DNA of 64,000 bases from Nitrospira sp. LK70 (GTDB taxonomy: Bacteria; Nitrospirota; Nitrospiria; Nitrospirales; Nitrospiraceae): positions 1 to 64,000 of the forward strand of contig PHGD01000001.1 of NCBI GenBank assembly GCA_011090425.1, in the 5' to 3' direction. Positions 1 to 64,000 of this stretch are shown one piece after another. The position numbers and the translations under genes were made by a program. How positions within the stretch are numbered: the first letter of the stretch is position 1; every line of letters begins with the position of its first letter. A model generated the notes under the pieces. The model saw only the letters and a program-made list of their open reading frames with translations, was not told where the DNA came from and ran no database searches.

Positions 1-510
1 GCCAATACGTATGAATCTTGCCATCCTTGTGGCGTGTCGTATGGCGCAGATACATCCTGCGTTCCATATGGACTGAGCGCCCCGTTCACGTCAATGGGGT
101 TGGTCGGCACTACATCGTGGTTTCACGTAGGTGGTCTTAAGTCTATCGCGGGGTTGCGCGAACGCAGAGGGCGAAAAAAGACTCCGAGGTGACCGAACTG
201 CGGAAGTTGGGCTAACTCCAAGTGCAACACGGCAAGCTCGGACGGGCTACGGTGTTGCGGGAAAGGAAGCTGCCGAGAAGCAATGTCGGAGGTTTCTGTG
301 AGAGGGTTACCCGGAGCTGGCGCACTCGGCCGATGGCTCCGACTCCAGCCGGCGAGAGCAGGGCCTTTTTGACGCGCACCCCGATCTTGCTCAGCTAGCC
401 CACATTATGCCTGAGCACTTCCGTTGCGATTGTCGATTCGCCGCTACGACAGGCCAACATGCGGAGTCGAAGGCAACAGACCTCTCCGCCGCGATGCGAT
501 CGAACGCGGC
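1..510. other. Stretch without a convincing gene
   Basis: No frame here has a recognisable product. The first forward frame is open from the window edge to a TGA near 190, giving about 63 residues with no family signature, so it may be the tail of a gene outside the window or chance. Frames over 395-900 on the other strand lie opposite pxpA and look like shadows. Confidence 0.4.
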
Positions 511-633
511 TCAATCGAAGCTTGGTATGGCGGGCGGCCTCCCCGCATTGCTGATCGCCATATCGCCCTGGGTTTTGCCGGTGGTGAGCCACCTTCCGTC
601 GACCACGATGATGTGGGTCGATGGCCGATTCAT
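511..633 (-). pseudogene. Possible decayed start of pxpC (5-oxoprolinase subunit C)
   Basis: The pxpA stop codon overlaps an ATG (ATGA) that opens a 40-residue frame. It contains WLTTGKTQGD and AGRPPAIPSFD, which line up loosely with the LTT-VQDLGR and G-PP-GA-D segments at the N-terminus of PxpC/KipA proteins. A TGA then ends it, and the same frame continues after the stop with AAFDRIA, also compatible with the family. PxpC normally accompanies PxpB and PxpA to form the ATP-dependent 5-oxoprolinase, and no other pxpC is visible. The match is short and made by eye, so this remains a guess; a chance coupled ORF is the alternative. Confidence 0.25.
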
Positions 634-1394
634 TTCGCGATGGATACCGGGGCAATGCTGATGCCGGCTGATTCAATCTCGTTTCTGACGAGTCGGACGA
701 ATTCCACTCCCTGTGGTGTGTCGGCGTGAATGCACAGACTATCGGCGTGCAGGGTGATGCGGTGACCCTCAATGCCCGTGACATAGCCTGACAGGATCTC
801 ACGCAATTGCCGACGAACTTGCCGCTCGTTCTTGAGGAGAGCCCCTGGTTCAGAGCGCGACACCAGGGAACCATCCGATCGGTATGCTCGATCAGCAAAG
901 GCTTCCTGAACCACAGTCAAACCGACCTTCTTTCCACACTCAACTAAAACCGATCCAGCAAGGGCGTAGAGTAGGAGGTGTCGGTTGAACGATGTGACGG
1001 CTCGTGCGACGGCATCTGCGATTGTCTGATCCCTTGCTGCTAAGTTATAGAGTGCGCCATGAAGTTTCACGTGGGTGACGGTCAGATGATCCAATGCCAA
1101 CACGTCGGTAAGAGTCTTCAGTTGTCTGGTCACCAGTGATTCAATCTCTTCTGAAGAGGCTCGACGCTCTCCGCGACCGAAATCTTGGGCATCAGGAAAC
1201 CCTGGATGTGCGCCGATGGCAGTGCTGTTGTGCGACGCCAGTCTGGCTGTTCGGCTCATGAGCGTGGGATTGCCGGCATGGACGCCACAAGCGATATTCA
1301 CTGAGGTGATCAGCGGCATAAGTTGCGCTTCGAGTGTCAGAAACTCTTCGCTCTCGTACTCACCCATGTCGCTGTTCAAATCAATGGTCGTCAT
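630..1394 (-). CDS. pxpA: 5-oxoprolinase subunit PxpA (LamB/YcsF family)
   Basis: A 254-residue protein of the LamB/YcsF family, at the usual length. It opens with TTIDLNSDMGE, followed by ITSVNIACGVHAGNP and later IGAHPGFPDAQDFGR, the sugar-deacetylase-like metal-binding signatures of this family. PxpA works with PxpB and PxpC to hydrolyse 5-oxoproline (pyroglutamate) to glutamate with ATP in the cytoplasm. Its start overlaps the end of pxpB by 14 bases, so the two are translated from one message. The usual partner PxpC is missing or decayed just downstream, which puts the activity of the complex in doubt. Family assignment is firm. Confidence 0.9.
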   Translation of the reverse strand: MTTIDLNSDMGEYESEEFLTLEAQLMPLITSVNIACGVHAGNPTLMSRTARLASHNSTAIGAHPGFPDAQDFGRGERRASSEEIESLVTRQLKTLTDVLALDHLTVTHVKLHGALYNLAARDQTIADAVARAVTSFNRHLLLYALAGSVLVECGKKVGLTVVQEAFADRAYRSDGSLVSRSEPGALLKNERQVRRQLREILSGYVTGIEGHRITLHADSLCIHADTPQGVEFVRLVRNEIESAGISIAPVSIAK

Positions 1395-2124
1395 GCTGTG
1401 TCTCGCGGGTCAGACGATCGAACTCTTTCCGGTCGATGGGTTTGAATCGGACGAGGTCACCTGGTTTGAGTAGGAAGGGAGTCGCTCCGGTTTTGCGATA
1501 GATGGCGATCGGTGTTCGGCCGATCAGTTGCCAACCTCCAGGAGTGGCGCTGGGATAGATGCCGGTTTGGCGCTCGGCAATGCCGACGGATCCGGCTGGG
1601 ACTTTCGTACGCGGAGTCGAGCGACGAGGCATGGCCAAACGGTCAGGGATCGGACCCAAATAGGGAAAACCGGGACTGAACCCGAGCATATAAACGCGAT
1701 AGGGCATCGATGTGTGCAAGGCGATCACATCTGCCGGCCTTAGGTCTGCGAATGCTGCAACCTCCTCCAGGTCGGGCCCCCATTCGCCGCCATACAAGAC
1801 GGGAATCTCGTGGAGAGGGTCGTTCGATTCGCTTTCCTGTGGCCCAGGTCGAGGCAGGCCGCGTAGTTTCTTAGTCAATACGGACAAACTCCACTGAAAC
1901 GGATCGAAAAAAATGGTGACTGACCGATAAGTGGGCACAATATCCAGGATGCCGGCCCACCCTTGATCGCCGACCATCTTTGCAAATGAGATGGTTCGTG
2001 CGTTGGTCGATGGATCGATCTCGTTGCCGAATTCGATCGTGATTGCCGAGTCGCCAAGCGGCAGGATGCGGAACATCCCTTTGGAGGTTCGACTTCGACC
2101 TCTTGCCTGATTGGATGGAGGCAT
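1381..2124 (-). CDS. pxpB: 5-oxoprolinase subunit PxpB (KipI family)
   Basis: A 247-residue member of the allophanate hydrolase subunit 1/KipI family. It contains RILPLGDSAITIEFG near the start and the hallmark YMLGFSPGFPYLG around residue 150, followed by P-R-x-TPRTKVPAGSVGIA. PxpB contributes to ATP-dependent 5-oxoproline cleavage; the Bacillus homologue KipI also inhibits the sporulation kinase KinA. The start is uncertain: an internal ATG at 2076 would begin at MFRILPLGDS, as most family members do, and neither start has a clear ribosome site. It lies 39 bases after the amine oxidase gene and overlaps pxpA, so the three may form one operon. Confidence 0.88.
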   Translation of the reverse strand: MPPSNQARGRSRTSKGMFRILPLGDSAITIEFGNEIDPSTNARTISFAKMVGDQGWAGILDIVPTYRSVTIFFDPFQWSLSVLTKKLRGLPRPGPQESESNDPLHEIPVLYGGEWGPDLEEVAAFADLRPADVIALHTSMPYRVYMLGFSPGFPYLGPIPDRLAMPRRSTPRTKVPAGSVGIAERQTGIYPSATPGGWQLIGRTPIAIYRKTGATPFLLKPGDLVRFKPIDRKEFDRLTRETQHDDH

Positions 2125-2163
2125 GGGCTAGGGCACCAACCGCATGGAGTCACGGAACCGGGA

Positions 2164-3807
2164 TCAACGAGTCTTGCTTGTGGCTAGGATGGATTGGGCA
2201 GCGGCTATACCAGAAAGAGCCGCGCCTTCCATGAATCCCTGCCATTCATAGAACGAGTTCGTGTGCTCCCCGGCGAAGAGGAGATTGCCGGCCGCCAACC
2301 CCTCCAATCCAGCCATGGTCGTGAATTGACCGGGACGGTAGCAGGTATAGCTGCCTTTCGTCAGCGGATTCGAAGGCCAATGTTCGAGGTGCGCAAGATA
2401 CTGTCCCTGGATGATTGTGGCAGCGCCGGCTGTGTTTGGGTATACGATATCCAAATCGCTCAAAAACCGCTGAGCTTCCGTCTGGACCATATTCCGGTTC
2501 AAACCCGCACCTCGCGCGCCGCTGGAATAGTCAGTCAATACGCCTCCGGTCTCTGTGCCCCTTGACGGATTGGTTTCCCATGTCGTCTGTACATTCGCAA
2601 GGTCTGCATAGATGGTTCCGTTTCCTCCCAACGCGCGCCACGGTCGACTCGAAAAGCCGATCATCAGCTTGGCATTGGTGCCGTAACCGAGTCCTTGAAT
2701 GGTCGTCAGTTGATTTGGAGGGATCGCGAGACTGGGATCGAGCTCCACTTTACGCAGCAGAGTAAAGGGGATCGCCAACAGGGCGACATCGTGCGTCTTG
2801 GCAACGGTGCGACTGCCCATGTGGAACGTTAGTTCGATTCGCCCGTCGCTCAGGCGGCGGACTCGCATCAGCTCGCGTTCATAGGTGATTTGCCCGGAGA
2901 GTTCACTGGTTAATCCTTCAACGATCCCGTCGTTGCCGTCTGCCAGATGGTATCGTTCGTCGCTGGAGCCGAACGGTTTGAACGTTGAACGGCTGTCGGT
3001 AGGAATGAATAAGAGAAAATTTAGACAGCTCTGTTCTGTTGCCGTAAGTCCATATTCTGCCTCATAGGCTGCCACAATGGCGGCCTTGGCCACGAGGCCT
3101 GCTGGGACGCCGCCTCCGTTCTGCCCTTCCAGATAGGCCAGCAGATCCGTACGGTCCAGCGCCACATCATTGGCTGTGTGAGAGCGGGCTGTGACTTCTC
3201 GGGACAGGCGATTGAGGTCCCTTCGTATCACCGACAGGAAATCACGAAACTCTGACACAATCGCGGCTTCTGAATACCGTTGGCCGAAGAAATGGTAGAA
3301 GACATTGCCCGGCTGTCTATTCACCTCCTCCAGAGCCAGGCCGAATCGTTTGGCGTAGTCCAGCATAGTCTTGTGCGAATTGTCGATGAGCTCGCCGCCT
3401 CGTTCCGCCACCTGACCAGGGAAGAAGCCTCGTAGCGACCAACAGCGACCGCCGGTCCTTGTGGCTGCGTCATAGATGGAAGTCCGGATGCCGTGGGTCT
3501 TGAGTGTATCGGCGCAAGCCAATCCGGCGAGCCCTGCACCGACGATACCGACGGAGAGGGAGGAGGGGAGTGGCTTGGCATCGGTGATGCGGAGAGGAAA
3601 ACCCGTGATTGTCCCGAGGGCGAACGTTGCGCCCGTCGCCCCCGCGCCGAGCAAAAATTGGCGTCGGGAAATCGTGGGAGAAACCTCGGTCTGAGTGGAT
3701 GCTTGGAGCGTTCCGATGGCATCAGCATTTGAACATCCTCGACTCTCAGCCAGCATGGCCGCAGCCATCAATCGCGCGAATGAATGGAATGCAGCACTCC
3801 GAGCCAT
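2164..3807 (-). CDS. FAD-dependent amine oxidase, Tat-exported
   Basis: A 547-residue flavin monoamine oxidase-type protein. Residues about 47-72 form a twin-arginine signal (SRRQFLLGAGATGATFALG), implying export in folded, FAD-loaded form. The Rossmann dinucleotide motif VGIVGAGLAGLACAD follows at about 85-100, with TGGRCWS after it, and a C-terminal FAD-binding segment LLFAGEHTNSFYEWQGFMEGA. Such enzymes oxidise amines or L-amino acids with oxygen, releasing aldehyde or keto acid, ammonia and peroxide; the substrate cannot be read from the sequence. The region before the Tat signal is unusually long, so a later start is possible. It precedes pxpB-pxpA on the same strand, compatible with amino acid salvage, which is inference. 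Confidence 0.85.
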   Translation of the reverse strand: MARSAAFHSFARLMAAAMLAESRGCSNADAIGTLQASTQTEVSPTISRRQFLLGAGATGATFALGTITGFPLRITDAKPLPSSLSVGIVGAGLAGLACADTLKTHGIRTSIYDAATRTGGRCWSLRGFFPGQVAERGGELIDNSHKTMLDYAKRFGLALEEVNRQPGNVFYHFFGQRYSEAAIVSEFRDFLSVIRRDLNRLSREVTARSHTANDVALDRTDLLAYLEGQNGGGVPAGLVAKAAIVAAYEAEYGLTATEQSCLNFLLFIPTDSRSTFKPFGSSDERYHLADGNDGIVEGLTSELSGQITYERELMRVRRLSDGRIELTFHMGSRTVAKTHDVALLAIPFTLLRKVELDPSLAIPPNQLTTIQGLGYGTNAKLMIGFSSRPWRALGGNGTIYADLANVQTTWETNPSRGTETGGVLTDYSSGARGAGLNRNMVQTEAQRFLSDLDIVYPNTAGAATIIQGQYLAHLEHWPSNPLTKGSYTCYRPGQFTTMAGLEGLAAGNLLFAGEHTNSFYEWQGFMEGAALSGIAAAQSILATSKTR

Positions 3808-3916
3808 CGAACCCTCTTCCGGTTGGTGGCCAATCGAGAGTGAGTATCTTACAGAACGGCGGGGGAGGTGAAAAGAGGTGAGATGGAGATGGCCATTACC
3901 GATGGCTGTCGTCGGG

Positions 3917-4120
3917 CTACCGTTGCGAATCCATTGATCGATCGCCTAATCCGAAGCTTCCAATTACGCCCTTTTCGACATAGAGAAGCGTGCGGCCTAT
4001 TCCCATCGGCATGGGGAATTTGATGATAAGGGTCATCCGGTCGGGGAGGTCCTCGGAATCATCGGCAAAGCGAGGTTGTGATCTGGCAGAATCGCCGAGC
4101 GGGAGCGTCAGCTCCCTCAT
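3917..4120 (-). CDS. Small hypothetical protein coupled to bactofilin
   Basis: A 67-residue frame whose ATG overlaps the bactofilin stop codon (ATGA), the arrangement of translationally coupled genes. The product has no recognisable domain or membrane segment. The overlap is the only support; it could be a remnant or not translated. Confidence 0.35.
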   Translation of the reverse strand: MRELTLPLGDSARSQPRFADDSEDLPDRMTLIIKFPMPMGIGRTLLYVEKGVIGSFGLGDRSMDSQR

Positions 4121-4566
4121 TCACTTTCAATCAGCACAGGCCGAGATGAACTGAGCCGGTGTGAAAAATCTGGTAGGACCATGGTCGATTGCTGCAATTC
4201 GTCGACCACCGGATGGGAACCCATGTCGATCGAACCCTTGAAGAACGCCCCCTCTTCCATTGAAAACGACGGAGCGGAGACATCCCCGAGTAGGACGGCG
4301 GACTTGAGCAGTTGAATCTTGCTGGTGGCACTCACATTGCCATGGATCTTCCCTCTGCTCACAATCGTCTCGGCGATAATCGAACCACGGACGACCGCAT
4401 TTTCGCCGATGACCAACATTCCTTTGGCGTGGATTTCTCCTTCGATGGAACTATCGAGTTGAACGGTACTGTGAAAGTGGACGATGCCTTTAAAGGTGAC
4501 GTCCTTCCCTAAAACAGTAAAGTTTCCGTTATCCGATTCCATCTCGCCTTTCTTTTTGTCCCACAT
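4117..4566 (-). CDS. Bactofilin (polymer-forming cytoskeletal protein)
   Basis: A 149-residue bactofilin (formerly DUF583). The core, roughly residues 20-125, carries the repeating short beta-helix pattern typical of the family (FKGIVHFHSTVQLDSSIEGEI, then VIGENAVVRGSIIAETIVSRGKIHGNV). Bactofilins polymerise without nucleotides at the inner membrane face and scaffold cell-shape or envelope enzymes. I chose ATG 4566 (MWDKKKGE) because AGAGGA lies seven bases before it; an ATG nine codons upstream lacks a site. The product has a short polar tail after the beta-helix. It is followed by a small coupled ORF and diverges from the DUF423 gene. Confidence 0.87.
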   Translation of the reverse strand: MWDKKKGEMESDNGNFTVLGKDVTFKGIVHFHSTVQLDSSIEGEIHAKGMLVIGENAVVRGSIIAETIVSRGKIHGNVSATSKIQLLKSAVLLGDVSAPSFSMEEGAFFKGSIDMGSHPVVDELQQSTMVLPDFSHRLSSSRPVLIESE

Positions 4567-4813
4567 GATGATCCTCTTTCGGAGTGGTTTCAACAGAAAT
4601 GGAAGCTCACCATACAGGAGTCGGAAGAAAGAATCAAAGGCAGATTTTTGGAATGCAGCATGGGCAAAGCGGAAAGGTGTTTCTTGGTAGAGATCGCAGA
4701 GAATAGATCATGAGCTCGTGTGTCGTCCGAACGGTGTCTCGTGATGGAGTATTCGGCTGGGATCGCGTATGATCCGACCGTTCCGCAACCGGAGGTTCAG
4801 GGAGCCGGACAGG

Positions 4814-5206
4814 ATGGATGGTGATGCATCATCTCGGTGGGTACTGTGTATCGGCTGTATCAGCGCTGGACTTGGAGTGGCAGCCGGCGCGTTCGGGGCT
4901 CATATGCTGAAAGGCACGTTGGATCAGCCGATGTTGGCCGTCTATGATACGGCTACTCGTTACCAGATGTATCACGCCTTCGGCATGGTCCTGAGTGGCT
5001 TTGCTGCTCGCATCTGGCGCGATGCCGGAGCAGTCAAGGCCGGGTGGATGTTTCTGGCCGGGACGCTCTTGTTCTCCGGGAGTCTCTATGGAGTGTCGCT
5101 GTTGGGAGTGCGCTGGCTCGGAGCTGTGACACCGGTCGGCGGCGCATTATTCATTATCGGCTGGTGTGTGCTGGCTTGGCGAGCCTGGCGTGGGCCAGGA
5201 TGTTGA
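4814..5206 (+). CDS. DUF423 membrane protein
   Basis: A 130-residue protein of the DUF423 family (YgdD/TMEM256-like). It has four predicted membrane segments and the family signature AAGAFGAHMLKGTLD followed by YDTATRYQMYHAFGM. Its function is unknown in bacteria. The ATG at 4814 is preceded by GGGAG at proper spacing, better than the upstream in-frame ATG at 4769. The last codons (GGA TGT TGA) are supplied by a terminally inverted repeat element that begins at 5197, so the insertion provided the stop codon and probably replaced the native C-terminus. Confidence 0.85.
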   Translation: MDGDASSRWVLCIGCISAGLGVAAGAFGAHMLKGTLDQPMLAVYDTATRYQMYHAFGMVLSGFAARIWRDAGAVKAGWMFLAGTLLFSGSLYGVSLLGVRWLGAVTPVGGALFIIGWCVLAWRAWRGPGC

Positions 5207-5317
5207 AAAAGTCCACCAGCTTTGTTCTCGCATTGCTCAAAACCTCAATGTACCAACCGCGTACGACTCGGTCTTTCGCTCGCTGCGGCCTCGCTGGATG
5301 GCCTTTTTGAACATCCT
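5197..5317. repeat. Dispersed terminally inverted repeat (MITE-like), copy 1
   Basis: A 121-bp unit bounded by AGGATGTTGAAAAAG and its near-inverse CTTTTTGAACATCCT. It shares its ends and most of its interior (TCGCTCGCTGCGGCC, CTGGATGGCC) with a second copy at 11215. It encodes no protein and sits immediately after a gene, as small non-autonomous elements or REP-like transcription-end elements often do. Confidence 0.75.
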
Positions 5318-5354
5318 GCCAGCATGGGCACCAAAAGAAATCCTGACGATTCTG

Positions 5355-6350
5355 TTAAGGCCGGCAGGCTGCTGTACGTTTGCCGCTGATTGATCCCCAT
5401 CCTCCCATGTTGTTCACAAATGACCCTTCGATCTTCGTATTGTCCTTGATGAACAGTAAACTGTCTTCTTGGATGTGCCCGTTCTGCTCCCATCGCAAGT
5501 AAATGCTGTCGGCAAGAATGATCATTTCCGACAGTGCTGGAATAGTGGCCGGCACCTGTCCGTCAGGAGGAAAGACCAGCGTGTTTTTCTGATCCTCGTG
5601 GTGCTGGTGATTGTGAATGGTCCACTGCCAAGTCCCGCAGAGCCGAGCCCGGCCTTTCGCCTGCCTGATGCGCTCTTTCCAGCCATAGATTTCCCACCAA
5701 GCGGCGAGGGCCTGCTGGCTGGATTCAAATACCGTGCGTTCGGCTGCCAACAGAAGATCCGTGTTTTGATGACCTGTTGTCGGTTGGGAGGTTCGAAGGG
5801 TCTGGTCCTCTTGGGTGATGCGGAGCAGATCTGAAAGCGCTGCGCTTCGGCTGCGATCACGCAACCACTCTTGTCGTGCAGCAGGAGGTGGAAGCACGGC
5901 AGAGGATGGCCCCACATCCTGACGGATTGAATCGGCCAACTGCCATGCAGCCAGCGCCGCCATCAATTCATAGACCGTCTGGGATAATTCGGCCAGCTTC
6001 AGCTCATTGACCATTTTGCTCGGGAGTCGTTTGGCACCCAGCGCTCCTGCCGCATCTCTCAGGCCGAGAGCAGGGCCGATGGCCGTGGTGAAGACGGTCA
6101 TGGCCTTCTCGTCCGAATCGATCGGAGCGAACTGGTCGGCACGCTGACCGACCTGTTGGGCCAGCAACGCCGGTGACGCTCGTTCCTCAGCGAGTGTTGG
6201 CGACAGCGTGAGAATTGATAGTCCCATGACCAGGAAGAAACCGGTCATGGTAGGGTGACGCCAGCTGCGACCTCGCCGAAGGCTGAGGGGTTTCGTGCCA
6301 TCGACATCTGTGCGGGTCTGAAAACGAAGCGGCGGTCTACGTCGGGTCAT
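5355..6350 (-). CDS. Secreted hypothetical protein
   Basis: A protein of about 331 residues that I do not recognise. After a short basic start (MTRRRPPLRF) it has a hydrophobic segment (TGFFLVMGLSILTLSPTLAEE) that looks like a signal peptide with cleavage after LAEE or nearby. The middle is helical and Gln/Ala rich; the C-terminal ~90 residues (LCGTWQWTIHNH ... GSFVNNMGGWGSISGKR) read like a small beta-barrel domain of the type found in ligand- or inhibitor-binding proteins. The start at 6350 is chosen because its ATG overlaps the stop of the upstream hydrolase gene (ATGA), so the two are probably co-translated. Confidence 0.6.
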   Translation of the reverse strand: MTRRRPPLRFQTRTDVDGTKPLSLRRGRSWRHPTMTGFFLVMGLSILTLSPTLAEERASPALLAQQVGQRADQFAPIDSDEKAMTVFTTAIGPALGLRDAAGALGAKRLPSKMVNELKLAELSQTVYELMAALAAWQLADSIRQDVGPSSAVLPPPAARQEWLRDRSRSAALSDLLRITQEDQTLRTSQPTTGHQNTDLLLAAERTVFESSQQALAAWWEIYGWKERIRQAKGRARLCGTWQWTIHNHQHHEDQKNTLVFPPDGQVPATIPALSEMIILADSIYLRWEQNGHIQEDSLLFIKDNTKIEGSFVNNMGGWGSISGKRTAACRP

Positions 6351-7147
6351 GTTCCTTGAAGGCAAGATTTCAGGAAGCTCGCAGTCCGCTCCCAAGCGAG
6401 GGCCGAACTGTCGGGATCATAGGCCTGAGGCTTCATGTCATTACAGAAGGCGTGAGCTGCATCAGGGTAGAGATGAATCTCAACTCGCTTGCCATATTCG
6501 GCGGCTGCGCCGCGCAATTGTTCGACGTCATCCTGCGTGGCCCAGGTGTCCTTTCCTGCTTGGTGATACAGCACCGGTGAAAAAAGGTCTTTCATCAATG
6601 CGTTGGGTGTGACCGCCTTGCCGTAGTACGAGACGGCCGCGCGCAGCCGTTTCCGATGGCAGGCGAAACGGAGCGCATAGGAGCCCCCCATTCCATACCC
6701 TACGACTCCATGCATATTCCCCTTCGCGAAGTGGCGTGTATTGAGATACTCACAGCAGGAATTGATATCCGTCATGACATGTGCGTCGTTCTGACGTTCC
6801 AACAGAGCGGCTGCGACGTCATCGTCGGCGGTTACCATTCCTCCCAACCGTCCATAGAGGTTCGGAATGATCACCGCATACCCTTCACAGGCCAGACGGG
6901 CGCCGACATCCTTCATCTGTCCGGTCAATCCCCACCGATCATGCAGCAGGATGAGCCCTGGATAGGTCCCCGGTTCTTGCGGCCAGAACAAGAGACTATC
7001 GATTTGATGCTCCTTCGGCACCTTGGTCTTGAAGTAGGGATCGACCATTTGATCGGTTCGCGTAGGGATCGGCACGCCGCTTGAGAAACGCGCAGTTCCT
7101 GTTCCGATCTGTTCTAACGAAAAAAGGGCGCGGTGTGTTGTAGGCAT
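6347..7147 (-). CDS. Dienelactone hydrolase family protein lacking the nucleophile Cys
   Basis: A 266-residue alpha/beta-hydrolase of the dienelactone hydrolase family. The fold is clear from PGLILLHDRWGLTGQMKDVGARLA, the nucleophile-elbow segment VVGYGMGGSYALRFA, the acid-containing segment HQAGKDTWAT and DAAHAF with the catalytic His. In classical members the elbow reads G-x-C-x-G-G; here the Cys position is Gly152 (codon GGA), so ordinary ester hydrolysis by a thiol nucleophile is not expected. It may be a binding protein or use another residue. There is no obvious signal peptide. The downstream secreted protein overlaps its stop. Confidence 0.8.
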   Translation of the reverse strand: MPTTHRALFSLEQIGTGTARFSSGVPIPTRTDQMVDPYFKTKVPKEHQIDSLLFWPQEPGTYPGLILLHDRWGLTGQMKDVGARLACEGYAVIIPNLYGRLGGMVTADDDVAAALLERQNDAHVMTDINSCCEYLNTRHFAKGNMHGVVGYGMGGSYALRFACHRKRLRAAVSYYGKAVTPNALMKDLFSPVLYHQAGKDTWATQDDVEQLRGAAAEYGKRVEIHLYPDAAHAFCNDMKPQAYDPDSSALAWERTASFLKSCLQGT

Positions 7148-7280
7148 GGCGGGAATGTCTTACCGCAGCGGAATTGCACTCGACATGCGTTACTATATGA
7201 AGCCGCTTGCGGGAATGTCAAATGAGCGGCGTTGACTGATCGATGCTTCCGTTTTACTCTGAATCGGTTGTGAGGGACTC

Positions 7281-8270
7281 GTGAATCAGAATCGCATTGG
7301 TGTCGGGTTGATCGGGGTGGGCAGGCATGGGCTTCGTTATGCGCAGCACATCGTGCGCGACCTCCCGACTGCGTTTCTGAGCGCAGTCTGCCGGCGACAT
7401 CCTGAGCAGGGGTTTGATGTACCTGGAGCCCCACCGGTCAAGATCTATGGGGAGGCCCGGTCATTGATCGCCGACCCCACGGTTGACGTGGTCATTGTCG
7501 TCACTCCTCCCATATTTGCCCTGGAGATCTGTCGGTTGGCGGTCCAGGCCCGCAAACCGATGCTGGTTGAAAAACCGTTGGGGAGCACTGCGTCGGATGC
7601 CGATGCGATGGTCGCCTTAGCTCGTGGAGCTGATGTGCCCCTGATGACGGCGCAGACCCTCCGATTCGACAATACGATCCAGCACATGAAAATGCTCCAA
7701 CCTTGTATCGGGCGTTCGCAACAATTGGACTTACTGTTCCACATTGAGATACGACAAACAGCTCCCGACCATGTCGCTGGTTATGGGGGGCGGGGTGCGC
7801 TGCTGGAAATCGGAGTTCACATGCTCGATCTGGTTCGGTTCATGACCGGTGAAGAGGTGCAAGACGTGCGTTGCACGATGGACCGGCATCCCCCGCATGC
7901 GCCCGAAACGAGAGCCTCGGTTGATCTCACTACGATCGGGGGGACGACCTGCCGAATAGAAGTCGCCCGAGTTTTGGGGGCACGTGCCGGTCGAGCGATA
8001 TGGATCGGTTCAGAGGGGCGCGTGGAAGCCGACTGGATGCAGCGTCGAATTCGCTGTGTCGATACCGCCGGCGTCGAGACGGTGCATGCCGACCCTCCTC
8101 CGTCCCAGACGGTCCTTGCCGCTCTCACGGCCTTTTTGCAGGCGGTGGCAAATAATTGCTCCATGCCCATCACGGGGGAGGATGGGTGTCGTGCCGTGGA
8201 AATCGCCGAAGCCTGTTACCGGTCGGCCCAAGCAGGCGGCAAGCCGGCCACCCTTCCCCTTGCACACTAA
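7281..8270 (+). CDS. Gfo/Idh/MocA family oxidoreductase
   Basis: A 329-residue NAD(P)-binding oxidoreductase. The N-terminal Rossmann domain begins GVGLIGVGRHGLRYA and includes the family signature VEKPLG (residue ~95), with the catalytic-domain segment GGRGALLEIGVHMLDLVRFM around residue 170. Members reversibly oxidise sugars, inositols or related compounds; the substrate is not apparent. Translation most likely starts at GTG 7281, preceded by GAGGGA. The gene converges on the downstream small Lrp-like gene, and their ends overlap by four bases. It stands alone, so context gives no pathway. Confidence 0.88.
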   Translation: MNQNRIGVGLIGVGRHGLRYAQHIVRDLPTAFLSAVCRRHPEQGFDVPGAPPVKIYGEARSLIADPTVDVVIVVTPPIFALEICRLAVQARKPMLVEKPLGSTASDADAMVALARGADVPLMTAQTLRFDNTIQHMKMLQPCIGRSQQLDLLFHIEIRQTAPDHVAGYGGRGALLEIGVHMLDLVRFMTGEEVQDVRCTMDRHPPHAPETRASVDLTTIGGTTCRIEVARVLGARAGRAIWIGSEGRVEADWMQRRIRCVDTAGVETVHADPPPSQTVLAALTAFLQAVANNCSMPITGEDGCRAVEIAEACYRSAQAGGKPATLPLAH

Positions 8271-8503
8271 GGTTCTGCGACGATGTGGGTATCTGTCTCT
8301 TCGACACCGTCGATCGCATGGATCTTCGTGATGACGACATCGGAAAGCGCCCGTTCATCCTGGACGCTGATAAAGACAAAAATATCCGGACGGCCGAAGC
8401 AGGAGTGAGCCTGTTCCACGCCGGGTATTTGTTTCAGCGTACCGACCACGTCCTTGGTCCTTCCTGCTTTCACCTTAATGAGAATGTAGGCTCTTGTCGC
8501 CAC
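8267..8503 (-). CDS. Stand-alone Lrp/AsnC ligand-binding domain protein
   Basis: A 78-residue protein consisting only of the RAM domain found at the C-terminus of Lrp/AsnC regulators (TRAYILIKVKAGRTKDVVG ... GRPDIFVFISVQD). It has no helix-turn-helix. Such single-domain proteins form dimers or higher rings and bind small ligands such as amino acids; some act as accessory factors to full-length Lrp proteins. It converges on the oxidoreductase gene, overlapping it by four bases. Confidence 0.87.
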   Translation of the reverse strand: MATRAYILIKVKAGRTKDVVGTLKQIPGVEQAHSCFGRPDIFVFISVQDERALSDVVITKIHAIDGVEETDTHIVAEP

Positions 8504-8666
8504 GTGTCCCTCCTTGTAGGTTCGGACGTTCGTAAAACCCGCTTCGCCGCCCGCGTCGACGAATCTGCGAGGCGTGCGAGGCGAGCGTCATGCGTAATAA
8601 GGTCCAGAACGGCCATCTCTTTGTCGTGGGTGCGAGATGCAAGATGCGCCTCACGAGAGACATGAT

Positions 8667-9314
8667 TCACCGTCCAGCTGCCCCCGGCATCGCCTTTCGA
8701 TGGTGATCAAAGACCTCTTCAAAACGTTGCCCTCGCGCTGTGAGCGCCGACCGGCCCTCTCGTACGAGCTGCATGAATCGCTTGAAATCATCGACCGATA
8801 GGTTGAATTGTCCAAAACCGGTTGCCAGCCGCTCCAGCTCTTCCGCAGAGGTGCGCTGATCCGCGTCCGCGAGCGCTTCCAATATTTCAGCGGTCCATCC
8901 GCTTGCGCGAAATCGTTCGAGGAGGGGAGTGGCCTCCTCGCCGTACTTGCCGGCAACGGCATCGCCCAGAAAACGCTGTACCGATGCATCGGTGCTCTTG
9001 CTCAACGCGGATTGGAACTGGATCACGGACCTGATGACATGATCGGCTTCCCGACTGCCCTCTGGTGGAAGAACCTGTGCTTGCTCGAGCGTCGCGAGAA
9101 CAGCCATGGCCGCCCCGACAAAAGGAGATGCGCTACTTGAGTGTTGAGCCGGAATCCCGGGGATCAGGCTCGCCGCGGATGATGGAGAAATGCTGGCCAC
9201 GAGGGAAAAAATCAGTATAGATAGCGGAACGGCGGTAAAGAGCGGACAAGGGGGCCGGTGGGATCGTGACCGATTCGAAGAGGTGGCTCCCTTCGGGCGA
9301 AACCAGAGGCACAT
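8667..9314 (-). CDS. Exported hypothetical protein
   Basis: A 215-residue protein of unknown family. A basic N-terminus is followed by a hydrophobic stretch (LFTAVPLSILIFSLVASIS) and small residues (PSSAAS), consistent with a signal peptide or N-terminal anchor. The rest is mainly helical, with acidic and basic stretches and no recognisable motif. It diverges from comM. Confidence 0.5.
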   Translation of the reverse strand: MCLWFRPKGATSSNRSRSHRPPCPLFTAVPLSILIFSLVASISPSSAASLIPGIPAQHSSSASPFVGAAMAVLATLEQAQVLPPEGSREADHVIRSVIQFQSALSKSTDASVQRFLGDAVAGKYGEEATPLLERFRASGWTAEILEALADADQRTSAEELERLATGFGQFNLSVDDFKRFMQLVREGRSALTARGQRFEEVFDHHRKAMPGAAGR

Positions 9315-9463
9315 GGGCGGATTATACAGAGTCGATGGGAGCGGTGCTAGTTGAAGATCCTGCAGCCGTTCCCTCTATTGAAACCCCCTGAGAGACTTCC
9401 TATAATCGCCCGGTTTGGCCGCCGTCCAGCCCACATCATTCATGATAGAAAGGCAGTATTTTC

Positions 9464-10993
9464 ATGCTTGCCAAGGTTACGAGCGCGGCCCTCGTCGGGC
9501 TCGACGCCCACCTCGTCGATGTCGAAGTCGATATCGCCGGCGGCCTGCCGCAATTCTCGGTCGTGGGGTTGCCCGATGCGACCGTCAAGGAAAGTCGCGA
9601 CCGGGTGCGCTCCGCGCTGAAAAATACCGGGTTTCACTTTCCGGCCAAACGAATTACCGTCAATCTGGCTCCTGCCGGGGTGAAAAAGGAGGGCTCGGGG
9701 CTCGATCTCGCCATCGCCGTCGGGATTCTCGTCGCCGAAGATGTGATTCCTCAGGCCATGCTGGAAAAGCGTGTCTTGATCGGAGAACTCTCGCTGGACG
9801 GTCGGGTGAAATCGATCACCGGAGCCTTGTCGTTTGCACTCGCGTGCCGGTCCGGATACGAGTTGTTACTGCCCGCCGATAACGGCTCCGAAGCAGCCCT
9901 GATAGAAGGAGTGAGCGCCTACCCGATCCACAGTCTTCCGGAAGCCGTGGAGTTTCTTAAGGGAAGCCAACTCATTGTTCCCACGTGCTCGAACCAAGAC
10001 TTGCTGGAATCAGCCAGGACGACGGAGGACGACGACTATTCAGACGTTCGAGGGCAGGAGCATGCGAAGCGCGCACTCGAAGTCGCGGCTGCCGGTGGGC
10101 ACAACGTGCTGATGGTCGGTCCTCCTGGTTCCGGCAAGACGATGTTGGCACGGCGGCTTCCCTCGATCCTTCCGTTGTTGGAATTGGAAGAGGCGATTGA
10201 AACGACGCGCGTGCATAGCGTGGCCGGACAACTGACTCCGGATCGGCCGTTACTGGCGGTGCGCCCGTTCCGAGCTCCTCATCACAGCATCTCGGATGCC
10301 GGGCTGGTGGGAGGAGGCACCGTTCCAAAGCCCGGCGAGGTCTCACTCGCACATAACGGCGTGCTGTTTCTGGATGAGTCACCCGAGTTCAAACGGGGTG
10401 TGCTTGAGGGATTGCGGCAACCGTTGGAAGATGGATATGTGATCCTGACCAGAGCGAGCGGAACCTTGAAATATCCTGCCCGATTCATGTTGATTGCCGC
10501 GATGAATCCTTGTCCTTGCGGATATTATGGGGATCGAACCAGACCCTGTATTTGTACCGGTACCCAGATCCGCCGGTATCGCGCGAAACTCTCCGGGCCG
10601 CTGCTCGATCGGCTGGATATTCACCTGGATGTGCCGCCTGTTCCTGTTCGCGAGCTTCGCACCGAACTGCCTGCTGCCGAAGGATCGACCTCGATCAGAT
10701 CACGTGTCGTGGCGGCCCGGGAGCGCCAACGACGGCGGTACAGAAGCGACGGCATCTACACGAATGCCCAGTTGAAGCCGCGGCTGGTAAAGCGGTATTG
10801 TGGCCTGGGTCAACCGGCCCAAGACTTGCTCGAACAAGCGATGGCCAGGCTCCGACTGTCGGCGCGGGCGCATGGTCGTATCCTGCGCGTCGCCCGTACC
10901 ATCGCCGACTTAGCTGACTCTGACAACATTGAGGCCATCCACATCGCGGAGGCTATTCAATACCGTTCATTCGACCGCAATCCTGACGTGTGA
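9464..10993 (+). CDS. comM: YifB/ComM family Mg-chelatase-like AAA+ ATPase
   Basis: A 509-residue protein with the complete ComM architecture: an N-terminal Lon-protease-like ChlI domain (LAKVTSAALVGLDAHLVDVEV, residues 1-170), a AAA+ module with Walker A GPPGSGKTMLARRLPS (~220-235) and Walker B NGVLFLDESPEF (~300), and a C-terminal Mg_chelatase_C domain ending in HIAEAIQYRS. ComM is a hexameric helicase that drives branch migration during natural transformation. Cysteines in MNPCPCGYYGDRTRPCICT are the usual zinc-like cluster. A small membrane protein gene follows seven bases later and may be co-transcribed. Confidence 0.93.
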   Translation: MLAKVTSAALVGLDAHLVDVEVDIAGGLPQFSVVGLPDATVKESRDRVRSALKNTGFHFPAKRITVNLAPAGVKKEGSGLDLAIAVGILVAEDVIPQAMLEKRVLIGELSLDGRVKSITGALSFALACRSGYELLLPADNGSEAALIEGVSAYPIHSLPEAVEFLKGSQLIVPTCSNQDLLESARTTEDDDYSDVRGQEHAKRALEVAAAGGHNVLMVGPPGSGKTMLARRLPSILPLLELEEAIETTRVHSVAGQLTPDRPLLAVRPFRAPHHSISDAGLVGGGTVPKPGEVSLAHNGVLFLDESPEFKRGVLEGLRQPLEDGYVILTRASGTLKYPARFMLIAAMNPCPCGYYGDRTRPCICTGTQIRRYRAKLSGPLLDRLDIHLDVPPVPVRELRTELPAAEGSTSIRSRVVAARERQRRRYRSDGIYTNAQLKPRLVKRYCGLGQPAQDLLEQAMARLRLSARAHGRILRVARTIADLADSDNIEAIHIAEAIQYRSFDRNPDV

Positions 10994-11000
10994 GGCATCA

Positions 11001-11213
11001 GTGGCATCGGTAAAAGTGTTTCTCTGGTGGTTTGTCGTGGGAGCGACGATGGCCCTGGCCGTCATCATGGTGCAAGGCGGCATCAGAGAGGTCATGCAGG
11101 CTCAAGGATCTGTCTGGGAGCTGAAACTCGTCGAGGTGCTGACGACCATCATGGGTGGAGGATTGCTGGGAGGCTGCATCGCCTTGATCCTCGATCGGAT
11201 TAAAAAGTCGTAA
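11001..11213 (+). CDS. Small membrane protein
   Basis: A 70-residue product with two predicted membrane helices (FLWWFVVGATMALAVIMV and MGGGLLGGCIALILD). The start is taken as GTG 11001 because GAGG lies six bases before it; an upstream ATG in the same frame would overlap comM by 65 bases. No family is recognised. The next base after the stop leads almost directly into a dispersed repeat at 11215. Confidence 0.6.
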   Translation: MASVKVFLWWFVVGATMALAVIMVQGGIREVMQAQGSVWELKLVEVLTTIMGGGLLGGCIALILDRIKKS

Positions 11214-11214
11214 C

Positions 11215-11377
11215 AGGATGCTGAAAAAGTCCGCCAGCGGCGTTCTCGTATCGCTCAGAGGCTCAACGTACCCCGGGCAAGAGCTGCCAGTGCAGCTCGG
11301 GGTCGGGTGGGTGAGAATGAATACGCCTCGCCTCTTCGCTCGCTGCAGCCTTGCTGGACAGCCTTTTTGAGCATCCT
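11215..11377. repeat. Dispersed terminally inverted repeat (MITE-like), copy 2
   Basis: A 163-bp unit with ends AGGATGCTGAAAAAG and CTTTTTGAGCATCCT. It matches copy 1 at 5197 in both ends and in the interior, but carries about 40 extra bases in the middle (around 11273-11322). The base that differs between the two left ends (T in copy 1, C here) is matched by a compensating change at the right end, so pairing between the ends has been maintained. Confidence 0.75.
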
Positions 11378-11632
11378 GAAGGTATTCTGACGTTGGCACC
11401 GAACGGACACTTCCGGCTATATTTTCGGCATGGACGGAGTTTTCCACCTGTTAAGACATAAGCGCTCCTTAACTCACCTCAACTCACCTCCGTACAGATT
11501 CCCCATGATCCGTTTCCTGTCCTCCGCTCGCAAATCGACAAATACCTTCATGCCTATTGCTTGCTTGTGATACGAAGGAAAGACGATCCCCTCTGAGTGC
11601 TGTGTTCTTCCGGCAGGTCGACAGAGTCATCG

Positions 11633-12616
11633 ATGCCGCGCAATGACCAAGTGACCAGGCAGTGGCATGTGCTTCGATTGCTGGAATCGTCGCGCGGCGT
11701 GACGCTGGATGAACTGCGTGAGCGGTTGCCCGCCGACTATACCCGCCATGCCAGGACCGTCAGGCGCGATCTGGAAGCGCTTGAGTCGGCCGGATTTCCT
11801 CTCATCAGTGAACAGGTCGATGGCCATGTACGCTGGCGCCTCATGGACGGAGTACGCCAGGCTCCGGCCTTGTCGCTGTCGCCGACTGAGCTGATGGCGC
11901 TGGTGATGAGCCGGACGCTCCTCAATCCGTTGACAGGGACGCACATTCAGGCAGCCCTGGATTCGGCCATGACGAAAGCGTCGAGCCTCCTGCCTTCTCT
12001 GTCGCTCGACTATATGCAACGAGTCCAGAATGTATTTGCAGTCGGCCTGGGTCCGCATAAGACCTACAAGCAACATCGAGAGACCATCGATCGGCTCACT
12101 CAAGCGGTCGACAAGCACCGCACCGTGCAAGTGCGCTATGACTCGGCCTCTCGTACCCGCATGACCAGGCGGGAGATTGATCCCTATCGCCTCTGGTACG
12201 CGTCAGGCGGGCTCTACCTGATCGGCTATTGCCATCTCCGCAAAGAACCGCGCATGTTCGCGGTTGAGCGGATCAGATCCGTCACGCTGACCGATCATCC
12301 CTACCAATTGCCGCTCGGCTTCGATCTGGATGCGTTCGTGCAGGATGCGTTGACCGTCATGCGCGGCCCGCGGATCGAGGTGGAACTGCTGTTTGACAAG
12401 TCAACCGCTGCCTGGGCGAAGAACCGTATCTGGCATCCCAGTCAAAGACTGACCCACCTGAGCCGAGGACGGCTGCGAATGGTCCTGTCCATCGCGGAGA
12501 CACGGGAACTGACTGGATGGATCCTCAGCTTCGGCAGCGGTGTGACGGTGATCCGGCCTGAGAGTCTGCGGAAAGCCGTGAGGGAGGAAGCGAAAAGGAT
12601 CTGGACCGGCAAGTAA
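11633..12616 (+). CDS. WYL-domain transcriptional regulator
   Basis: A 327-residue regulator. Residues about 1-75 form a DeoR-type winged helix (RQWHVLRLLESSRGVTLDELRERL, then HARTVRRDLEALESAGFPL), and residues about 145-225 form a WYL domain (IDPYRLWYASGGLYLIGYCHLR). The C-terminus is the WCX extension. WYL proteins sense nucleic-acid or nucleotide ligands and often control DNA-damage or defence genes; the target here is unknown and the gene stands alone. The ATG at 11633 was preferred over an in-frame GTG at 11597; neither has a strong ribosome site. Confidence 0.88.
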   Translation: MPRNDQVTRQWHVLRLLESSRGVTLDELRERLPADYTRHARTVRRDLEALESAGFPLISEQVDGHVRWRLMDGVRQAPALSLSPTELMALVMSRTLLNPLTGTHIQAALDSAMTKASSLLPSLSLDYMQRVQNVFAVGLGPHKTYKQHRETIDRLTQAVDKHRTVQVRYDSASRTRMTRREIDPYRLWYASGGLYLIGYCHLRKEPRMFAVERIRSVTLTDHPYQLPLGFDLDAFVQDALTVMRGPRIEVELLFDKSTAAWAKNRIWHPSQRLTHLSRGRLRMVLSIAETRELTGWILSFGSGVTVIRPESLRKAVREEAKRIWTGK

Positions 12617-12751
12617 CTTCCAGAATGGTCCCACCAAACAGACCAGAGATACCAGGTAGACGAGACAGACCAGACCGACCTGCTTCGAAGAATGACCTCG
12701 GATGTCACATCGTTGTATGAAACTGGGCGTCATCACACAAGGAGGGCAACT

Positions 12752-13117
12752 ATGAGGCGGCGTCTGATGATTGCAACTCTGCTACTGATGTCGGCCACGG
12801 CGAGCTATGCCGAACCGGGTTTCGATCCGCGCTACGAGCGGGACTACAACATCTTCAACCCCGTGAACAAATATGCCCCGGACAATCCGTTGAATCCCGT
12901 GAACCAATATGACCCGAACAATCCGTTCAATTCGGTGAACAAATATGATCCCGGCAATCCGGTCAACCCGATCAACCAATACAACCCGAACAATCCGTTC
13001 AATTCGATCAATCGGTACCATCCTGACAATCCACTGAACCCGGTGAATAAATACGACCCCGCGGTGCCGTTCGCGCCACTGGATGGAAGGAGTGGTCAGA
13101 GGACCGGAGCATGGTGA
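12752..13117 (+). CDS. Secreted repeat protein rich in NPxNxYxP
   Basis: A 121-residue exported protein. A signal peptide (RRRLMIATLLLMSATASYA) is followed by about eight tandem 11- to 12-residue units of the form N-P-[VI]-N-[KQR]-Y-x-P-[DNG]-N-P-[LFV]. The repeats are almost the whole mature protein. ATG 12752 is preceded by AAGGAGGG at good spacing, so the upstream in-frame ATG is rejected. No function is known. A second protein of similar style, built on NPYG units, lies at 62296. The regular Asn/Pro/Tyr spacing suggests an extended cell-surface or metal-binding structure, which is speculation. Confidence 0.7.
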   Translation: MRRRLMIATLLLMSATASYAEPGFDPRYERDYNIFNPVNKYAPDNPLNPVNQYDPNNPFNSVNKYDPGNPVNPINQYNPNNPFNSINRYHPDNPLNPVNKYDPAVPFAPLDGRSGQRTGAW

Positions 13118-13142
13118 TGGCACAAGCGAGAGCGGGCTCCAA

Positions 13143-13715
13143 TCAACGCCCGGCGTCGGCCGCATGGAAGACATATTGCAGTTCGCCCTGAAGACCAAGC
13201 CGCTCCGCCCAGTCCCAGAGGTGGTCAAGGTCTAGCTGGATATGAGGATTCTTCACGACGCCCAGTGCATCTTCAAAATCATGAGGGCGGCTTGCCTTGA
13301 GCTTAAGGAGGATCAGGTCCTCAGGGCCGCAGACGTACAGGGTGATGCCGAAAAGCTGAAGCGAGCGCCTGCGAGTAAGTGCTGATTGAGACTGAGGATC
13401 GTGCGCAAAGAGAAGATCCAGAGGAATCGTGGGATAAGAACGATGAGCCAGACGCATCACTACATCCTTAGCCATCGGATTCTGCTCCGTCCAGGTCTCG
13501 TCGATCTGAAACCCTTGAGCAAGCAGCGCATCGAGCAGTTTGGTGCGAGAGGGCAAGTCAGAGAGCACGAGCAGGTCAATATCTTTTGTTGCCCGAAGAC
13601 GGCCCCAAGCATTGACGGCCAGCGCACCGACGAGACAATACGAGGTTGGTTCCGGAAGTGCCGTGACGACGGTGTGTAGATAGTCGGCGAGCGAGTCGGG
13701 GCTAGCGGGCGACAT
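13143..13715 (-). CDS. Nucleotidyltransferase of the DUF6036/AbiEii type
   Basis: A 190-residue protein with the nucleotidyltransferase core CLVGALAVNAWGRLRATKDIDLLV (G-A near the phosphate loop, then D-x-D), followed by TIPLDLLFAHD carrying the third acidic residue. Such proteins are common toxins or modifying enzymes in two-gene modules. I take ATG 13715, which sits inside the end of the upstream 89-residue gene (14-base overlap), rather than a far upstream start. The module is one of five nucleotidyltransferase genes or fragments in this window. Confidence 0.75.
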   Translation of the reverse strand: MSPASPDSLADYLHTVVTALPEPTSYCLVGALAVNAWGRLRATKDIDLLVLSDLPSRTKLLDALLAQGFQIDETWTEQNPMAKDVVMRLAHRSYPTIPLDLLFAHDPQSQSALTRRRSLQLFGITLYVCGPEDLILLKLKASRPHDFEDALGVVKNPHIQLDLDHLWDWAERLGLQGELQYVFHAADAGR

Positions 13716-13971
13716 CGCCCGACACTGAGGCAATCCGGTCGATTGATGAGATGCGGCGGAACGGGTTATCGAAGGGAGGACGAGGCGGGAGCGGAGAAAA
13801 TCCCAATGCCTGGGCGCAGGCCTTCGACCATCGTTGCAAGGCATCGGAGAGACGGCAGCACTCCAAGATGCCTTCTTCGGGCGTGGCCGCGTAGTCGCTC
13901 GGACTGATCTGCGCGGCGCTCACATGCAGCTTGCGTAGCCAAATCGGCGGGTTTGCGGGATCGAAGGCCAT
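13702..13971 (-). CDS. Small partner protein upstream of a nucleotidyltransferase
   Basis: An 89-residue protein (MAFDPANPPIWLRKL...) with a helical middle (EEGILECCRLSDALQRWSKACAQALG) and a Pro-rich C-terminus. Its end overlaps the start of the nucleotidyltransferase gene by 14 bases, so it is likely the other half of a two-gene module, probably the antitoxin. No family is recognised. Confidence 0.6.
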   Translation of the reverse strand: MAFDPANPPIWLRKLHVSAAQISPSDYAATPEEGILECCRLSDALQRWSKACAQALGFSPLPPRPPFDNPFRRISSIDRIASVSGDVAR

Positions 13972-14039
13972 GGCGTGATTCTACAGGAAGGAGGGAAAAA
14001 GGCAAAGGCCACGCCGTTCGAGCTGTTCAGCGGGGGAGG

Positions 14040-14118
14040 CCCGTCGAGATGATGACGGGTATTTGGTCAGCCAGTGGACGGTGATCAAATGATCGACCGC
14101 GTGGAATTCAGGATCGCT
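14040..14118 (-). pseudogene. Remnant of a VapC (PIN) toxin C-terminus
   Basis: Just downstream of the AbrB-type antitoxin, one frame reads SDPEFHAVDHLITVHWLT. This matches the standard C-terminal end of PIN-domain VapC proteins (T-G-D-P-E-F ... I-x-WL). There is no start codon and stops interrupt the upstream part, so the toxin has been deleted except for its tail. Confidence 0.5.
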
Positions 14119-14154
14119 GGTCGTTCTTTATGAAAGAAACTTACCGGCGCGAAA

Positions 14155-14406
14155 CTATCGAGAACGAGCTTTCCGATCACGGCGCGCCTCCTCCCGGTGC
14201 TCTCGTTGGAGATCGGCCGTCAGGGAAAATTTGCCGGTGAGAAAGCCGGTAGCCGCGGCGATCGGGTCTTCGGCTGCCGGGGCGACGACGAGCCGACCGC
14301 CCTCCTCGATCAATTGGACCTTGCCGTCCGGTTTGAACCCGAGTGTGCGGCGAAGTTGCCGAGGAATCAGAATGTGGCCCTTTTCAGAAATATGGGAGAC
14401 ACACAT
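14155..14406 (-). CDS. AbrB/MazE/SpoVT-family antitoxin, apparently orphaned
   Basis: An 83-residue protein with the swapped-hairpin AbrB domain at its N-terminus (CVSHISEKGHILIPRQLRRTLGFKPDGKVQLIEEGGRLVVAPA) and a basic helical tail that would wrap a toxin. The start ATG 14406 follows GGAGG by eight bases; the preceding in-frame GTG would place the site inside the gene. The expected VapC partner immediately downstream survives only as a C-terminal fragment. The protein could still bind DNA or neutralise toxins elsewhere. Confidence 0.82.
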   Translation of the reverse strand: MCVSHISEKGHILIPRQLRRTLGFKPDGKVQLIEEGGRLVVAPAAEDPIAAATGFLTGKFSLTADLQREHREEARRDRKARSR

Positions 14407-14529
14407 GGAAAAGTCCTCCACTGTGAAATCAGGATAGCGTAGATCCTCGGTGTGGGTAAACTGAAGAATGGAACGATGTGCTGTTCGCGCCGTTGGGTGG
14501 GAGCGAAAGGAACCGAAGTCGATGACCCT

Positions 14530-14946
14530 TTACGGCAGGACCGTTAGGCCGAGGCGTCTGAAGTCTTCGTCGAAGGCGAAGCAGGCAACGTGATCGAGTC
14601 GCGAGGGTACGACCACGAAGGAAATAGCGTCGCAGAAAGACAGCCGATGATCGCGGCCATACGTTCGGAACATACGTTCCGCTTCGTTTCTCACGGAATC
14701 GCCATAGGGAACAATCTGAAGATCGGGCTTGACCTCGTTGAGGAATGCGAGCGCGGCTCGGAAGTGACGACGGTACCGCAGCAACGTCACCGTTTCGCTC
14801 ACGATATCCCAGGTCGTGCACCACGTCGTTCCAGAAGAGGCCGATTCTTCCACGAGGAGACGAGCCGGCATGTGGTTGGCATCGTTCTGATCGAGACAGG
14901 CATAAAAGAACGAGGTATCCCAGAATACCAGGGCGGGAAGAGGCAT
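14530..14946 (-). CDS. PIN-domain ribonuclease toxin (VapC-like)
   Basis: A 138-residue PIN protein. It begins LVFWDTSFFYACLDQND with the first catalytic Asp, has WDIVSETVTLLRYR with the conserved Glu, and ends with LSFCDAISFVVV and FAFDEDFRRLGL, supplying the remaining acids. VapC toxins cleave tRNA or rRNA when released from their antitoxin. It follows the antitoxin gene with a one-base overlap (TGATG), so the pair is one transcription and translation unit and appears intact. Confidence 0.85.
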   Translation of the reverse strand: MPLPALVFWDTSFFYACLDQNDANHMPARLLVEESASSGTTWCTTWDIVSETVTLLRYRRHFRAALAFLNEVKPDLQIVPYGDSVRNEAERMFRTYGRDHRLSFCDAISFVVVPSRLDHVACFAFDEDFRRLGLTVLP

Positions 14947-15212
14947 CAGCGAGTCGCGTCACGCGGACCATACAGATGGGATTTTACACGAGAAGAGATC
15001 GAGACCTTCCTCCCTCGCCGCTTGGGCAGCTTGGCCATAAGATTCAAGAGAGCCCTGGCGGCGGTTCCAGGCGCCGGCCCTTGCTCGACGGCGCGAAGTT
15101 CGGCAACCACCTGGTCATGCACGGTAATCTTCACACTCGTCCCCGCGTCTCGCTGGACCCGCCGCACCAAAGCCGGCAACCGTTTGCGCGCTTCACTGAT
15201 GGAGAGTTTCAT
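14946..15212 (-). CDS. Phd/YefM-like antitoxin
   Basis: An 88-residue protein starting MKLSISEARKRLPALVRRVQ, the N-terminal DNA-binding form of Phd/YefM antitoxins, then KITVHDQVVAELRAVE. The C-terminal half (LLNLMAKLPKRRGRKVS) is basic and would fold on the PIN toxin encoded directly downstream. It probably represses its own operon. Confidence 0.8.
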   Translation of the reverse strand: MKLSISEARKRLPALVRRVQRDAGTSVKITVHDQVVAELRAVEQGPAPGTAARALLNLMAKLPKRRGRKVSISSRVKSHLYGPRDATR

Positions 15213-15527
15213 GACGACCTCGGATGGAATACGTTGGAAATGTACATCCCTGTATAAGGCCTGTCAACATGGACATCACTCCGTCGAGCCGTTGGACGGG
15301 GGAAAGCAGGCAATCCCGTTGTCAAGGCAGAGCCCTTTGTAGAGGCCTTCGGTAGGAGGCCCTATATTTCAGGGGCGCCGGATGGAAGCGAGATGAAATT
15401 TATTCTACGTTCTTCATTCATCAAATACCGGCATTCTTCTTTCCGGCACGAAAGAGCGGTTGTATGATCTGGTCCGTACGTCCACGTGATCCTCATTCGA
15501 TTCCCGATCTTGTTTCGTGATCTGAAA
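15213..15527. other. Non-coding stretch
   Basis: This 315-base stretch between the Phd/PIN pair and the Cas3-like fragment has no frame with a plausible product. It should contain the promoter of the toxin-antitoxin pair near 15220-15300, but I see no clear -35/-10 pair. Confidence 0.4.
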
Positions 15528-15641
15528 ATGACAAACTGGCTTGCTCATGTGCGACGGAACGAAGACGGGTCGTTTGCGATTCATGAGCTTGAAGAGCACT
15601 TGCGCTCGGTGGGGGATGTTGCCGAGGCGACCCGAAGCTGC
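15528..15641 (+). pseudogene. Fragment resembling a Cas3 HD-domain N-terminus, copy A
   Basis: The frame reads MTNWLAHVRRNEDG, then FAIHELEEHLRSVGDVAEA. This resembles the first ~35 residues of Cas3 HD nuclease domains (aromatic-x-AH ... L-x-x-HL-x-x-VA-x-LA). No metal-binding HD pair follows, and similarity stops near 15641. About 95 bases are clearly related to a second fragment at 17687. It is a remnant, not a gene. Confidence 0.5.
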
Positions 15642-15744
15642 GTCGGTCGTCATGCTGCCGAGTCAGAAAGCAGCGGATTCCACAGGGCAAAAAGAGATTG
15701 CCGGTTCGCAAAGGATTATAGTAACATAATCGTTACCATGTACG

Positions 15745-15903
15745 ATGTCTGAAATCCGAATCCTTGAATACCTCGATTCGCTGGGTCGTTCGCCCTTTGC
15801 CGGATGGGTAGAAGGTCTCAATGCATCGGCGGCTGCCAAGGCAATCGAGGCCGCGCGAGAACGATTAGCTGACTATCGGCGACGAAAAGACTCTTCGCAT
15901 TGA
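15745..15903 (+). pseudogene. RelE/HigB-type toxin with an internal deletion
   Basis: A 52-codon frame encodes MSEIRILEYLDSLGRSPFAGW, continuing VEGLNASAAAK. That is the N-terminus of a Gp49/HigB-type killer protein, and it joins directly to a C-terminal piece ARERLADYRRRK. Full members are about 100 residues; the central beta-sheet with the RNA-cleaving residues is absent. Both ends remain in frame, so this is an in-frame deletion of about 50-60 codons. The antitoxin gene follows 11 bases later and is intact. Confidence 0.65.
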
Positions 15904-15914
15904 ACGGAGGCACC

Positions 15915-16235
15915 ATGGCACTCACACGAGAATTTAAAGAAACCGTGGCCGCGCGAGCTCAACAGGACCCAAGGTTCCGCGAAGCGCTGTTTACCGAGGC
16001 GATCAATGCATATCTGACCGGCGAGGCGGCGGCAGGCAAGGCGATTCTGCGCGATCTCGTCAACGCCACGGTCGGGTTCGAGGCACTCGCGACGATGCTC
16101 AAGAAGCCGAGCAAAAGCCTGCACCGCATGCTGGCCCCGCGCGGCAATCCGAGTACGGAGAATTTCTTCGGCATCGTGAACGCGCTGCAGAAGAAGGCGC
16201 ACGTCAAATTGCGCGTGACTGCGAAAGCCGGCTAA
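15915..16235 (+). CDS. HigA-like addiction-module antitoxin
   Basis: A 106-residue putative antidote protein (MALTREFKETVAARAQQDPRFREALFTEA...), with a C-terminal helix-turn-helix (LATMLKKPSKSLHRMLAPRGNP). This family is always found just after a Gp49/HigB toxin. The ATG at 15915 follows GGAGG by six bases. Its toxin at 15745 has lost its core, so this antitoxin is now an orphan. It may remain as a repressor of the locus or as protection against related toxins. Confidence 0.8.
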   Translation: MALTREFKETVAARAQQDPRFREALFTEAINAYLTGEAAAGKAILRDLVNATVGFEALATMLKKPSKSLHRMLAPRGNPSTENFFGIVNALQKKAHVKLRVTAKAG

Positions 16236-16414
16236 GCAGCACACAGCACCTTGGATCGGATTCGAGATGAAGTCCTCCACAACCGGCAAACCGAAGGGGC
16301 AGCGGAGATGAACTGTTTGCTCCGATTGAACCGAGAACCCCGCCGGGTCATTTAGTCTGATGGAGGGGAAGGCGGGAGCAGAGCGATGACCGGATCAAGG
16401 AAGAGGAAGCCGCG

Positions 16415-16609
16415 ATGAGCAATGAAGACGCATTTGCACGCTGGTTCACGCAAGCGACCGGCAATGAACCATACCCATTTCAGATTCGATTTGCCGATGG
16501 GGACTGGCTCTCCGAGCAACGCCGAGGGGTGCCTGTCCCCGATCTCACGATGTGCCGACAGGGATGGGCGACCTCACCGGCTGAGCGCATAATCGGACTG
16601 TTGGGCTGA
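16415..16609 (+). pseudogene. Fragment resembling the start of a Cas3-like helicase
   Basis: A 64-residue frame begins SNEDAFARWFTQATGNEPYPFQIRFADG. The pattern F-x-x-ATG-x-x-PYPFQ-x-RFA is what precedes the helicase Q motif and Walker A in Cas3-type SF2 helicases. After about 35 residues the similarity ends and the frame stops. A related PFQ-x-RFA segment recurs at 17414 together with the Walker A. It is read here as part of a broken second cas3. Confidence 0.45.
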
Positions 16610-16627
16610 TTGGAAAGAAGCCCGATC

Positions 16628-17137
16628 GTGAAATTGGACAGCTTTGAAGCCATTGTCCGTGCGCTCAACGAGGCCGGCGTACGTTATCTGATCGCCGGCG
16701 GGCTTGCGGTGAACGCTCATGGGTATCTGCGCTTCACCAAGGACGCCGACTTCGTTATCCAGCTCGTACCGGACAATATCGCTCGAACCTTTGCTGCCCT
16801 GAAGGCCCTAGGCTATAAACCCCTGGCGCCGGTCACCGCCGAACAATTCGCCGATTGGGCCACGCGCGAAAGCTGGATACGCGACAAGAACATGCAGGTA
16901 CTTCAACTTTGGAGCGACAGCCACCGTGAGACATCCATCGATATTTTCGTGCAAGAGCCCTTCCCGTTTGATGAGGAATATCGCAAGGCACTGATCAAAC
17001 CCCTGTATGGGACCATCGAAGTTCGGTTTGTCAGTATCCCCACGCTGATCAAGATGAAAGAAGCGGCGGGCAGAGAACAAGACAGGATCGATATCGAACA
17101 CCTGCGCATGAGGCTGGAAGACGATGCAACAACATGA
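16628..17137 (+). CDS. Nucleotidyltransferase of the DUF6036/AbiEii type
   Basis: A protein of about 169 residues carrying the nucleotidyltransferase core YLIAGGLAVNAHGYLRFTKDADFVI (GG, then D-x-D) and a later ETSIDIFVQEPFPF with the third acid. The C-terminus (IPTLIKMKEAAGREQDRIDIEHL) is typical of this group, in which the conserved K-x-x-A-GR-x-KD-x-x-DI stretch completes the fold. I use GTG 16628, with GGAAAGAAG upstream; a TTG at 16610 is possible. It overlaps the next small gene by 14 bases, forming a two-gene module. Confidence 0.8.
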   Translation: MKLDSFEAIVRALNEAGVRYLIAGGLAVNAHGYLRFTKDADFVIQLVPDNIARTFAALKALGYKPLAPVTAEQFADWATRESWIRDKNMQVLQLWSDSHRETSIDIFVQEPFPFDEEYRKALIKPLYGTIEVRFVSIPTLIKMKEAAGREQDRIDIEHLRMRLEDDATT

Positions 17138-17378
17138 CGCACAACCAACAGAGTTCGACTGGCGCCTGACCAGCTTCGAAGGCGCGCGCCGTGAGCAACT
17201 GCGCCGCTGGGCGCAATTGCCGTTGGAACATATCATACTGGCCATCGAGGAAATGCAGGATATCGCTCGGCTGTTGGGCATGACGCCTGCCAGTGAGTAC
17301 GGGGAATCCATGCGTAGTTCCAGTGTCACAGAGCCGTCGAGAGGACCTGGGAAGAGCGGCGCCGATCAAGACGGGTGA
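17124..17378 (+). CDS. Small partner protein downstream of a nucleotidyltransferase
   Basis: An 84-residue protein with a helical core (EFDWRLTSFEGARREQLRRWAQ, then LEHIILAIEEMQDIARLLG). It overlaps the nucleotidyltransferase gene by 14 bases and is its likely antitoxin or partner. The C-terminal 25 residues are polar and irregular and may have been added by a rearrangement. No family is recognised by name. Confidence 0.6.
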   Translation: MQQHDAQPTEFDWRLTSFEGARREQLRRWAQLPLEHIILAIEEMQDIARLLGMTPASEYGESMRSSSVTEPSRGPGKSGADQDG

Positions 17379-17413
17379 GCGGCGGTTGATGGCTTGGCTC
17401 ACGGTAGCAAGAT

Positions 17414-17655
17414 GATCCTGCTCCAATCCGTTCCAGGCTCGCTTCGCCTACGAGCCGCGGTTATTTCAACCTTCTCTCCCTGGGAAAGGGAAGGGTGAGG
17501 GGAACGGGAGTGGCGAGGGGCTCTTGGTGCATGTGCCGACGGGGATGGGGAAAACCGTGATGGCCATGTTGGGTGACTCTGGCGAAGAAGAAGCCGTATG
17601 GAAATTGGTAGCGAGAGCCGCGACGTTGGGTAAGCGAAATGAGAACGCGCGTTAA
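17414..17655 (+). pseudogene. Fragment of a Cas3-like SF2 helicase (Q motif and Walker A)
   Basis: One frame without a start codon reads NPFQARFAYEP near 17426, then LLVHVPTGMGKTVMAMLG near 17520, the Q motif and Walker A of an SF2 helicase of the Cas3 kind. The Gly/Lys-rich stretch between them looks like inserted low-complexity sequence. After Walker A the frame runs on without helicase motifs to a stop at 17655. No DEAH box is present. Confidence 0.5.
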
Positions 17656-17686
17656 AAGAAGACCGCGAGCGAAGCAATCGAATCGC

Positions 17687-17809
17687 TTTCTGGCCCATGT
17701 GCGCCGGAGCGACGACGGGTCGTTTGCGATTCATGATCTTGAAGAGCATTTGCGCGCGGTGGGGGATTTAGTGGGGGAGTGTGCGTCGAACTGCGACTGT
17801 TCTGATTAA
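17687..17809 (+). pseudogene. Fragment resembling a Cas3 HD-domain N-terminus, copy B
   Basis: The frame reads FLAHVRRSDDGSFAIHDLEE, then HLRAVGDLVGECA, and stops at 17809, only 28 bases before cas5. It is closely related to the fragment at 15528. Its position directly ahead of cas5 is where cas3 stands in canonical type I-C operons, while the working cas3 of this locus lies between cas7 and cas4. Confidence 0.5.
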
Positions 17810-17837
17810 GAAGTGGCGGAGAACAAGAGGTGCAGGA

Positions 17838-18494
17838 ATGACAAGACGTTATGAAGTTAGTCTCGAAATTTCAGGCCCCACCGCTATGTGGACTAGGCCT
17901 GACACAGGAGATGCCCCGGTGAGTTATCCCGCACCAACCTATTCAGCGGTGAAAGGAATCTTTGAGTCCATTCTTTGGATACAGGCAGTCGAAATCGTAC
18001 CGGTCAAGGTCGAGATTTGTTCTCCCATAGTCTTCCATACCTACGTCACGAATTATGGTGGACCGCTTCGAAAAAGCAGGATCATGAAAAAGGGCAGTAG
18101 TTATCAGCTATTGGCGACGGTATTGGTGAATGTATGCTATCGCTTGCACGCTGAGGTCCAAGTGGTTATGCGGGCGGAGAGGCTATTGAGTGTCCGGACA
18201 AAAGCCTGGATAGCCAAAACGTCAAATCCCGCACATGCGTATCAAGAAATATTCGAGAGGCGGGTTGCGAATGGGCAATGCCACTCAATTCCCTGTCTCG
18301 GCTGGAAAGAATTTGTGCCTGACTATGTCGGCCTCTTCCGAAATTGCACGAGTGTTCAGCGAGATATTAACCTGGCGATTCCGAGCATGGCATCCACTGT
18401 GTTTCTGGCAGACAAGGCAGGAAGGATCACGACAACGTTCACGCCAAAAGCCAATGTCCAAGTTAGTGAAGGGGTTCTTCAGTATGCTCAATGA
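17838..18494 (+). CDS. cas5: Type I-C Cas5 (Cas5c/Cas5d), crRNA-processing subunit
   Basis: A 218-residue Cas5 beginning TRRYEVSLEISGPTAMW. The family signature VSYPAPTYSAVKGIFESILW (residues ~31-50) and the NYGGPLRKS motif place it in the type I-C group, where Cas5 replaces Cas6: it cuts the repeat hairpin of the precursor crRNA and then caps the 5' handle in Cascade. The ATG at 17838 follows GCAGGA; the earlier in-frame ATG would run through the Cas3 remnant. It overlaps cas8 by 11 bases and heads a seven-gene operon. Confidence 0.9.
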   Translation: MTRRYEVSLEISGPTAMWTRPDTGDAPVSYPAPTYSAVKGIFESILWIQAVEIVPVKVEICSPIVFHTYVTNYGGPLRKSRIMKKGSSYQLLATVLVNVCYRLHAEVQVVMRAERLLSVRTKAWIAKTSNPAHAYQEIFERRVANGQCHSIPCLGWKEFVPDYVGLFRNCTSVQRDINLAIPSMASTVFLADKAGRITTTFTPKANVQVSEGVLQYAQ

Positions 18495-20604
18495 ACTTTA
18501 CGAGGTTTCTACGGCCCTCACATCAGCAGGAGTCAAGACAGCCTCTTGGCACCGCCATTTCAAACCAAATCCTAAGCCAGGTCGGCAAAGCCCTGCATAC
18601 ATTGTCCAAATAGATAGCGACGGGAAGATCGCAGACGTACAAACTGTCTTTGATAGAGACCGTGTTGGCTCAATTCGGAAGTGGGAAGTTGAAAATGGGG
18701 TTTCCTTTCCCTCGTTCAATGTGGTGCCACTCTACAAGGTTGCCGGTCGAAAAGAGGAACGGGAGGAGATTCTCAAGTTCAGAAAGGAACTTCTCAGCGC
18801 AACGCCGCCCGACCCAGCCGTGAGACAAGAAAAGTTCAAAGACCTGGTCAACAGAGGGGAAAAGCTCTGGACGGGGAACAAGCTAGACAGGATCTCAAAG
18901 TGTCTGCAGGCGCTTCCTAAGCAAGTCGCAGGGCTTCTTGGAGCACCTCCAGACGATTACAAGGCCATTGCCGTGCTTATTCAACGCGTGAGCCAACTTG
19001 ACGCAGAAAAACTATTTGAGAAGTTGGCCGTATTTCTTCGTGCTGCCCTTCTTGAGAAGCCAGGTTCTGCAAAGGACTTCTTCGATCTGCTGTTCTTTTG
19101 CCCGAAGGACAACAAGACTAAGATGAAATCCATGAATCTGATTCTGGAGCTCGCCGACCAATCTGCGTTCAGCTATCCAGCCAATCATGAGCGCCTGCAA
19201 CGCTGGATGAATGAGCAGTTTTTAGTTCCGCAGGGAAGTGACTCGGGAGAACGTAGCAAGGATGCTTATGGCAAGTCTCTCGCGGGATGGGAGGAGACCT
19301 TCCCTGCCTGCAGGCTTTCCGTATTAGGCAATGTGATTCTGCGCGCGATGTCCAGTGAATCCCCGTGCCAACAGCGGTACGGATCTGTGGATGCACGATC
19401 CTACCCAGTTGGCAGCGAGGCTCGGAAGGCGATGAAGGCAGGACTCGAATGGTTGGCAGGGTCTGAACGGAAAGGACGAACCTGGTGTGAAGTTTCCGGA
19501 GGGAATCGCGGGAAGCCGACCATCCTGTTTGCGTATCCCTCAGCATTACGAGAGGACCCGCCCCATATTGCAGGGCTGTTTGCAAACTCTGGCGATGGAA
19601 AGGACCCAGATGGTTCGAAGTTTGCCGCATGCGCTGAGCGCCTCACGGTTGCTCTCCAAGGCATTGCGAATGAGGAAACGGAAACCGACATCAGAGTGTT
19701 CGTCCTGGAGAAAGCTGATAAAGCGAGAACGAAAGTAATCTGCCACTGCCGGTACCATGCTAGACGCCTCATTCAAGCTGCACAAGAGTGGCAAAGCGTG
19801 AGTCAGAATGCCCCTGAAATACGTGTTCGTCGGTTTGGTGCAACAACAGATTCTTCACCGGTCTGGGAAAAACCTTTAATTCCCTTTCCCATCGAGGTGG
19901 TTTGGTGCCTCAACACTGTCTGGGCGTGCCAAGGCACGCGTGCCGAGGAAGCCCGCAGGTTTCCAGTCGAAGACGGTCTGAACCTTCTCTTAGATAGTGG
20001 GCCGCGCCAGCAAGCGTTAGCGGGTCTGGCGCTGGAAACTTTGTCCCGCAATGCTGTTTCGTTGTTGCTAGCGATGGGGCAGGCTCATCACCAAAGTATT
20101 GTCCACTGCCTATCGAACAAGTTTAGGAAGTATGAGAAGCAGGTACTGTTGATTCCCAGCATTCTCGGCTTGCTACTAGGTAAAGCTGGATCAATGAAAG
20201 GAGTCTTTATGCATCAGCCTCATTTTCTCGTTGGTCGGTTGCTAAGCCTGGCTGACCGGCTCCACGAACAGTATTGTCAAAAAGTTCGAAAAGGTTCTGT
20301 ACCGCCGCAATTGGTCGGCAATGCGTTGATGGCTGCTGCACTAGAGCAGCCGACTCAGGCATTGGCCATGTTGAGCCAACGGATTCTCCCTTACCAAGCC
20401 TGGGCTAAGTCCTCGCAGGGGGAGGAATCCAGACTGGCTAAGTTTTTCTTGGCTGAAATGGGGCGGCTGTGTCACGACCTTGTTGCTCAGCCGTTGCCCG
20501 AAACATGTGATGGCAAGGCAAAGGCTGAGATGCTGCTGGGGTATCTGGCGTGGACAGAGAAGAGTGAGAAAGTCGGAGAAGTTCAACAAAATAAAGTGGC
20601 GTGA
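18484..20604 (+). CDS. cas8c: Type I-C Cas8 (Csd1-like large subunit)
   Basis: A 706-residue protein starting MLNELYEVSTALTSAGVKTA, in the cas8 position between cas5 and cas7. Segments such as GSVDARSYPVGSEARKAMKAG and the TEFFVLEK-like VFVLEKADKARTK region fit the Csd1-type large subunit, which recognises the PAM and recruits Cas3. The internal ATG 18484 is used because it overlaps the cas5 end, while the longer frame from 18235 lies inside cas5. Similarity to the classical Csd1 is distant, so the name rests largely on position and size. A four-residue-rich Cys pattern is absent. Confidence 0.82.
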   Translation: MLNELYEVSTALTSAGVKTASWHRHFKPNPKPGRQSPAYIVQIDSDGKIADVQTVFDRDRVGSIRKWEVENGVSFPSFNVVPLYKVAGRKEEREEILKFRKELLSATPPDPAVRQEKFKDLVNRGEKLWTGNKLDRISKCLQALPKQVAGLLGAPPDDYKAIAVLIQRVSQLDAEKLFEKLAVFLRAALLEKPGSAKDFFDLLFFCPKDNKTKMKSMNLILELADQSAFSYPANHERLQRWMNEQFLVPQGSDSGERSKDAYGKSLAGWEETFPACRLSVLGNVILRAMSSESPCQQRYGSVDARSYPVGSEARKAMKAGLEWLAGSERKGRTWCEVSGGNRGKPTILFAYPSALREDPPHIAGLFANSGDGKDPDGSKFAACAERLTVALQGIANEETETDIRVFVLEKADKARTKVICHCRYHARRLIQAAQEWQSVSQNAPEIRVRRFGATTDSSPVWEKPLIPFPIEVVWCLNTVWACQGTRAEEARRFPVEDGLNLLLDSGPRQQALAGLALETLSRNAVSLLLAMGQAHHQSIVHCLSNKFRKYEKQVLLIPSILGLLLGKAGSMKGVFMHQPHFLVGRLLSLADRLHEQYCQKVRKGSVPPQLVGNALMAAALEQPTQALAMLSQRILPYQAWAKSSQGEESRLAKFFLAEMGRLCHDLVAQPLPETCDGKAKAEMLLGYLAWTEKSEKVGEVQQNKVA

Positions 20605-20621
20605 TGTGAAGGGGGGTACAG

Positions 20622-21476
20622 ATGGCGAACAACGACACTATTATGCGAGCAACCGGCTTACTGATTATTGAGGTACGGGATTCCAATCCGAACGGTGATC
20701 CCGATCGGGAAAGTGATCCCCGCCAAAGGCCAGACGGCAAAGGAGAGATTTCGCCCGTATCCTTCAAGCGGAAGCTCAGGGATCTTGTAGAGGACAAAAC
20801 CGGACAGGTGTGGCAAACGCTGGGAAAGGAATTGAAGGCTGACCAATTTGTAATCCTGGAATCGCGTGGTCGAAAGCGAGATGAAATCAAGAAGGAGCTT
20901 CAGGGAGATGGGCAAGCGTTTAAGACCAAGTATTGGGACGGACGGGTATTTGGCAATACATTCCTAGAAGAAGACGCTTCAACCACGGTCAAAACCGGGG
21001 TGGTGCAATTTGGGTTGGGACTCTCTCTTGCTCCAATTGATATCCGGAGGCTGACCAATACCAATAAGGCTGGGGTGGAAGAAGGCAAGGATCGTGGAAT
21101 GGCTCCCATGGGGTATCGGGTTGTCCACCACGGGGTTTATTGCATGCCCTTCTTCGTCAACCCAAGCATGGCGCACAAGACGGGCTGCACCAAACAAGAC
21201 ATTGATCTGCTGCTGAAACTGATTCCTCTCGCTTACACGCATACTCGCTCCTATGTCAGGCCGATGGTTGAGATTCGGCACGCCTGGTACGTCGAACATA
21301 AGTCCCCGTTGGGGTCCTGCTCCGACTTCGCTTTGATCGATGTGCTCACGCCCAAAAAGAAAGGTGATTCTAACAAGCCATCGGAACAATGGCAGGACTA
21401 CGACGTGCCGTCAGGCCTTCCTGGCGAACTTCAGGGCAAAATTGCATCGATCCGAGACTTGATGACTGAGCCATGA
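20622..21476 (+). CDS. cas7: Type I-C Cas7 (Csd2-like backbone subunit)
   Basis: A 284-residue Cas7 of the Csd2/Csh2 group. The N-terminus (RATGLLIIEVRDSNPNGDPD) and the following FKRKLRDLVED are standard; the central YWDGRVFGNTFLEE and GLGLSLAPIDIRRLTNTN are the RRM core that grips crRNA. Several copies form the helical filament of Cascade around the spacer. The ATG is preceded by GGGGGG at good spacing. It ends in an ATGA overlap with cas3. Confidence 0.92.
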   Translation: MANNDTIMRATGLLIIEVRDSNPNGDPDRESDPRQRPDGKGEISPVSFKRKLRDLVEDKTGQVWQTLGKELKADQFVILESRGRKRDEIKKELQGDGQAFKTKYWDGRVFGNTFLEEDASTTVKTGVVQFGLGLSLAPIDIRRLTNTNKAGVEEGKDRGMAPMGYRVVHHGVYCMPFFVNPSMAHKTGCTKQDIDLLLKLIPLAYTHTRSYVRPMVEIRHAWYVEHKSPLGSCSDFALIDVLTPKKKGDSNKPSEQWQDYDVPSGLPGELQGKIASIRDLMTEP

Positions 21477-23671
21477 GTTTTTGGGCGCACAGTCCGAAGC
21501 TGGAGTGTGGAATTCCTGCTCAAACGTATTCCGAGCACATTGAGAATGTGCGCCGTAATGCGGTGAAGCATGCGCAAGCGGCAGGTGCGTACTCAGCTCA
21601 ATATGGTGTCGCTCTTCAGGAAGGAGCAGGCTTGGCGGCCGAATATCACGACCTGGGTAAGCTCGATCCGGACAACCAAGCAATTTTGGCCTGCGAAGCA
21701 GGCAAACTGCCGATCAATCATGTGGACGCAGGTACGGCCTATCTCCTTCAAGATAAGACAACTCTTAATACCTTCGCAGGTTTGCTTGTCTATGCTCATC
21801 ATCGAGGATTGCCTGGGATTCCGTCGGAGCGGGCCAAAGGCATACGCTTTCTCAGGGATGAAAAGCTCTGGCGTCTGACCGAGGAACGTTTGGCTGATTA
21901 TGTAAAAGCACACCGTGCCATCGTGTCTCAGCGAAGCTTTCCATCTAGCGCCTCGAATTGGTCTGGCCTCTCTCCACAGGTAGCCCGGATGGCACTCTCA
22001 TGCCTCGTTGATGCTGATCATTCCGATACGGCGCGTCATTATGGATATCCCTTTCCATCTGTGATGTCTCCCCTGTACGAAACAGCGCTTGCTCGCCTTG
22101 CTGCTTTAGATGGCTATGTGAAAGCGCTTTCTTTTGACAAATCGGAACCGAGGACGCAACTCAGAGGTGAAATCTATCAGGCTTGCCGAGACGCATCCAC
22201 CGCTCTATCCATATACGCCTGTGATAGCCCCGTTGGGACTGGAAAGACAACGGCGGTCATGGCGCATCTTCTCAAGGCCGTCGCTGCGAAGCACCTGCGC
22301 CGGATTTTTGTTGTTCTCCCATTTACCAATATCATTGATCAGTCAGTTGACATATATCGTCGATCTATTGCGCTACCTGGCGAGAATCCAATCGATGTTG
22401 TGGCCGCTCACCATCATCGTGTCGAGTTTGAAGACTGGCGATCGCGCCAACACTCATTTCTCTGGCACGCACCAATTGTGGTGACGACAGCCGTTCAATT
22501 CTTTGAGACGTTGGCAAGTAATCAAACTTCAGCTTTGCGGAAGTTGCATCAGGTTGCAGGTAGCGCGATCTACATAGATGAGGCCCATGCAGCATTACCC
22601 TCTTATTTATGGCCCCAAGGTTGGAGGTGGCTCAAAGAGTTGGTTCGAGATTGGAGCTGCCATGTCGTGATGGGATCCGGTTCTTTGACGCGATTTTGGG
22701 AATTGGAGGACTTTGCAGACCCTCCTGAGAAGCTGTCTGAGTTAGTCCCAGAGTCGTTGCGGAGTACGGCTGCATCTGCGGAAACCAGCCGTATCCACTA
22801 CCTATCGAAAGATCAACCGATGAACTTGGACGAACTCATTTCCTGGATTCACAAGCATCCAGGTCCAAGGTTATTAATCTTGAACACAGTACAGTCTACG
22901 GCTATGGTCGCCAACGCTATCCATAATCGGCATGGACGGCAGTGTGTTGAGCATCTTTCAACATCGCTCTCCCCTTTTCACCGAAAGCGCGTACTGGAAA
23001 GGATCAAAACGCGGTTGGAGGATAAACAAGATGTAGATTGGACTCTCGTTGCCACCTCTTGCGTGGAGGCAGGCATGGACTTTTCTTTCCGTACCTGCTT
23101 GAGAGAACGGTGCGGACTTATTAGCCTCATCCAAACTGCTGGGAGGGGGAACCGTTCCGGAGAGTACGGACAAATCGAGATCTGGGACTTTCAGCTGGTT
23201 CATAGCGAACTTCTTCCAGATCACCCTTCATTCAAGACGTCAGCCAAAGTCCTCCTGGAATTGTTCCACGAAGGTAAAGTCGCCGCTAGCTATAGCAGGG
23301 AGGCATTACGTCGCGAGATTCGACAGGAAGGAATGAAAGAAGAAGCCGCTCAAATTATCCGAGCAGAGCAGAATCAAGAGTTTCCAATCGTGGAGGAGAG
23401 ATTTAAGGTTATCGACACGGCAACCGTGACGGTGGTGGTCGACGAGAGTGTGAAAAGGCAGTTAGAAGAAGGCAATTCGGTGGCTAGGGAGGAACTCCAG
23501 CTGCACAGCGTTCAGATATGGGGTTATAGGACACAGGAATGGGGTCTTGTGGAGTCTCGACGGTATCCCGGCTTACTTTTATGGAATATGGGCTACGATG
23601 ACTTCCTCGGTTACATGAAAGGTGTGTTGGAACTCAATGAGTTTAAAATGGGAAATATCCGGCCGATTTGA
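21473..23671 (+). CDS. cas3: Cas3 HD nuclease-helicase
   Basis: A 732-residue Cas3 with HD domain first (FWAHSP at the start, EYHDLGKLDPDNQ around residue 60, YAHHRGLPG around 105) and then an SF2 helicase: Walker A SPVGTGKTTAVM (~250), DEAH box YIDEAHAALP (~370), motif III MGSGSLTRFW and motif VI IQTAGRGNRSG (~550). Cas3 unwinds and degrades DNA marked by Cascade. All key residues are present, so it should be active. It lies between cas7 and cas4 and not at the head of the operon as in the classical I-C order. It overlaps cas7 (ATGA). Confidence 0.93.
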   Translation: MSFWAHSPKLECGIPAQTYSEHIENVRRNAVKHAQAAGAYSAQYGVALQEGAGLAAEYHDLGKLDPDNQAILACEAGKLPINHVDAGTAYLLQDKTTLNTFAGLLVYAHHRGLPGIPSERAKGIRFLRDEKLWRLTEERLADYVKAHRAIVSQRSFPSSASNWSGLSPQVARMALSCLVDADHSDTARHYGYPFPSVMSPLYETALARLAALDGYVKALSFDKSEPRTQLRGEIYQACRDASTALSIYACDSPVGTGKTTAVMAHLLKAVAAKHLRRIFVVLPFTNIIDQSVDIYRRSIALPGENPIDVVAAHHHRVEFEDWRSRQHSFLWHAPIVVTTAVQFFETLASNQTSALRKLHQVAGSAIYIDEAHAALPSYLWPQGWRWLKELVRDWSCHVVMGSGSLTRFWELEDFADPPEKLSELVPESLRSTAASAETSRIHYLSKDQPMNLDELISWIHKHPGPRLLILNTVQSTAMVANAIHNRHGRQCVEHLSTSLSPFHRKRVLERIKTRLEDKQDVDWTLVATSCVEAGMDFSFRTCLRERCGLISLIQTAGRGNRSGEYGQIEIWDFQLVHSELLPDHPSFKTSAKVLLELFHEGKVAASYSREALRREIRQEGMKEEAAQIIRAEQNQEFPIVEERFKVIDTATVTVVVDESVKRQLEEGNSVAREELQLHSVQIWGYRTQEWGLVESRRYPGLLLWNMGYDDFLGYMKGVLELNEFKMGNIRPI

Positions 23672-23678
23672 GGACGTG

Positions 23679-24320
23679 ATGATGTCCGAGGCTCGAAAGG
23701 ATGCAGACGATCTGATTCCGATTTCGGCTCTAAACCATTTCTCGTACTGCCCACGGCGATATGCATTGATTCATATAGAGCAAACGTATGACGAGAACAT
23801 TTACACGATGCGCGGCCACCATCTGCACGAGCGCACCGATCAGCCGACGGAAAGTGGGTGGGAAGAGGGAATGCGAGTAGAGCGGGCGTTGCCTTTGTGG
23901 TCCAAACGCCTCGGTCTCATTGGAAAGGCAGATGTCGTCGAGTTTCACGGAGACACACCCTATCCCGTCGAGTATAAGTCAGGACGCAATCGCCGATTCG
24001 AGAATGACGACCTCCAAGTCTGTGCGCAGGCGATGTGTTTGGAGGAAATGACGGGGAAAGAGGTGCCGCGTGGGGCGATCTACCATCACAGTTCTCGGCG
24101 ACGGCGCGAGGTAAGTTTTACTCCGGAAATGCGTCAGCGAGTCGAAGAAGCGATCAAGGGAATTCGACAGATGCTCGGGAGCTGCACGCTGCCGCCTCCG
24201 GTGAATGATCGTCGCTGTGAGCACTGCTCCTTGAAGGAGTCCTGCATGCCGTCGGTGATCGGTGAGCAAGAACGGGCGCGAGTCCTTGTGCGCGGACTGT
24301 TTGTGGCGAAGGAGTCCTGA
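23679..24320 (+). CDS. cas4: Cas4 adaptation exonuclease
   Basis: A 213-residue Cas4. The first Cys lies in FSYCPRRYALIH, and the C-terminal cluster CEHCSLKESC supplies three more, giving the four ligands for a 4Fe-4S cluster. The RecB-type nuclease core is GKADVVEFHGDTPYPVEYKSG (D ... E-x-K). Cas4 trims prespacers and fixes PAM choice with Cas1-Cas2. Start at ATG 23679 (MMSEARKD), six to nine bases after GAGG; the longer frame lies inside cas3. The genes overlap very little or not at all and are co-directional. Confidence 0.92.
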   Translation: MMSEARKDADDLIPISALNHFSYCPRRYALIHIEQTYDENIYTMRGHHLHERTDQPTESGWEEGMRVERALPLWSKRLGLIGKADVVEFHGDTPYPVEYKSGRNRRFENDDLQVCAQAMCLEEMTGKEVPRGAIYHHSSRRRREVSFTPEMRQRVEEAIKGIRQMLGSCTLPPPVNDRRCEHCSLKESCMPSVIGEQERARVLVRGLFVAKES

Positions 24321-24328
24321 AGACCGCC

Positions 24329-25360
24329 ATGCAGCAATTGTTGAATACGCTCTATATCACGACGGAAGGCGCCTATCTCCGTGTGGATCATGACACGTTG
24401 AAGATTGAGGTCGAGAGAGAAACTAAGTTGCAAGTGCCGTTGCACCACATCGGCGGGGTGGTGTGTTTTGGAGATGTCATGATCAGTCCGGCGGCGATGG
24501 CCCGTTGCGCGGAGGATGGGCGGTTCGTGGTGCTGCTGGATCGGAACGGGCGGTTCAAAGCGCGGGTGGAAGGGCCGGTCAGCGGCAATGTGCTGCTGCG
24601 ATGCGCGCAGCATGCCGCAATGAGTAATTCGGCGCAGACACTCGCCATTGCGCGGAACATCGTCGCCGGCAAGATTCAGAATACGCGGCAGGTGGTCTTA
24701 CGGGGAGCGAGGGAGGCTGATGACGCCGCCGATGCCACATCATTGAAGGCGACCGCCGAGGCGCTGGGCAACGCCTTGGGCAGGCTGCCCTTATGTGAAG
24801 ACTTGGAGGTTCTGCGAGGGATCGAGGGAGAGTCGGCCCGTGCGTACTTCGGCACGTTCGATCGCATGGTGAGGGAAGATCGGCCCACGTTTACGCTGGA
24901 CGGCCGAAATCGTCGCCCGCCCCGGGATCCGGTAAATGCGCTGTTGTCGTTTCTGTATGCGTTGTTGATGAATGATTGTGTGGCCGCTGTGGAGGGGGTG
25001 GGGCTCGATCCACAGATGGGGTTTCTCCATGCCTTGCGTCCTGGCCGGGCGGCATTGGCGCTCGATCTCATGGAAGAATTGCGCAGCGTGTTAGCCGATC
25101 GGCTTGTGCTCACGCTGATCAACCGGCGTCAGGTCGCCGCCAAACATTTTCAAGCTCGACCCGGGGGCGCCGTCCATCTGGAGGATGAGGCGCGTAAGGA
25201 TGTGATTGTCGCGTATCAGAAACGCAAACAGGAGGAAATCACCCACCCGGTGCTGGATCAGAAAATGCCGTTGGGACTGGTGCCGCACATCCAGGCTCGC
25301 TTGCTGGCGCGTGTGTTGCGCGGCGATCTGGAGTCCTATCCGCCCTATCTGCACCGGTAG
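24329..25360 (+). CDS. cas1: Cas1 integrase
   Basis: A 343-residue Cas1 of the type I-C group. It begins QQLLNTLYITTEGAYLRVDHDTL and has the catalytic region: Glu in VNALLSFLYALLMNDC..., His in GFLHALRPGRAALALDLMEELRS, and the following Asp. Integrates prespacers at the leader end of the array with Cas2. It ends nine bases before cas2. Base composition is higher in GC than that of cas8 and cas7, which might mean that the adaptation and interference halves have different origins. Confidence 0.95.
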   Translation: MQQLLNTLYITTEGAYLRVDHDTLKIEVERETKLQVPLHHIGGVVCFGDVMISPAAMARCAEDGRFVVLLDRNGRFKARVEGPVSGNVLLRCAQHAAMSNSAQTLAIARNIVAGKIQNTRQVVLRGAREADDAADATSLKATAEALGNALGRLPLCEDLEVLRGIEGESARAYFGTFDRMVREDRPTFTLDGRNRRPPRDPVNALLSFLYALLMNDCVAAVEGVGLDPQMGFLHALRPGRAALALDLMEELRSVLADRLVLTLINRRQVAAKHFQARPGGAVHLEDEARKDVIVAYQKRKQEEITHPVLDQKMPLGLVPHIQARLLARVLRGDLESYPPYLHR

Positions 25361-25369
25361 AGAAGACAG

Positions 25370-25660
25370 ATGAATATTCTCATCGCCTATGATGTCTCGA
25401 CGGAGACGGCGGCTGGTCGCAAGCGGCTTCGCAAGGTGGCGTTGGCTTGTCTGGACTTTGGGCAACGGGTGCAGAAATCCGTCTTTGAATGTTCGGTCAG
25501 TGAGATGCAGTACGAGGAGGTGATGCGGCGATTGCTGGAGATCATTGAGGAAAAAGAAGATAGTCTGCGAGTGTATCGCTTGATCGAGCCAAAGGAGAAA
25601 TATGTGCAGGTCTACGGGGTGAATACGGCGGTCGATTTCGAGGAGCCGTTGGTGTTGTGA
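25370..25660 (+). CDS. cas2: Cas2
   Basis: A 96-residue Cas2 with the ferredoxin-like fold and the N-terminal Asp in [40 protein letters not shown] is the second conserved strand-helix. It dimerises between two Cas1 dimers as the spacer-integration scaffold. It is the last cas gene; the array leader begins right after its stop. Confidence 0.95.
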
Positions 25661-25838
25661 GCGCGGACCAGGAGTGCTGATGAAAAGCTGGGAGGATCGC
25701 GATGACTCTAACTCATTGTCAGAACAAGAAAGATGGTGAGCGTGAAGGCAAAGTGGTTTCCCAACACACGAGTCTTTTTCCTGGTTCGCGCAGGAAATGC
25801 CCCAAGTCAGCGGTAGTAGAGGGTTTTCGAGTAGTACA
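25661..25838 (+). promoter_or_regulatory. CRISPR leader
   Basis: This 178-base stretch separates cas2 from the first repeat. It is less GC-rich than cas1 and contains no convincing gene. By position it should hold the array promoter and the integration-anchoring sequence. I cannot pick a -35/-10 pair with confidence. Confidence 0.65.
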
Positions 25839-26733
25839 GTAGCGCCCGCTCGAAAGGGCGGGCGAGGATTGAAACACAGTAGACATGGGACCGGCGCCCC
25901 GGCGGCGCGGTAGCGCCCGCTCGAAAGGGCGGGCGAGGATTGAAACCGTGACGCAACATATGCTACAGCCATGATGATTGGTAGCGCCCGCTCGAAAGGG
26001 CGGGCGAGGATTGAAACTTTTCGCAGTCGGCGAACGGCACGCGCAATACACGTAGCGCCCGCTCGAAAGGGCGGGCGAGGATTGAAACCGTCGGATCGAG
26101 GTTGCAGACCCGGCGGCATTGGTAGCGCCCGCTCGAAAGGGCGGGCGAGGATTGAAACCCATCATTCAAGACCACCTGAAAATCAGGTGTCAGGGTAGCG
26201 CCCGCTCGAAAGGGCGGGCGAGGATTGAAACACGGACGGTCACGAAGTAGTCACGCTCACTAACAGGTAGCGCCCGCTCGAAAGGGCGGGCGAGGATTGA
26301 AACTGGCGATGCGCTGCTCTTTCTCAATGAAGGCGGCGTAGCGCCCGCTCGAAAGGGCGGGCGAGGATTGAAACTTCTCGAAACGCTCGTGACCATGCGC
26401 CCCATTCAAGTAGCGCCCGCTCGAAAGGGCGGGCGAGGATTGAAACTTCGCAAGGATTTCGTCGTAGGCGAACGCATCCAGTAGCGCCCGCTCGAAAGGG
26501 CGGGCGAGGATTGAAACCGCGTGCGTACTGTTGCATGCAGCGCGTATACTTGTAGCGCCCGCTCGAAAGGGCGGGCGAGGATTGAAACGCATGAGGCGCG
26601 TGCGGAACGAGACGCGGCGCGAGGTAGCGCCCGCTCGAAAGGGCGGGCGAGGATTGAAACAGCTCGAAGTATGCCATGATTCCCACATCGGCGGTAGTAG
26701 CGCCCGCTCGAAAGGGCGGGCGAGGATTGAAAC
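25839..26733 (+). CRISPR. Type I-C CRISPR array, 13 repeats and 12 spacers
   Basis: Thirteen identical 37-bp repeats begin at 25839, 25910, 25981, 26052, 26122, 26195, 26267, 26338, 26410, 26481, 26552, 26624 and 26697. Each starts GTAGCGCCCGCTCG and ends GGATTGAAAC; spacers are 33-36 bp. CGCCCGC and GCGGGCG within the repeat can form a 7-bp hairpin, the Cas5 processing site, leaving the usual ATTGAAAC-type 5' handle. The last repeat is as perfect as the first, so the array shows no end decay. The leader is on the cas2 side, so the newest spacer is at 25876. No spacer matches another part of the window by eye. Confidence 0.98.
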
Positions 26734-26759
26734 AAAGTCAAACGGTATTCGAAAGTAAC

Positions 26760-26896
26760 AAGGGGGTCGGATACATTTGTATGGGAAGCAACATTCGATA
26801 CAGTACTGCCATGCGAATCCAAATTCCCTTCTGTCCACGTTGAGCCTGCCTCTGTTCTGTCAATCCCTCCGCATCTCCGTTACAATGCCGACATTG
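26760..26896. repeat. ~138-bp direct repeat, copy 1
   Basis: Runs from GGGGTCGGATAC to ACAATGCCGACATT. It aligns along its whole length with 27937-28074, with scattered substitutions only. It does not code. Both copies stand in front of nucleotidyltransferase fragments, so it may be the duplicated upstream region of such a module, or a REP-like element, since its GGGTCGGGTACCTTTGTATGG start recalls repeats seen near RAYT transposases. Confidence 0.75.
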
Positions 26897-26990
26897 TGAA
26901 ATCGGCGGGCTTCGATGCGAGGCCGGGACTAGGGCTGGCAGGACCGTGCGACGGATCGACGCATCGACGAGTCGGAGAGAGGTCTCATGA

Positions 26991-27107
26991 GGACGATCGG
27001 CACAGGAAGAGGCGACGTTGGTCGATCTGCAGCAGCGGGTGCATGGAGCATTGTCGGGTCTTTCCATGCGCTGGACGCTCTTCGGCTCTCGTGCGTGGCA
27101 AGAAGGG
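26991..27107 (+). pseudogene. Fragment of a minimal nucleotidyltransferase
   Basis: A frame without a start reads EEATLVDLQQRVHGALSGLS, then MRWTLFGSRAWQEG. The LFGSRA phosphate-loop motif after two helices is that of MNT-type nucleotidyltransferases, but no D-x-D follows and the frame is lost. It appears fused to the tail of a different gene (see 27091). Confidence 0.4.
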
Positions 27108-27363
27108 CAAGGCAGAGGCGATCGAAGACGTGAGCGAAGAAGCACTGACTGCTCGTCGCGAGGCCACAACGCCTGATCGCGTGCATGCAGCTATGTTGTT
27201 GCAATCTGGTGGTCGCGCCAATGCCCTGCGTGCGCTGCTCAAGGCCGAGCAGGAACGAGGTCCCGACTTCCTGCGTCTCGCGAACTCCCTTTCGGCTCTG
27301 TATCCGAAAGACAGTGAAGAGAAGCGGCTGCTTGACGCGATGCTGTTGGCGGTGCCGCGGTGA
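27091..27363 (+). pseudogene. C-terminal remnant resembling DUF1156-type DNA methyltransferases
   Basis: An open frame without a proper start encodes TPDRVHAAMLLQSGGRANAL, then RALLKAEQERG, DFLRLANSLSALYPKDSEEKRLLDAML. This resembles the extreme C-terminus of large DUF1156 methyltransferase-type proteins of phage-defence islands, in which an RVH-AM-L, A-ALYP-x-x-x-EK-x-x-D stretch ends the protein. The remaining ~900 residues are missing. It is a recollection-based match, not a computed one. Confidence 0.4.
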
Positions 27364-27380
27364 CAGAGGGTTCCGCGACC

Positions 27381-27653
27381 ATGAAGCCCATTGCCGTCAC
27401 TTCGCATGCTCGCAAACGAATGCATCAGCGAGGTGCCCGTGAAGAGGATGTGGTCAAGGCCATCCAGATTGGTGAACGTGAAGCAGCGCAAAGAGGGCTG
27501 ATCCTCTATCGATTGAATTTGGAATTTCATCGTGAGTGGGATGGGCGGTATTATCGCATGCAGCAGGTCGCCCCAGTTGTGGCGGAAGAGCCAGATCGCA
27601 TTGTGGTGATCACCGTCTATACGTTCTACTTTCAAGAAGGAGGCAAACCGTGA
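27381..27653 (+). CDS. DUF4258 protein, likely toxin of a small module
   Basis: A 90-residue DUF4258 protein starting MKPIAVTSHARKRMHQRGAREEDVVKAI, with the conserved H-A-x-x-R-x-x-x-R-G segment and a C-terminal IVVITVYTF strand. DUF4258 belongs to the RelE-like/HigB-type fold group and is often paired with a DUF2283 protein. Here the DUF2283 gene overlaps its stop (GTGA). Starting at 27381 fits the domain; the frame extends seven codons further upstream. Confidence 0.82.
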   Translation: MKPIAVTSHARKRMHQRGAREEDVVKAIQIGEREAAQRGLILYRLNLEFHREWDGRYYRMQQVAPVVAEEPDRIVVITVYTFYFQEGGKP

Positions 27654-27874
27654 AAATCGAGTACGACAAGGAAGCGGATGCCATGTATATTCGCCTGCAA
27701 GAAGGTGACTTTCAGTGTCGGAGTGTCCGTCTGACGGATGACATTACATTAGACTTTGCTGCCGGGGAACAGCTGGTCGGCATCGAGTTGCTGGGCGCCA
27801 GCCGCTTATTCGAGAAGCCTGGAACGCCGGTAATCGAATTGAAAGACCTGATTCCTAAGGTAATCGCTGCTTAG
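27650..27874 (+). CDS. DUF2283 protein, likely antitoxin partner
   Basis: A 74-residue DUF2283 protein (KIEYDKEADAMYIRLQEGDF, then LTDDITLDFAAGEQLVGIELLGASR). It begins with GTG 27650, which overlaps the DUF4258 stop and follows AGGAGG by five bases. The pair looks intact, unlike its neighbours. The reverse-order toxin-antitoxin role is inferred from the pairing. Confidence 0.82.
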   Translation: MKIEYDKEADAMYIRLQEGDFQCRSVRLTDDITLDFAAGEQLVGIELLGASRLFEKPGTPVIELKDLIPKVIAA

Positions 27875-27936
27875 CCATGATGGAGAAGGGCTGCAGAACG
27901 TACGAAGGTGCTTGCCGCAGCCAGCACTGCACAAGC

Positions 27937-28074
27937 AAAGGGGTCGGGTACCTTTGTATGGGGAGCACCATTCGATGCAGTACTGTCATGCGAATCCAAA
28001 TCAACTTTTGTGTACGTTGAGCCTACGCCTATCCTGTTAATCCCTCCGTACATCCGCTACAATGCCGGCATTAG
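27937..28074. repeat. ~138-bp direct repeat, copy 2
   Basis: From GGGGTCGGGTACC to ACAATGCCGGCATTA, the counterpart of 26760-26896. It directly precedes the second nucleotidyltransferase fragment. Confidence 0.75.
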
Positions 28075-28227
28075 TATGAGGCGCTGATTCAGGAATTGCT
28101 CCGCTTGTTGCGGGAGGAATTCGGCGATCGGGTGCGGTCGTTGTTGGTATTCGCCTCGGAGGCGAAAGGGACCGCGCGTATGGTGAGCGGAGGGTGTCGG
28201 GAAGGGCAACGATCACACGATGCTTGA
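28075..28227 (+). pseudogene. Truncated minimal nucleotidyltransferase
   Basis: The frame reads YEALIQELLRLLREEFGDRV, then RSLLVFASEAKGTARM. It follows the MNT pattern F-G-D-R-V-x-S-L-x-L-F-G-S-x-A-K-G-T-A-R but has FAS where the phosphate loop should be FGS, and it ends before the D-x-D. It has no start codon in a good place. It overlaps the start of the next nucleotidyltransferase fragment. Confidence 0.45.
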
Positions 28228-28655
28228 TCCATGCCGGATCGAGATGTTGGATGAGGCGATGGTGGAGATTCTCCGTCGCAAGACACCCGCTGAGCGTCTG
28301 GCGATCGGCTCAAAAGATGTCGCCTCCATGGCATACGGTGAGCCGCGATTGACCAATGACATCGATGGAGTGGCAGGCATTCGTGAGGCTGATATTTCGG
28401 ACGTGGTGACCGCTTTTCCAGCTCCTGAATTCTATCTCAGCGATGAGGCGATTCGCGACGCCCTTCGGCGGGATGGGCAGTTCAATATCATCCATCCCGG
28501 GTCGGGGCTGAAGGCGGATGTGATGGTGCGGAAAGACACGCCGTTCGATCGCAGCCGGTTTGCGCGGGCTCGCTCGCTGGGCCCGGCCGAGTCGTACAGG
28601 GCAGCTTTTGCTTCGGCGGAGGACGTCAGCAAGAAAACGGAATATTTCCGCGTTA
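28220..28655 (+). pseudogene. Truncated nucleotidyltransferase (AbiEii-type)
   Basis: About 145 codons encode LAIGSKDVASMAYGEPRLTNDIDGVAGI, then FPAPEFYLSDEAIRDALRR, FNIIHPGSGLKADVMVRKDTPFDRSRFARAR and FASAEDV. In intact relatives the first motif reads GSVASMAYGEPR-x-T-x-DID-x-V, so a short insertion is present at GSKDVAS. Soon after EDV the frame loses the conserved KK-x-EYYR ... DI end and runs into the ribosome site of the next gene. The 3' quarter has been replaced by the lipoprotein gene region. Confidence 0.6.
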
Positions 28656-28667
28656 AGGAGGTGTTTG

Positions 28668-29387
28668 ATGGGTGCATTGTCCCGTGTCGCATTGCTCATC
28701 ATGGTGGCTCTGCTGGTCGGGTGTGCCTCGACCAAGCAAGCAAGGTCGATGGAAAAATCCGGCTTTCTTGGCGATCTGTACCCACTGATGCAGAAAGGCA
28801 AGGAGGGAGAGGCGCTCCTGGTGTACAAGAACCCGCGCGTGGCCCTCATCCCACGCGGGACGTACAAGAAGATGCTCTTGGAACCGGTTACGATGTGGGG
28901 GCCACCGGCTGTGGAACAGAAGACCGCTCCACAAAAGGAGCTTCAGGCGGTGGCCGATATGTTGTACAGCCTGATGTACGAGAGTTTGTCGAAAGATTAC
29001 GAGATGGTTTCCGTGCCGGAGCCGAATACCTTGCGTATTCAAGCGGCCATCACGCGGGCTAATCAGTCGTATGTCGTCCTGCGCGCCGTCTCCACGATCC
29101 CCGCTCCGATGAATTACGTCGCCCTTGCCTCGTTCCTGAAGGACCTCGGGACCGGAAAGCCTCTCTTTGTCGGAGAAGCCAGCATCGAGGGGAAGATTTT
29201 GGATGCGCAAACGGGTGAAGTACTTGGCGCTTCCGCCGACCGGCGAGTCGGCAAGAGGCATCTGGATGCTCATTCATTCGACTCCTGGGATGATGTGCAT
29301 CAGACCTTGGCGTTTTGGGCGGAGCAGGTCCGGTACCGACTGTGCCAGGAGCGAGGCGGATCCAACTGCACGCCCCCGAAGGAATGA
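28668..29387 (+). CDS. DUF3313-like lipoprotein
   Basis: A 239-residue lipoprotein. The signal MGALSRVALLIMVALLVGC has a clear lipobox (LVGC), giving a lipidated Cys19. The mature part (SGFLGDLYPLMQKGKEGEALLVYKNP, later GEASIEGKILDAQTGEVLGASADRRVG) matches the DUF3313 pattern, a family of outer-membrane-directed lipoproteins of unknown role. AAGGAGG lies seven bases before ATG 28668, an ideal site. It closes the decayed region to the right of the CRISPR array. Confidence 0.8.
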   Translation: MGALSRVALLIMVALLVGCASTKQARSMEKSGFLGDLYPLMQKGKEGEALLVYKNPRVALIPRGTYKKMLLEPVTMWGPPAVEQKTAPQKELQAVADMLYSLMYESLSKDYEMVSVPEPNTLRIQAAITRANQSYVVLRAVSTIPAPMNYVALASFLKDLGTGKPLFVGEASIEGKILDAQTGEVLGASADRRVGKRHLDAHSFDSWDDVHQTLAFWAEQVRYRLCQERGGSNCTPPKE

Positions 29388-29496
29388 GGGATGCGTTAGC
29401 CGCCGTATCAGTCAGATCGTCCACGGCGTTACCGAGTCAACGGGGTCGATCGTTTGAAAACCGGCGCCGAGCGCGAGGGCAGGCTTCAATTTGACC

Positions 29497-30072
29497 TTAC
29501 GGGAGCAACTCCGCGACGGCGACTGTGGCTGTGGCGACGGCGACTGGAGCGATGCGGTCGGAAGGAACGAGCTTCTGAGACGAGCGGTACGAACTTGCTT
29601 GGCCGAGACTGGTCACTGGATCCCGGTATACTTCCAAACAACGCTCGGCGAGGTTGACGATCCAGTATTCTTGGATGCCGGCACTGGCGTAAATTCTAGT
29701 CTTGTACGTCCGGTCTTTAGCGAGTGTGCTGTCTGCCGCCTCGACAACGAGTACAGCTGTGTGAGGGTGGTCATGCACGTAATCTCGTGGAGAACCGGCC
29801 ACTACCGCAATGTCCGGTTCCGGTTCTGAATCCGGGTCCACGATGAGAGGCAATTGGATGCGGATCCAGTATGACGGACCAAAGGCATGTCGCAACGCCC
29901 CATCGATCAATCCAATACAAGCCGCATGCTGGCTCTGCTGAGGTGTCACAGCGATGATTTCTCCTTCAAGCAGCTCCACGCGCTCGTCGGGGCTGAGGAG
30001 GCCCACCTCGGCCATACGGTCGTATTCCCGGCGGGTCCAGCGCTTTGTGTGCACGGCAGGAGCAGCCATCAT
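29497..30072 (-). CDS. Uma2 family (DUF820) PD-(D/E)XK-fold protein
   Basis: A 191-residue Uma2 family protein: WTRREYDRMAEVGLLSPDERVELLEGEIIAV at the start, PDIAVVAGSPRDY near residue 95 (the Asp), VLVVEAADSTLAKDRTYK (the E-x-x) and YASAGIQEYWIVNL. Uma2 proteins have a restriction-endonuclease-like fold; most have no known role. The C-terminal 30 residues (VAVATATVAVAELLP) are low-complexity Ala/Val. Confidence 0.85.
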   Translation of the reverse strand: MMAAPAVHTKRWTRREYDRMAEVGLLSPDERVELLEGEIIAVTPQQSQHAACIGLIDGALRHAFGPSYWIRIQLPLIVDPDSEPEPDIAVVAGSPRDYVHDHPHTAVLVVEAADSTLAKDRTYKTRIYASAGIQEYWIVNLAERCLEVYRDPVTSLGQASSYRSSQKLVPSDRIAPVAVATATVAVAELLP

Positions 30073-30228
30073 TGCCTCGTATCGACTGAGCTGAGTCTAA
30101 CAAACCACCACTCTGATCACAAGCAATGGACCTGTCCAGCAAGATAGTTGTGGGATAGGATTGAAAATGGGCAGGCTACAGAGATACAAAGGACGGCTGA
30201 ACGACTACCACATTGAGGCGCAAGGAAC

Positions 30229-30654
30229 ATGGATATCGAAATCGGCTCCAATCTCTACCGTAATTCTAACGGCACCATCGAAGTCGAAGGTGTGCCGCAA
30301 ATCCAACTGGCTCGACATCCTTCAACCGGGGACCTCCTGGTGTCGTTTGCGCTGTTTGATGCGAACGGCCGGATGCTGGCGAAGGTGGTGGACAGCACCA
30401 TGATGTTCAACGAACGGCGCGCCTATGAATTGACGAAGACGAACCAAAGCGTGGCGATGAAAGAAGCTGAGTCCGGCAAAATTCTTCTGCATGTCGACGT
30501 GAAGGCCTCCGACGTCGTGTCTTTGTCGCGAGGAGAGTTTCACACGATGAAAGGCCGCCTGCTGCATGTGTCGCCGACGGAGTGGAAGCTTGAGAAGCAG
30601 CAGAGGAGTGGGCTCACTCAAGATGCCGACGGAGGCGCTGTGTCTATCGGTTAG
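30229..30654 (+). CDS. Hypothetical protein
   Basis: A 141-residue protein beginning [23 protein letters not shown]. It is predicted mostly beta, with no signal or membrane segment. I do not recognise it. AAGGA precedes the ATG. Its last 11 bases overlap the end of clpB, which is transcribed towards it. Confidence 0.55.
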
Positions 30655-33259
30655 GCGAAGACGCCTGCTCGGTCGTTGTCGGCACCACGACCAGGTCTCC
30701 GTTTTTCATCTCCACCGACGCCGTTTCGCCGTCCCGCAACTCTCCCTTCACCAGCAACCTTGCGATCGGTGTTTCCAATTCCTGCTGAATGAGGCGCTTG
30801 AGGGGTCGTGCTCCATAGACCGGGTCATAGCCACGTTCTCCCAGATGCCTGAGCGCGGCAGGGCTCAGTGCGAGGGTCATCCGTCGCTCGGCCAATCGAT
30901 TGCGGAGGCGCTCCAGCTGAATTTCCACGATCTTGATCAAGTGCTCGGTGCCGAGTGGGTGGAACACCACGAGTTCATCGACCCGGTTCAAGAACTCCGG
31001 GCGAAAATGTTGACGCAATTCGCCCAGGACGACCGTTTTGACCTGTTCATACGACGCGCCCCGTTGTTGCGCTTCGAGAATGTGCGGGCTGCCGATGTTG
31101 GAGGTCATGATCAAGACGGTGTTCTTGAAATCGACCGTGCGGCCTTGGGAGTCGGTCAGTCGCCCATCGTCCAGCACTTGCAGCAAGACATTGAAGACAT
31201 CGTGGTGCGCCTTTTCGATCTCATCGAACAGGATCACCGAGAATGGGCGCCGTCGAACGGCTTCGGTGAGTTGACCGCCTTCTTCGTATCCGATGTAGCC
31301 GGGAGGCGCGCCGATGAGGCGGGCGACCGTGTGTTTTTCCATATATTCGGACATGTCGATTCTGATCAGGTTTCCTTCGTCGTCGAACAGAATTGTGGCC
31401 AACGCACGGGCCAATTCCGTTTTCCCGACACCGGTTGGGCCGAGGAACAGAAATGAACCGATCGGACGATTGGGATCTTTGATACCCGACCGGGCACGAA
31501 GCACGGCGTCTGCGACGGCTCGAACGCCTTCATCTTGTCCTACGACACGTTGATGCAACAGTTCCTCGAGTTTCAACAGTTTGTCGGTTTCCCCTTCGAG
31601 CAAACGAGAGACAGGAATACCGGTCCACCGACTGACCACGGCGGCAATCTCGTCTTCATCGACCTCTTCTTTCAGGAGTTTTGTCTCGTCCTGTTTTTTC
31701 CCTAACTGCTGTTGTTCCAGTTCCAATTCCCGCTCGAGCCGGGGCAGTTCTCCGTACCGCAGCTCAGCCACCCGATTGAGGTCATAGGCCCGTTCGGCTT
31801 GATCGATCTTCAGTTTGACGTCTTCAATCGCCTCACGGGTCTTGCGAAGGCGTGAGACGGAGGTCTTTTCCGATTCCCACCTGGTTTTCAGGGTCTGCAA
31901 GTCGCGTTGCTTTTCGTTCAGCTCGGTCTCGATGGCGGCCAAGCGGGCGATGCTCGCCGGGTCCGTTTCTTTTTTCAAGGCTTCCCGCTCAATTTCCAGT
32001 TGGAGCACCTTGCGTGAGACCTCATCCAGCTCAGCCGGAAGGCTGTCGATTTCGGTCCTGAGCCGCGCGGCGGCCTCATCGACCAAGTCGATGGCTTTAT
32101 CCGGAAGAAACCGATCGGAAATGTATCGATGCGACAATTTCGCCGCCGCGACCAGGGCGCTATCCTTGATCCGCACGCCATGGTGGACTTCATACCGCTC
32201 TTTGAGGCCGCGCAAAATGGAAATGGTGTTCTCCACGGAGGGCTGGTCGACCAGGACCGTCTGGAAACGACGTTCCAAAGCGGCATCTTTTTCGATGTGT
32301 TTCCGGTACTCATCGAGCGTCGTGGCGCCGATGAGGTGCAATTCGCCCCTCGCCAGCATCGGCTTCAACAGATTGGCCGCGTCCATCGCACCTTCGGCCG
32401 CCCCGGCACCGACGACCGTATGCAATTCGTCGATGAACAACAGAATCTGACCTTGGGAGGATTGAATTTCCTTGAGCACGGCTTTGAGCCGCTCCTCGAA
32501 CTCGCCGCGAAACTTGGCCCCGGCGACCAGCGAGCCCATGTCCAACGCAAAGAGCTTCTTCTGTTTGAGACCTTCGGGAACATCCCCTTTGACGATGCGA
32601 ATCGCCAGCCCTTCCACGATCGCGGTTTTTCCGACCCCCGGTTCGCCGATGAGTACAGGGTTGTTCTTCGTTCGGCGTGAGAGAATCTGAATCACACGCC
32701 TGATTTCGTCGTCACGACCGATGACGGGGTCGAGCTTGCCTTGTCCGGCTAATTGAGTCAGATCACGCCCGTATTTCACCAGCGACTGGTAGGTGCTTTC
32801 GGGATCCTGACTGGTGACGCGCTGATTGCCGCGCACCTGTTGCAATCCGGACAAGAGACGATCCCTGGTGAGTCCCAGTTTCTTGAGCACTCCTCCTTCC
32901 TGAACCATGGCCAACAGCACATGCTCGACGCTGAGAAAATCGTCCTTGAGCGATTTCTGTTCGTCCTCCGCACGATTGAGGACCTGGGTCAGTCGCGTGG
33001 CGATGTGCATTTGGCCGGGAGCGGCCCCGGAGCCTTGCACTTGCGGCAGCTTTGCCAAGGCTTGTTCGACCGCTTGCCGAACCGCAGAAAGGGCAAGACC
33101 GGCCCCTTCGAGCAGCGCCGGAGTCGTTCCACCTTCTTGGTCGAGCAGCGTCAACAGCAGGTGCTCGACATCGATGCCTTGATGGCTTCTTCGCTGGGCA
33201 TGGGCAGAGGCGGACTGGAGTGCCTCTTGCAACTTGATCGTCATCCGGTTCATATCCAT
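30644..33259 (-). CDS. clpB: ClpB disaggregase
   Basis: An 871-residue Hsp100 chaperone with all parts: N domain ([28 protein letters not shown], 1-150), NBD1 with Walker [17 protein letters not shown] (~205), the long coiled-coil middle domain (~400-530), NBD2 with Walker [16 protein letters not shown] (~605) and the D2-small domain ending [11 protein letters not shown]. With DnaK it extracts and refolds aggregated proteins using ATP. The middle domain separates ClpB from ClpA/C. I see no CIRCE operator upstream. It converges with the 30229 gene. Confidence 0.96.
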
Positions 33260-33379
33260 AATGATTCACCCGTGAAAAGATAGTCGTGAAAAGATACCGT
33301 TGATAAGTCATGTGATAATCATCAGGTCGCGGCAAGTCAACCAAGAATCCATTTTTCCGTTTCCGGGCGCGACTAGTCC

Positions 33380-33408
33380 TTGACCTCTTGGTCAATCCCG
33401 ATTAGGGT
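33380..33408 (+). promoter_or_regulatory. Palindrome and possible promoter before the membrane gene
   Basis: TTGACC-TCTT-GGTCAA (33380-33395) is a perfect 6-bp inverted repeat. Its left arm is also a good -35 box, with TAGGGT 17 bases later (33403-33408) as a weak -10, only 10 bases before the ATG of the membrane protein gene. It lies between two divergent genes (clpB leftward, membrane protein rightward), so it could be an operator for either. Confidence 0.3.
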
Positions 33409-33418
33409 ACGCACCGTC

Positions 33419-34249
33419 ATGGTCAACCTCGTCTCAGCTACGCTTCAACTGTATCGGCATGTCTTGTATGCGACAGGGCGTTCGTTCGCTCGAAGCTGGG
33501 TGACCGTGGTGGCTCTCATTGTATTCGCCATCCTGTTTTTGGGAACGTCACGGATCGCCGCTCCATTGGGAATAGGAGGCGGGTTCATACTCGGCATCGT
33601 CAACGCATTGTTGGTGGGCGCGACTCTCCGGCTGATCGAACAGTCTCTCAGTGGAGCGAGGTCCATTCAACTCAGGGATGTGACCGAGAGCTTTGGGCAT
33701 TATTTCTGGGACGTGATCGGGGTGGGATTCGTGCTGTGGTTGCCGACGATGCTGCTCGACATGGGGATGCAGGCGAATCCCTATGGGCAGTTTCTTTTGT
33801 CGGCGTTTCTGCTGCTGGTCTTCATCCTGTTGAATCCGGCGCCGGAGGTGATTTATCAAGTCCGCCATGACTCAACGCTCAACGTGTTCAAGACCTCCTA
33901 TGAGTTTGTGTTGGAACATTGGGTCGAGTGGTTCCTCCCCTTTGCGATTCTCATCTTGCCGGTGGTGCTTTCGCCGAGCGGGTTGCAGGAATTTTTTGTG
34001 CTTTCCGGCCGTGTGGGGCGGGGAGCGGGCCTCGATTTTTTCCAAATCCTCATGCTGCCGCTCACCGCGATCGGGGGGTGGTTATCCTACGTGGGCTTGG
34101 ATTCCGAAGGGCAAGGGATTATTCTACTGCTCCTGACTCCGCCGGTAGCCATGGCGATTCTGCTGTTCCGCGGCCACCTTTTTGCCTCGCTCCATGGGTC
34201 CTCTAGACGGCAACGTCTATTTTCTCACCAGTTCGGCGCCAGGCAGTAG
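33419..34249 (+). CDS. Integral membrane protein
   Basis: A 276-residue protein with about six hydrophobic helices (for example WVTVVALIVFAILFLG, GGFILGIVNALLVGATL, FVLWLPTMLLDMG, FLLSAFLLLVFILLN, FLPFAILILPVVL). No domain is recognised. The ATG at 33419 is chosen by the start of conserved-looking hydrophobic character; the frame extends upstream 13 codons through the promoter-like palindrome. Confidence 0.65.
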   Translation: MVNLVSATLQLYRHVLYATGRSFARSWVTVVALIVFAILFLGTSRIAAPLGIGGGFILGIVNALLVGATLRLIEQSLSGARSIQLRDVTESFGHYFWDVIGVGFVLWLPTMLLDMGMQANPYGQFLLSAFLLLVFILLNPAPEVIYQVRHDSTLNVFKTSYEFVLEHWVEWFLPFAILILPVVLSPSGLQEFFVLSGRVGRGAGLDFFQILMLPLTAIGGWLSYVGLDSEGQGIILLLLTPPVAMAILLFRGHLFASLHGSSRRQRLFSHQFGARQ

Positions 34250-34302
34250 GGTTGAAGTCAAAATCAATTGTCACCGAGGCTCATGTCATTACATGCGTGC
34301 CA

Positions 34303-34320
34303 GTGTCGGCTCGTGACACT
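34303..34320. promoter_or_regulatory. Inverted repeat AGTGTC-N7-GACACT
   Basis: A perfect 6-bp dyad upstream of the kinase gene and 15 bases before a sigma-54-like promoter. The E. coli response regulator GlrR recognises TGTC-N10-GACA; the half-sites here are the same but the spacing is N7. It may be a binding site for the regulator encoded two genes downstream. Confidence 0.3.
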
Positions 34321-34334
34321 TCTTGAGCTGATGC

Positions 34335-34350
34335 TGGTTCTTGGCTTGCC
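34335..34350 (+). promoter_or_regulatory. Possible sigma-54 promoter of the kinase operon
   Basis: TGGTTC-TTGGC-TTGCC has the invariant GG at -24 and GC at -12 with ten bases between, as in TGGCAC-N5-TTGC. The -24 element is only partly conserved. It would start transcription near 34361, about 70 bases before the kinase gene, and would fit autoregulation by the sigma-54 activator in this operon. Confidence 0.3.
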
Positions 34351-34432
34351 GATCGGACCTGAAATAATGTATGGGTTAGCCTACACGTGAGCTTGTTCCT
34401 TCACTTATGTGGTGCGGAGAAGGTGCAGACCC

Positions 34433-35908
34433 GTGGAACTTTCGATCTTTTGGCGGTTGGTGATGACCTCCCTCGTCATTATTACGGTCATGGGAGGAGT
34501 CAATATTTACGCCCTCCTTCAGCTTCGGCAGTTGACAGCAATGAGTACCCAGATGGCGTCCTACCATTATCCGGCTGCTGAATCTGCGAAGAGGCTGTTG
34601 GGTTCGCTCTATGCCCAATTGAATAGTGAAAAGAAATATCTTGCGACCAGGGATCACACCTTTCTGACGAATCTGACTGAAGAGGTGGATGAGTTTAAGC
34701 GCAGTCTTCAGTCGCTACGGGATCAGGAAAGCTCTCCACAGGGGCTGAAGCTGCTCCAAGAGACGGACGAACTGCTGAAGGAGCAGCTGCAGCTGTTTCA
34801 GGATGAATCGCAGATCGCCAAGGGGAAGATAGATCAGCCTACTCCAGAGTATGAAAACCGACGCGATGGCCTGATGGATCGGATGTCCGCTTCGATTCAG
34901 GGCTACGTCGATTTACACGAGACTCGCGTGAATGTCGGAGTGACGGAATCCCGGGCAAGCGCCGCCCAAGCAGAGGCCGTCACAGAGCAACTTGTCCTGG
35001 TGGCGCTGGTATTCGGGTTGGGGCTTGCCGGTATCGCCAGCTATACGATTTTGCATCCGCTCCGGCAGCTACAAGGGCACATCAAACAGATCGGGCAAGG
35101 AAACCTCGGGGCATCTCTTCAAATCAAAGCTCCTGCGGAGTTACGCGAGTTGGTTGATACCGTGAATTGGATGGGTAAAAAGCTGCAGGACATAGACGAT
35201 ATGAAAACGGAGTTCCTCGCGCACGTGTCTCACGAATTACGTACCCCGATGGCCTCGATTAAGGAAGGCACGCACCTCCTGCTCGATGAGATTCCAGGTC
35301 CGCTGGTACAGGAGCAACGAACAATCCTTCGGATTATGGCCGACAGCAGCAAGCGGCTGATGCATTTGATCTCCACGATTCTGGATTTATCGAAAATGGA
35401 AGCCGGGATGATGGAGTACCGTATTGTCCCGGTGGAACTCCACCGAATCGCCGAAATCTCCATGAATAAGGTTCGTCTGTTGGCGGACTCCAAACATGTG
35501 CAACTTATGCTGGATAGTACCGGGGAGCGGACGTGGGTCAAGGCAGACGCCTCCCGCTTGGAACAAGTGCTCGACAATTTACTGTCAAACGCTCTGAAAT
35601 TCAGTCCTGAGGGGGGTGTAGTGAAGGTTCAGATGAAGCCGGACTCACAAGCCTGTGTCCTTGAGGTGGCTGTTTCCGATACGGGACCCGGAATCGCTGC
35701 GGCGGACCTCCCCCATGTGTTCGAGCGTTTTGTTCAAGGCCGCATGAAGGCGAGGCATACGGAAGGGAGCGGATTGGGGTTGGCATTGGTCAAGAACGTG
35801 GTTGAAGCTCACGGCGGAAGAATCTGGATTGAGAGTGAGAAAGGCAAGGGGACGACTGTACGGTTTATCCTACGGTTGGCAAGGCCGGAGAAGGTAGGAC
35901 AAGTGTGA
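34433..35908 (+). CDS. Sensor histidine kinase (GlrK/QseE-like)
   Basis: A 491-residue membrane kinase. A first membrane helix (residues ~6-28, LVMTSLVIITVMGGVNIYALL) precedes a ~150-residue helical periplasmic domain, a second helix (LVLVALVFGLGLAGIASYTIL, ~185-207), a HAMP linker, and a kinase core: H-box FLAHVSHELRTPMASI (~266), N-box LEQVLDNLLSNALKF, G1 VSDTGPGIAAADL, and GSGLGLALVKNVVEAHGG. The gene order kinase, lipoprotein, sigma-54 regulator matches glrK-qseG-glrR, which in enterobacteria controls small RNAs of the glucosamine pathway and envelope stress. GTG 34433 follows GGAGAAGG; a GTG at 34409 is possible. The stop overlaps the next gene (GTGA). Confidence 0.85.
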   Translation: MELSIFWRLVMTSLVIITVMGGVNIYALLQLRQLTAMSTQMASYHYPAAESAKRLLGSLYAQLNSEKKYLATRDHTFLTNLTEEVDEFKRSLQSLRDQESSPQGLKLLQETDELLKEQLQLFQDESQIAKGKIDQPTPEYENRRDGLMDRMSASIQGYVDLHETRVNVGVTESRASAAQAEAVTEQLVLVALVFGLGLAGIASYTILHPLRQLQGHIKQIGQGNLGASLQIKAPAELRELVDTVNWMGKKLQDIDDMKTEFLAHVSHELRTPMASIKEGTHLLLDEIPGPLVQEQRTILRIMADSSKRLMHLISTILDLSKMEAGMMEYRIVPVELHRIAEISMNKVRLLADSKHVQLMLDSTGERTWVKADASRLEQVLDNLLSNALKFSPEGGVVKVQMKPDSQACVLEVAVSDTGPGIAAADLPHVFERFVQGRMKARHTEGSGLGLALVKNVVEAHGGRIWIESEKGKGTTVRFILRLARPEKVGQV

Positions 35909-36690
35909 CCAGAAAAGCTCTATCGCTGACAAGAGCCTCCATTATCATCATCAGTTCTCTCTACTTGTTGACAGGCTGTGCGGCCTGGACAACGCCACCA
36001 CCTCGTTCTCATCCCTACTTTTCCGTGGAGTCTCGAAATCTCGAAGTTTTTCAGTCACTTGCAAAGAAGCAAGAAAATGTGGCTTCAAAATGTGGCACCT
36101 CGAACTCCTGCGACCATGTGTATTTTACGCGGGCATTACTCGGGCTCTATGAAAGTCGTGAAGTGGCTGAAAAATATTTCGAAAAAGTCGTGGCTGTCGC
36201 TCCACTGAGCCAACTGGCGGAGTCGAGTAAGGCCTGGCTGCAGTTGCTGCAAGAACCTTCTGCTCCTGGACCTAAATCCTGGGCGGAGGCGGTGCTTACA
36301 GCACCAGCCCTCGCGAAGGCCAGTTCATCCTCAGCGCTCGTTGCAGATCATCTGGTGCGGGATTTGCTTGGTCAACAGAGGGCCATTCAACAAATTCGTT
36401 CCTCGAAGGACGGCGATTCTCAGACCGTTGAAGTATTGCAACGCGAACTCGCCCAACGAGATCAAAAGATTGGGACGTTATCGTCGAAGAAAGATTCGGC
36501 CACGAAAGATTCAGCCACGACGGTTCAAAATCTGCAAAAACAACTTGCCGAGCGGGATAGAAAGATTGCGGAGCTGTCCACGCAACTTGAGGCGCTGAAA
36601 CGAATCGATCAGGAGATGCGGGAGAAGGTGCGCCCGATACGTCCGCCATTGACCACCGTTCCGGTTCCCGGCCATGAAACGACACCGTAA
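35905..36690 (+). CDS. QseG-like lipoprotein with C-terminal coiled coil
   Basis: A 261-residue lipoprotein. Residues 1-24 form a signal with lipobox LTGC (Cys at ~25). A tetratricopeptide-like helical middle (YFTRALLGLYESREVAEKYFEKVV) leads to a coiled coil from about 150 to 240 with repeated segments of the type VQNLQKQLAERDRKIAEL. It lies between a GlrK-like kinase and a GlrR-like regulator, the position of QseG (YfhG), which in E. coli binds the kinase from the outer membrane side and is required for its activity. GTG start overlaps the kinase stop. Confidence 0.72.
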   Translation: MTRKALSLTRASIIIISSLYLLTGCAAWTTPPPRSHPYFSVESRNLEVFQSLAKKQENVASKCGTSNSCDHVYFTRALLGLYESREVAEKYFEKVVAVAPLSQLAESSKAWLQLLQEPSAPGPKSWAEAVLTAPALAKASSSSALVADHLVRDLLGQQRAIQQIRSSKDGDSQTVEVLQRELAQRDQKIGTLSSKKDSATKDSATTVQNLQKQLAERDRKIAELSTQLEALKRIDQEMREKVRPIRPPLTTVPVPGHETTP

Positions 36691-36715
36691 CGATTAGCAG
36701 AAGGGATGGTGCTTT

Positions 36716-38137
36716 ATGGAGCAAGAAAAGATTCTCGTAATCGACGATGACGAGGGGCTGTTGCACTTGTTGAAAATGCGACTGTCCGCGATGGGGTTTG
36801 GTGTTACATCTTGTACCACTGGGAAGGATGCGGTCGGAGAGGCGAAGAAAACGATGTTTGATTTGGCGATCACCGACCTGCGTCTTCGCGGGGAAGATGG
36901 GTTGGACGTGACCGAAGAGCTCCTCAGGAGTCATCCGGGGCTTCCGGTCATCATCCTGACGGCCCATGGGAGTATTCCCAATGCCGTGGAGGCGATGCAA
37001 CGAGGAGCGTTCGGGTACCTGACGAAGCCGTTTGATGACAAAGAGCTGAAAGCCACGATCGAGAAAGCGCTTGCGCAACAGCGAATGGGCCGAGAGATTC
37101 AGCGGCTCAAGTCGCTGGTCAAGGAGCTGTACGGACTCGAAAATGTCGTGGCGCGGAGTCCGGCGATGCAACGGCTCTTCCAGCAAATCGCGCAGGTGGC
37201 CGATTCGGATGCGACCATTTTGCTGTTTGGCGAAACCGGAACCGGTAAAGAGGTGATGGCGCGCGTCATCCATACGAACAGCCGGCGCGGAAAGGGGCCT
37301 TTTGTGGCGGTCAACTGCGCCGCCATACCCGAAACGCTGTTCGAGAGCGAGTTATTCGGACATGTGAAGGGTGCCTTCACGAGCGCCCTTGGCGCGAAGC
37401 GCGGATTGTTTCAAATGGCCAACGGCGGCACGCTGTTCCTCGACGAGATCGGGGAGATGCCGTTGTCCATGCAGGTCAAATTGTTGCGTGCCGTACAGGA
37501 GCGAGAGGTTCGAGAAGTGGGCTCGGAGGCCTCGGTCAAGGTGGACGTTCGCATCATTGCGGCGACCAATAAGGACCTCGGCGAGGCGGTGAAGAACGGG
37601 ACGTTCCGCAATGACCTCTACTATCGAATCTCAGTGGTTCCTCTGTTCATCCCACCCCTGCGGGAGCGTCGGGACGATATCCCGCTGTTGGCGCAACACT
37701 TCCTCAAACTCAGCGTGAAGCGGGCCAACAAGGAGGTGAAGGGATTCACATCCGCCGCACTCCATCGGCTCATGGTCAATTCCTGGCCGGGCAACGTGCG
37801 CGAGTTGGAAAACGTGGTTGAAAAGGCCGTGGTGATGTCGCGACAAGATATGCTCACACCGGATTTGCTGCCGGCGGTCACTGTGTCCCCCGATTCGTCG
37901 CTCAAGCCGCTGACAGAGGCCAAAGAAGATTTCGAGCGGACCTATCTGAAAAATGTCCTACAATTAACGAGCGGAAATATCTCTCGTGCTGCACAGTTCG
38001 CCGGGCGGTACCGAGCCGACTTCTACAAGATGCTAAGGAAATATGGTCTTCATCCGTCGACCACGAAAGGTGGAAAGCCGGATTCGGAGATGGAGGAGCT
38101 CGAAAGCGAAGCGGATGTGACCGAGGCGAACCGATAG
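36716..38137 (+). CDS. Sigma-54-dependent response regulator (GlrR/QseF-like)
   Basis: A 473-residue NtrC-family regulator. The receiver domain (KILVIDDDEGLL, phospho-Asp in LAITDLRL, TKPFDD) is followed by the AAA+ domain: Walker A FGETGTGKEVMAR (~172-184), ELFGHVKGAFTSA (~213-224), Walker B LFLDEIGEMP, and then a Fis-type helix-turn-helix (GNISRAAQFAGRYRADFYKMLRKYG). The loop that contacts sigma-54 is normally GAFTGA; here it is GAFTSA with Ser at about 223. The final ~25 residues are acidic. It should activate sigma-54 promoters in response to the upstream kinase. ATG follows AGAAGGG. Confidence 0.9.
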   Translation: MEQEKILVIDDDEGLLHLLKMRLSAMGFGVTSCTTGKDAVGEAKKTMFDLAITDLRLRGEDGLDVTEELLRSHPGLPVIILTAHGSIPNAVEAMQRGAFGYLTKPFDDKELKATIEKALAQQRMGREIQRLKSLVKELYGLENVVARSPAMQRLFQQIAQVADSDATILLFGETGTGKEVMARVIHTNSRRGKGPFVAVNCAAIPETLFESELFGHVKGAFTSALGAKRGLFQMANGGTLFLDEIGEMPLSMQVKLLRAVQEREVREVGSEASVKVDVRIIAATNKDLGEAVKNGTFRNDLYYRISVVPLFIPPLRERRDDIPLLAQHFLKLSVKRANKEVKGFTSAALHRLMVNSWPGNVRELENVVEKAVVMSRQDMLTPDLLPAVTVSPDSSLKPLTEAKEDFERTYLKNVLQLTSGNISRAAQFAGRYRADFYKMLRKYGLHPSTTKGGKPDSEMEELESEADVTEANR

Positions 38138-38365
38138 ACCCCGGCCCCTTCGAGCTGGGACGAGGTATAGGTAGAACGAAGGAGTCGGGTCTCAGATGAC
38201 GCGGACCTTTGTGTTTCAGGTAGCCCTGTGCATGCTCCCCTCTTATCCTACAAGCCTGTGGCCCGGGTCCGTCGCGCCGTGACTATTCCATCGTACTCCC
38301 AATCTTGGAGCGTTTAGGAGATTGATCGCTGGCGTTCCGTTCCTATGGAGAAAGGAGAGGTAGGT

Positions 38366-38956
38366 ATGATGCACGAGGGAACACCCATGATTGTGCCGGT
38401 CGGAGCGTTGATCATGGCCGTAACCGCCGCACTCTCACCCTCGTTGGTTTTCGGTGAGGGAGGGGCGCGCCGTGACGTGGTCCGTCAGGCAGCCGAATCG
38501 ACAGAGGCTGAACGGGCCGCACCGGCGTCATTGTCGAAGCATGCAACGATCGTGAGCCGAGATGGGCAAGTGGTTCGCAAGGGCGACAATGGATGGACAT
38601 GCATGCCCGACAATCCTGGGGCGCCAGGCACGGATTCGATATGCATGAACGAACCCTGGCTCAACTTTATGGATGCGTTGAAGAACAAGAAGACTCCTGC
38701 CATCACTCAAGTCGGCATTGCCTATATGCTGCAAGGCGACAGGCCGACGAGCAATACGGACCCCTATGCCGGTGAGGCCAAGGCCGGAGATGATTGGGTG
38801 GAAGGACTCGGCGCGCATCTGATGATTCTCTTGCCGGATCAGCAGCTGTTGAAAAATGTGTCGACCGATTCTAAAAACGGCGGACCATGGGTCATGTGGG
38901 CCGGAACGCCCTATGCCCACTTAATGATTCCGATCGATAGCTATCCGTTACAGTAG
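38366..38956 (+). CDS. Exported hypothetical protein
   Basis: A 196-residue protein with a hydrophobic N-terminal region (MIVPVGALIMAVTAALSPSLVFG) like a signal peptide. The mature part has IVSRDGQVVRKGDNGWTCMPDNP and GIAYMLQGDRPTSNTDPYA, patterns I recall in uncharacterised exported proteins but cannot name. Start chosen at ATG 38366/38369 after AGGAGAGG. It follows the regulator gene by 228 bases and may be its target; no sigma-54 site is evident in between. Confidence 0.6.
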   Translation: MMHEGTPMIVPVGALIMAVTAALSPSLVFGEGGARRDVVRQAAESTEAERAAPASLSKHATIVSRDGQVVRKGDNGWTCMPDNPGAPGTDSICMNEPWLNFMDALKNKKTPAITQVGIAYMLQGDRPTSNTDPYAGEAKAGDDWVEGLGAHLMILLPDQQLLKNVSTDSKNGGPWVMWAGTPYAHLMIPIDSYPLQ

Positions 38957-39011
38957 GGTTGGATGAGGTTCCCTATTCGGCTTGTCACACAGGAACGGGA
39001 TGTAGCCATCT

Positions 39012-39464
39012 TCACTCGGCTGATGAAATGCCTCCTCCCGGGGCGGCCGGCGTTGCTTTCAACATGGATTTGCGCTTTGCGAGCGCAACGACATTGAGTA
39101 TGACCAAGATGGTGAAGGGAGGGTTTGAAAGAACATCTTCCGTCTTGTCCAACAAAGAAGTGACGATCTGGTACAAACTGAACAGGATCAAGATTATGTT
39201 CAGACGCCATGCGGTCTGCACAACCCTGAGCGTAGCCGTTGAACCTAACCCACGCCAGGCGTAAGACAGCGAAAGAACGTGAAGCGCAAACACCAGCAAC
39301 GCGACGATGAGGAAAGCAGTCAGCGGTGCGAAACCTCCCTTCGATAGTCTGCTGATTTCTGATGAAACTCGGATAATAGTTCCTAGTACGTACAGCAACA
39401 GCATCGCGATGTTGGCAATGCGGAGCAGGCGAATCATCGTATCCATCGTGAAGGTCACAGACAT
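39012..39464 (-). CDS. Small integral membrane protein
   Basis: A 150-residue protein with four hydrophobic helices (IANIAMLLLYVLGTII, LTAFLIVALLVFALHVLSL, LNIILILFSLYQIV, FTILVILNVVALA). No family is recognised. It reads towards the exported protein gene at 38366. Confidence 0.55.
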   Translation of the reverse strand: MSVTFTMDTMIRLLRIANIAMLLLYVLGTIIRVSSEISRLSKGGFAPLTAFLIVALLVFALHVLSLSYAWRGLGSTATLRVVQTAWRLNIILILFSLYQIVTSLLDKTEDVLSNPPFTILVILNVVALAKRKSMLKATPAAPGGGISSAE

Positions 39465-39852
39465 CCTTTCAATTCTACGAGCGGCTGATCGGCTGAGAAC
39501 TCAAGGAGCCTGGCTCGCTCCTATTTGACTCGGAACAGACCCAGCCCGCTTCCCGGCTCGCGGCATAGAGCTGAATCCACACCCGTCGACGTCGCAGTTC
39601 TTCATGATCGCCATCCACGGCGCGAAATATACACGAGTTCATTGAAAGAATGTGAGTGAATTACGAGCCGAGGTGCGCACGAGAAGAAGTGACGGTGTTT
39701 ATCTGACGGCGACAACAGGGAGAGGCTTCGTTTGAAGAGCCGCCGATGCGCACGAAGTGTAGCTAATAGAAAAGGGGATCTTGGCGGAGTTTATCCGGCA
39801 GTGCAATTACGATACTGCGATGAATAGCTACCGGCTGAACCGAAGCTTGGTG
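39465..39852. other. Stretch without a gene left of tRNA-Thr
   Basis: 388 bases with no supported gene, no repeat shared with the rest of the window and no second tRNA fragment. It forms the left border of the integrated element. Confidence 0.5.
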
Positions 39853-39928
39853 TGGAGCTGGCGAGAGGAATCGAACCTCCAACCTGCGGTTTACAAAACC
39901 GCTGCTCTGCCGATTGAGCTACGCCAGC
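39853..39928 (-). tRNA. tRNA-Thr (UGU)
   Basis: On the complementary strand the sequence folds as a full cloverleaf: acceptor GCTGGCG/CGCCAGC, D arm GCTC...GAGC, anticodon stem GCGGT/ACCGC with loop TTTGTAA (anticodon TGT), T arm GGAGG-TTCGATT-CCTCT, then T and an encoded CCA. It reads ACA threonine codons. An integrase gene ends 29 bases from its 5' side. Confidence 0.95.
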
Positions 39929-39956
39929 ATCCCAATGATTTGAATGAGTTACAGTT

Positions 39957-41066
39957 TTACAGGCTCTCGGCCTTGGGGTCAAGTGTTCCGGGCGTGTTCT
40001 CTTGGAGATATTTCCCAAGCTTACTTGCGGCCTGAGTAAGGTCCTCTTCTCTGATCTGATTATATCGTTTCCACATCTGCGGGGACGTATGGCCTACAAT
40101 CTGCATGGCTGTTGTTGTATCAATTCCAGCTCTCCGTAGGTTGGTTGCAGCACAATGCCGAAGGTCATGGAAGCGAAAATCACTTAAGCCTGCCTCTGTC
40201 AGGGCGGTTCTAAAGGCCGTGCGAAAATCCCTCAAGGGTTCCCGGTTGTACAGAAACACGTGCCTCGTTGAGAGACTCCGTATTTTGGCTAACCGCTGCA
40301 ACGTGGCTTTCACATCTGGCGTCATGGGGACTTGTCGCGGCTTCTTTGTCTTGGTGTCTTGACTCCGCAGGGTGATAAAACCTCTCTTGAGGTCTATGCG
40401 GTCCCAAGTTAAACCGACAATTTCACTGAGACGTTGTCCAAGTTGGTAAGCCGTCAACAGCACTGGTCGAAGGTGAGGCTTTGCCACATGATAGAGTCTG
40501 TTCCATTCTTCCTCGGTCAGTACTCTGTCTCGTGCGTTCTGCGGATCGGGCAGGGGAACCCTGGTAGCAGGGTTGACCTGTAAGAGCCCTCTTCGAATAG
40601 CAACATTGAGGCAGTGCTTGAGCACAATATGGTCATTGTTCACGGTCTGAATACTTGGTTTGCTGCCGTCTTTCTTCTTTCGTTGTGCTCGGAAGGCTTC
40701 GACATCAGAAGGCCTGATCTCCGTTAAGACCTTGCCACCGAAGAAGGGGATTAGCTGCCGCTCCATGATTTCGAGTCGATCTTGATAGCTGCGGAGCGTC
40801 TTGACTGATTCGAGATCCAGGTAAACCGTTGCCCATTCCTTGAAGAGAATCGGCTTGGCCTGTTCGGTTTTCTCGTGGCCCAACAGCAAGCGGGTTTTGA
40901 TCGCGGCTTCCATCTCGCGGGCGATCGTCTTGTTCGTGCACCCCACTTTCCATCGCTTCTTTTTTGCGCCAGGTACGCCACTCGCGAGGCTCCAGGATTT
41001 GCCATCCGCACTCTCAATCACACGGAACTCCACATAGTAACTATCGCGCCGCTTGGTTAGTCCCAT
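39957..41066 (-). CDS. Tyrosine-type phage integrase
   Basis: A 369-residue site-specific recombinase. The N-terminal part has an Arm-type and a SAM-like core-binding domain (EWATVYLDLESVKTLRSY..., IRPSDVEAFRAQRKKK). The catalytic half contains R in AYQLGQRLSEIVGLTWDRID, K in RSQDTKTKKPRQVPM, HDLRHCAATNLRRAGID with H-x-x-R, and Tyr in IVGHTSPQMWKRYNQI. It should insert and excise the element next to tRNA-Thr. The excisionase gene overlaps its start by 26 bases. Confidence 0.93.
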   Translation of the reverse strand: MGLTKRRDSYYVEFRVIESADGKSWSLASGVPGAKKKRWKVGCTNKTIAREMEAAIKTRLLLGHEKTEQAKPILFKEWATVYLDLESVKTLRSYQDRLEIMERQLIPFFGGKVLTEIRPSDVEAFRAQRKKKDGSKPSIQTVNNDHIVLKHCLNVAIRRGLLQVNPATRVPLPDPQNARDRVLTEEEWNRLYHVAKPHLRPVLLTAYQLGQRLSEIVGLTWDRIDLKRGFITLRSQDTKTKKPRQVPMTPDVKATLQRLAKIRSLSTRHVFLYNREPLRDFRTAFRTALTEAGLSDFRFHDLRHCAATNLRRAGIDTTTAMQIVGHTSPQMWKRYNQIREEDLTQAASKLGKYLQENTPGTLDPKAESL

Positions 41067-41250
41067 GGCTGTTTCTCCGTGGTGTGATCGTGTGCTGATC
41101 GATCCAGGCGTCCAGCTGAGTCTGCTTGAACTTCACCAGCCGCCCGATTTTGACGTACCCCAGTTTTCTTGCGGAGACCCACCCGTAGAGGGTCAATTTG
41201 GATATGCCTAAATACTTCGCGGCCTCATCCATTGTCAAAAGATTATTCAT
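41041..41250 (-). CDS. Excisionase-like DNA-binding protein
   Basis: A 69-residue MerR-type winged helix protein of the excisionase/AlpA family: LLTMDEAAKYLGISKLTLYGWVSARKLGYVKIGRLVKFKQ. It overlaps the integrase gene and is on the same strand; it probably directs excision and controls integrase expression. Confidence 0.88.
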   Translation of the reverse strand: MNNLLTMDEAAKYLGISKLTLYGWVSARKLGYVKIGRLVKFKQTQLDAWIDQHTITPRRNSHGTNQAAR

Positions 41251-41936
41251 GGCATTTCAGACAGGCCTTTTCTTCATGTTCTACCAATGGCGTCCAGTGC
41301 GCCGACCGACACTTGGCACAACTCTCGAGAATGGCACTTATGAGAGGGTCCAGAATTTTTCACCATACCGAAAAAGTAGGGGAGGCGGACAAAGGCGGAG
41401 TGTCGAACGAGTGTCCACTGAGATGTCCCTGGTCTTTGCTGGCCGAAGGGTTTCGGCAGCCACACCTCTGAGGCACCGCGTCGGGAGACGCCGTGCCACG
41501 TGTTGCAGGCACCGTCGTGTCGCGCCACGCGACTCGACCGTGCCGAGAGCACATCCGACGCATGTCAAGAGGTGTGGCACGCCAGTGGCAACCGCGCCAT
41601 CGCCAACGATGTCACGCTTGCAGCCGCGCGTTGCCACACACTGGGAGATTCTGTTGCGCCCCCGCGTGGGTGAGGGGCGCAACACGATGGTGAGAAGAGG
41701 TCGTTGTGCGAATCCGGTGTCTGAGTCCGTTCATGGTCGGCTCGGCTTTCGATGGTGATCGAGGAGCAGAGTGAGGGATCCCATCATGGGGGCGAGGAAC
41801 TGCCAGCGCTACGTCGTGCGGTCTGAACAAACTGAGCAACCACAGAACCCCGCATACTATTTCACTTGTTTCGGTTATTGCGATTATTGCGATTGGCTGC
41901 TATATTAGTTAACGGTAAGTAATAGGAGAGCCCCCC
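41251..41936. other. Intergenic control region of the element, rich in inverted repeats
   Basis: 686 bases between the divergent excisionase gene and the toxin-antitoxin pair. No frame looks genuine. It is rich in GTGGCA, GCGCAAC and similar words in both orientations and contains a perfect 11-bp hairpin at 41652. Promoters for both directions should lie here; an AT-rich stretch with short CGATTATTG repeats at about 41875-41905 precedes the antitoxin gene. Confidence 0.5.
41652..41684. repeat. Perfect 11-bp inverted repeat
   Basis: TGTTGCGCCCC (41652-41662) and GGGGCGCAACA (41674-41684) are exact inverses separated by 11 bases. There is no T-run on either side, so a simple terminator is not indicated; an operator, replication or recombination site is as likely. 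Confidence 0.7.
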
Positions 41937-42395
41937 ATGACCACTTCGACCAGAGAACCCATTGTGCCGACCGCTGAGGACGCCGCGCTCGCGAAGGAAG
42001 CGAGAGAAACCCTGGCATCGCATCTTGACCACCTCAGGAACCTCCAGTTACAGATTATTCACAATCGAAAAAGCTCTGAGCGCCTTTTTTTACCCACGTC
42101 GGCTCTTCGACTCCTGTTAGATATCCTTGACGAAATGTCTGCAGGCAATGCCGTCACACTGATTCCGGTCCATGCCGAACTCACGACACAAGAGGCCGCG
42201 GACGTGCTGAATGTGTCCCGTCCGTTCCTCGTGAATCTGTTAGACGAGCAGAAAATCCCCTACCGCAAGGTGGGCACCCATCGGCGCATTCTCTTCGCGG
42301 ATCTCATGCGCTATAAACATCAGATTGACGCGGACCGCCGGGCGACCCTCGATCAACTGACCCAAGACGCGCAAGCATTGAAGATGGGCTATTGA
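41937..42395 (+). CDS. Antitoxin with excisionase-type helix-turn-helix
   Basis: A 152-residue protein. The N-terminal half is helical; the C-terminal half (ELTTQEAADVLNVSRPFLVNLLDEQKIPYRKVGTHRRILFADLMRY) is a MerR/excisionase-type DNA-binding domain. This family is paired with PIN-domain toxins, and the toxin gene overlaps its stop codon. It probably represses the pair. ATG follows AGGAGAG. Confidence 0.82.
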   Translation: MTTSTREPIVPTAEDAALAKEARETLASHLDHLRNLQLQIIHNRKSSERLFLPTSALRLLLDILDEMSAGNAVTLIPVHAELTTQEAADVLNVSRPFLVNLLDEQKIPYRKVGTHRRILFADLMRYKHQIDADRRATLDQLTQDAQALKMGY

Positions 42396-42967
42396 AGGTG
42401 GCCACCTTCACCGCGCTCTACGATGCCTGCGTCCTCTATCCCGCACCTCTCCGTGATTTGCTCCTCGAACTGGCTCTCACGGATCTGTTTCGCGCCAAAT
42501 GGTCCTCACACATTCATGAGGAGTGGATACAGGCCGTTCTTCAGGATCGACCGGATCTCACTGCTGTGCAGCTTCGTCGCACGAGAGACCTCATGGATCT
42601 GCATGCTCGCGACTGCCTCGTTGAGGATTTTGAGGAGCTGATTCCCTCCCTCACTCTGCCGGACCCGAATGATCGGCATGTCTTGGCGGCCGCCATTCGG
42701 GGGAGGGCCGATGTCATTGTCACGTACAATCTCACGGATTTCCCCGATAAGGAACTCCAGAAATACGGCATCACCTCCCAACACCCCGATGAGTTCCTGC
42801 TGCACCTTTTCAATCTGGCACCGAGCATCGTTTGTACCGCTGCCAGCACGCATCGGACCAGGCTAAAACTTCCTCCCAAGACCACGGTCGAATACCTCGA
42901 AACGCTTGAACGCCAGTCCTTAACACAATTCGTCGCGGCGCTTCGTCCCTACGCTGCTCATCTCTGA
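42392..42967 (+). CDS. PIN-domain toxin
   Basis: A 190-residue PIN protein. It starts FTALYDACVLYPAPLRDLLL (first Asp), then HEEWIQAVLQ (conserved Glu), LTLPDPNDRHVLAAAIRGRADVIVTYNLTDFP (remaining acids). It is longer than VapC and belongs to the group paired with excisionase-type antitoxins. Start is TTG 42392, overlapping the antitoxin stop, or GTG 42398. The module likely stabilises the integrated element. Confidence 0.82.
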   Translation: MKVATFTALYDACVLYPAPLRDLLLELALTDLFRAKWSSHIHEEWIQAVLQDRPDLTAVQLRRTRDLMDLHARDCLVEDFEELIPSLTLPDPNDRHVLAAAIRGRADVIVTYNLTDFPDKELQKYGITSQHPDEFLLHLFNLAPSIVCTAASTHRTRLKLPPKTTVEYLETLERQSLTQFVAALRPYAAHL

Positions 42968-43459
42968 TTCTGACCCCTTCTTTCACCACCATGGTGGGGC
43001 TTCCCCCGGCAGCCTCGCGAGAACCGTTCAGCGACCATCTAGCCGGGTGTATTGTCGCCTGGTGGCCGGCGACCGCGTCAACTTCAAGACCGCCTCGAAG
43101 CGACCATGTGACCATCTTTCACATTGACGAGCGTACACATGCTCCTTGTCCTATGAGCATGGGACCTTCTCGCCTCGTGTCTTCCATCTGATCCACACTG
43201 CTTGTTCCGATGCCAGCTTGTGGTTTCCGGTCCGGTGCCTGTGCGCATCCGGCTGCCGCCCTGGCTTTCCACCGGTGGGCTGCGTCGATCATGCCCGCAC
43301 GCCGCCTTCTAAGGCGGCTCCGTTACGCAGTCATTCCTCCGCATTGCGCCCGCCGGCCCGCCAGGTGGCGGCGGCCTCTCTGTCTCCTTTGTCGTCGCTG
43401 TGTGGCCTCCCCTCCTCGTGAGAGGCCAACACATCAACTCTAACCAAAGGAGACACACC
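42968..43459. other. Stretch without a gene
   Basis: 492 bases with no supported gene. It is GC-rich and contains a perfect hairpin GCCGCCTT-CT-AAGGCGGC at 43301-43318. The last bases hold the ribosome site (AAAGGAGA) of the following small gene. Confidence 0.45.
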
Positions 43460-43702
43460 ATGGCACCTCAAGACAAGAAACCCAAGCCGGTCACCACGCT
43501 TCGATGCAGCAGCATCAAGGCGAGCATCTGGAAGAACGAGGGCATGAAAGGCCCGTTCTACAATGTGACCGTGGCTCGCTCGTACAAGGCGTCCGATGGG
43601 ATGGTGAAGGATTCGGAGTCTTTCGGACTAGCGGACCTTGACGCGCTCGTCGTGGTCGCCCAACAGGCGAAACTCTGGATCGCGGAGCGGGCGGATCGCT
43701 GA
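43460..43702 (+). CDS. Small conserved element protein
   Basis: An 80-residue protein (VTTLRCSSIKASIWKNEGMKGPFYNVTVARSYK..., ending LDALVVVAQQAKLWIAER). I recall this small family as common on plasmids and integrative elements, with the pattern R-x-x-x-IKA-x-IW-x-N ... GP-F. Its role is unknown. AAAGGAGAC precedes the ATG. A strong hairpin follows its stop. Confidence 0.72.
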   Translation: MAPQDKKPKPVTTLRCSSIKASIWKNEGMKGPFYNVTVARSYKASDGMVKDSESFGLADLDALVVVAQQAKLWIAERADR

Positions 43703-43710
43703 TCGCGACT

Positions 43711-43742
43711 GGAAGCCTCCGGCCCTCGCGCCGGGGGCTTCC
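43711..43742 (+). terminator. Strong hairpin between two small element genes
   Basis: GGAAGCCTCCGGC and GCCGGGGGCTTCC pair over 13 bp around a 6-base loop. It lacks a T-run, so it may attenuate or protect the mRNA rather than terminate fully. Confidence 0.5.
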
Positions 43743-43768
43743 TGCAGCCGAAGAAAGGAAATAAGACG

Positions 43769-43918
43769 ATGAAGAGCTATCAGGAATTTGCGAAGCATCT
43801 CGATCACCTGCTTGGCGGCGTCCATGCCGTCCGCATCACGGTGCCTGGCTACATGCCGCTATCGGTCGAGGAAATTGGATTCAGCGAAGACGGACACCGG
43901 TTGGTGTCATTGTGCCAT
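43769..43918 (+). pseudogene. 5' part of a DUF6908-like gene split by an insertion sequence
   Basis: Fifty codons run from MKSYQEFAKHLDHLLGGVHA to GHRLVSLCH and then meet the insertion sequence. The frame resumes exactly at 45372 with YGQQNGDLMRDPDIVF. The joined protein would be about 141 residues, a small island-type protein I associate with DUF6908. A stop codon inside the insertion makes the fragment end in foreign residues. AAGAAAGGAAA precedes the ATG. Confidence 0.75.
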
Positions 43919-44229
43919 GTGTGGACGGCCCCCGATGTGTCAAGAGGAAATGGGACGGAAAGATCAACGCAGGTGTTGCAGTCATGTGTTCGGCCTGTTG
44001 ATGTCGCCTGACCATCTGCAGCAGTGCGGCAGAGCGGCGACTGGCCCTGATGAGATCCGCTTATCGAACACCAATCATTACGCCGCGATCATGGTCGCCT
44101 GGCACAGGACGGTCTTATCCGATATGCGGTAACACTCCGTTTGTCTTCGTCATCATCTCCGTTGACACTTCTGCTGTCCGTCGTGCGGGGAGTTCCACTC
44201 CGCGACACGCCGTTTTTATGCCCGTGATC
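43919..44229 (-). ncRNA. Likely bridge-RNA region of the insertion sequence
   Basis: IS1111-group elements carry their bridge RNA in the long non-coding end after the recombinase gene; here that end is 311 bases. The RNA would have two loops that pair with target and donor. TGCCCGT at 44219-44225 complements ACGGGCA in the right target flank, a 7-base match that could be chance. The boundaries and fold are not resolved. Confidence 0.4.
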
Positions 44230-45285
44230 TCATGCTGCCACCATTCCATTGCCTTCAGGCATCGTTTCTCCCAACGGTCGATAGCTCCCACCCTTGGTCA
44301 ACACGGCCCAGGCCACACGCGCCATCTTGTTGGCCAGCGCCACGGTAGCCACTCGTCCTGGCTTGCGCCTCAACAGCGCATCGAACCACGCGCCGCCCGG
44401 TGCTCGTTCCCGGCGCTGACCATGGAGTTGTGCCGTGGCTCCCAGAACGAGCAGCTGCCGCAAATACTGATTGCCTTGCTTGGAAATATGCCCCAGCCGG
44501 TCTTTGCCTCCACTGGAATGCTGGCGTGGGACCAACCCGATCCATGCGGCAAACTCCCGGCCTGATCGGAATTGCTTCCCAGTGCCGATTGCCGCCAAGA
44601 CGGCAGACGCGGTCACCACCCCGATCCCCGGAATGGTGGCCAACCGTTGACTGTCCGCGGTAGCGCGATGCCAGGCCAGCATCTGGTGGTCTAACCTGGT
44701 GACCGCCTTCTTCAACGCGTCGATCTGATCAACCAGCGCTCGCAGCGTGTCGTAGGCCAACGTGGGAATCGTTCCATCCGACCTATCGTGTATCGCCCGA
44801 ATCGCCAGCGCCAACCCTGCATTCCCCTGTGGAAACACCAACCCAAACTCGGCGAGGTGAGCTCGCAGCGCATTCCCTACCTGCGTCCGCTGTCGGATCA
44901 GCAGTTCTCGTGACCGGTGCAGCACCTGCACGGCCTGTTGATCCACGGTCTTGACGGCGACCACGCGCATGGTGGGACGACTCACCGCCTCACAGATAGC
45001 CGCGGCATCAGCACGGTCATTCTTCTGCCGTCTGACGTAGGGCTTCACATAGGCGGGAGGGATCAGTTTCACCTGATGCCCGAGTTTGCTCAATTCTCTC
45101 CCCCAGTAATGAGCCGTCGCACACGCTTCGACGCCCACAAGGCATGGCGCGATGGTCGCGAACCAGGCCACCACTTCATGTCGCCGCAGCCGTTTTTGCA
45201 CCACGACTTCCTGCTGGGCATTGATCCCGTGTACTTGGAACACTCGTTTCGCCAGGTCAAGCCCGATGATGCTGATGCTCTCCAT
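44230..45285 (-). CDS. IS110 family transposase (IS1111 group)
   Basis: A 351-residue DEDD recombinase. The N-terminal RuvC-like domain has SIIGLDLAKRVFQVHG (Asp), LVGVEACATAHYW (Glu) and KNDRADAAAICEA (two Asp). The C-terminal Transposase_20 domain has LATIPGIGVVTASAVLAAIG and FAAWIGLVPRQHSSGGKDRLG with the nucleophilic Ser. The enzyme would move the element using a bridge RNA. ATG 45285 follows AAGGAGGGAGCC; the frame extends upstream but without a site. It appears intact. Confidence 0.93.
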   Translation of the reverse strand: MESISIIGLDLAKRVFQVHGINAQQEVVVQKRLRRHEVVAWFATIAPCLVGVEACATAHYWGRELSKLGHQVKLIPPAYVKPYVRRQKNDRADAAAICEAVSRPTMRVVAVKTVDQQAVQVLHRSRELLIRQRTQVGNALRAHLAEFGLVFPQGNAGLALAIRAIHDRSDGTIPTLAYDTLRALVDQIDALKKAVTRLDHQMLAWHRATADSQRLATIPGIGVVTASAVLAAIGTGKQFRSGREFAAWIGLVPRQHSSGGKDRLGHISKQGNQYLRQLLVLGATAQLHGQRRERAPGGAWFDALLRRKPGRVATVALANKMARVAWAVLTKGGSYRPLGETMPEGNGMVAA

Positions 45286-45371
45286 GGATGGCTCCCTCCT
45301 TCTAGTGGTGAATACTAGATACCCCCTACAGCATTGTGCTGCCCTTGGGAAGGGGCCGTCCACCTCATCAT

Positions 45372-45647
45372 TACGGGCAACAGAACGGCGACCTCATGCG
45401 AGATCCCGACATCGTGTTCCTGTTTCATAACTTACCCGACGGCGTCGCTGCCGAACCGGTGTCATTTCGGAACGACTATCTGGGGATCGTTCAGGACGTC
45501 TATCGGTATGACGAGGGAGGCACGCGCACTCACGTGTTTCCTACTTTGAAACATGACTTGAAAGAGTTTGCCCAGAGCTGGTTTGCGAATCTGAAGGATC
45601 AGGGATTCTTTGCCCCTACCGCGGTTCGAGAGGTCTTGTCGCCGTAA
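45372..45647 (+). pseudogene. 3' part of the DUF6908-like gene
   Basis: Ninety-one codons beginning YGQQNGDLMRDPDIVFLFHN and ending VREVLSP. It is in phase with 43769-43918 once the insertion sequence is removed. The C-terminal half (TLKHDLKEFAQSWFANLKDQGF) is helical and complete. Confidence 0.75.
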
Positions 45648-46273
45648 TCTCGTCGATCCATTAATAGGGCATGATGTGATCAGGTCATGCTCCTCTCCCC
45701 GGGTCAAACCCATCTCCATCCTGAAGCCCTCCTGTTGTGTGGACAGGGCAGTAGTTCCAGCGTGAGCCGGCTGCTTACTGACCATGACTGTCCTGGCATG
45801 CGCCCTCCCGCTGTTCCAAGGACTCCGTTCATGAAGGAAGACCAGCCGGTGGCCGAGTGCCTGAGGGCACGGGTGGGAGGAGGGAGCCTCTTTTCGCCTT
45901 TTCCTTCGTCAGGACGCGTACTCTCCAGACTGACCAATGTGCGAAGGGCAGCACGTTCGAAAATGGCGGGTTTGCCAGTCCTCCAGGTGACACCAGGAAT
46001 GCCCGCATCCGGGTCGATTAGCGGAACGGCTGGAGGGGCGATCGAGGTGGTTTTAGAGATGTTGCTTAAGGGCATGACGTAGGTGCTTTTTAAGAGGTTG
46101 CAGGATATGGCTGTTGCCCGTAGTTGTCTTACATGCTGGGTGTGTCGTATTCTTGTGCCCATGTTTGTGGACCCTCCAATCACCGGCCCCAGACGCTCCT
46201 CCGAGGACGAGAATCAGGCACCGGTCGGTGAGGGCAGTTGGGCGTCTCGACTTGGACTAGTGTAGGTGAGCGG
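45648..46273. other. Stretch without a gene, possible oriT region
   Basis: 626 bases before mobC with no supported gene; a 159-codon frame on the minus strand has no recognisable content. In mobilizable elements oriT commonly lies just upstream of mobC, so it may be in 46080-46270, where CACCGG and CCGGTC/CGGTGA words form short dyads. I could not find one outstanding nick-site hairpin. Confidence 0.35.
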
Positions 46274-46825
46274 ATGGGGCAGCGGGCCAAACGGACGACG
46301 ACGATCACGGTGGATCTGGGTGAACTAAAAGCGCCCTGGCAGGCTTGGTGTCAGGCCTACGGCATCACGCCGAGCCATGCCCTGCGGAACGCCCTTCGGC
46401 AGGCCATGGACCGGAGAGCAACACGGGCTTCGGTGCCGCGGTTGCGCGTCACGCCGAAACGAGAACGAGCCACCGCTCGCATCGAACTGAACCTGACGAC
46501 CTCAGAGCTCGCTGCCCTGAAGAAGATGGCTGGTCACGAAGGTTATGTGCCGACGAAATGGCTGGTGGCGATGGTGCGGACCAAGTTGACCGGGCAGCCG
46601 CAGGTCGGACAGGCGGAATTAGAGACCTTGGCCCGGTCGAATCAGCAACTCCTTGCCTTGGGGAGGAACTTGAACCAGATTGCCAAGGTCCTGAATACCG
46701 CGCCTCAGAACCGAGCCGCCTTTCGGGTCGAGGTCATCACCGAACTCTCCCGCGTGATCCAGGCCCATACGAAGAAGGTGTCCGATGTCTTGCGTGGGAC
46801 CGTGGAGCGCTGGCACCTCCAATGA
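46274..46825 (+). CDS. mobC: MobC-like relaxosome protein
   Basis: A 183-residue protein. The N-terminal part (KRTTTITVDLGELKAPWQAWCQAYGITPSHALRNALRQ) looks like a ribbon-helix-helix DNA-binding domain. The C-terminal part (IELNLTTSELAALKKMAGHEGY ... ALGRNLNQIAKVLN) is the MobC domain. It would melt oriT and help the relaxase nick. ATG 46274 is chosen over an in-frame upstream ATG. It overlaps the relaxase gene (ATGA). Confidence 0.82.
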   Translation: MGQRAKRTTTITVDLGELKAPWQAWCQAYGITPSHALRNALRQAMDRRATRASVPRLRVTPKRERATARIELNLTTSELAALKKMAGHEGYVPTKWLVAMVRTKLTGQPQVGQAELETLARSNQQLLALGRNLNQIAKVLNTAPQNRAAFRVEVITELSRVIQAHTKKVSDVLRGTVERWHLQ

Positions 46826-47802
46826 GTTCGACAGGCAGCCAGATTGACCAGAAGTTGGATGAGTGGGGGAGTCGGCTCTTCAATGTCTCAACGGAGACGC
46901 TCCCGCGACCGCGTCGCAGCAGGAATGTTCGTCTGAGTTCCAACACGTTCGTGAGTACCGGCGGACGGCTCAGCACGGCACAGGCTCGTGCGACCTATGT
47001 GCGGCGGAAACTGCAGGCCATGGTCCGCCGCTCCCCGCAAGTGGTGGTGAAACTCGTCAGGGCGCCGAAAGGGATGAAGGGGATTTCGAACAACCTCACC
47101 TACATTTCGCGGGATGGGCTTCTCGAGATCGAAGATCAAGACGGTCAGGTGATACAGGGGAAAGACGCCGTGGCCGATCTGAAAGCCGAATGGCGGGACG
47201 GCGGGATACCGATTGCGGCAGATTCTACCATGCGTGATGCTTTTCATCTTGTCCTCTCCATGCCAACACGCACTGATCCGTTGTCGGTCCAACGGGCAGC
47301 CCGAGACTTTGCGAAGAGAGAGTTCTCGGGGTTTCAGTACGCGATGGTGCTCCACACCTTCGAGACCGATCCGGACCCGCATCCCTCTCCGCATCCACAT
47401 GTCCACCTGACCGTGAAAGCGGCGGGCCTCGACGGGATGCGCTTGAATCCCAGAAAGGCTGATCTGCAACGGTGGCGAGAAGGGTTTGCAGAGGCCCTCC
47501 GGGAGCATGGGATTGAAGCCACGACCACGAGTCGGATTCACCGGACAACACAGGAACGATGGACGGTGCGGCACATGACTGAACCGAGCAAAAAAGGGGA
47601 GCGGCTGGAGCGGCTGAAACGCACCACGCGCCGACATGGACGAGTCCAGGAAGTCATGCGGAATTATGAACAGGTGATGCGGACGTTAGCCCGGTCAGAT
47701 CGTGGGGAGGATCGGCAGTTGGCCGCAGACCTGGTCCGGTATTTAAGTGAACGGACGCAGGATGTCGCGAAGTCTCGCTCGCCGGAGCGGGAGCGATCTT
47801 AG
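46822..47802 (+). CDS. MobA/VirD2-like relaxase
   Basis: A 326-residue relaxase. Catalytic features are LTYISRDG near residue 95 with the likely nicking Tyr, and the metal-binding three-His cluster in PSPHPHVHLTVKA near residue 200, as in MOBP-type relaxases. The C-terminal third (RHMTEPSKKGERLERLKRTTRRHGRVQEVM) is basic. There is no coupling or type IV secretion gene nearby, so the element would need a helper for transfer. The start overlaps the mobC stop. Confidence 0.83.
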   Translation: MSSTGSQIDQKLDEWGSRLFNVSTETLPRPRRSRNVRLSSNTFVSTGGRLSTAQARATYVRRKLQAMVRRSPQVVVKLVRAPKGMKGISNNLTYISRDGLLEIEDQDGQVIQGKDAVADLKAEWRDGGIPIAADSTMRDAFHLVLSMPTRTDPLSVQRAARDFAKREFSGFQYAMVLHTFETDPDPHPSPHPHVHLTVKAAGLDGMRLNPRKADLQRWREGFAEALREHGIEATTTSRIHRTTQERWTVRHMTEPSKKGERLERLKRTTRRHGRVQEVMRNYEQVMRTLARSDRGEDRQLAADLVRYLSERTQDVAKSRSPERERS

Positions 47803-48099
47803 GGGAATGCACGGTTCGGTGCTACGCTCATTCATCGGGCTTAATCAATCCGAAGTGAAGAACCATCGCATCGGGCTGGAAGTTCTAGTCCTTAGAACCT
47901 AATCAGAACCTAATCCACGTCAGCACAAGGTATCTTCTTACCCAACAGGACAAGCTCGGGGAGCAGGATAGAGAGTGACTTAGTTTACGAATGAAGGTAT
48001 TCTGATGGCCACAATCTGTATGCATTAGGTTTCTGACGTCGCTCCTGTTCCAGGGTACATCACCGTGTTGCCGTCAATAGATACCTCTCTTTTCATAGT

Positions 48100-51000
48100 A
48101 TGAACATCTTCGAAACCCACTCCCGCATCGTTTCTGACTATGCCAGCTATATCAGCAGCTTCATCAAGATTTCTGATCCCAAGATTCAAGAAGTTGTTGA
48201 GGGTGAGTTAAGCCAAGGCAAGCTCTGGCCAGAACCGCTCCTGCAATTCAATCCTGCTTTTGAAATTGCAGGGGGCATCGATTTGCTTGCAGAGTCCGAG
48301 GGTTTTCATCCTGACCTTCATCACATCTTCAGCCAATACAAACTGTATCGCCACCAGATTGAAGCAATGAGGCTGGGCGGACAAGGCAAAGATTTTGTTG
48401 TTACATCGGGGACGGGATCGGGGAAATCGCTCACCTACATTGGGTCTATTTTTAATCACATACTTTCTCACCCTGTCACAAAAGGGGTGACCGCCATCGT
48501 GGTCTACCCGATGAACGCGCTCATCAATTCGCAATTTGAAGAGTTCAGTCGTTTTCAAGCGAAGTTTAAATCGTCTACGGGCAGGGACTTTCCCATCTCG
48601 TTCGGGCAGTACACAGGGCAAGAGAAGGAAGAAGCTCGAGTCAAAATGCGGGAGAATCCACCGCAGATTCTCCTCACCAACTATATGATGCTGGAGCTTC
48701 TTCTGACGAGGCTGCGAGAGCGGTCAATTCGTGATGGCATCTATGAGAACCTTCGATTCCTTGTCTTTGACGAACTTCACACCTACCGGGGCCGCCAAGG
48801 CGCAGATGTAGCGCTGCTCATTCGTCGTATTCGCTCACGATGCAGTATGCCAGTTGCGTGTATCGGGACTTCAGCCACCATGGTGTCGGCCGGAACACCC
48901 GCTGCCCAGCGTGCTGAGGTGGCGAATGTGGCAACAAGGCTTTTCGGTAAGCCGTTTACTCCCGATCAGGTCATAAATGAAAAACTTACGAGGTCCTGTT
49001 CGTTCAATGGCACGATTCCAGCTGGGACAGAGCTAAGGATCGCGATTGAGGCGGGCGTCCAGGCTGAAAGGGATGTCGATAGTCTCAAGGCGCATCCTGT
49101 CGCAATGTGGCTGGAAAACAGGCTGGCTCTGGACATGAGGGATGGCGATTTGGTTCGTGGAAAACCTCGACGACGATCTGAAATTATCACCGCGCTCTCT
49201 AAGGAGTCTGGTCTCGCGGAAAATATCTGCCGAGTCTTTTTTGAACAGCTCCTGCAATGGATCACCATCGTTAACAAGCGGCTGCAGGATTCCGGTAGCC
49301 GCTACACCTTGCTGCCGTTCAAGCTGCATCAGTTCATTTCCCAGACGGGCTCAGTCTATACGACACTCGATCAAGACGAGAATCGTTTCATTACCCTCGA
49401 GCCAGGAGTCTACAAGGCAGACGAGGAAGACAAGAAGCCCATCTTCTCGAATGTTTTCAGCCGTGCCAGCGGACATCCATTTATCTGTGTCTCCCGTCTT
49501 GATGATCGGTTAGAGCCACGCGAGTTTCGAGAGAGCTCAGACGACGATACTGAAGCAACAGATGGCTATCTCATCATTGGAAAGGACATTTGGGATCTAA
49601 CCGAAGATAGTGAATTTCTTCCAGACTCCTGGATTCGGATGACGAAGGCCGGAGCTGTTCCCGAGACCAAAAAGAAACCGTACTTCCCTGCAAAGCTCTA
49701 CTTCGACGAGTTCGGTAATTGTTCCGAAACGACACCTTTAAAGTGGGAAGGCTGGTTCATGAAGGCCCCTTTGCTCTTTGATCCGACGGGCGGTGTCTTC
49801 TATGATACCAAGACCAACGAAGGAACGAAGCTGACCAAGCTGGGCAGTGAAGGACGTAGCACCTCAACAACCATCACGGCGTTTTCAATTCTCAACCAGC
49901 TCGATGACGCAGGATTCAAGCCAGAAGACCGAAAACTGCTCAGCTTTACTGACAATCGACAGGATGCTGCACTTCAGGCCGGCCATTTTAACGATTTCGT
50001 CCAAGTGGTTCGACTTCGCGCGGGTATCTATAAAGCGTTAACGCAGGCCCCGTCCGGCTCACTGACTTATGCAACGATCGGGGAGGCGGTGCGTGTGGCG
50101 CTAGGGCTTCCCTTTCTAGATTTTGCGAACAGAAAGGAAGAGCCGGTCCTCGCCCCTGTCCGGCGCAACTACGAACAATGCTTCCAAGATTATCTTGTCT
50201 ATCGAGCCATTGCAGACCTTCGACGAAGCTGGCGAATTGTCCTGCCCAACTTGGAGCAGTGCGGCCTGCTGAATGTTGAGTACGCAGACGTTGACGAGAT
50301 TGCAGGGACGGAAGCGTTTTGGAAAGACGTTACGATTCTTGGCAGCCTGCAGGCTCAGGATCGGAAGGAATTCATCGCCACCATTCTTGATTTCTTTCGG
50401 CTGGAGTTTGCGATTCATAGCGAGAATTACCTGACGCACTCAAAACTCAAAGAGAGCGAGAAGCAGTTCAGGGAAATGCTCAAATCGCCCTGGACGCTGG
50501 ACAGGACCGAGGAACTGCGCGAGCCATTTGTCATTCGGTATGATCCACTTAACAGAACGGCCAAACTATCTTCAAAAAGCATGGGACCGGCGAGCTCCCT
50601 CGGAAAATATATCAAGTTATACGTTCGCCAGCGCGCGCTCGATATTCCCTTGAAGGGCGATCATTATCGCAACATCATTCTGCAGATCATGGCGAAGCTC
50701 GAAGAGGCGGATTATCTAAGGTCGCAAATGGCACGGTCTGAAAAGAATGAAGAAGTTCCGATCTATCGACTTCGCCTGGAGAAGATCATTTGGAAGTGCG
50801 GGGATGGCAAGGCCGTAAAGGCTGATCTGATCAAGCAGCGCGCATATAAGGAGCAAAATCCAAACCCGAATGAATTCTTCCGTGACCTGTATCAGCGAGA
50901 TTTCTCAAAAACCAAGCGGCTGAGAGGCGACGACCACACCGGCCAGCTGGGGACCGAAGTCCGTATCGAGCGTGAAGAACAATTCAAAGCTGGCAAGATC

Positions 51001-53217
51001 AGTGCGCTCTTTTGCTCGCCCACGATGGAGCTGGGAATCGACATCCGTAATTTGAGCGTGGTGCATATGCGAAATGCTCCGCCGAATCCATCCAACTATG
51101 CTCAACGTTCGGGGCGAGCTGGTCGAAGCGGCCAGGCGGCATTGGTGTTTACGTACTGCTCCGGCTATTCACCACATGATCGACACTATTTCAATGAGCA
51201 GCAGTCGTTAGTGGCTGGCGAGGTCCTCGCGCCACGCCTCGACCTCTGTAATCGAGAATTACTTGAGTCGCATCTGAACGCTGTAGCTGTGTCCGAGATC
51301 GGCCTACCAGGCCTCGATGATGTCGGAGAGGCCAAGCCGACCCTCATGCGACTGGTAACGGACGACAATGACAAGATGCCACTCACACTTGGAGTGCGTG
51401 CTGGTCTCACGGTCGCACCGGGCACCTTCGATAGCCTAAAGAGCAATTTCAAACGAGTGGTCAAAGACTTTGAGGACGATCTTCAGATCAAAGGTGCGAC
51501 GTGGTACACAGACCAGTGGGTAGAGCAGAACCTTTCGAAGGTCGCGGATCATCTTGATGCTTCCTTAGATCGGTGGCGCAGACTCTATCGGTCGGCTAGA
51601 ACCATTCTCACACGGGCGACGCAGAAGATAGAATGCGGCACACTCAGTCTGACGAGTGATGAGTACAGGAAACATAAACGGAATCAGGATCAAGCCACTC
51701 GCCAGTTGGACTTGTTGCGCAACAATCTCATTGGCAGCTCCTCTGAGCTATCCGAGTTCTATCCCTATCGGTATCTAGCCTCCGAGGGGTTTCTCCCTGG
51801 ATACAATTTTACTCGACTACCGCTGAGAGTGTTTCTGCCGACTAGCGATTCATCTGGAGAATTTGTTTCGCGCCCACGCTCCATCGCCCTTCGCGAATTT
51901 GGACCACGGAACATCATTTATCATAACGGACGAAAGTACAGAGTCTGTCAGCTGGTCGTACAGGACGCAGAAACGGCACTGGCCGAGGCGAAAATCAGTA
52001 CCAAGGCTGGCTATTTTCTTCCGATGGACCAGAAGGATCTGGAGATCTGTCCATTCTCTGGTCTGAACCTCGGAGACAATGCCAACAAGACTCACCTGCA
52101 TGATCTGATGGAAATGGCCGAGTCGAGGGCCGAAGAAATCGACCGAATTTCATGCGAGGAAGAAGAGCGGTTGTCTCGCGGCTACGAGATCGAGACCTAT
52201 TTCTCAGTTGATGCGGGACATCTTGAGCGTGTCAGGAAAGCAGTCGCCTGTACGAGCGAAAATGCCATGCTCAATCTTCGCTATGTTCCGGCGGCCCGCC
52301 TTGTACACGTGAATTACAAATGGCGATCGCAGACTTCGGATAGTTTTCCAATGGGGATGTTGTCTGGTGACTGGCGGAGCTCCATGCCGGAAGCGGATGA
52401 CAATGTGAATGAGCCTTTTAGATTGGTCAAGCTCTGGACCTCCAATCTTGCCGATGCGCTGCATATTGAACCCATCCAACCACTTGGGCTCAAAGCGGAT
52501 GGAGTCATCACGCTCCAACATGCCCTGAAGCGAGCGATCGAAGGGGTGTTTCAAGTCGAGTCGAATGAAGTCGGCGTCGTAGCAGTGGGTGATCCGGAGG
52601 CGCCCAATATCCTGCTGTATGAGGCATCGGAGGGAAGCCTGGGAATCCTTTCGCAATTTGTGTCTGATGTGAATGTTTTTCGCAAAGTTGTCGAGCAGGC
52701 CACCGCCCTTTGCCGGTACGACGATGAGAAGTACAAAGGTCCGGCCTCATATGACGATCTCTTGAGCTACTACAATCAGCGTGATCATAAGATCATCAAT
52801 CGGCATCTCATCAAGGATGCACTTGAAAAGCTGAAGATATGCAAGATCGAGATCCAAGCCAACTCGAACTATAAGAGCTACGAAGAGCACTATCAGGCCC
52901 TTCTCCGCGCCTTCGATCCCAGTTCAACGACCGAACGGAGGTTTCTGGATCATCTCTATCAAAACGGCCTTCGCTTGCCTGACGCGGCGCAGAAGCGAGT
53001 CGACGGAATTTATGTCCAACCGGATTTCTACTATGAGCCACGCATCTGGGTCTTCTGCGATGGGACGCCACATGATGAGCCGGCCGTAAAGGCAAGGGAC
53101 GAAGAGCAGCGCCAGGCCATTATCGCCAGGGGTGATGAAGTCTGGGCCTATTACTACAAAGACAATTTGGCGGAGAAGGTGGCTGCTCGCCCGGACATCT
53201 TCAGGAAAGTGCGATGA
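48100..53217 (+). CDS. Large SF2 helicase with DUF1998 and C-terminal nuclease-like domain
   Basis: A 1705-residue protein. Residues ~70-280 are the first RecA lobe with Walker A VVTSGTGSGKSLTY (~101), YPMNALINSQ and a DELH box LVFDELHTYRG (~222). Lobe two is around 890-1020 (LFCSPTMELGIDIRNLSVVH, QRSGRAGRSG). Residues ~1460-1545 resemble DUF1998. The last ~85 residues (GIYVQPDFYYEPRIWVFCDGTPHD ... ARDEEQRQAIIARGDEVW) look like a Vsr/PD-(D/E)XK-type nuclease. DISARM splits helicase and DUF1998 between DrmA and DrmB; here they seem fused. DruE of Druantia is another relative to consider. First gene of a five-gene cassette; overlaps the SNF2 gene (ATGA). Confidence 0.85.
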   Translation: MNIFETHSRIVSDYASYISSFIKISDPKIQEVVEGELSQGKLWPEPLLQFNPAFEIAGGIDLLAESEGFHPDLHHIFSQYKLYRHQIEAMRLGGQGKDFVVTSGTGSGKSLTYIGSIFNHILSHPVTKGVTAIVVYPMNALINSQFEEFSRFQAKFKSSTGRDFPISFGQYTGQEKEEARVKMRENPPQILLTNYMMLELLLTRLRERSIRDGIYENLRFLVFDELHTYRGRQGADVALLIRRIRSRCSMPVACIGTSATMVSAGTPAAQRAEVANVATRLFGKPFTPDQVINEKLTRSCSFNGTIPAGTELRIAIEAGVQAERDVDSLKAHPVAMWLENRLALDMRDGDLVRGKPRRRSEIITALSKESGLAENICRVFFEQLLQWITIVNKRLQDSGSRYTLLPFKLHQFISQTGSVYTTLDQDENRFITLEPGVYKADEEDKKPIFSNVFSRASGHPFICVSRLDDRLEPREFRESSDDDTEATDGYLIIGKDIWDLTEDSEFLPDSWIRMTKAGAVPETKKKPYFPAKLYFDEFGNCSETTPLKWEGWFMKAPLLFDPTGGVFYDTKTNEGTKLTKLGSEGRSTSTTITAFSILNQLDDAGFKPEDRKLLSFTDNRQDAALQAGHFNDFVQVVRLRAGIYKALTQAPSGSLTYATIGEAVRVALGLPFLDFANRKEEPVLAPVRRNYEQCFQDYLVYRAIADLRRSWRIVLPNLEQCGLLNVEYADVDEIAGTEAFWKDVTILGSLQAQDRKEFIATILDFFRLEFAIHSENYLTHSKLKESEKQFREMLKSPWTLDRTEELREPFVIRYDPLNRTAKLSSKSMGPASSLGKYIKLYVRQRALDIPLKGDHYRNIILQIMAKLEEADYLRSQMARSEKNEEVPIYRLRLEKIIWKCGDGKAVKADLIKQRAYKEQNPNPNEFFRDLYQRDFSKTKRLRGDDHTGQLGTEVRIEREEQFKAGKISALFCSPTMELGIDIRNLSVVHMRNAPPNPSNYAQRSGRAGRSGQAALVFTYCSGYSPHDRHYFNEQQSLVAGEVLAPRLDLCNRELLESHLNAVAVSEIGLPGLDDVGEAKPTLMRLVTDDNDKMPLTLGVRAGLTVAPGTFDSLKSNFKRVVKDFEDDLQIKGATWYTDQWVEQNLSKVADHLDASLDRWRRLYRSARTILTRATQKIECGTLSLTSDEYRKHKRNQDQATRQLDLLRNNLIGSSSELSEFYPYRYLASEGFLPGYNFTRLPLRVFLPTSDSSGEFVSRPRSIALREFGPRNIIYHNGRKYRVCQLVVQDAETALAEAKISTKAGYFLPMDQKDLEICPFSGLNLGDNANKTHLHDLMEMAESRAEEIDRISCEEEERLSRGYEIETYFSVDAGHLERVRKAVACTSENAMLNLRYVPAARLVHVNYKWRSQTSDSFPMGMLSGDWRSSMPEADDNVNEPFRLVKLWTSNLADALHIEPIQPLGLKADGVITLQHALKRAIEGVFQVESNEVGVVAVGDPEAPNILLYEASEGSLGILSQFVSDVNVFRKVVEQATALCRYDDEKYKGPASYDDLLSYYNQRDHKIINRHLIKDALEKLKICKIEIQANSNYKSYEEHYQALLRAFDPSSTTERRFLDHLYQNGLRLPDAAQKRVDGIYVQPDFYYEPRIWVFCDGTPHDEPAVKARDEEQRQAIIARGDEVWAYYYKDNLAEKVAARPDIFRKVR

Positions 53218-56087
53218 CCATAGCCCTTCAGCCAGGAAAATTGGTCACGCTGCGCGGCCGCACATGGATCGTGCTGCCATCAGAAGACCCTGATCTTTTA
53301 GTGGTCAAACCGCTAGGAGGGTCAGAAGAGGAGATGGCGGGCATTTATCTGCCCCTCGGGATGGAGAGCGATCGGCCATCCGATGCCAGCTTCACTCCAC
53401 CGACGAAAGACGACCTGGGTGATATCAGTACGGCCCGTCTGTTGTATGACTCGGCTCGGCTCGCCTTCCGTAATGGGGCAGGCCCCTTCCGTTCCCTAGC
53501 CAAACTCTCCTTCCGACCCCGTTCCTACCAAATGGTTCCCCTGATTATGGCTCTTCGGCAGGACTCAGTCCGTTTGATGCTGGCCGATGACGTGGGCGTT
53601 GGGAAGACGGTTGAAGCGCTCTTAGTGGTAAGGGAGTTGTTGGAACGAAGGAAGATTAAGCGGTTCGCCGTCGTCTGCTTGCCCCATCTCTGCGAACAGT
53701 GGCAAACGGAGATTCGGGACAAGCTGGACCTCGAAGCAGTGATCATCCGTTCGAATACCCAAGCGAGATTGGATCGACAAATCCAAGGTGATACCAGCGT
53801 CTACGACTACTACCCCTACCAGGTGATCAGTGTTGATTTCATCAAGTCGGATACCAGGCGCGATCTGTTCATTGAGCAATGTCCCGAACTCGTGATCGTG
53901 GATGAAGCGCATACCTGTGCCAGGCCGGCCGGGGCGTCGGCCAGCCAACAGCAGCGCTATCATTTGGTCAGTCGGATCGCGCAGAAACCTCATCAGCAAC
54001 TGATGTTGCTGACAGCCACTCCACATAGTGGCAAGCCCGAAGAGTTTCATTCGCTACTTGGCCTGCTCAAGCCGGAGTTCGAAGACATCGATCTTCCAGC
54101 TTCCTCCCAGGCGCAGCGGCGTGACTTGGCTAAATATTTTGTACAGCGCAAACGTGCCGACGTTGAGAAATGGATGGGTGAGGACACGCCCTTCCCCAAA
54201 CGTGAGGCATTCGAGTGGCCCTACGATCTTTCGCAGGGATACAGCCGGTTCTTCGAACAGATCCTCGACTTTGCCAAGAAGTTGGTATCGCCCGATGACG
54301 AAAAAGATGGCAAGCGTAGAGTGCAGTATTGGACGGCACTCGCTCTGCTGCGAGGCGTCATGTCCAGTCCTGCCGCTGGCATCGAAATGCTCAATACGCG
54401 TCTTGATGATCTTGGGCCAGGAGCAGGAGATGAGTCTGCCGAGGTTGTCGGCCTGAATTTCGAATCAGGGGAGAACCCGGTCCGCGACATGGATTATGGG
54501 TTTGAGGGGGACAATACCCCGCAGCAAGTGCTGGAACACAACGCCTGGACGGCATCCCAGCGGCAACAGCTACGATCCTTCTCCGAGCAGCTGGTCAGAC
54601 TGTCGAATCTGAAAGACGACCAGAAACTCGCTTCGGCGGAACTCATCCTGGGCGAGTGGCTATCCAAGGGCATCAACCCGGTCGTCTTCTGCCGCTACAT
54701 AAAGACGGCCGATCATGTGGGGGAGACGCTGGCGCCCGTCCTGAAAACGAAATTTCCGAAGTTGAACTTGCAGGTCATTACAAGTGAACTGCCTGATGAT
54801 CTCCGAAAACAGCGCATCGAGGAGATGGGGAAATCTACCCTCCGTATTCTCATCGCCACGGATTGTCTGAGCGAGGGCATCAACCTCCAGCAACATTTCA
54901 CTGGGGTTCTGCACTACGACCTGCCGTGGAATCCAAACCGGTTAGAACAGCGGGAGGGACGGGTTGATCGATTCGGCCAGACCGCCAAGGAAGTGAAAGC
55001 CTGCCTGTTGTATGGGGCCGATAATCCGATCGACGGCATCGTGTTGGATGTCTTGCTGCGCAAGGTTCGCGAGATCAAACGCGCGACCGGCATCAATGTG
55101 CCGTTCCCGGAGGATTCGCAGAGCATCATCGATACGATCACCCAGGCGTTGCTGCTTAATCCAGACAGGAAGATTGCCCGCCATCGCGACAAGAATCAGA
55201 TTGAGTTCAGCTTCGACGAGTTTGATGAAGCCGCCAAGTCGAAGTCTAAAGTGACCAAGAAGGTCGACGAAGCCGCCGAGCGCGAAAAGATCTCCCGCAG
55301 CATTTTTGCGCAGAATGCCATTAAGGCCGAGGAGATCGAAGCGGATTTGCGGCAGGTGGATGAGGCCATCGGGGATCCGAACGCCGTCGAGGAGTTTGTC
55401 ACGGCGGCGCTCAACAATCTGCTGGGTGTGCAGGTCATCAAAGATGCGAAGGGCTACCGCATTGTGATGGGTAACATGCCGCCGCAGCTTCGCGAAACGC
55501 TCCCGACTGGTGATCCCGTCAAGGTGAGCTTTGAATCGCCCACTCCGGAAGGGTATCTCTACCTGGGGCGCAACAATCGCTTCGTCGAGCAGCTATGCCA
55601 GCTAGTGATGGCGAACACCCTGTTGCGAATGGAAAAGCGGGCGGCCCGGGCCGCGATCATCCGAACACGCCAAGTTGAAATCAAAACGACGCTCTTGCTG
55701 TTTCGCTGTCGGAACGTCATCGAGCAACAGAAGGGGGCGCATCAAATTGTTGCGGAGGAGATGTTGCTCTGGGGCTGGCGGGGGACACCGCAGCAAAAGG
55801 AATTTCTCGATCATGCAGAAGCCAAAGCGTTGCTCGCGTCAGCGCGAGCCACGTCAGATCTCACGGTTCAAGCTCGGGCGGGGTTTCTTGAGAATGAAGT
55901 GAAGGTCTTGGAGACTTTGCAGGCAGACTTTTCTGTGGTCGCCGAGCAGCAGTCGAAAAAACTGGTCGAGGCTCATGAGCGTTTCAGTTCGCTGATGGAT
56001 GCCCGGCAGTTCCAGGTTGTCTATCCAGTTCTGCCCATGGATCTCCTCGGGATCTATGTCTTGTTACCAGACGGCGCCAGGGCCTGA
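53214..56087 (+). CDS. SNF2-type helicase (DrmD-like)
   Basis: A 957-residue SNF2/RapA-like ATPase. Q-type start FRPRSYQMVPLIMALRQ (~103), Walker A ADDVGVGKTVEALLV (~123), DEAH LVIVDEAHTCARP (~228), motif III TATPHSGKPEEF, and C-lobe motifs ATDCLSEGINLQ (~547) and WNPNRLEQREGRVDRFGQ (~575). The C-terminal ~350 residues are charged helices, probably contacting partners. SNF2 proteins of this length precede DrmMI in class 1 DISARM as DrmD. Starts in the stop of the large helicase, ends 21 bases before the methylase, so the three are one operon. Confidence 0.88.
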   Translation: MTIALQPGKLVTLRGRTWIVLPSEDPDLLVVKPLGGSEEEMAGIYLPLGMESDRPSDASFTPPTKDDLGDISTARLLYDSARLAFRNGAGPFRSLAKLSFRPRSYQMVPLIMALRQDSVRLMLADDVGVGKTVEALLVVRELLERRKIKRFAVVCLPHLCEQWQTEIRDKLDLEAVIIRSNTQARLDRQIQGDTSVYDYYPYQVISVDFIKSDTRRDLFIEQCPELVIVDEAHTCARPAGASASQQQRYHLVSRIAQKPHQQLMLLTATPHSGKPEEFHSLLGLLKPEFEDIDLPASSQAQRRDLAKYFVQRKRADVEKWMGEDTPFPKREAFEWPYDLSQGYSRFFEQILDFAKKLVSPDDEKDGKRRVQYWTALALLRGVMSSPAAGIEMLNTRLDDLGPGAGDESAEVVGLNFESGENPVRDMDYGFEGDNTPQQVLEHNAWTASQRQQLRSFSEQLVRLSNLKDDQKLASAELILGEWLSKGINPVVFCRYIKTADHVGETLAPVLKTKFPKLNLQVITSELPDDLRKQRIEEMGKSTLRILIATDCLSEGINLQQHFTGVLHYDLPWNPNRLEQREGRVDRFGQTAKEVKACLLYGADNPIDGIVLDVLLRKVREIKRATGINVPFPEDSQSIIDTITQALLLNPDRKIARHRDKNQIEFSFDEFDEAAKSKSKVTKKVDEAAEREKISRSIFAQNAIKAEEIEADLRQVDEAIGDPNAVEEFVTAALNNLLGVQVIKDAKGYRIVMGNMPPQLRETLPTGDPVKVSFESPTPEGYLYLGRNNRFVEQLCQLVMANTLLRMEKRAARAAIIRTRQVEIKTTLLLFRCRNVIEQQKGAHQIVAEEMLLWGWRGTPQQKEFLDHAEAKALLASARATSDLTVQARAGFLENEVKVLETLQADFSVVAEQQSKKLVEAHERFSSLMDARQFQVVYPVLPMDLLGIYVLLPDGARA

Positions 56088-56108
56088 TCAAAGGGATATG
56101 CACGCTCC

Positions 56109-59100
56109 ATGAACTATCCGAGCATTCGCATCGAAGGAGCGATCCTTTCACCGGATATTCTTGATCGGCTCGATGACATCGCCGGCCAGCGCCCCAGGGA
56201 CTTTGGGTTCGACGGGTCCGTCAAGGTAAAGGACGAGATTGCCCGCGCCTGGGCCGACGCCCAGGACTATTGGCGTATCTTCCACCGCAAGCTCGACACG
56301 CTCAAAGCGGATTCACCCGCTACCACCGAAACTCGGAATCTCTGGATTGTCCCGCTCCTTGGACTACTCGGCTACCAGCTTGAGTATCAGGCGCGAGGCG
56401 TCGAGCTGAACGACAAGAATTATCCCATCTCGCACCGTGTCACCAATCGAGGGCAGGCGGCCCTTCATATCATTGGATACCGTGAACCGGCGGGCCTCGA
56501 CAAAAAACCTGAGCGTGCAACGGTTCGGATGTCGCCCCACGCGTTGGTGCAGGAATATCTGAATCTGTGTGAGCAGGTATATGGGTTGGTGACCAATGGA
56601 CGTCTGCTGCGATTACTCCGCGATAGCTCTCGGCTGGTCAAGCTCACCTATTTGGAATTCGATCTCGATCGAATCTTCACCGACGGCCTGTTCGCCGATT
56701 TCGCCGTTCTGTACCGCTTGCTCCATGTGTCTCGTTTGCCGGTCGCTCCTGAATCCACCGGTCAAAGCCTGATTGAGCGCTATCATCAAGACTCACTCGA
56801 ATCCGGGGCTCGTATTCGGGATGGGCTCAGCAGGGCCGTTGAGCAGGCCATCCTGGCGTTTGCCAATGGTTTTCTGACGCATCCGAGCAACGAGTCCTTA
56901 CGGCAAGCCATCACCGCTGGTGATCTCAAGCCCGCTGACTACTATCACCACTTATTGCGGCTGATTTACCGTCTCCTGTTCCTCTTGGTCATCGAGGAGC
57001 GTGATCTTGTCTATCCGTCTTCGGTCCCAAGCGCGAAACGTGAGGTGTACAACCGGTACTACAGCCTGCAACGGCTCCGCCGGCTTTCGGAAAAGCGGTA
57101 CCTGGCCGACCATCGACACAACGATCTCTGGTTGAACCTGCTCGCGACCTTTCGGCTGTTTGAAGCGGATGGACCTGGCAGCAAGCTTGGTCTCGCACCG
57201 TTGGCCGGGGATCTATTCGGGCCGGATGCCATCGGGGCATTGAGCCGGTGCATGTTAACGAACGAGGTGTTGCTTGGCTGCTTGCGGTCCCTGGGGCTCT
57301 ACCAACATCCGGACTCGGGACAGCTCATTCGGGTCAACTACGCCGCGCTCAATGTCGAAGAGTTTGGGTCTGTATACGAAGGCCTACTGGAATATGAACC
57401 GGTCTTCCACTCGTCCGGAAACCAAATCGAATTTGCCTTTAGCAGGAGCGATGAGCGAGCTGCGACAGGCTCTCATTACACGCCTGACGAATTGGTCCAG
57501 CCGCTCCTAAAGCATTCGCTCGATTACCTGATTGCAGAGAAGCTCAAGGAACAGGATAAAGAAAGCGCCCTGCTCTCACTGCGCGTGGCCGATATCGCCT
57601 GCGGGTCCGGCCATATCTTGCTCGCTGCGGCGAGGCGAATTGCGACAGAACTGGCCTTTGTTCGAACTGGCGAGGAGCAGCCTTCTCCGACTGCCTTCAG
57701 GGCTGCAGTGCGCGATGTCATTCGCGAGTGCATCTATGGGGTGGACTATAATCCGCTCGCGGTTGAACTATGCAAGGTGGCGTTTTGGCTAGAAGCTCAT
57801 AATCCTGGGCAGCCGCTCAACTTCCTAGATCACCATATTAAATGCGGTAATGCGATCGTCGGGTATGTCAGGCGTGAGGGCCTAGACAAGGGAGTTCCCG
57901 ATGAAGCTTTCGCCACTATGCCGGGGGATGACAGGGAGGTTGCGGCCGAATTCAGAAAGCAAAATAAGACTGAACGGAAAGCCCAAGACCAAACACCTCT
58001 GAACCTTGCGCCGGAGATTCAGAGACAGCTCGACCAAATTCTAGAACGCTGGCGTGAACTGTCCCTCTTGCCTGAGTCGACGCCGAACCAGATCTTAACG
58101 AAGAAGCAGCGGTATCAGAACTTTACGAAAAGCCAAGATGCCTGGTTGCTCAATCAGATTGCCGCGATTCCGATGGCCCAGTTCTATATCCCGAAGACAG
58201 AAGAGAATCACTCCAAGCTGATCACCGACGCAGAGTTCCGGCTGTACTGGTCAGGTCAGCGCCATCCGCAGGGGCAGGCGACGGCAGCGGCGTGGGTGAC
58301 AGCAATTCAGAAACGGTTCTTTCATTGGTTCTTGGAATTTCCTGAGATCATGGAGAGTGGTGGATTCGATTGCATACTTGGAAACCCACCATACCTTGGT
58401 GGACAAGGTTTGAGCAGTACCTACGGTCATCCGTTCTGCGGGTACATGAAATGGGAATTTGCCCCGGCGGGCCTCTCCGACCTGGTGGTCTATTTTGTCC
58501 GCCGCATATATAGTCTGCTTCGCCACGGCGCCTTTACCGCTTTCATCACTACCAATTCAATCAAAGACGGTGACATCCGCAAAGATGGGCTCGAACGGGT
58601 ACTTGCAGAGCAAGGCACTATAAACTTCGCTACGCGCGGTATTAAGTGGCCGGGACACGCTAACCTGGTGGTCTCTCTTGTTGCAATCCATCGGGGGGAA
58701 TGGCCCGGTAAGCGGGTCCTCGATGGAAGAGAGGTTCCTGTCATAAGTGCTCATTTTGAGGACCACCTCGATTTGGGCCCTGCTAGGTCCCTTTTGGAGA
58801 ATGAAGATCGGATCTATCAGGGCTCTATTTTTCTCGGAGATGGCTTTTGGTTAACGCACCAAGAAGCCGAAGCTATGAGATCGAACAATCCTTCCCTGGA
58901 TGAAGTTATCTTTCCGGTCATCAATGGCCAAGAGCTTAATAGCAGCCCAAGTCAATTTCCGGGTCGACAAGCAATAAACTTCTTCGATTGGCCCCTGGAA
59001 AAGGCAGAGCAATACGGTGAGGCCTTTGATCGTGTTCAGCGATTGGTCAGGCCTGAACGAGAGAATGTAAACCGAGCGGTCCGACGAGAACGATGGTGGC

Positions 59101-59894
59101 AATATGCTGAAAGAGCCACGGGCCTTTACAGCCATATCCAACATCTGCATCGATGTTTCGGTATTGCACGCACGACGAAACATCTCAACTTTTCTTCGCT
59201 TCCGACGAATTATGTCTTCACGGATGCTCTCTACGTCTTCGTAACCGACCGCTGGGATCATTATGCGGTCGTCCAATCTACGCTTCACGAAGTCTGGGCG
59301 CGCAAATACAGTGGCGCATTAAAACAGGATCTACGCTACTCCCCATCAAACTGCTTCGAGACATTTCCGTTCCCAGAAGGCTTATGGCAGACAGCTAATC
59401 CAGCACTGACAGATATCGGTGAGCACTACCATGACCACCGCCACGCCCTCATGCCGAAGCTCTGGCTAGGTCTGACTGGCATCTACAATCTCTTCCACAC
59501 CCGCGACCTCACATCCGAGATGGTTGCCAAAGTTAGCGAGAAGGCATCTGGTGAGGCGGATGCCGGGTATCGCGGTATTCTCAAGCTGCGCCGGCTGCAT
59601 CAAGAACTAGACGATGCTGTCCGCGACGCCTATGGTTGGCAGGATCTCAAGCTCAACCACGACTTCTACGAAGTCGAAACCCTGCCGGAAAACGATCGAG
59701 TGCGCTACACCATCAGTCCCTCTGCCCGTAAAGAAGTCCTCCGCCGCCTCCTCGCCCTCAACCACGAACGAGCCAAAGCCCAGCAAGTTGTAGCGGATGG
59801 CACCAAAGAAGCTCCAAAGAAGCGCCGGTCGTCCAAGAAATCTCAAACCGTGTCATCAGGGCTATTCGGCGACGAAGGGGCAGGAAGTGTGTAA
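56109..59894 (+). CDS. Eco57I-type adenine-specific DNA methylase (DrmMI-like)
   Basis: A 1261-residue class I methyltransferase. The SAM motif DIACGSGHILLAAARR is near residue 497 and the catalytic NPPY in LGNPPYLGG near 758, the order of gamma-type N6-adenine methylases. FSRSDERAATGSHYTPDELV precedes motif I, as in Eco57I-type enzymes. The N-terminal ~450 residues have no nuclease signature that I can see; the C-terminal ~350 probably recognise target DNA. With the two helicases it suggests a restriction-type defence in which self DNA is methylated. It ends directly against the HAD gene (no gap). Confidence 0.88.
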   Translation: MNYPSIRIEGAILSPDILDRLDDIAGQRPRDFGFDGSVKVKDEIARAWADAQDYWRIFHRKLDTLKADSPATTETRNLWIVPLLGLLGYQLEYQARGVELNDKNYPISHRVTNRGQAALHIIGYREPAGLDKKPERATVRMSPHALVQEYLNLCEQVYGLVTNGRLLRLLRDSSRLVKLTYLEFDLDRIFTDGLFADFAVLYRLLHVSRLPVAPESTGQSLIERYHQDSLESGARIRDGLSRAVEQAILAFANGFLTHPSNESLRQAITAGDLKPADYYHHLLRLIYRLLFLLVIEERDLVYPSSVPSAKREVYNRYYSLQRLRRLSEKRYLADHRHNDLWLNLLATFRLFEADGPGSKLGLAPLAGDLFGPDAIGALSRCMLTNEVLLGCLRSLGLYQHPDSGQLIRVNYAALNVEEFGSVYEGLLEYEPVFHSSGNQIEFAFSRSDERAATGSHYTPDELVQPLLKHSLDYLIAEKLKEQDKESALLSLRVADIACGSGHILLAAARRIATELAFVRTGEEQPSPTAFRAAVRDVIRECIYGVDYNPLAVELCKVAFWLEAHNPGQPLNFLDHHIKCGNAIVGYVRREGLDKGVPDEAFATMPGDDREVAAEFRKQNKTERKAQDQTPLNLAPEIQRQLDQILERWRELSLLPESTPNQILTKKQRYQNFTKSQDAWLLNQIAAIPMAQFYIPKTEENHSKLITDAEFRLYWSGQRHPQGQATAAAWVTAIQKRFFHWFLEFPEIMESGGFDCILGNPPYLGGQGLSSTYGHPFCGYMKWEFAPAGLSDLVVYFVRRIYSLLRHGAFTAFITTNSIKDGDIRKDGLERVLAEQGTINFATRGIKWPGHANLVVSLVAIHRGEWPGKRVLDGREVPVISAHFEDHLDLGPARSLLENEDRIYQGSIFLGDGFWLTHQEAEAMRSNNPSLDEVIFPVINGQELNSSPSQFPGRQAINFFDWPLEKAEQYGEAFDRVQRLVRPERENVNRAVRRERWWQYAERATGLYSHIQHLHRCFGIARTTKHLNFSSLPTNYVFTDALYVFVTDRWDHYAVVQSTLHEVWARKYSGALKQDLRYSPSNCFETFPFPEGLWQTANPALTDIGEHYHDHRHALMPKLWLGLTGIYNLFHTRDLTSEMVAKVSEKASGEADAGYRGILKLRRLHQELDDAVRDAYGWQDLKLNHDFYEVETLPENDRVRYTISPSARKEVLRRLLALNHERAKAQQVVADGTKEAPKKRRSSKKSQTVSSGLFGDEGAGSV

Positions 59895-60545
59895 ATGACT
59901 AAACGAAGGTCTAGCAAGCAACGGTTAGGGAAGACAGCTCGGTTTGTTCTTGGGGTTGATCTGGATGGAGTGGTTGCCGACTTCTATGGTCGACTGCGTG
60001 GGATTGCTGCGGAATATCTCGGTGTTCTCATTGAGACGCTCCCTGAAAAGATCAGATATGGCCTTCCAGAGTGGAAGCTAAGCAAAGCGGGTGGTTACGA
60101 GGCGCTCCATCGATTTGCGGTGACCCAACGAGATCTTTTCAAACAGTTGGACCCATTACCTGGAGCCCCGGCAGTCCTTCGACGCCTTTCAGCGAAGAAT
60201 ATCCGAATTCGGATCATAACTCATCGCTTGTATATCAAGTTCTTCCATTTGGAAACCGTCCGGCAAACCACGGAGTGGCTGGACATTCATGGCATCCCGT
60301 ACTGGGATTTGTGTTTCATGAAGGACAAAGCAGCGGTAGGCGCTGATCTCTACATCGAAGACTCTCCTAGCAATGTTGAAGCACTCCGGGAGGGTGGTCA
60401 CCCGACAATCGTCTTCACCAATTCAACGAACCTGGGATTGCCGGGTCCACGAGCAGACTCGTGGGATGAGGTTGAGAGGCTTGTCCTTCAGGAATTTAAG
60501 AAGTGGAGAGCTGGCGCTAAGAAGAAAGGGCTTTCTGGAGCCTGA
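59895..60545 (+). CDS. HAD-family 5'(3')-deoxyribonucleotidase-like protein
   Basis: A 216-residue HAD phosphatase of the NT5C group. Motif I is LGVDLDGVVADFYGRL (nucleophile and acid Asp), motif II IRIITHRLYI (Thr), and motifs III/IV KDKAAVGADLYIEDSPSNVEAL. Such enzymes dephosphorylate nucleotides, mainly dNMPs. ATG abuts the methylase stop. In a defence cassette it may deplete nucleotides or process degradation products; this is inference. The N-terminus is Lys/Arg rich for 15 residues. Confidence 0.85.
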   Translation: MTKRRSSKQRLGKTARFVLGVDLDGVVADFYGRLRGIAAEYLGVLIETLPEKIRYGLPEWKLSKAGGYEALHRFAVTQRDLFKQLDPLPGAPAVLRRLSAKNIRIRIITHRLYIKFFHLETVRQTTEWLDIHGIPYWDLCFMKDKAAVGADLYIEDSPSNVEALREGGHPTIVFTNSTNLGLPGPRADSWDEVERLVLQEFKKWRAGAKKKGLSGA

Positions 60546-60562
60546 CGTAAACGTATTTCCGA

Positions 60563-62017
60563 ATGTCGATGCATATCACCGCTCAAGCCCTCTACAACAT
60601 CACCAAGTGTGCGCATCGGGTGTACCTCGATGCCAACGGCGATCCCAAGGACCGGAGCAAGGTCGGCTCCTTTGTGAGGCTACTCTGGGAACTGGGCCTT
60701 CAAACTGAGCGGGAGTATCTTGGCTCGCTTGGCGAGCTGGCCGTCTCAGATCTCAGCCAGTATGGGATTGACGAGGCGTGGGTAGAAACACAGCGACTCA
60801 TGAAGGAAGGAGCTGACCTCATCTACCAAGGGTGCCTCGCGGATGGGTCATTCGTGGGACGACCTGATCTGCTGCTCAAACGAACGAATCATTCATCACG
60901 GTTTGGTTCCTACGCCTACGAACCTATCGACATCAAAGCCGGGAAAGGCTGGGAAGAGCGGGATGGCAAGCGGACGCACTTCAAAGAACACTATGCGTTT
61001 CAGATCCTTTTCTACCGCCTACTGTTAGAGCATATCCAGGGAGCATCTTTCCCTATCGGGCGCATTGTGAACGTCGAGAAACAGCTTGAAGAGTTCCCGA
61101 TCACCGATTTCGAGCCAGACTTTCAGCAGGCGCTCGCCGAAGCGCAGCGGTTGGTTTCTGGTCAGGAGACCTCCGAACCGGTTCTGGGAAGTCACTGCCA
61201 ACTCTGCCAGTGGCATCGACGCTGCGAGCGCTGGGTCACCGAGCAGGCTGATCCTACCGGGTTGTTTTTTGTGGGGAAGGTCAAGTTTCACCTAAAACAA
61301 GTTGGACTCAAGACGATCCAGGATATTGCCGCGATGGATGTGAGTCAGTATCTGAAACCGCCGAAGAAGATTCCACGCACCGGAAAAGACTCATTGCTGC
61401 GCATGAAGGAGCGTGCTCGGGTCAGGCTGGCCGGGAAGCCGGAGATTCGACCAGGCTATACCTTCCCTGCGCGAGCACGCGAAGTCTATTTCGATATTGA
61501 GGATGATCCGACACGTGGGGTGACCTATCTGTTTGGCCTCTTGATCAAGGAGCATGGAAGAGTATCAGACTTTCAGTATTTCCTCGCCAAGTGCCCCAAT
61601 GAGGAAGAATCAACGGTAAGGGCCTTTTGGGAGTTCCTGCGTACAGCCGGAGAGGAAGTTTACTACGTCTACTCACACAAAGAACGTAGTACACTCAAAC
61701 AACTTATGGAACGATACGACCTTGATCCGGCCGTACTGGAAATCTACAAGAGTAGGGAGTACGACTTGTACAGCGATCTCATCGTGAAGTACTCCGACTG
61801 GCCGACCTATTCCTATGGGATCAAACAGATTGCCAAGCAGATCGGTTTCAAGTGGCGAGATCCCGATCCATCCGGTGCCAACTCAATCGCTTGGTACAAT
61901 CAGTATCTCGCCAATCCGACCGATGAAGCTCCCCTGCAAAGGATCTTGACCTACAACGAGGATGACTGCTTGGCGATGGTGGCGGTGAAGGATTATTTCG
62001 AACAGGCGAGTCGTTAG
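60563..62017 (+). CDS. TM0106-type RecB-like nuclease with C-terminal DEDD domain
   Basis: A 484-residue protein. The N-terminal PD-(D/E)XK part has VGRPDLLLK (Asp), EPIDIKAGKG (D-x-K), and Cys in ITKCAHRVYLD and CQLCQWHRRCERW, a Cas4/AddB-like 4Fe-4S set. A helical linker (LKTIQDIAAMDVSQYL) leads to an RNase H-like exonuclease domain: VYFDIEDDPTRG (D-x-E) and ILTYNEDDCLAMVAVKDY (D) at the end. Two nuclease domains in one chain fit a DNA-degrading effector. It follows the HAD gene by 17 bases. Confidence 0.88.
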   Translation: MSMHITAQALYNITKCAHRVYLDANGDPKDRSKVGSFVRLLWELGLQTEREYLGSLGELAVSDLSQYGIDEAWVETQRLMKEGADLIYQGCLADGSFVGRPDLLLKRTNHSSRFGSYAYEPIDIKAGKGWEERDGKRTHFKEHYAFQILFYRLLLEHIQGASFPIGRIVNVEKQLEEFPITDFEPDFQQALAEAQRLVSGQETSEPVLGSHCQLCQWHRRCERWVTEQADPTGLFFVGKVKFHLKQVGLKTIQDIAAMDVSQYLKPPKKIPRTGKDSLLRMKERARVRLAGKPEIRPGYTFPARAREVYFDIEDDPTRGVTYLFGLLIKEHGRVSDFQYFLAKCPNEEESTVRAFWEFLRTAGEEVYYVYSHKERSTLKQLMERYDLDPAVLEIYKSREYDLYSDLIVKYSDWPTYSYGIKQIAKQIGFKWRDPDPSGANSIAWYNQYLANPTDEAPLQRILTYNEDDCLAMVAVKDYFEQASR

Positions 62018-62295
62018 ATCGATTTGTAAAGAGCAGTGCGATCCGTTCGCTAATGTCCTCGCCGCCTACCGCTCTCGTAGTGAACAATTGTGTCGGGAAT
62101 GTTTTGCTGACTGCGCATTCAATACTCGGTTTGCCGCATGTGCCAAGCGGGGACATACTTGTTGGTTTGAATTACATATGCATTGCGAGCTGAGCCGCAA
62201 CAAACCTGAACGGTTCCAATCCTGCCGGCATTGATTGCACGGTGCTCTTCTGGGGCAGTAAGATATTGGCGGTCGATCCTTTGGAGGAGGGTCTG
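62018..62295. other. Intergenic stretch after the cassette
   Basis: 278 bases with no supported gene. No tRNA fragment or att-like copy of 39853-39928 is visible here, so the right end of the element is not shown to lie at this point. Confidence 0.4.
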
Positions 62296-62718
62296 ATGCC
62301 GCTGTTTCTCCTCTGGCTCCTTCTAGTCCCTCTTTCTGCCTCAGCCAAAGACCTCGGAGAACTGAGCGCGAATCCATACCAGCAGAACTCAACGGCCAAT
62401 CCGTACGGAGCGGGGAGTCCCTTTGCGCCGAATGGTGTCAACAATCCCTTCAGTCCCTACGGCAGTCCCTTCAGCAATCAATCGGCGCGGGATCCCTTCG
62501 CGACCGACGCACCACGGCTCTACGACCAACAGGGAAATTACCGCGGCAAGTTGAGCGCCAACCCCTACGATCCTGATTCGACCAGTAACCCCTACGGCCG
62601 GTACGGGTCGCGGTTTTCGCCCGACTCCATCCACAATCCTTACGGCGCAGGTAATCCCTATCGTTCCGATAGCCCCACCAATCCCTATGGCCGCGGCCTA
62701 CGAATCGAAGGGCAGTGA
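62296..62718 (+). CDS. Secreted repeat protein rich in NPYG/NPY
   Basis: A 140-residue exported protein. A signal peptide (MPLFLLWLLLVPLSASA) is followed by repeated SANPYQQNSTANPYGAGSPF-like units through to SPTNPYGRG. The mature part is built of Asn-Pro-Tyr/Phe-Gly/Ser units. The ATG at 62296 follows GGAGGAGGG. Function unknown; the same design principle is seen in the protein at 12752. Confidence 0.72.
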   Translation: MPLFLLWLLLVPLSASAKDLGELSANPYQQNSTANPYGAGSPFAPNGVNNPFSPYGSPFSNQSARDPFATDAPRLYDQQGNYRGKLSANPYDPDSTSNPYGRYGSRFSPDSIHNPYGAGNPYRSDSPTNPYGRGLRIEGQ

Positions 62719-62905
62719 AGATCTTCTCATCGATCTGCAGCGGTCAACGCGACCGGCCACTGATTCAAACGTCTACCGAACACGGTGCGATGTGGAAACC
62801 TCAAGACGACGATCTGTCAGAATGTAGGGGAGAAAGGACCGTTTTTCGCATAGACGTTTTCTCGTCCGTTCAAGGATTAGTCCGGTGCATGCAGCAACGG
62901 CACCT

Positions 62906-63580
62906 CTAGCTTCCAAGACCCGTAAGATGAAGAGCCCTTTTGGCCAGAGCTTCAATAGACTTTTGAGGCTCCACGTAGTTCATACGGCAATAGCATGCAT
63001 AGGTGACGTAGACATCTTGTAAGCAGTATTCAGCGATTTCCTTCCATTTACCGCTCGCCCACATTTTTCTCACGTGTTCACCGGAGCCAGATTTTGCTTC
63101 CACTTCCAATACTCTGGCAAGCACATCCAACTTCACAGCTCCCCGGAAATCCCAGTTTGTCCATACTGCCATTGTGTCAAAAACTGATCGTGTCTGGAAT
63201 TTGGCAAGATTGATTTCTACGGTTGGCTTCACTTGATGAATAATCGATCGCTTTTTGATGAAGGGGAGGTCGAAGTTAAGACCGTTATGCGTAATCACCT
63301 GATCAGGCCGGTGCTTTCCCATGAAGTCCCAAAATGCTTCTAGAATTGCCTTCTCGTTTTCTCCATACCAAGCAATTGGGTTTAACGAAGTGGAATCATC
63401 CTTTAGGCTCAGTACCCCAATAAACACAATCCGGCTGAAAGTTCCGTCAAAGAAGGACTTTTGATAGCTCTTCTCAAAGTTTGGAAAGTCAGATTCTACC
63501 TCGGCTATATCCAGCCCAACCAAGGCCGCCCATTCGTTGATGGGCGCTGCATCCGTTTCAATATCTAAGACAACCTTCAT
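62906..63580 (-). CDS. PolB-type 3'-5' exonuclease (DEDD)
   Basis: A 224-residue RNase H-fold exonuclease. It starts MKVVLDIETDAAPINEWAAL (D-x-E, motif I), with DQVITHNGLNFDLPFI (N and D, motif II) and IAEYCLQDVYVTYACYC (C-terminal Asp, motif III). It has no polymerase part. It follows a reverse transcriptase gene by 11 bases on the same strand, so it is likely the effector or processing partner of that gene. ATG 63580 is used; a TTG at 63601 would overlap the RT gene. Confidence 0.85.
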   Translation of the reverse strand: MKVVLDIETDAAPINEWAALVGLDIAEVESDFPNFEKSYQKSFFDGTFSRIVFIGVLSLKDDSTSLNPIAWYGENEKAILEAFWDFMGKHRPDQVITHNGLNFDLPFIKKRSIIHQVKPTVEINLAKFQTRSVFDTMAVWTNWDFRGAVKLDVLARVLEVEAKSGSGEHVRKMWASGKWKEIAEYCLQDVYVTYACYCRMNYVEPQKSIEALAKRALHLTGLGS

Positions 63581-63591
63581 GGAGCCTTTGA

Positions 63592-64000
63592 TTACATCCA
63601 AGAGATCCGTTCAAAATCTCGCATAAGCTTGCCCCCTCGTAGCGGGTTGACTTTCCGAATGTATTCAATCTTTCCTCTCAGTCGTAGCTTTGCGGTCTTC
63701 ACATCACAGTCAAACTGTGATGCCCCACCATTTTTCAGACAATTATGAATGATTGCTCTCACCTCTCGATAGCGGGACTTTGGCACATCCAGCTTATCTC
63801 CTCTGAGCACATACCCCGTCACCATCTTTTGGTCATGCTCACGAAGCAGTTGGTTCTTTGACGGTTTCGTGCTGACTTTGAACCCTTCCTCCTTAATGAT
63901 TGTTTCCAGTAAGCGCTTTAACCCTACGATGCGCTTCGATCCAGAAATGGTTAAGTCATCTCCATAGACAGTCACCTCAAGATTATGAGCTTCACAGAGA
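63592..64000 (-). CDS. Retron-like reverse transcriptase, 5' end outside window
   Basis: The frame is open to the window edge. It begins LCEAHNLEVTVYGDDLTISG, and the YGDD box with the following LTISG is the catalytic motif of reverse transcriptases, in the retron-type context Y-x-DD-L-T-x-S. The rest (VTGYVLRGDKLDVPKSRYREVRAIIHN, LRGKIEYIRKVNPLRGGKL) follows the C-terminal pattern of retron RTs. The annotated length is the last ~135 residues of about 300-400. A retron ncRNA would lie to the right, beyond the window. YGDD instead of YADD is a small departure. Confidence 0.82.
   Translation of the reverse strand, partial: LCEAHNLEVTVYGDDLTISGSKRIVGLKRLLETIIKEEGFKVSTKPSKNQLLREHDQKMVTGYVLRGDKLDVPKSRYREVRAIIHNCLKNGGASQFDCDVKTAKLRLRGKIEYIRKVNPLRGGKLMRDFERISWM

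Follow-up and report, generated by a model that had tools for sequence, protein, structure and literature searches.

The 1705-aa helicase gene at 48100–53217 on the plus strand of the window, i.e. the whole 64 000 nt stretch of Nitrospira sp. LK70 DNA analysed here, very probably opens an ARMADA type I operon carried by an integrative, probably mobilisable element, in which a Vsr nuclease tethered to the helicase motor would cut DNA; this placement is made by gene order and architecture. In addition, comparison of aligned sequences indicates that one ARMADA I clade, to which the window protein belongs, has very likely lost its zinc-site cysteines at all three sites together, while the motor, the Vsr nuclease and both partner proteins stayed.

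ARMADA type I was described as a YprA helicase followed by a BrxHII-like SNF2 protein and a PglX-like methylase, with a Vsr nuclease, predicted to be active, at the C-terminal end of the YprA protein (reference WP_108720193.1; Bell et al. 2025, PMC12458937). A BrxA-like insert is a further trait of ARMADA type I. Since exactly this architecture and order are present, the window was identified as an ARMADA I locus, and a helicase with a built-in Vsr nuclease is accordingly already known and not new. The new part is the loss of the zinc sites, which was missed in the original prediction and which the authors of the ARMADA paper may already have noticed as a zinc-less branch. For the built-in nuclease, the results represent an independent confirmation in ARMADA and name the residues to mutate.

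The helicase and its C-terminal nuclease domain

The gene starts with ATG and encodes a YprA/MrfA-type SF2 helicase with a C-terminal Vsr-type nuclease, the homologue of the ARMADA type I YprA protein. Pfam searches returned DEAD (4.8e-24), Helicase_C (7.3e-14) and MZB/DUF1998 (26.1 bits, cut-off 24.2), and on the basis of the alignment of relatives the Walker A GTGSGKS, DELH and GTSAT motifs were all intact. Among PADLOC models, DruE gave the best match (286 bits, against 34 bits for DrmA). The presence of DUF1998 in the chain, as originally claimed, was thus borne out by the MZB profile match, but its zinc ligands are gone: the four-cysteine cluster of the YprA/MrfA family is broken in the window protein, with K, S and D at three of the cysteine columns. 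The motifs PDFYYE, VFCDGTPHD and RQAIIARGDEVW, on which the prediction of a nuclease-like tail was built, were found exactly in the 1705-aa ORF. Because the aligned homologues start at the equivalent Met and share the same C-terminal end, the tail is part of the gene and no read-through product.

The Vsr/EDxHD-type PD-(D/E)XK nuclease domain is located at 52933–53214 on the plus strand (residues ~1612–1705), and was recognised by AF2, Foldseek, hhalign and conservation; its pocket and conserved residues are E1612, PD1642F, CD1654G, H1658-D1659, D1667 and R1671. AF2 modelling of residues 1575–1705, with 14 sequences (the window and fetched loci) as input, resulted in a confident alpha/beta fold (mean pLDDT 86, pTM 0.78) with a helix at 36–47, strands at 69–71 and 75–80, a helix at 87–102 and a strand at 106–111 in model numbering, which are the modelled elements expected for a compact PD-(D/E)XK core. 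The best Foldseek match of the model against the PDB was the catalytic domain of I-Bth0305I, an enzyme akin to Vsr, with probability 1.00 and a TM-score of 0.60 by target, and a modest E-value of 0.026. I-Bth0305I is an example of the EDxHD homing endonucleases, with an active site and mechanism similar to those of PD-(D/E)XK enzymes (PMC3943268).

Alignment of 39 tails by hhalign against Vsr proteins of the taxonomic class of the window gave 92% (E 5e-7), and against DUF559 proteins 81% (E 1e-5); the two decoys, taken from elsewhere in this helicase, stayed below 1%. In the pairing with Vsr, E1612 was matched to the helix Glu, D1642 to the Asp of the PD motif, the FCDGTPHD block to FVHGCFWH, and D1667 to the Asp in the N-x-RD stretch. 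The pocket residues would correspond to E25, D51, H69 and D97 of E. coli Vsr. A Pfam search of the tail gave no significant family for the last ~105 residues beyond the end of MZB, and a PDB sequence search with the tail alignment returned chance matches only for the nuclease domain.

In the window clade, i.e. the close relatives with 64–81% identity to the window protein, E1612, P1641, D1642, F1643, D1654, G1655, H1658, D1659, D1667 and R1671 were unvarying, and the residue set was nearly or wholly retained in many relatives at ~35% identity, including proteins from the genus of the window itself, Planktothrix, Deinococcus, Rhodococcus and viral contigs. The set was degraded in helicases L024, L025, L031 and L036, and in several loci from the order of genome G275. 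Since the pocket is degenerate in these related helicases, the Vsr domain may be dispensable for cutting, and the window tail could likewise be a catalytically dead Vsr fold that binds DNA or protein only, a state predicted in Druantia I/II and seemingly present in some ARMADA I relatives. Such a reading is unlikely, however, given that the active-site positions are invariant across the whole clade and the pocket is kept in so many distant relatives, a pattern as under selection on catalysis. Both the Vsr/PD-(D/E)XK fold and the conservation of the acidic residues among orthologues, as proposed from the letters of the window, were consequently upheld: the fold was recovered by three routes (AF2, Foldseek, hhalign), and the acids were conserved. 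The helicase thus bears its own predicted Vsr-type nuclease domain, which is presumably active.

Loss of the zinc-site cysteines

The helicase alignment comprised 23 full-length sequences and was extended to 26, and it contained 11 cysteine columns representing three sites; the DUF1998 site was counted by three columns of its four-cysteine cluster, hence 11 columns in total. Zinc binding by these cysteines is according to PMC12458937 and PMC13192584. The former zinc site 1 (49459–49791, plus strand; residues 454, 457, 561 and 564) reads S, S, D and G in place of the CxxC...CxxC of the relatives. In the former site 2 (51997–52059, plus strand; residues 1300, 1303, 1317 and 1320), C1317 alone is retained, and in the former DUF1998/MZB site (52735–52758, plus strand; residues 1546, 1550 and 1553) the three Cys are replaced by K, S and D.

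All 13 full-length relatives outside the window clade had Cys at 11/11 columns, whereas ten of the 11 were lost in each of the 13 full-length clade members, C1317 being the only one kept. For site 1, the count of sequences with the cysteines was 13/13 outside against 0/13 within the clade. Invariant replacements in the clade were Ser454, Asp561, Ser1300, Ser1550 and Asp1553. A wider census of the C-terminal part divided in the same manner, as all sequences of ≥64% identity were devoid of the Cys and nearly all of ≤37% kept all seven, and no intermediates between Cys-keeping and Cys-less sequences were seen in it. The exceptions at ≤37% (L063, L064, L068, L069 and L070, with one change) were partial, misread or the most distant rows.

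Records of the clade came from five phyla (Nitrospirota, Planctomycetota, Latescibacterota, Pseudomonadota and Verrucomicrobiota) and one viral contig. The host phyla are to be taken cautiously, because most members are derived from metagenome bins; named strains of Acidithiobacillus, Paraburkholderia and Caballeronia are among the members. In an unrooted tree of the helicases, built without the zinc-site columns, the 13 clade members were placed on one side of a branch with 100/100 support and a length of 1.1.

Zinc modules in the RecA2 and OB insertions, together with the DUF1998 four-cysteine cluster, are typical of ARMADA, and the DUF1998 cluster characterises the entire YprA family, its loss having been reported only in Dpd (PMC12458937). 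In DruE, the zinc clusters are located in the MrfA-like module, beside the DNA channel (PMC13192584). As DruE has zinc clusters and the DUF1998 cluster marks the whole family, loss rather than gain is the economical reading. ARMADA systems are defined by YprA clade and operon (PMC12458937), and the zinc modules whose cysteines are missing throughout the window clade are typical of them, so the window is filed as a variant and not as a plain ARMADA I member. With the zinc sites lost, and motor and nuclease intact, the regions around the DNA channel are presumably held together without zinc. An AF2 model of the canopy (residues 1190–1574) reached a pLDDT of 34 and was not used.

If the loss is true, zinc modules to which a role in shaping the DNA-bound state is ascribed would be replaceable, and selection against zinc dependence would be suggested, for example by zinc limitation, oxidation or a phage factor targeting zinc modules, although the cause is speculative. 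The contrast between sister branches with and without the three zinc sites would represent a natural experiment on the role of the zinc modules, which bears on YprA defence helicases such as DruE, DrmB and ARMADA YprA.

The operon, its mobile setting and related loci

Between the helicase stop and the start of the second gene there is a 4-base overlap. The second gene encodes a 957-aa BrxHII/DrmD/RapA-like SNF2 helicase (53214–56087, plus strand) with a DrmD match of 284 bits in PADLOC, and of 297 bits in NCBIfam, which is under the cut-off of 610. This gene is followed by a 1261-aa PglX/DrmMI/MmeI-like adenine DNA methyltransferase with an MmeI-type target recognition domain (56109–59894, plus strand; PADLOC DrmMI, 730 bits). 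The DrmMI and DrmD scores would agree with a variant of DISARM class 1 that arose by fusion of DrmA with DrmB and replacement of the DrmC nuclease by the tail. That origin is very improbable, as the YprA protein scores far higher with DruE than with DrmA, the operon is devoid of DrmB and PLD DrmC genes, and published phylogeny separates the ARMADA architecture from DISARM (PMC12458937).

Two further genes continue on the plus strand, a 216-aa NT5C-type HAD 5'-nucleotidase (59895–60545), which abuts the methylase, and a 484-aa TM0106-family RecB/Cas4-like PDDEXK nuclease with an RNase_H_2 (YprB-type) domain (60563–62017; TIGR03491, 270 bits). Neither gene was matched in the related genome loci used for comparison, of which seven extend more than 1.5 kb past the methylase, and the products annotated downstream of the methylase on two window-clade plasmids did not include them. 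The two genes are thus considered cargo, and were ruled out as system components since they are not conserved with helicase, SNF2 and methylase. On account of the YprB-type domain in this fifth gene, the helicase might be thought to act in DNA repair together with an RNase_H_2 (YprB/MrfB-type) nuclease, in the manner of MrfAB. Of the readings weighed this is the least credible, because the fifth gene matches the TM0106/Cas4-like family and is missing from the other loci, and because the helicase is recognised by defence YprA models and has SNF2 and methylase genes as neighbours. A DUF2779/Cas4-like nuclease adjoining another ARMADA I locus (L024:18408–19913, minus strand) recalls the TM0106 gene of the window.

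The ARMADA I operon is set in a region with traits of mobile DNA. A relaxase-like ORF for mobilisation, with a MobP1-like domain and a true start probably further in, was identified at 46345–47802 on the plus strand, and a tyrosine integrase gene (39957–41066, minus strand) lies 28 bases from a tRNA-Thr gene (39853–39928), probably marking the edge of a mobile element. A helix-turn-helix (HTH_17) protein is also encoded near the ARMADA locus. The relaxase-like ORF, HTH_17 protein and tRNA-Thr-adjacent integrase are consistent with an integrative mobilisable element; a search for its second attachment site, which covered the contig as far as 100 kb, did not find the tRNA-Thr region repeated. 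Adjoining the operon is a 301-aa retron/DRT-like reverse transcriptase gene (L026:3593–4498, minus strand, equal to G000:C68 63592–64497), followed by a DEDD/PolB-type 3'-5' exonuclease gene (window 62906–63601, minus strand). The best PADLOC models for the reverse transcriptase were RT_VI and RT_III-A, NCBIfam retron_St85 scored 181 bits where its cut-off is 235, and there was no Rfam match beside the gene.

Related loci with contigs of sufficient length had the order helicase, SNF2, methylase, which is common to close relatives and distant zinc-bearing relatives. When type I and type II orders were compared in eight further distant relatives, all eight had the type I order. In a cyanobacterial relative the order was reversed, as stated for ARMADA in cyanobacteria (PMC12458937).

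Two sister YprA-Vsr helicases (L022:9540–14849, minus strand, and L032:3325–8247, plus strand; 100/99 support) were orphans with no SNF2 or methylase partners in the stretches seen, and possibly represent a stand-alone YprA-Vsr lineage. In three ARMADA I loci (L028:24312–26282; L029:24318–26288, by annotation only; L024:1884–3863, minus strand), a DUF2326/LmuB-like SMC-type ATPase gene comes directly 3' of the methylase, which suggests an optional accessory gene of ARMADA I. In genome G075, the C-terminus of the methylase recurs (L020:19066–19341; residues 1162–1255, 64% identical) 2.8 kb past the methylase gene, and this second copy is perhaps a target-recognition duplicate or a remnant.

Proposed mechanism and comparison with known systems

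The protection that ARMADA II gives E. coli against phages is direct and non-abortive, and it depends on every gene of the system as well as on the ATPase and methylase motifs; published anti-phage activity concerns type II only (PMC12458937). DruE is reported to engage ssDNA-containing replication intermediates as a helicase-nuclease (PMC13192584). Beside the gene order, architecture, nuclease fold, and conserved active-site and helicase motifs observed in this study, methyl-based self-recognition, ssDNA loading and cleavage may be drawn by analogy with these two systems. The PglX-like enzyme would methylate host DNA as a self mark, and the SNF2 helicase and YprA motor would load on unmodified or ssDNA-containing phage DNA. 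While translocating, the YprA motor would carry along the tethered C-terminal nuclease, which would cut phage DNA at a metal site presumably built from E1612, D1642, H1658 and D1667.

The window domain shares with the Vsr/EDxHD nucleases (E. coli Vsr and I-Bth0305I) its fold and the order in which the conserved E, PD, H and D occur, but it is joined to a translocase of ~1600 residues, and FVHGCFWH of Vsr is changed to FCDGTPHD. The Druantia type III DruE, the best PADLOC match, is likewise a YprA-family helicase fused to a C-terminal nuclease. It has two PLD domains, a DruH partner and four zinc clusters (PMC12458937, PMC13192584), whereas the window protein bears a Vsr domain, is accompanied by SNF2 and methylase proteins and is without the zinc-site Cys set. 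Membership in Druantia type III was rejected on account of these neighbours, the Vsr-like C-terminus and the lack of a PLD match in the window protein.

In DISARM, the helicase, the DUF1998 protein and the PLD nuclease are encoded by separate genes. A DrmD-like SNF2 protein and a DrmMI-like methylase are common to DISARM class 1 and the window, but helicase and DUF1998 form one chain in the latter and the nuclease is a fused Vsr instead of a PLD DrmC gene product, so that, with no separate DrmA or DrmB in the operon either, class 1 membership was rejected. The built-in nuclease does set the system apart from DISARM, as was foreseen in the original prediction.

ARMADA type II (E. coli NCTC 12900 and ATCC 8739) has the same three core proteins and the C-terminal Vsr on YprA, and differs in its order SNF2, methylase, YprA and GajB/RelE; in the window the order begins with YprA, and a GajB/RelE fusion gene was not found. 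The likeness to ARMADA type I comprises the YprA-like protein in first position, the BrxHII-like SNF2, the PglX-like methylase and the predicted active C-terminal Vsr, and the differences are the loss of all three zinc sites in the window clade and the two extra genes that follow in the window.
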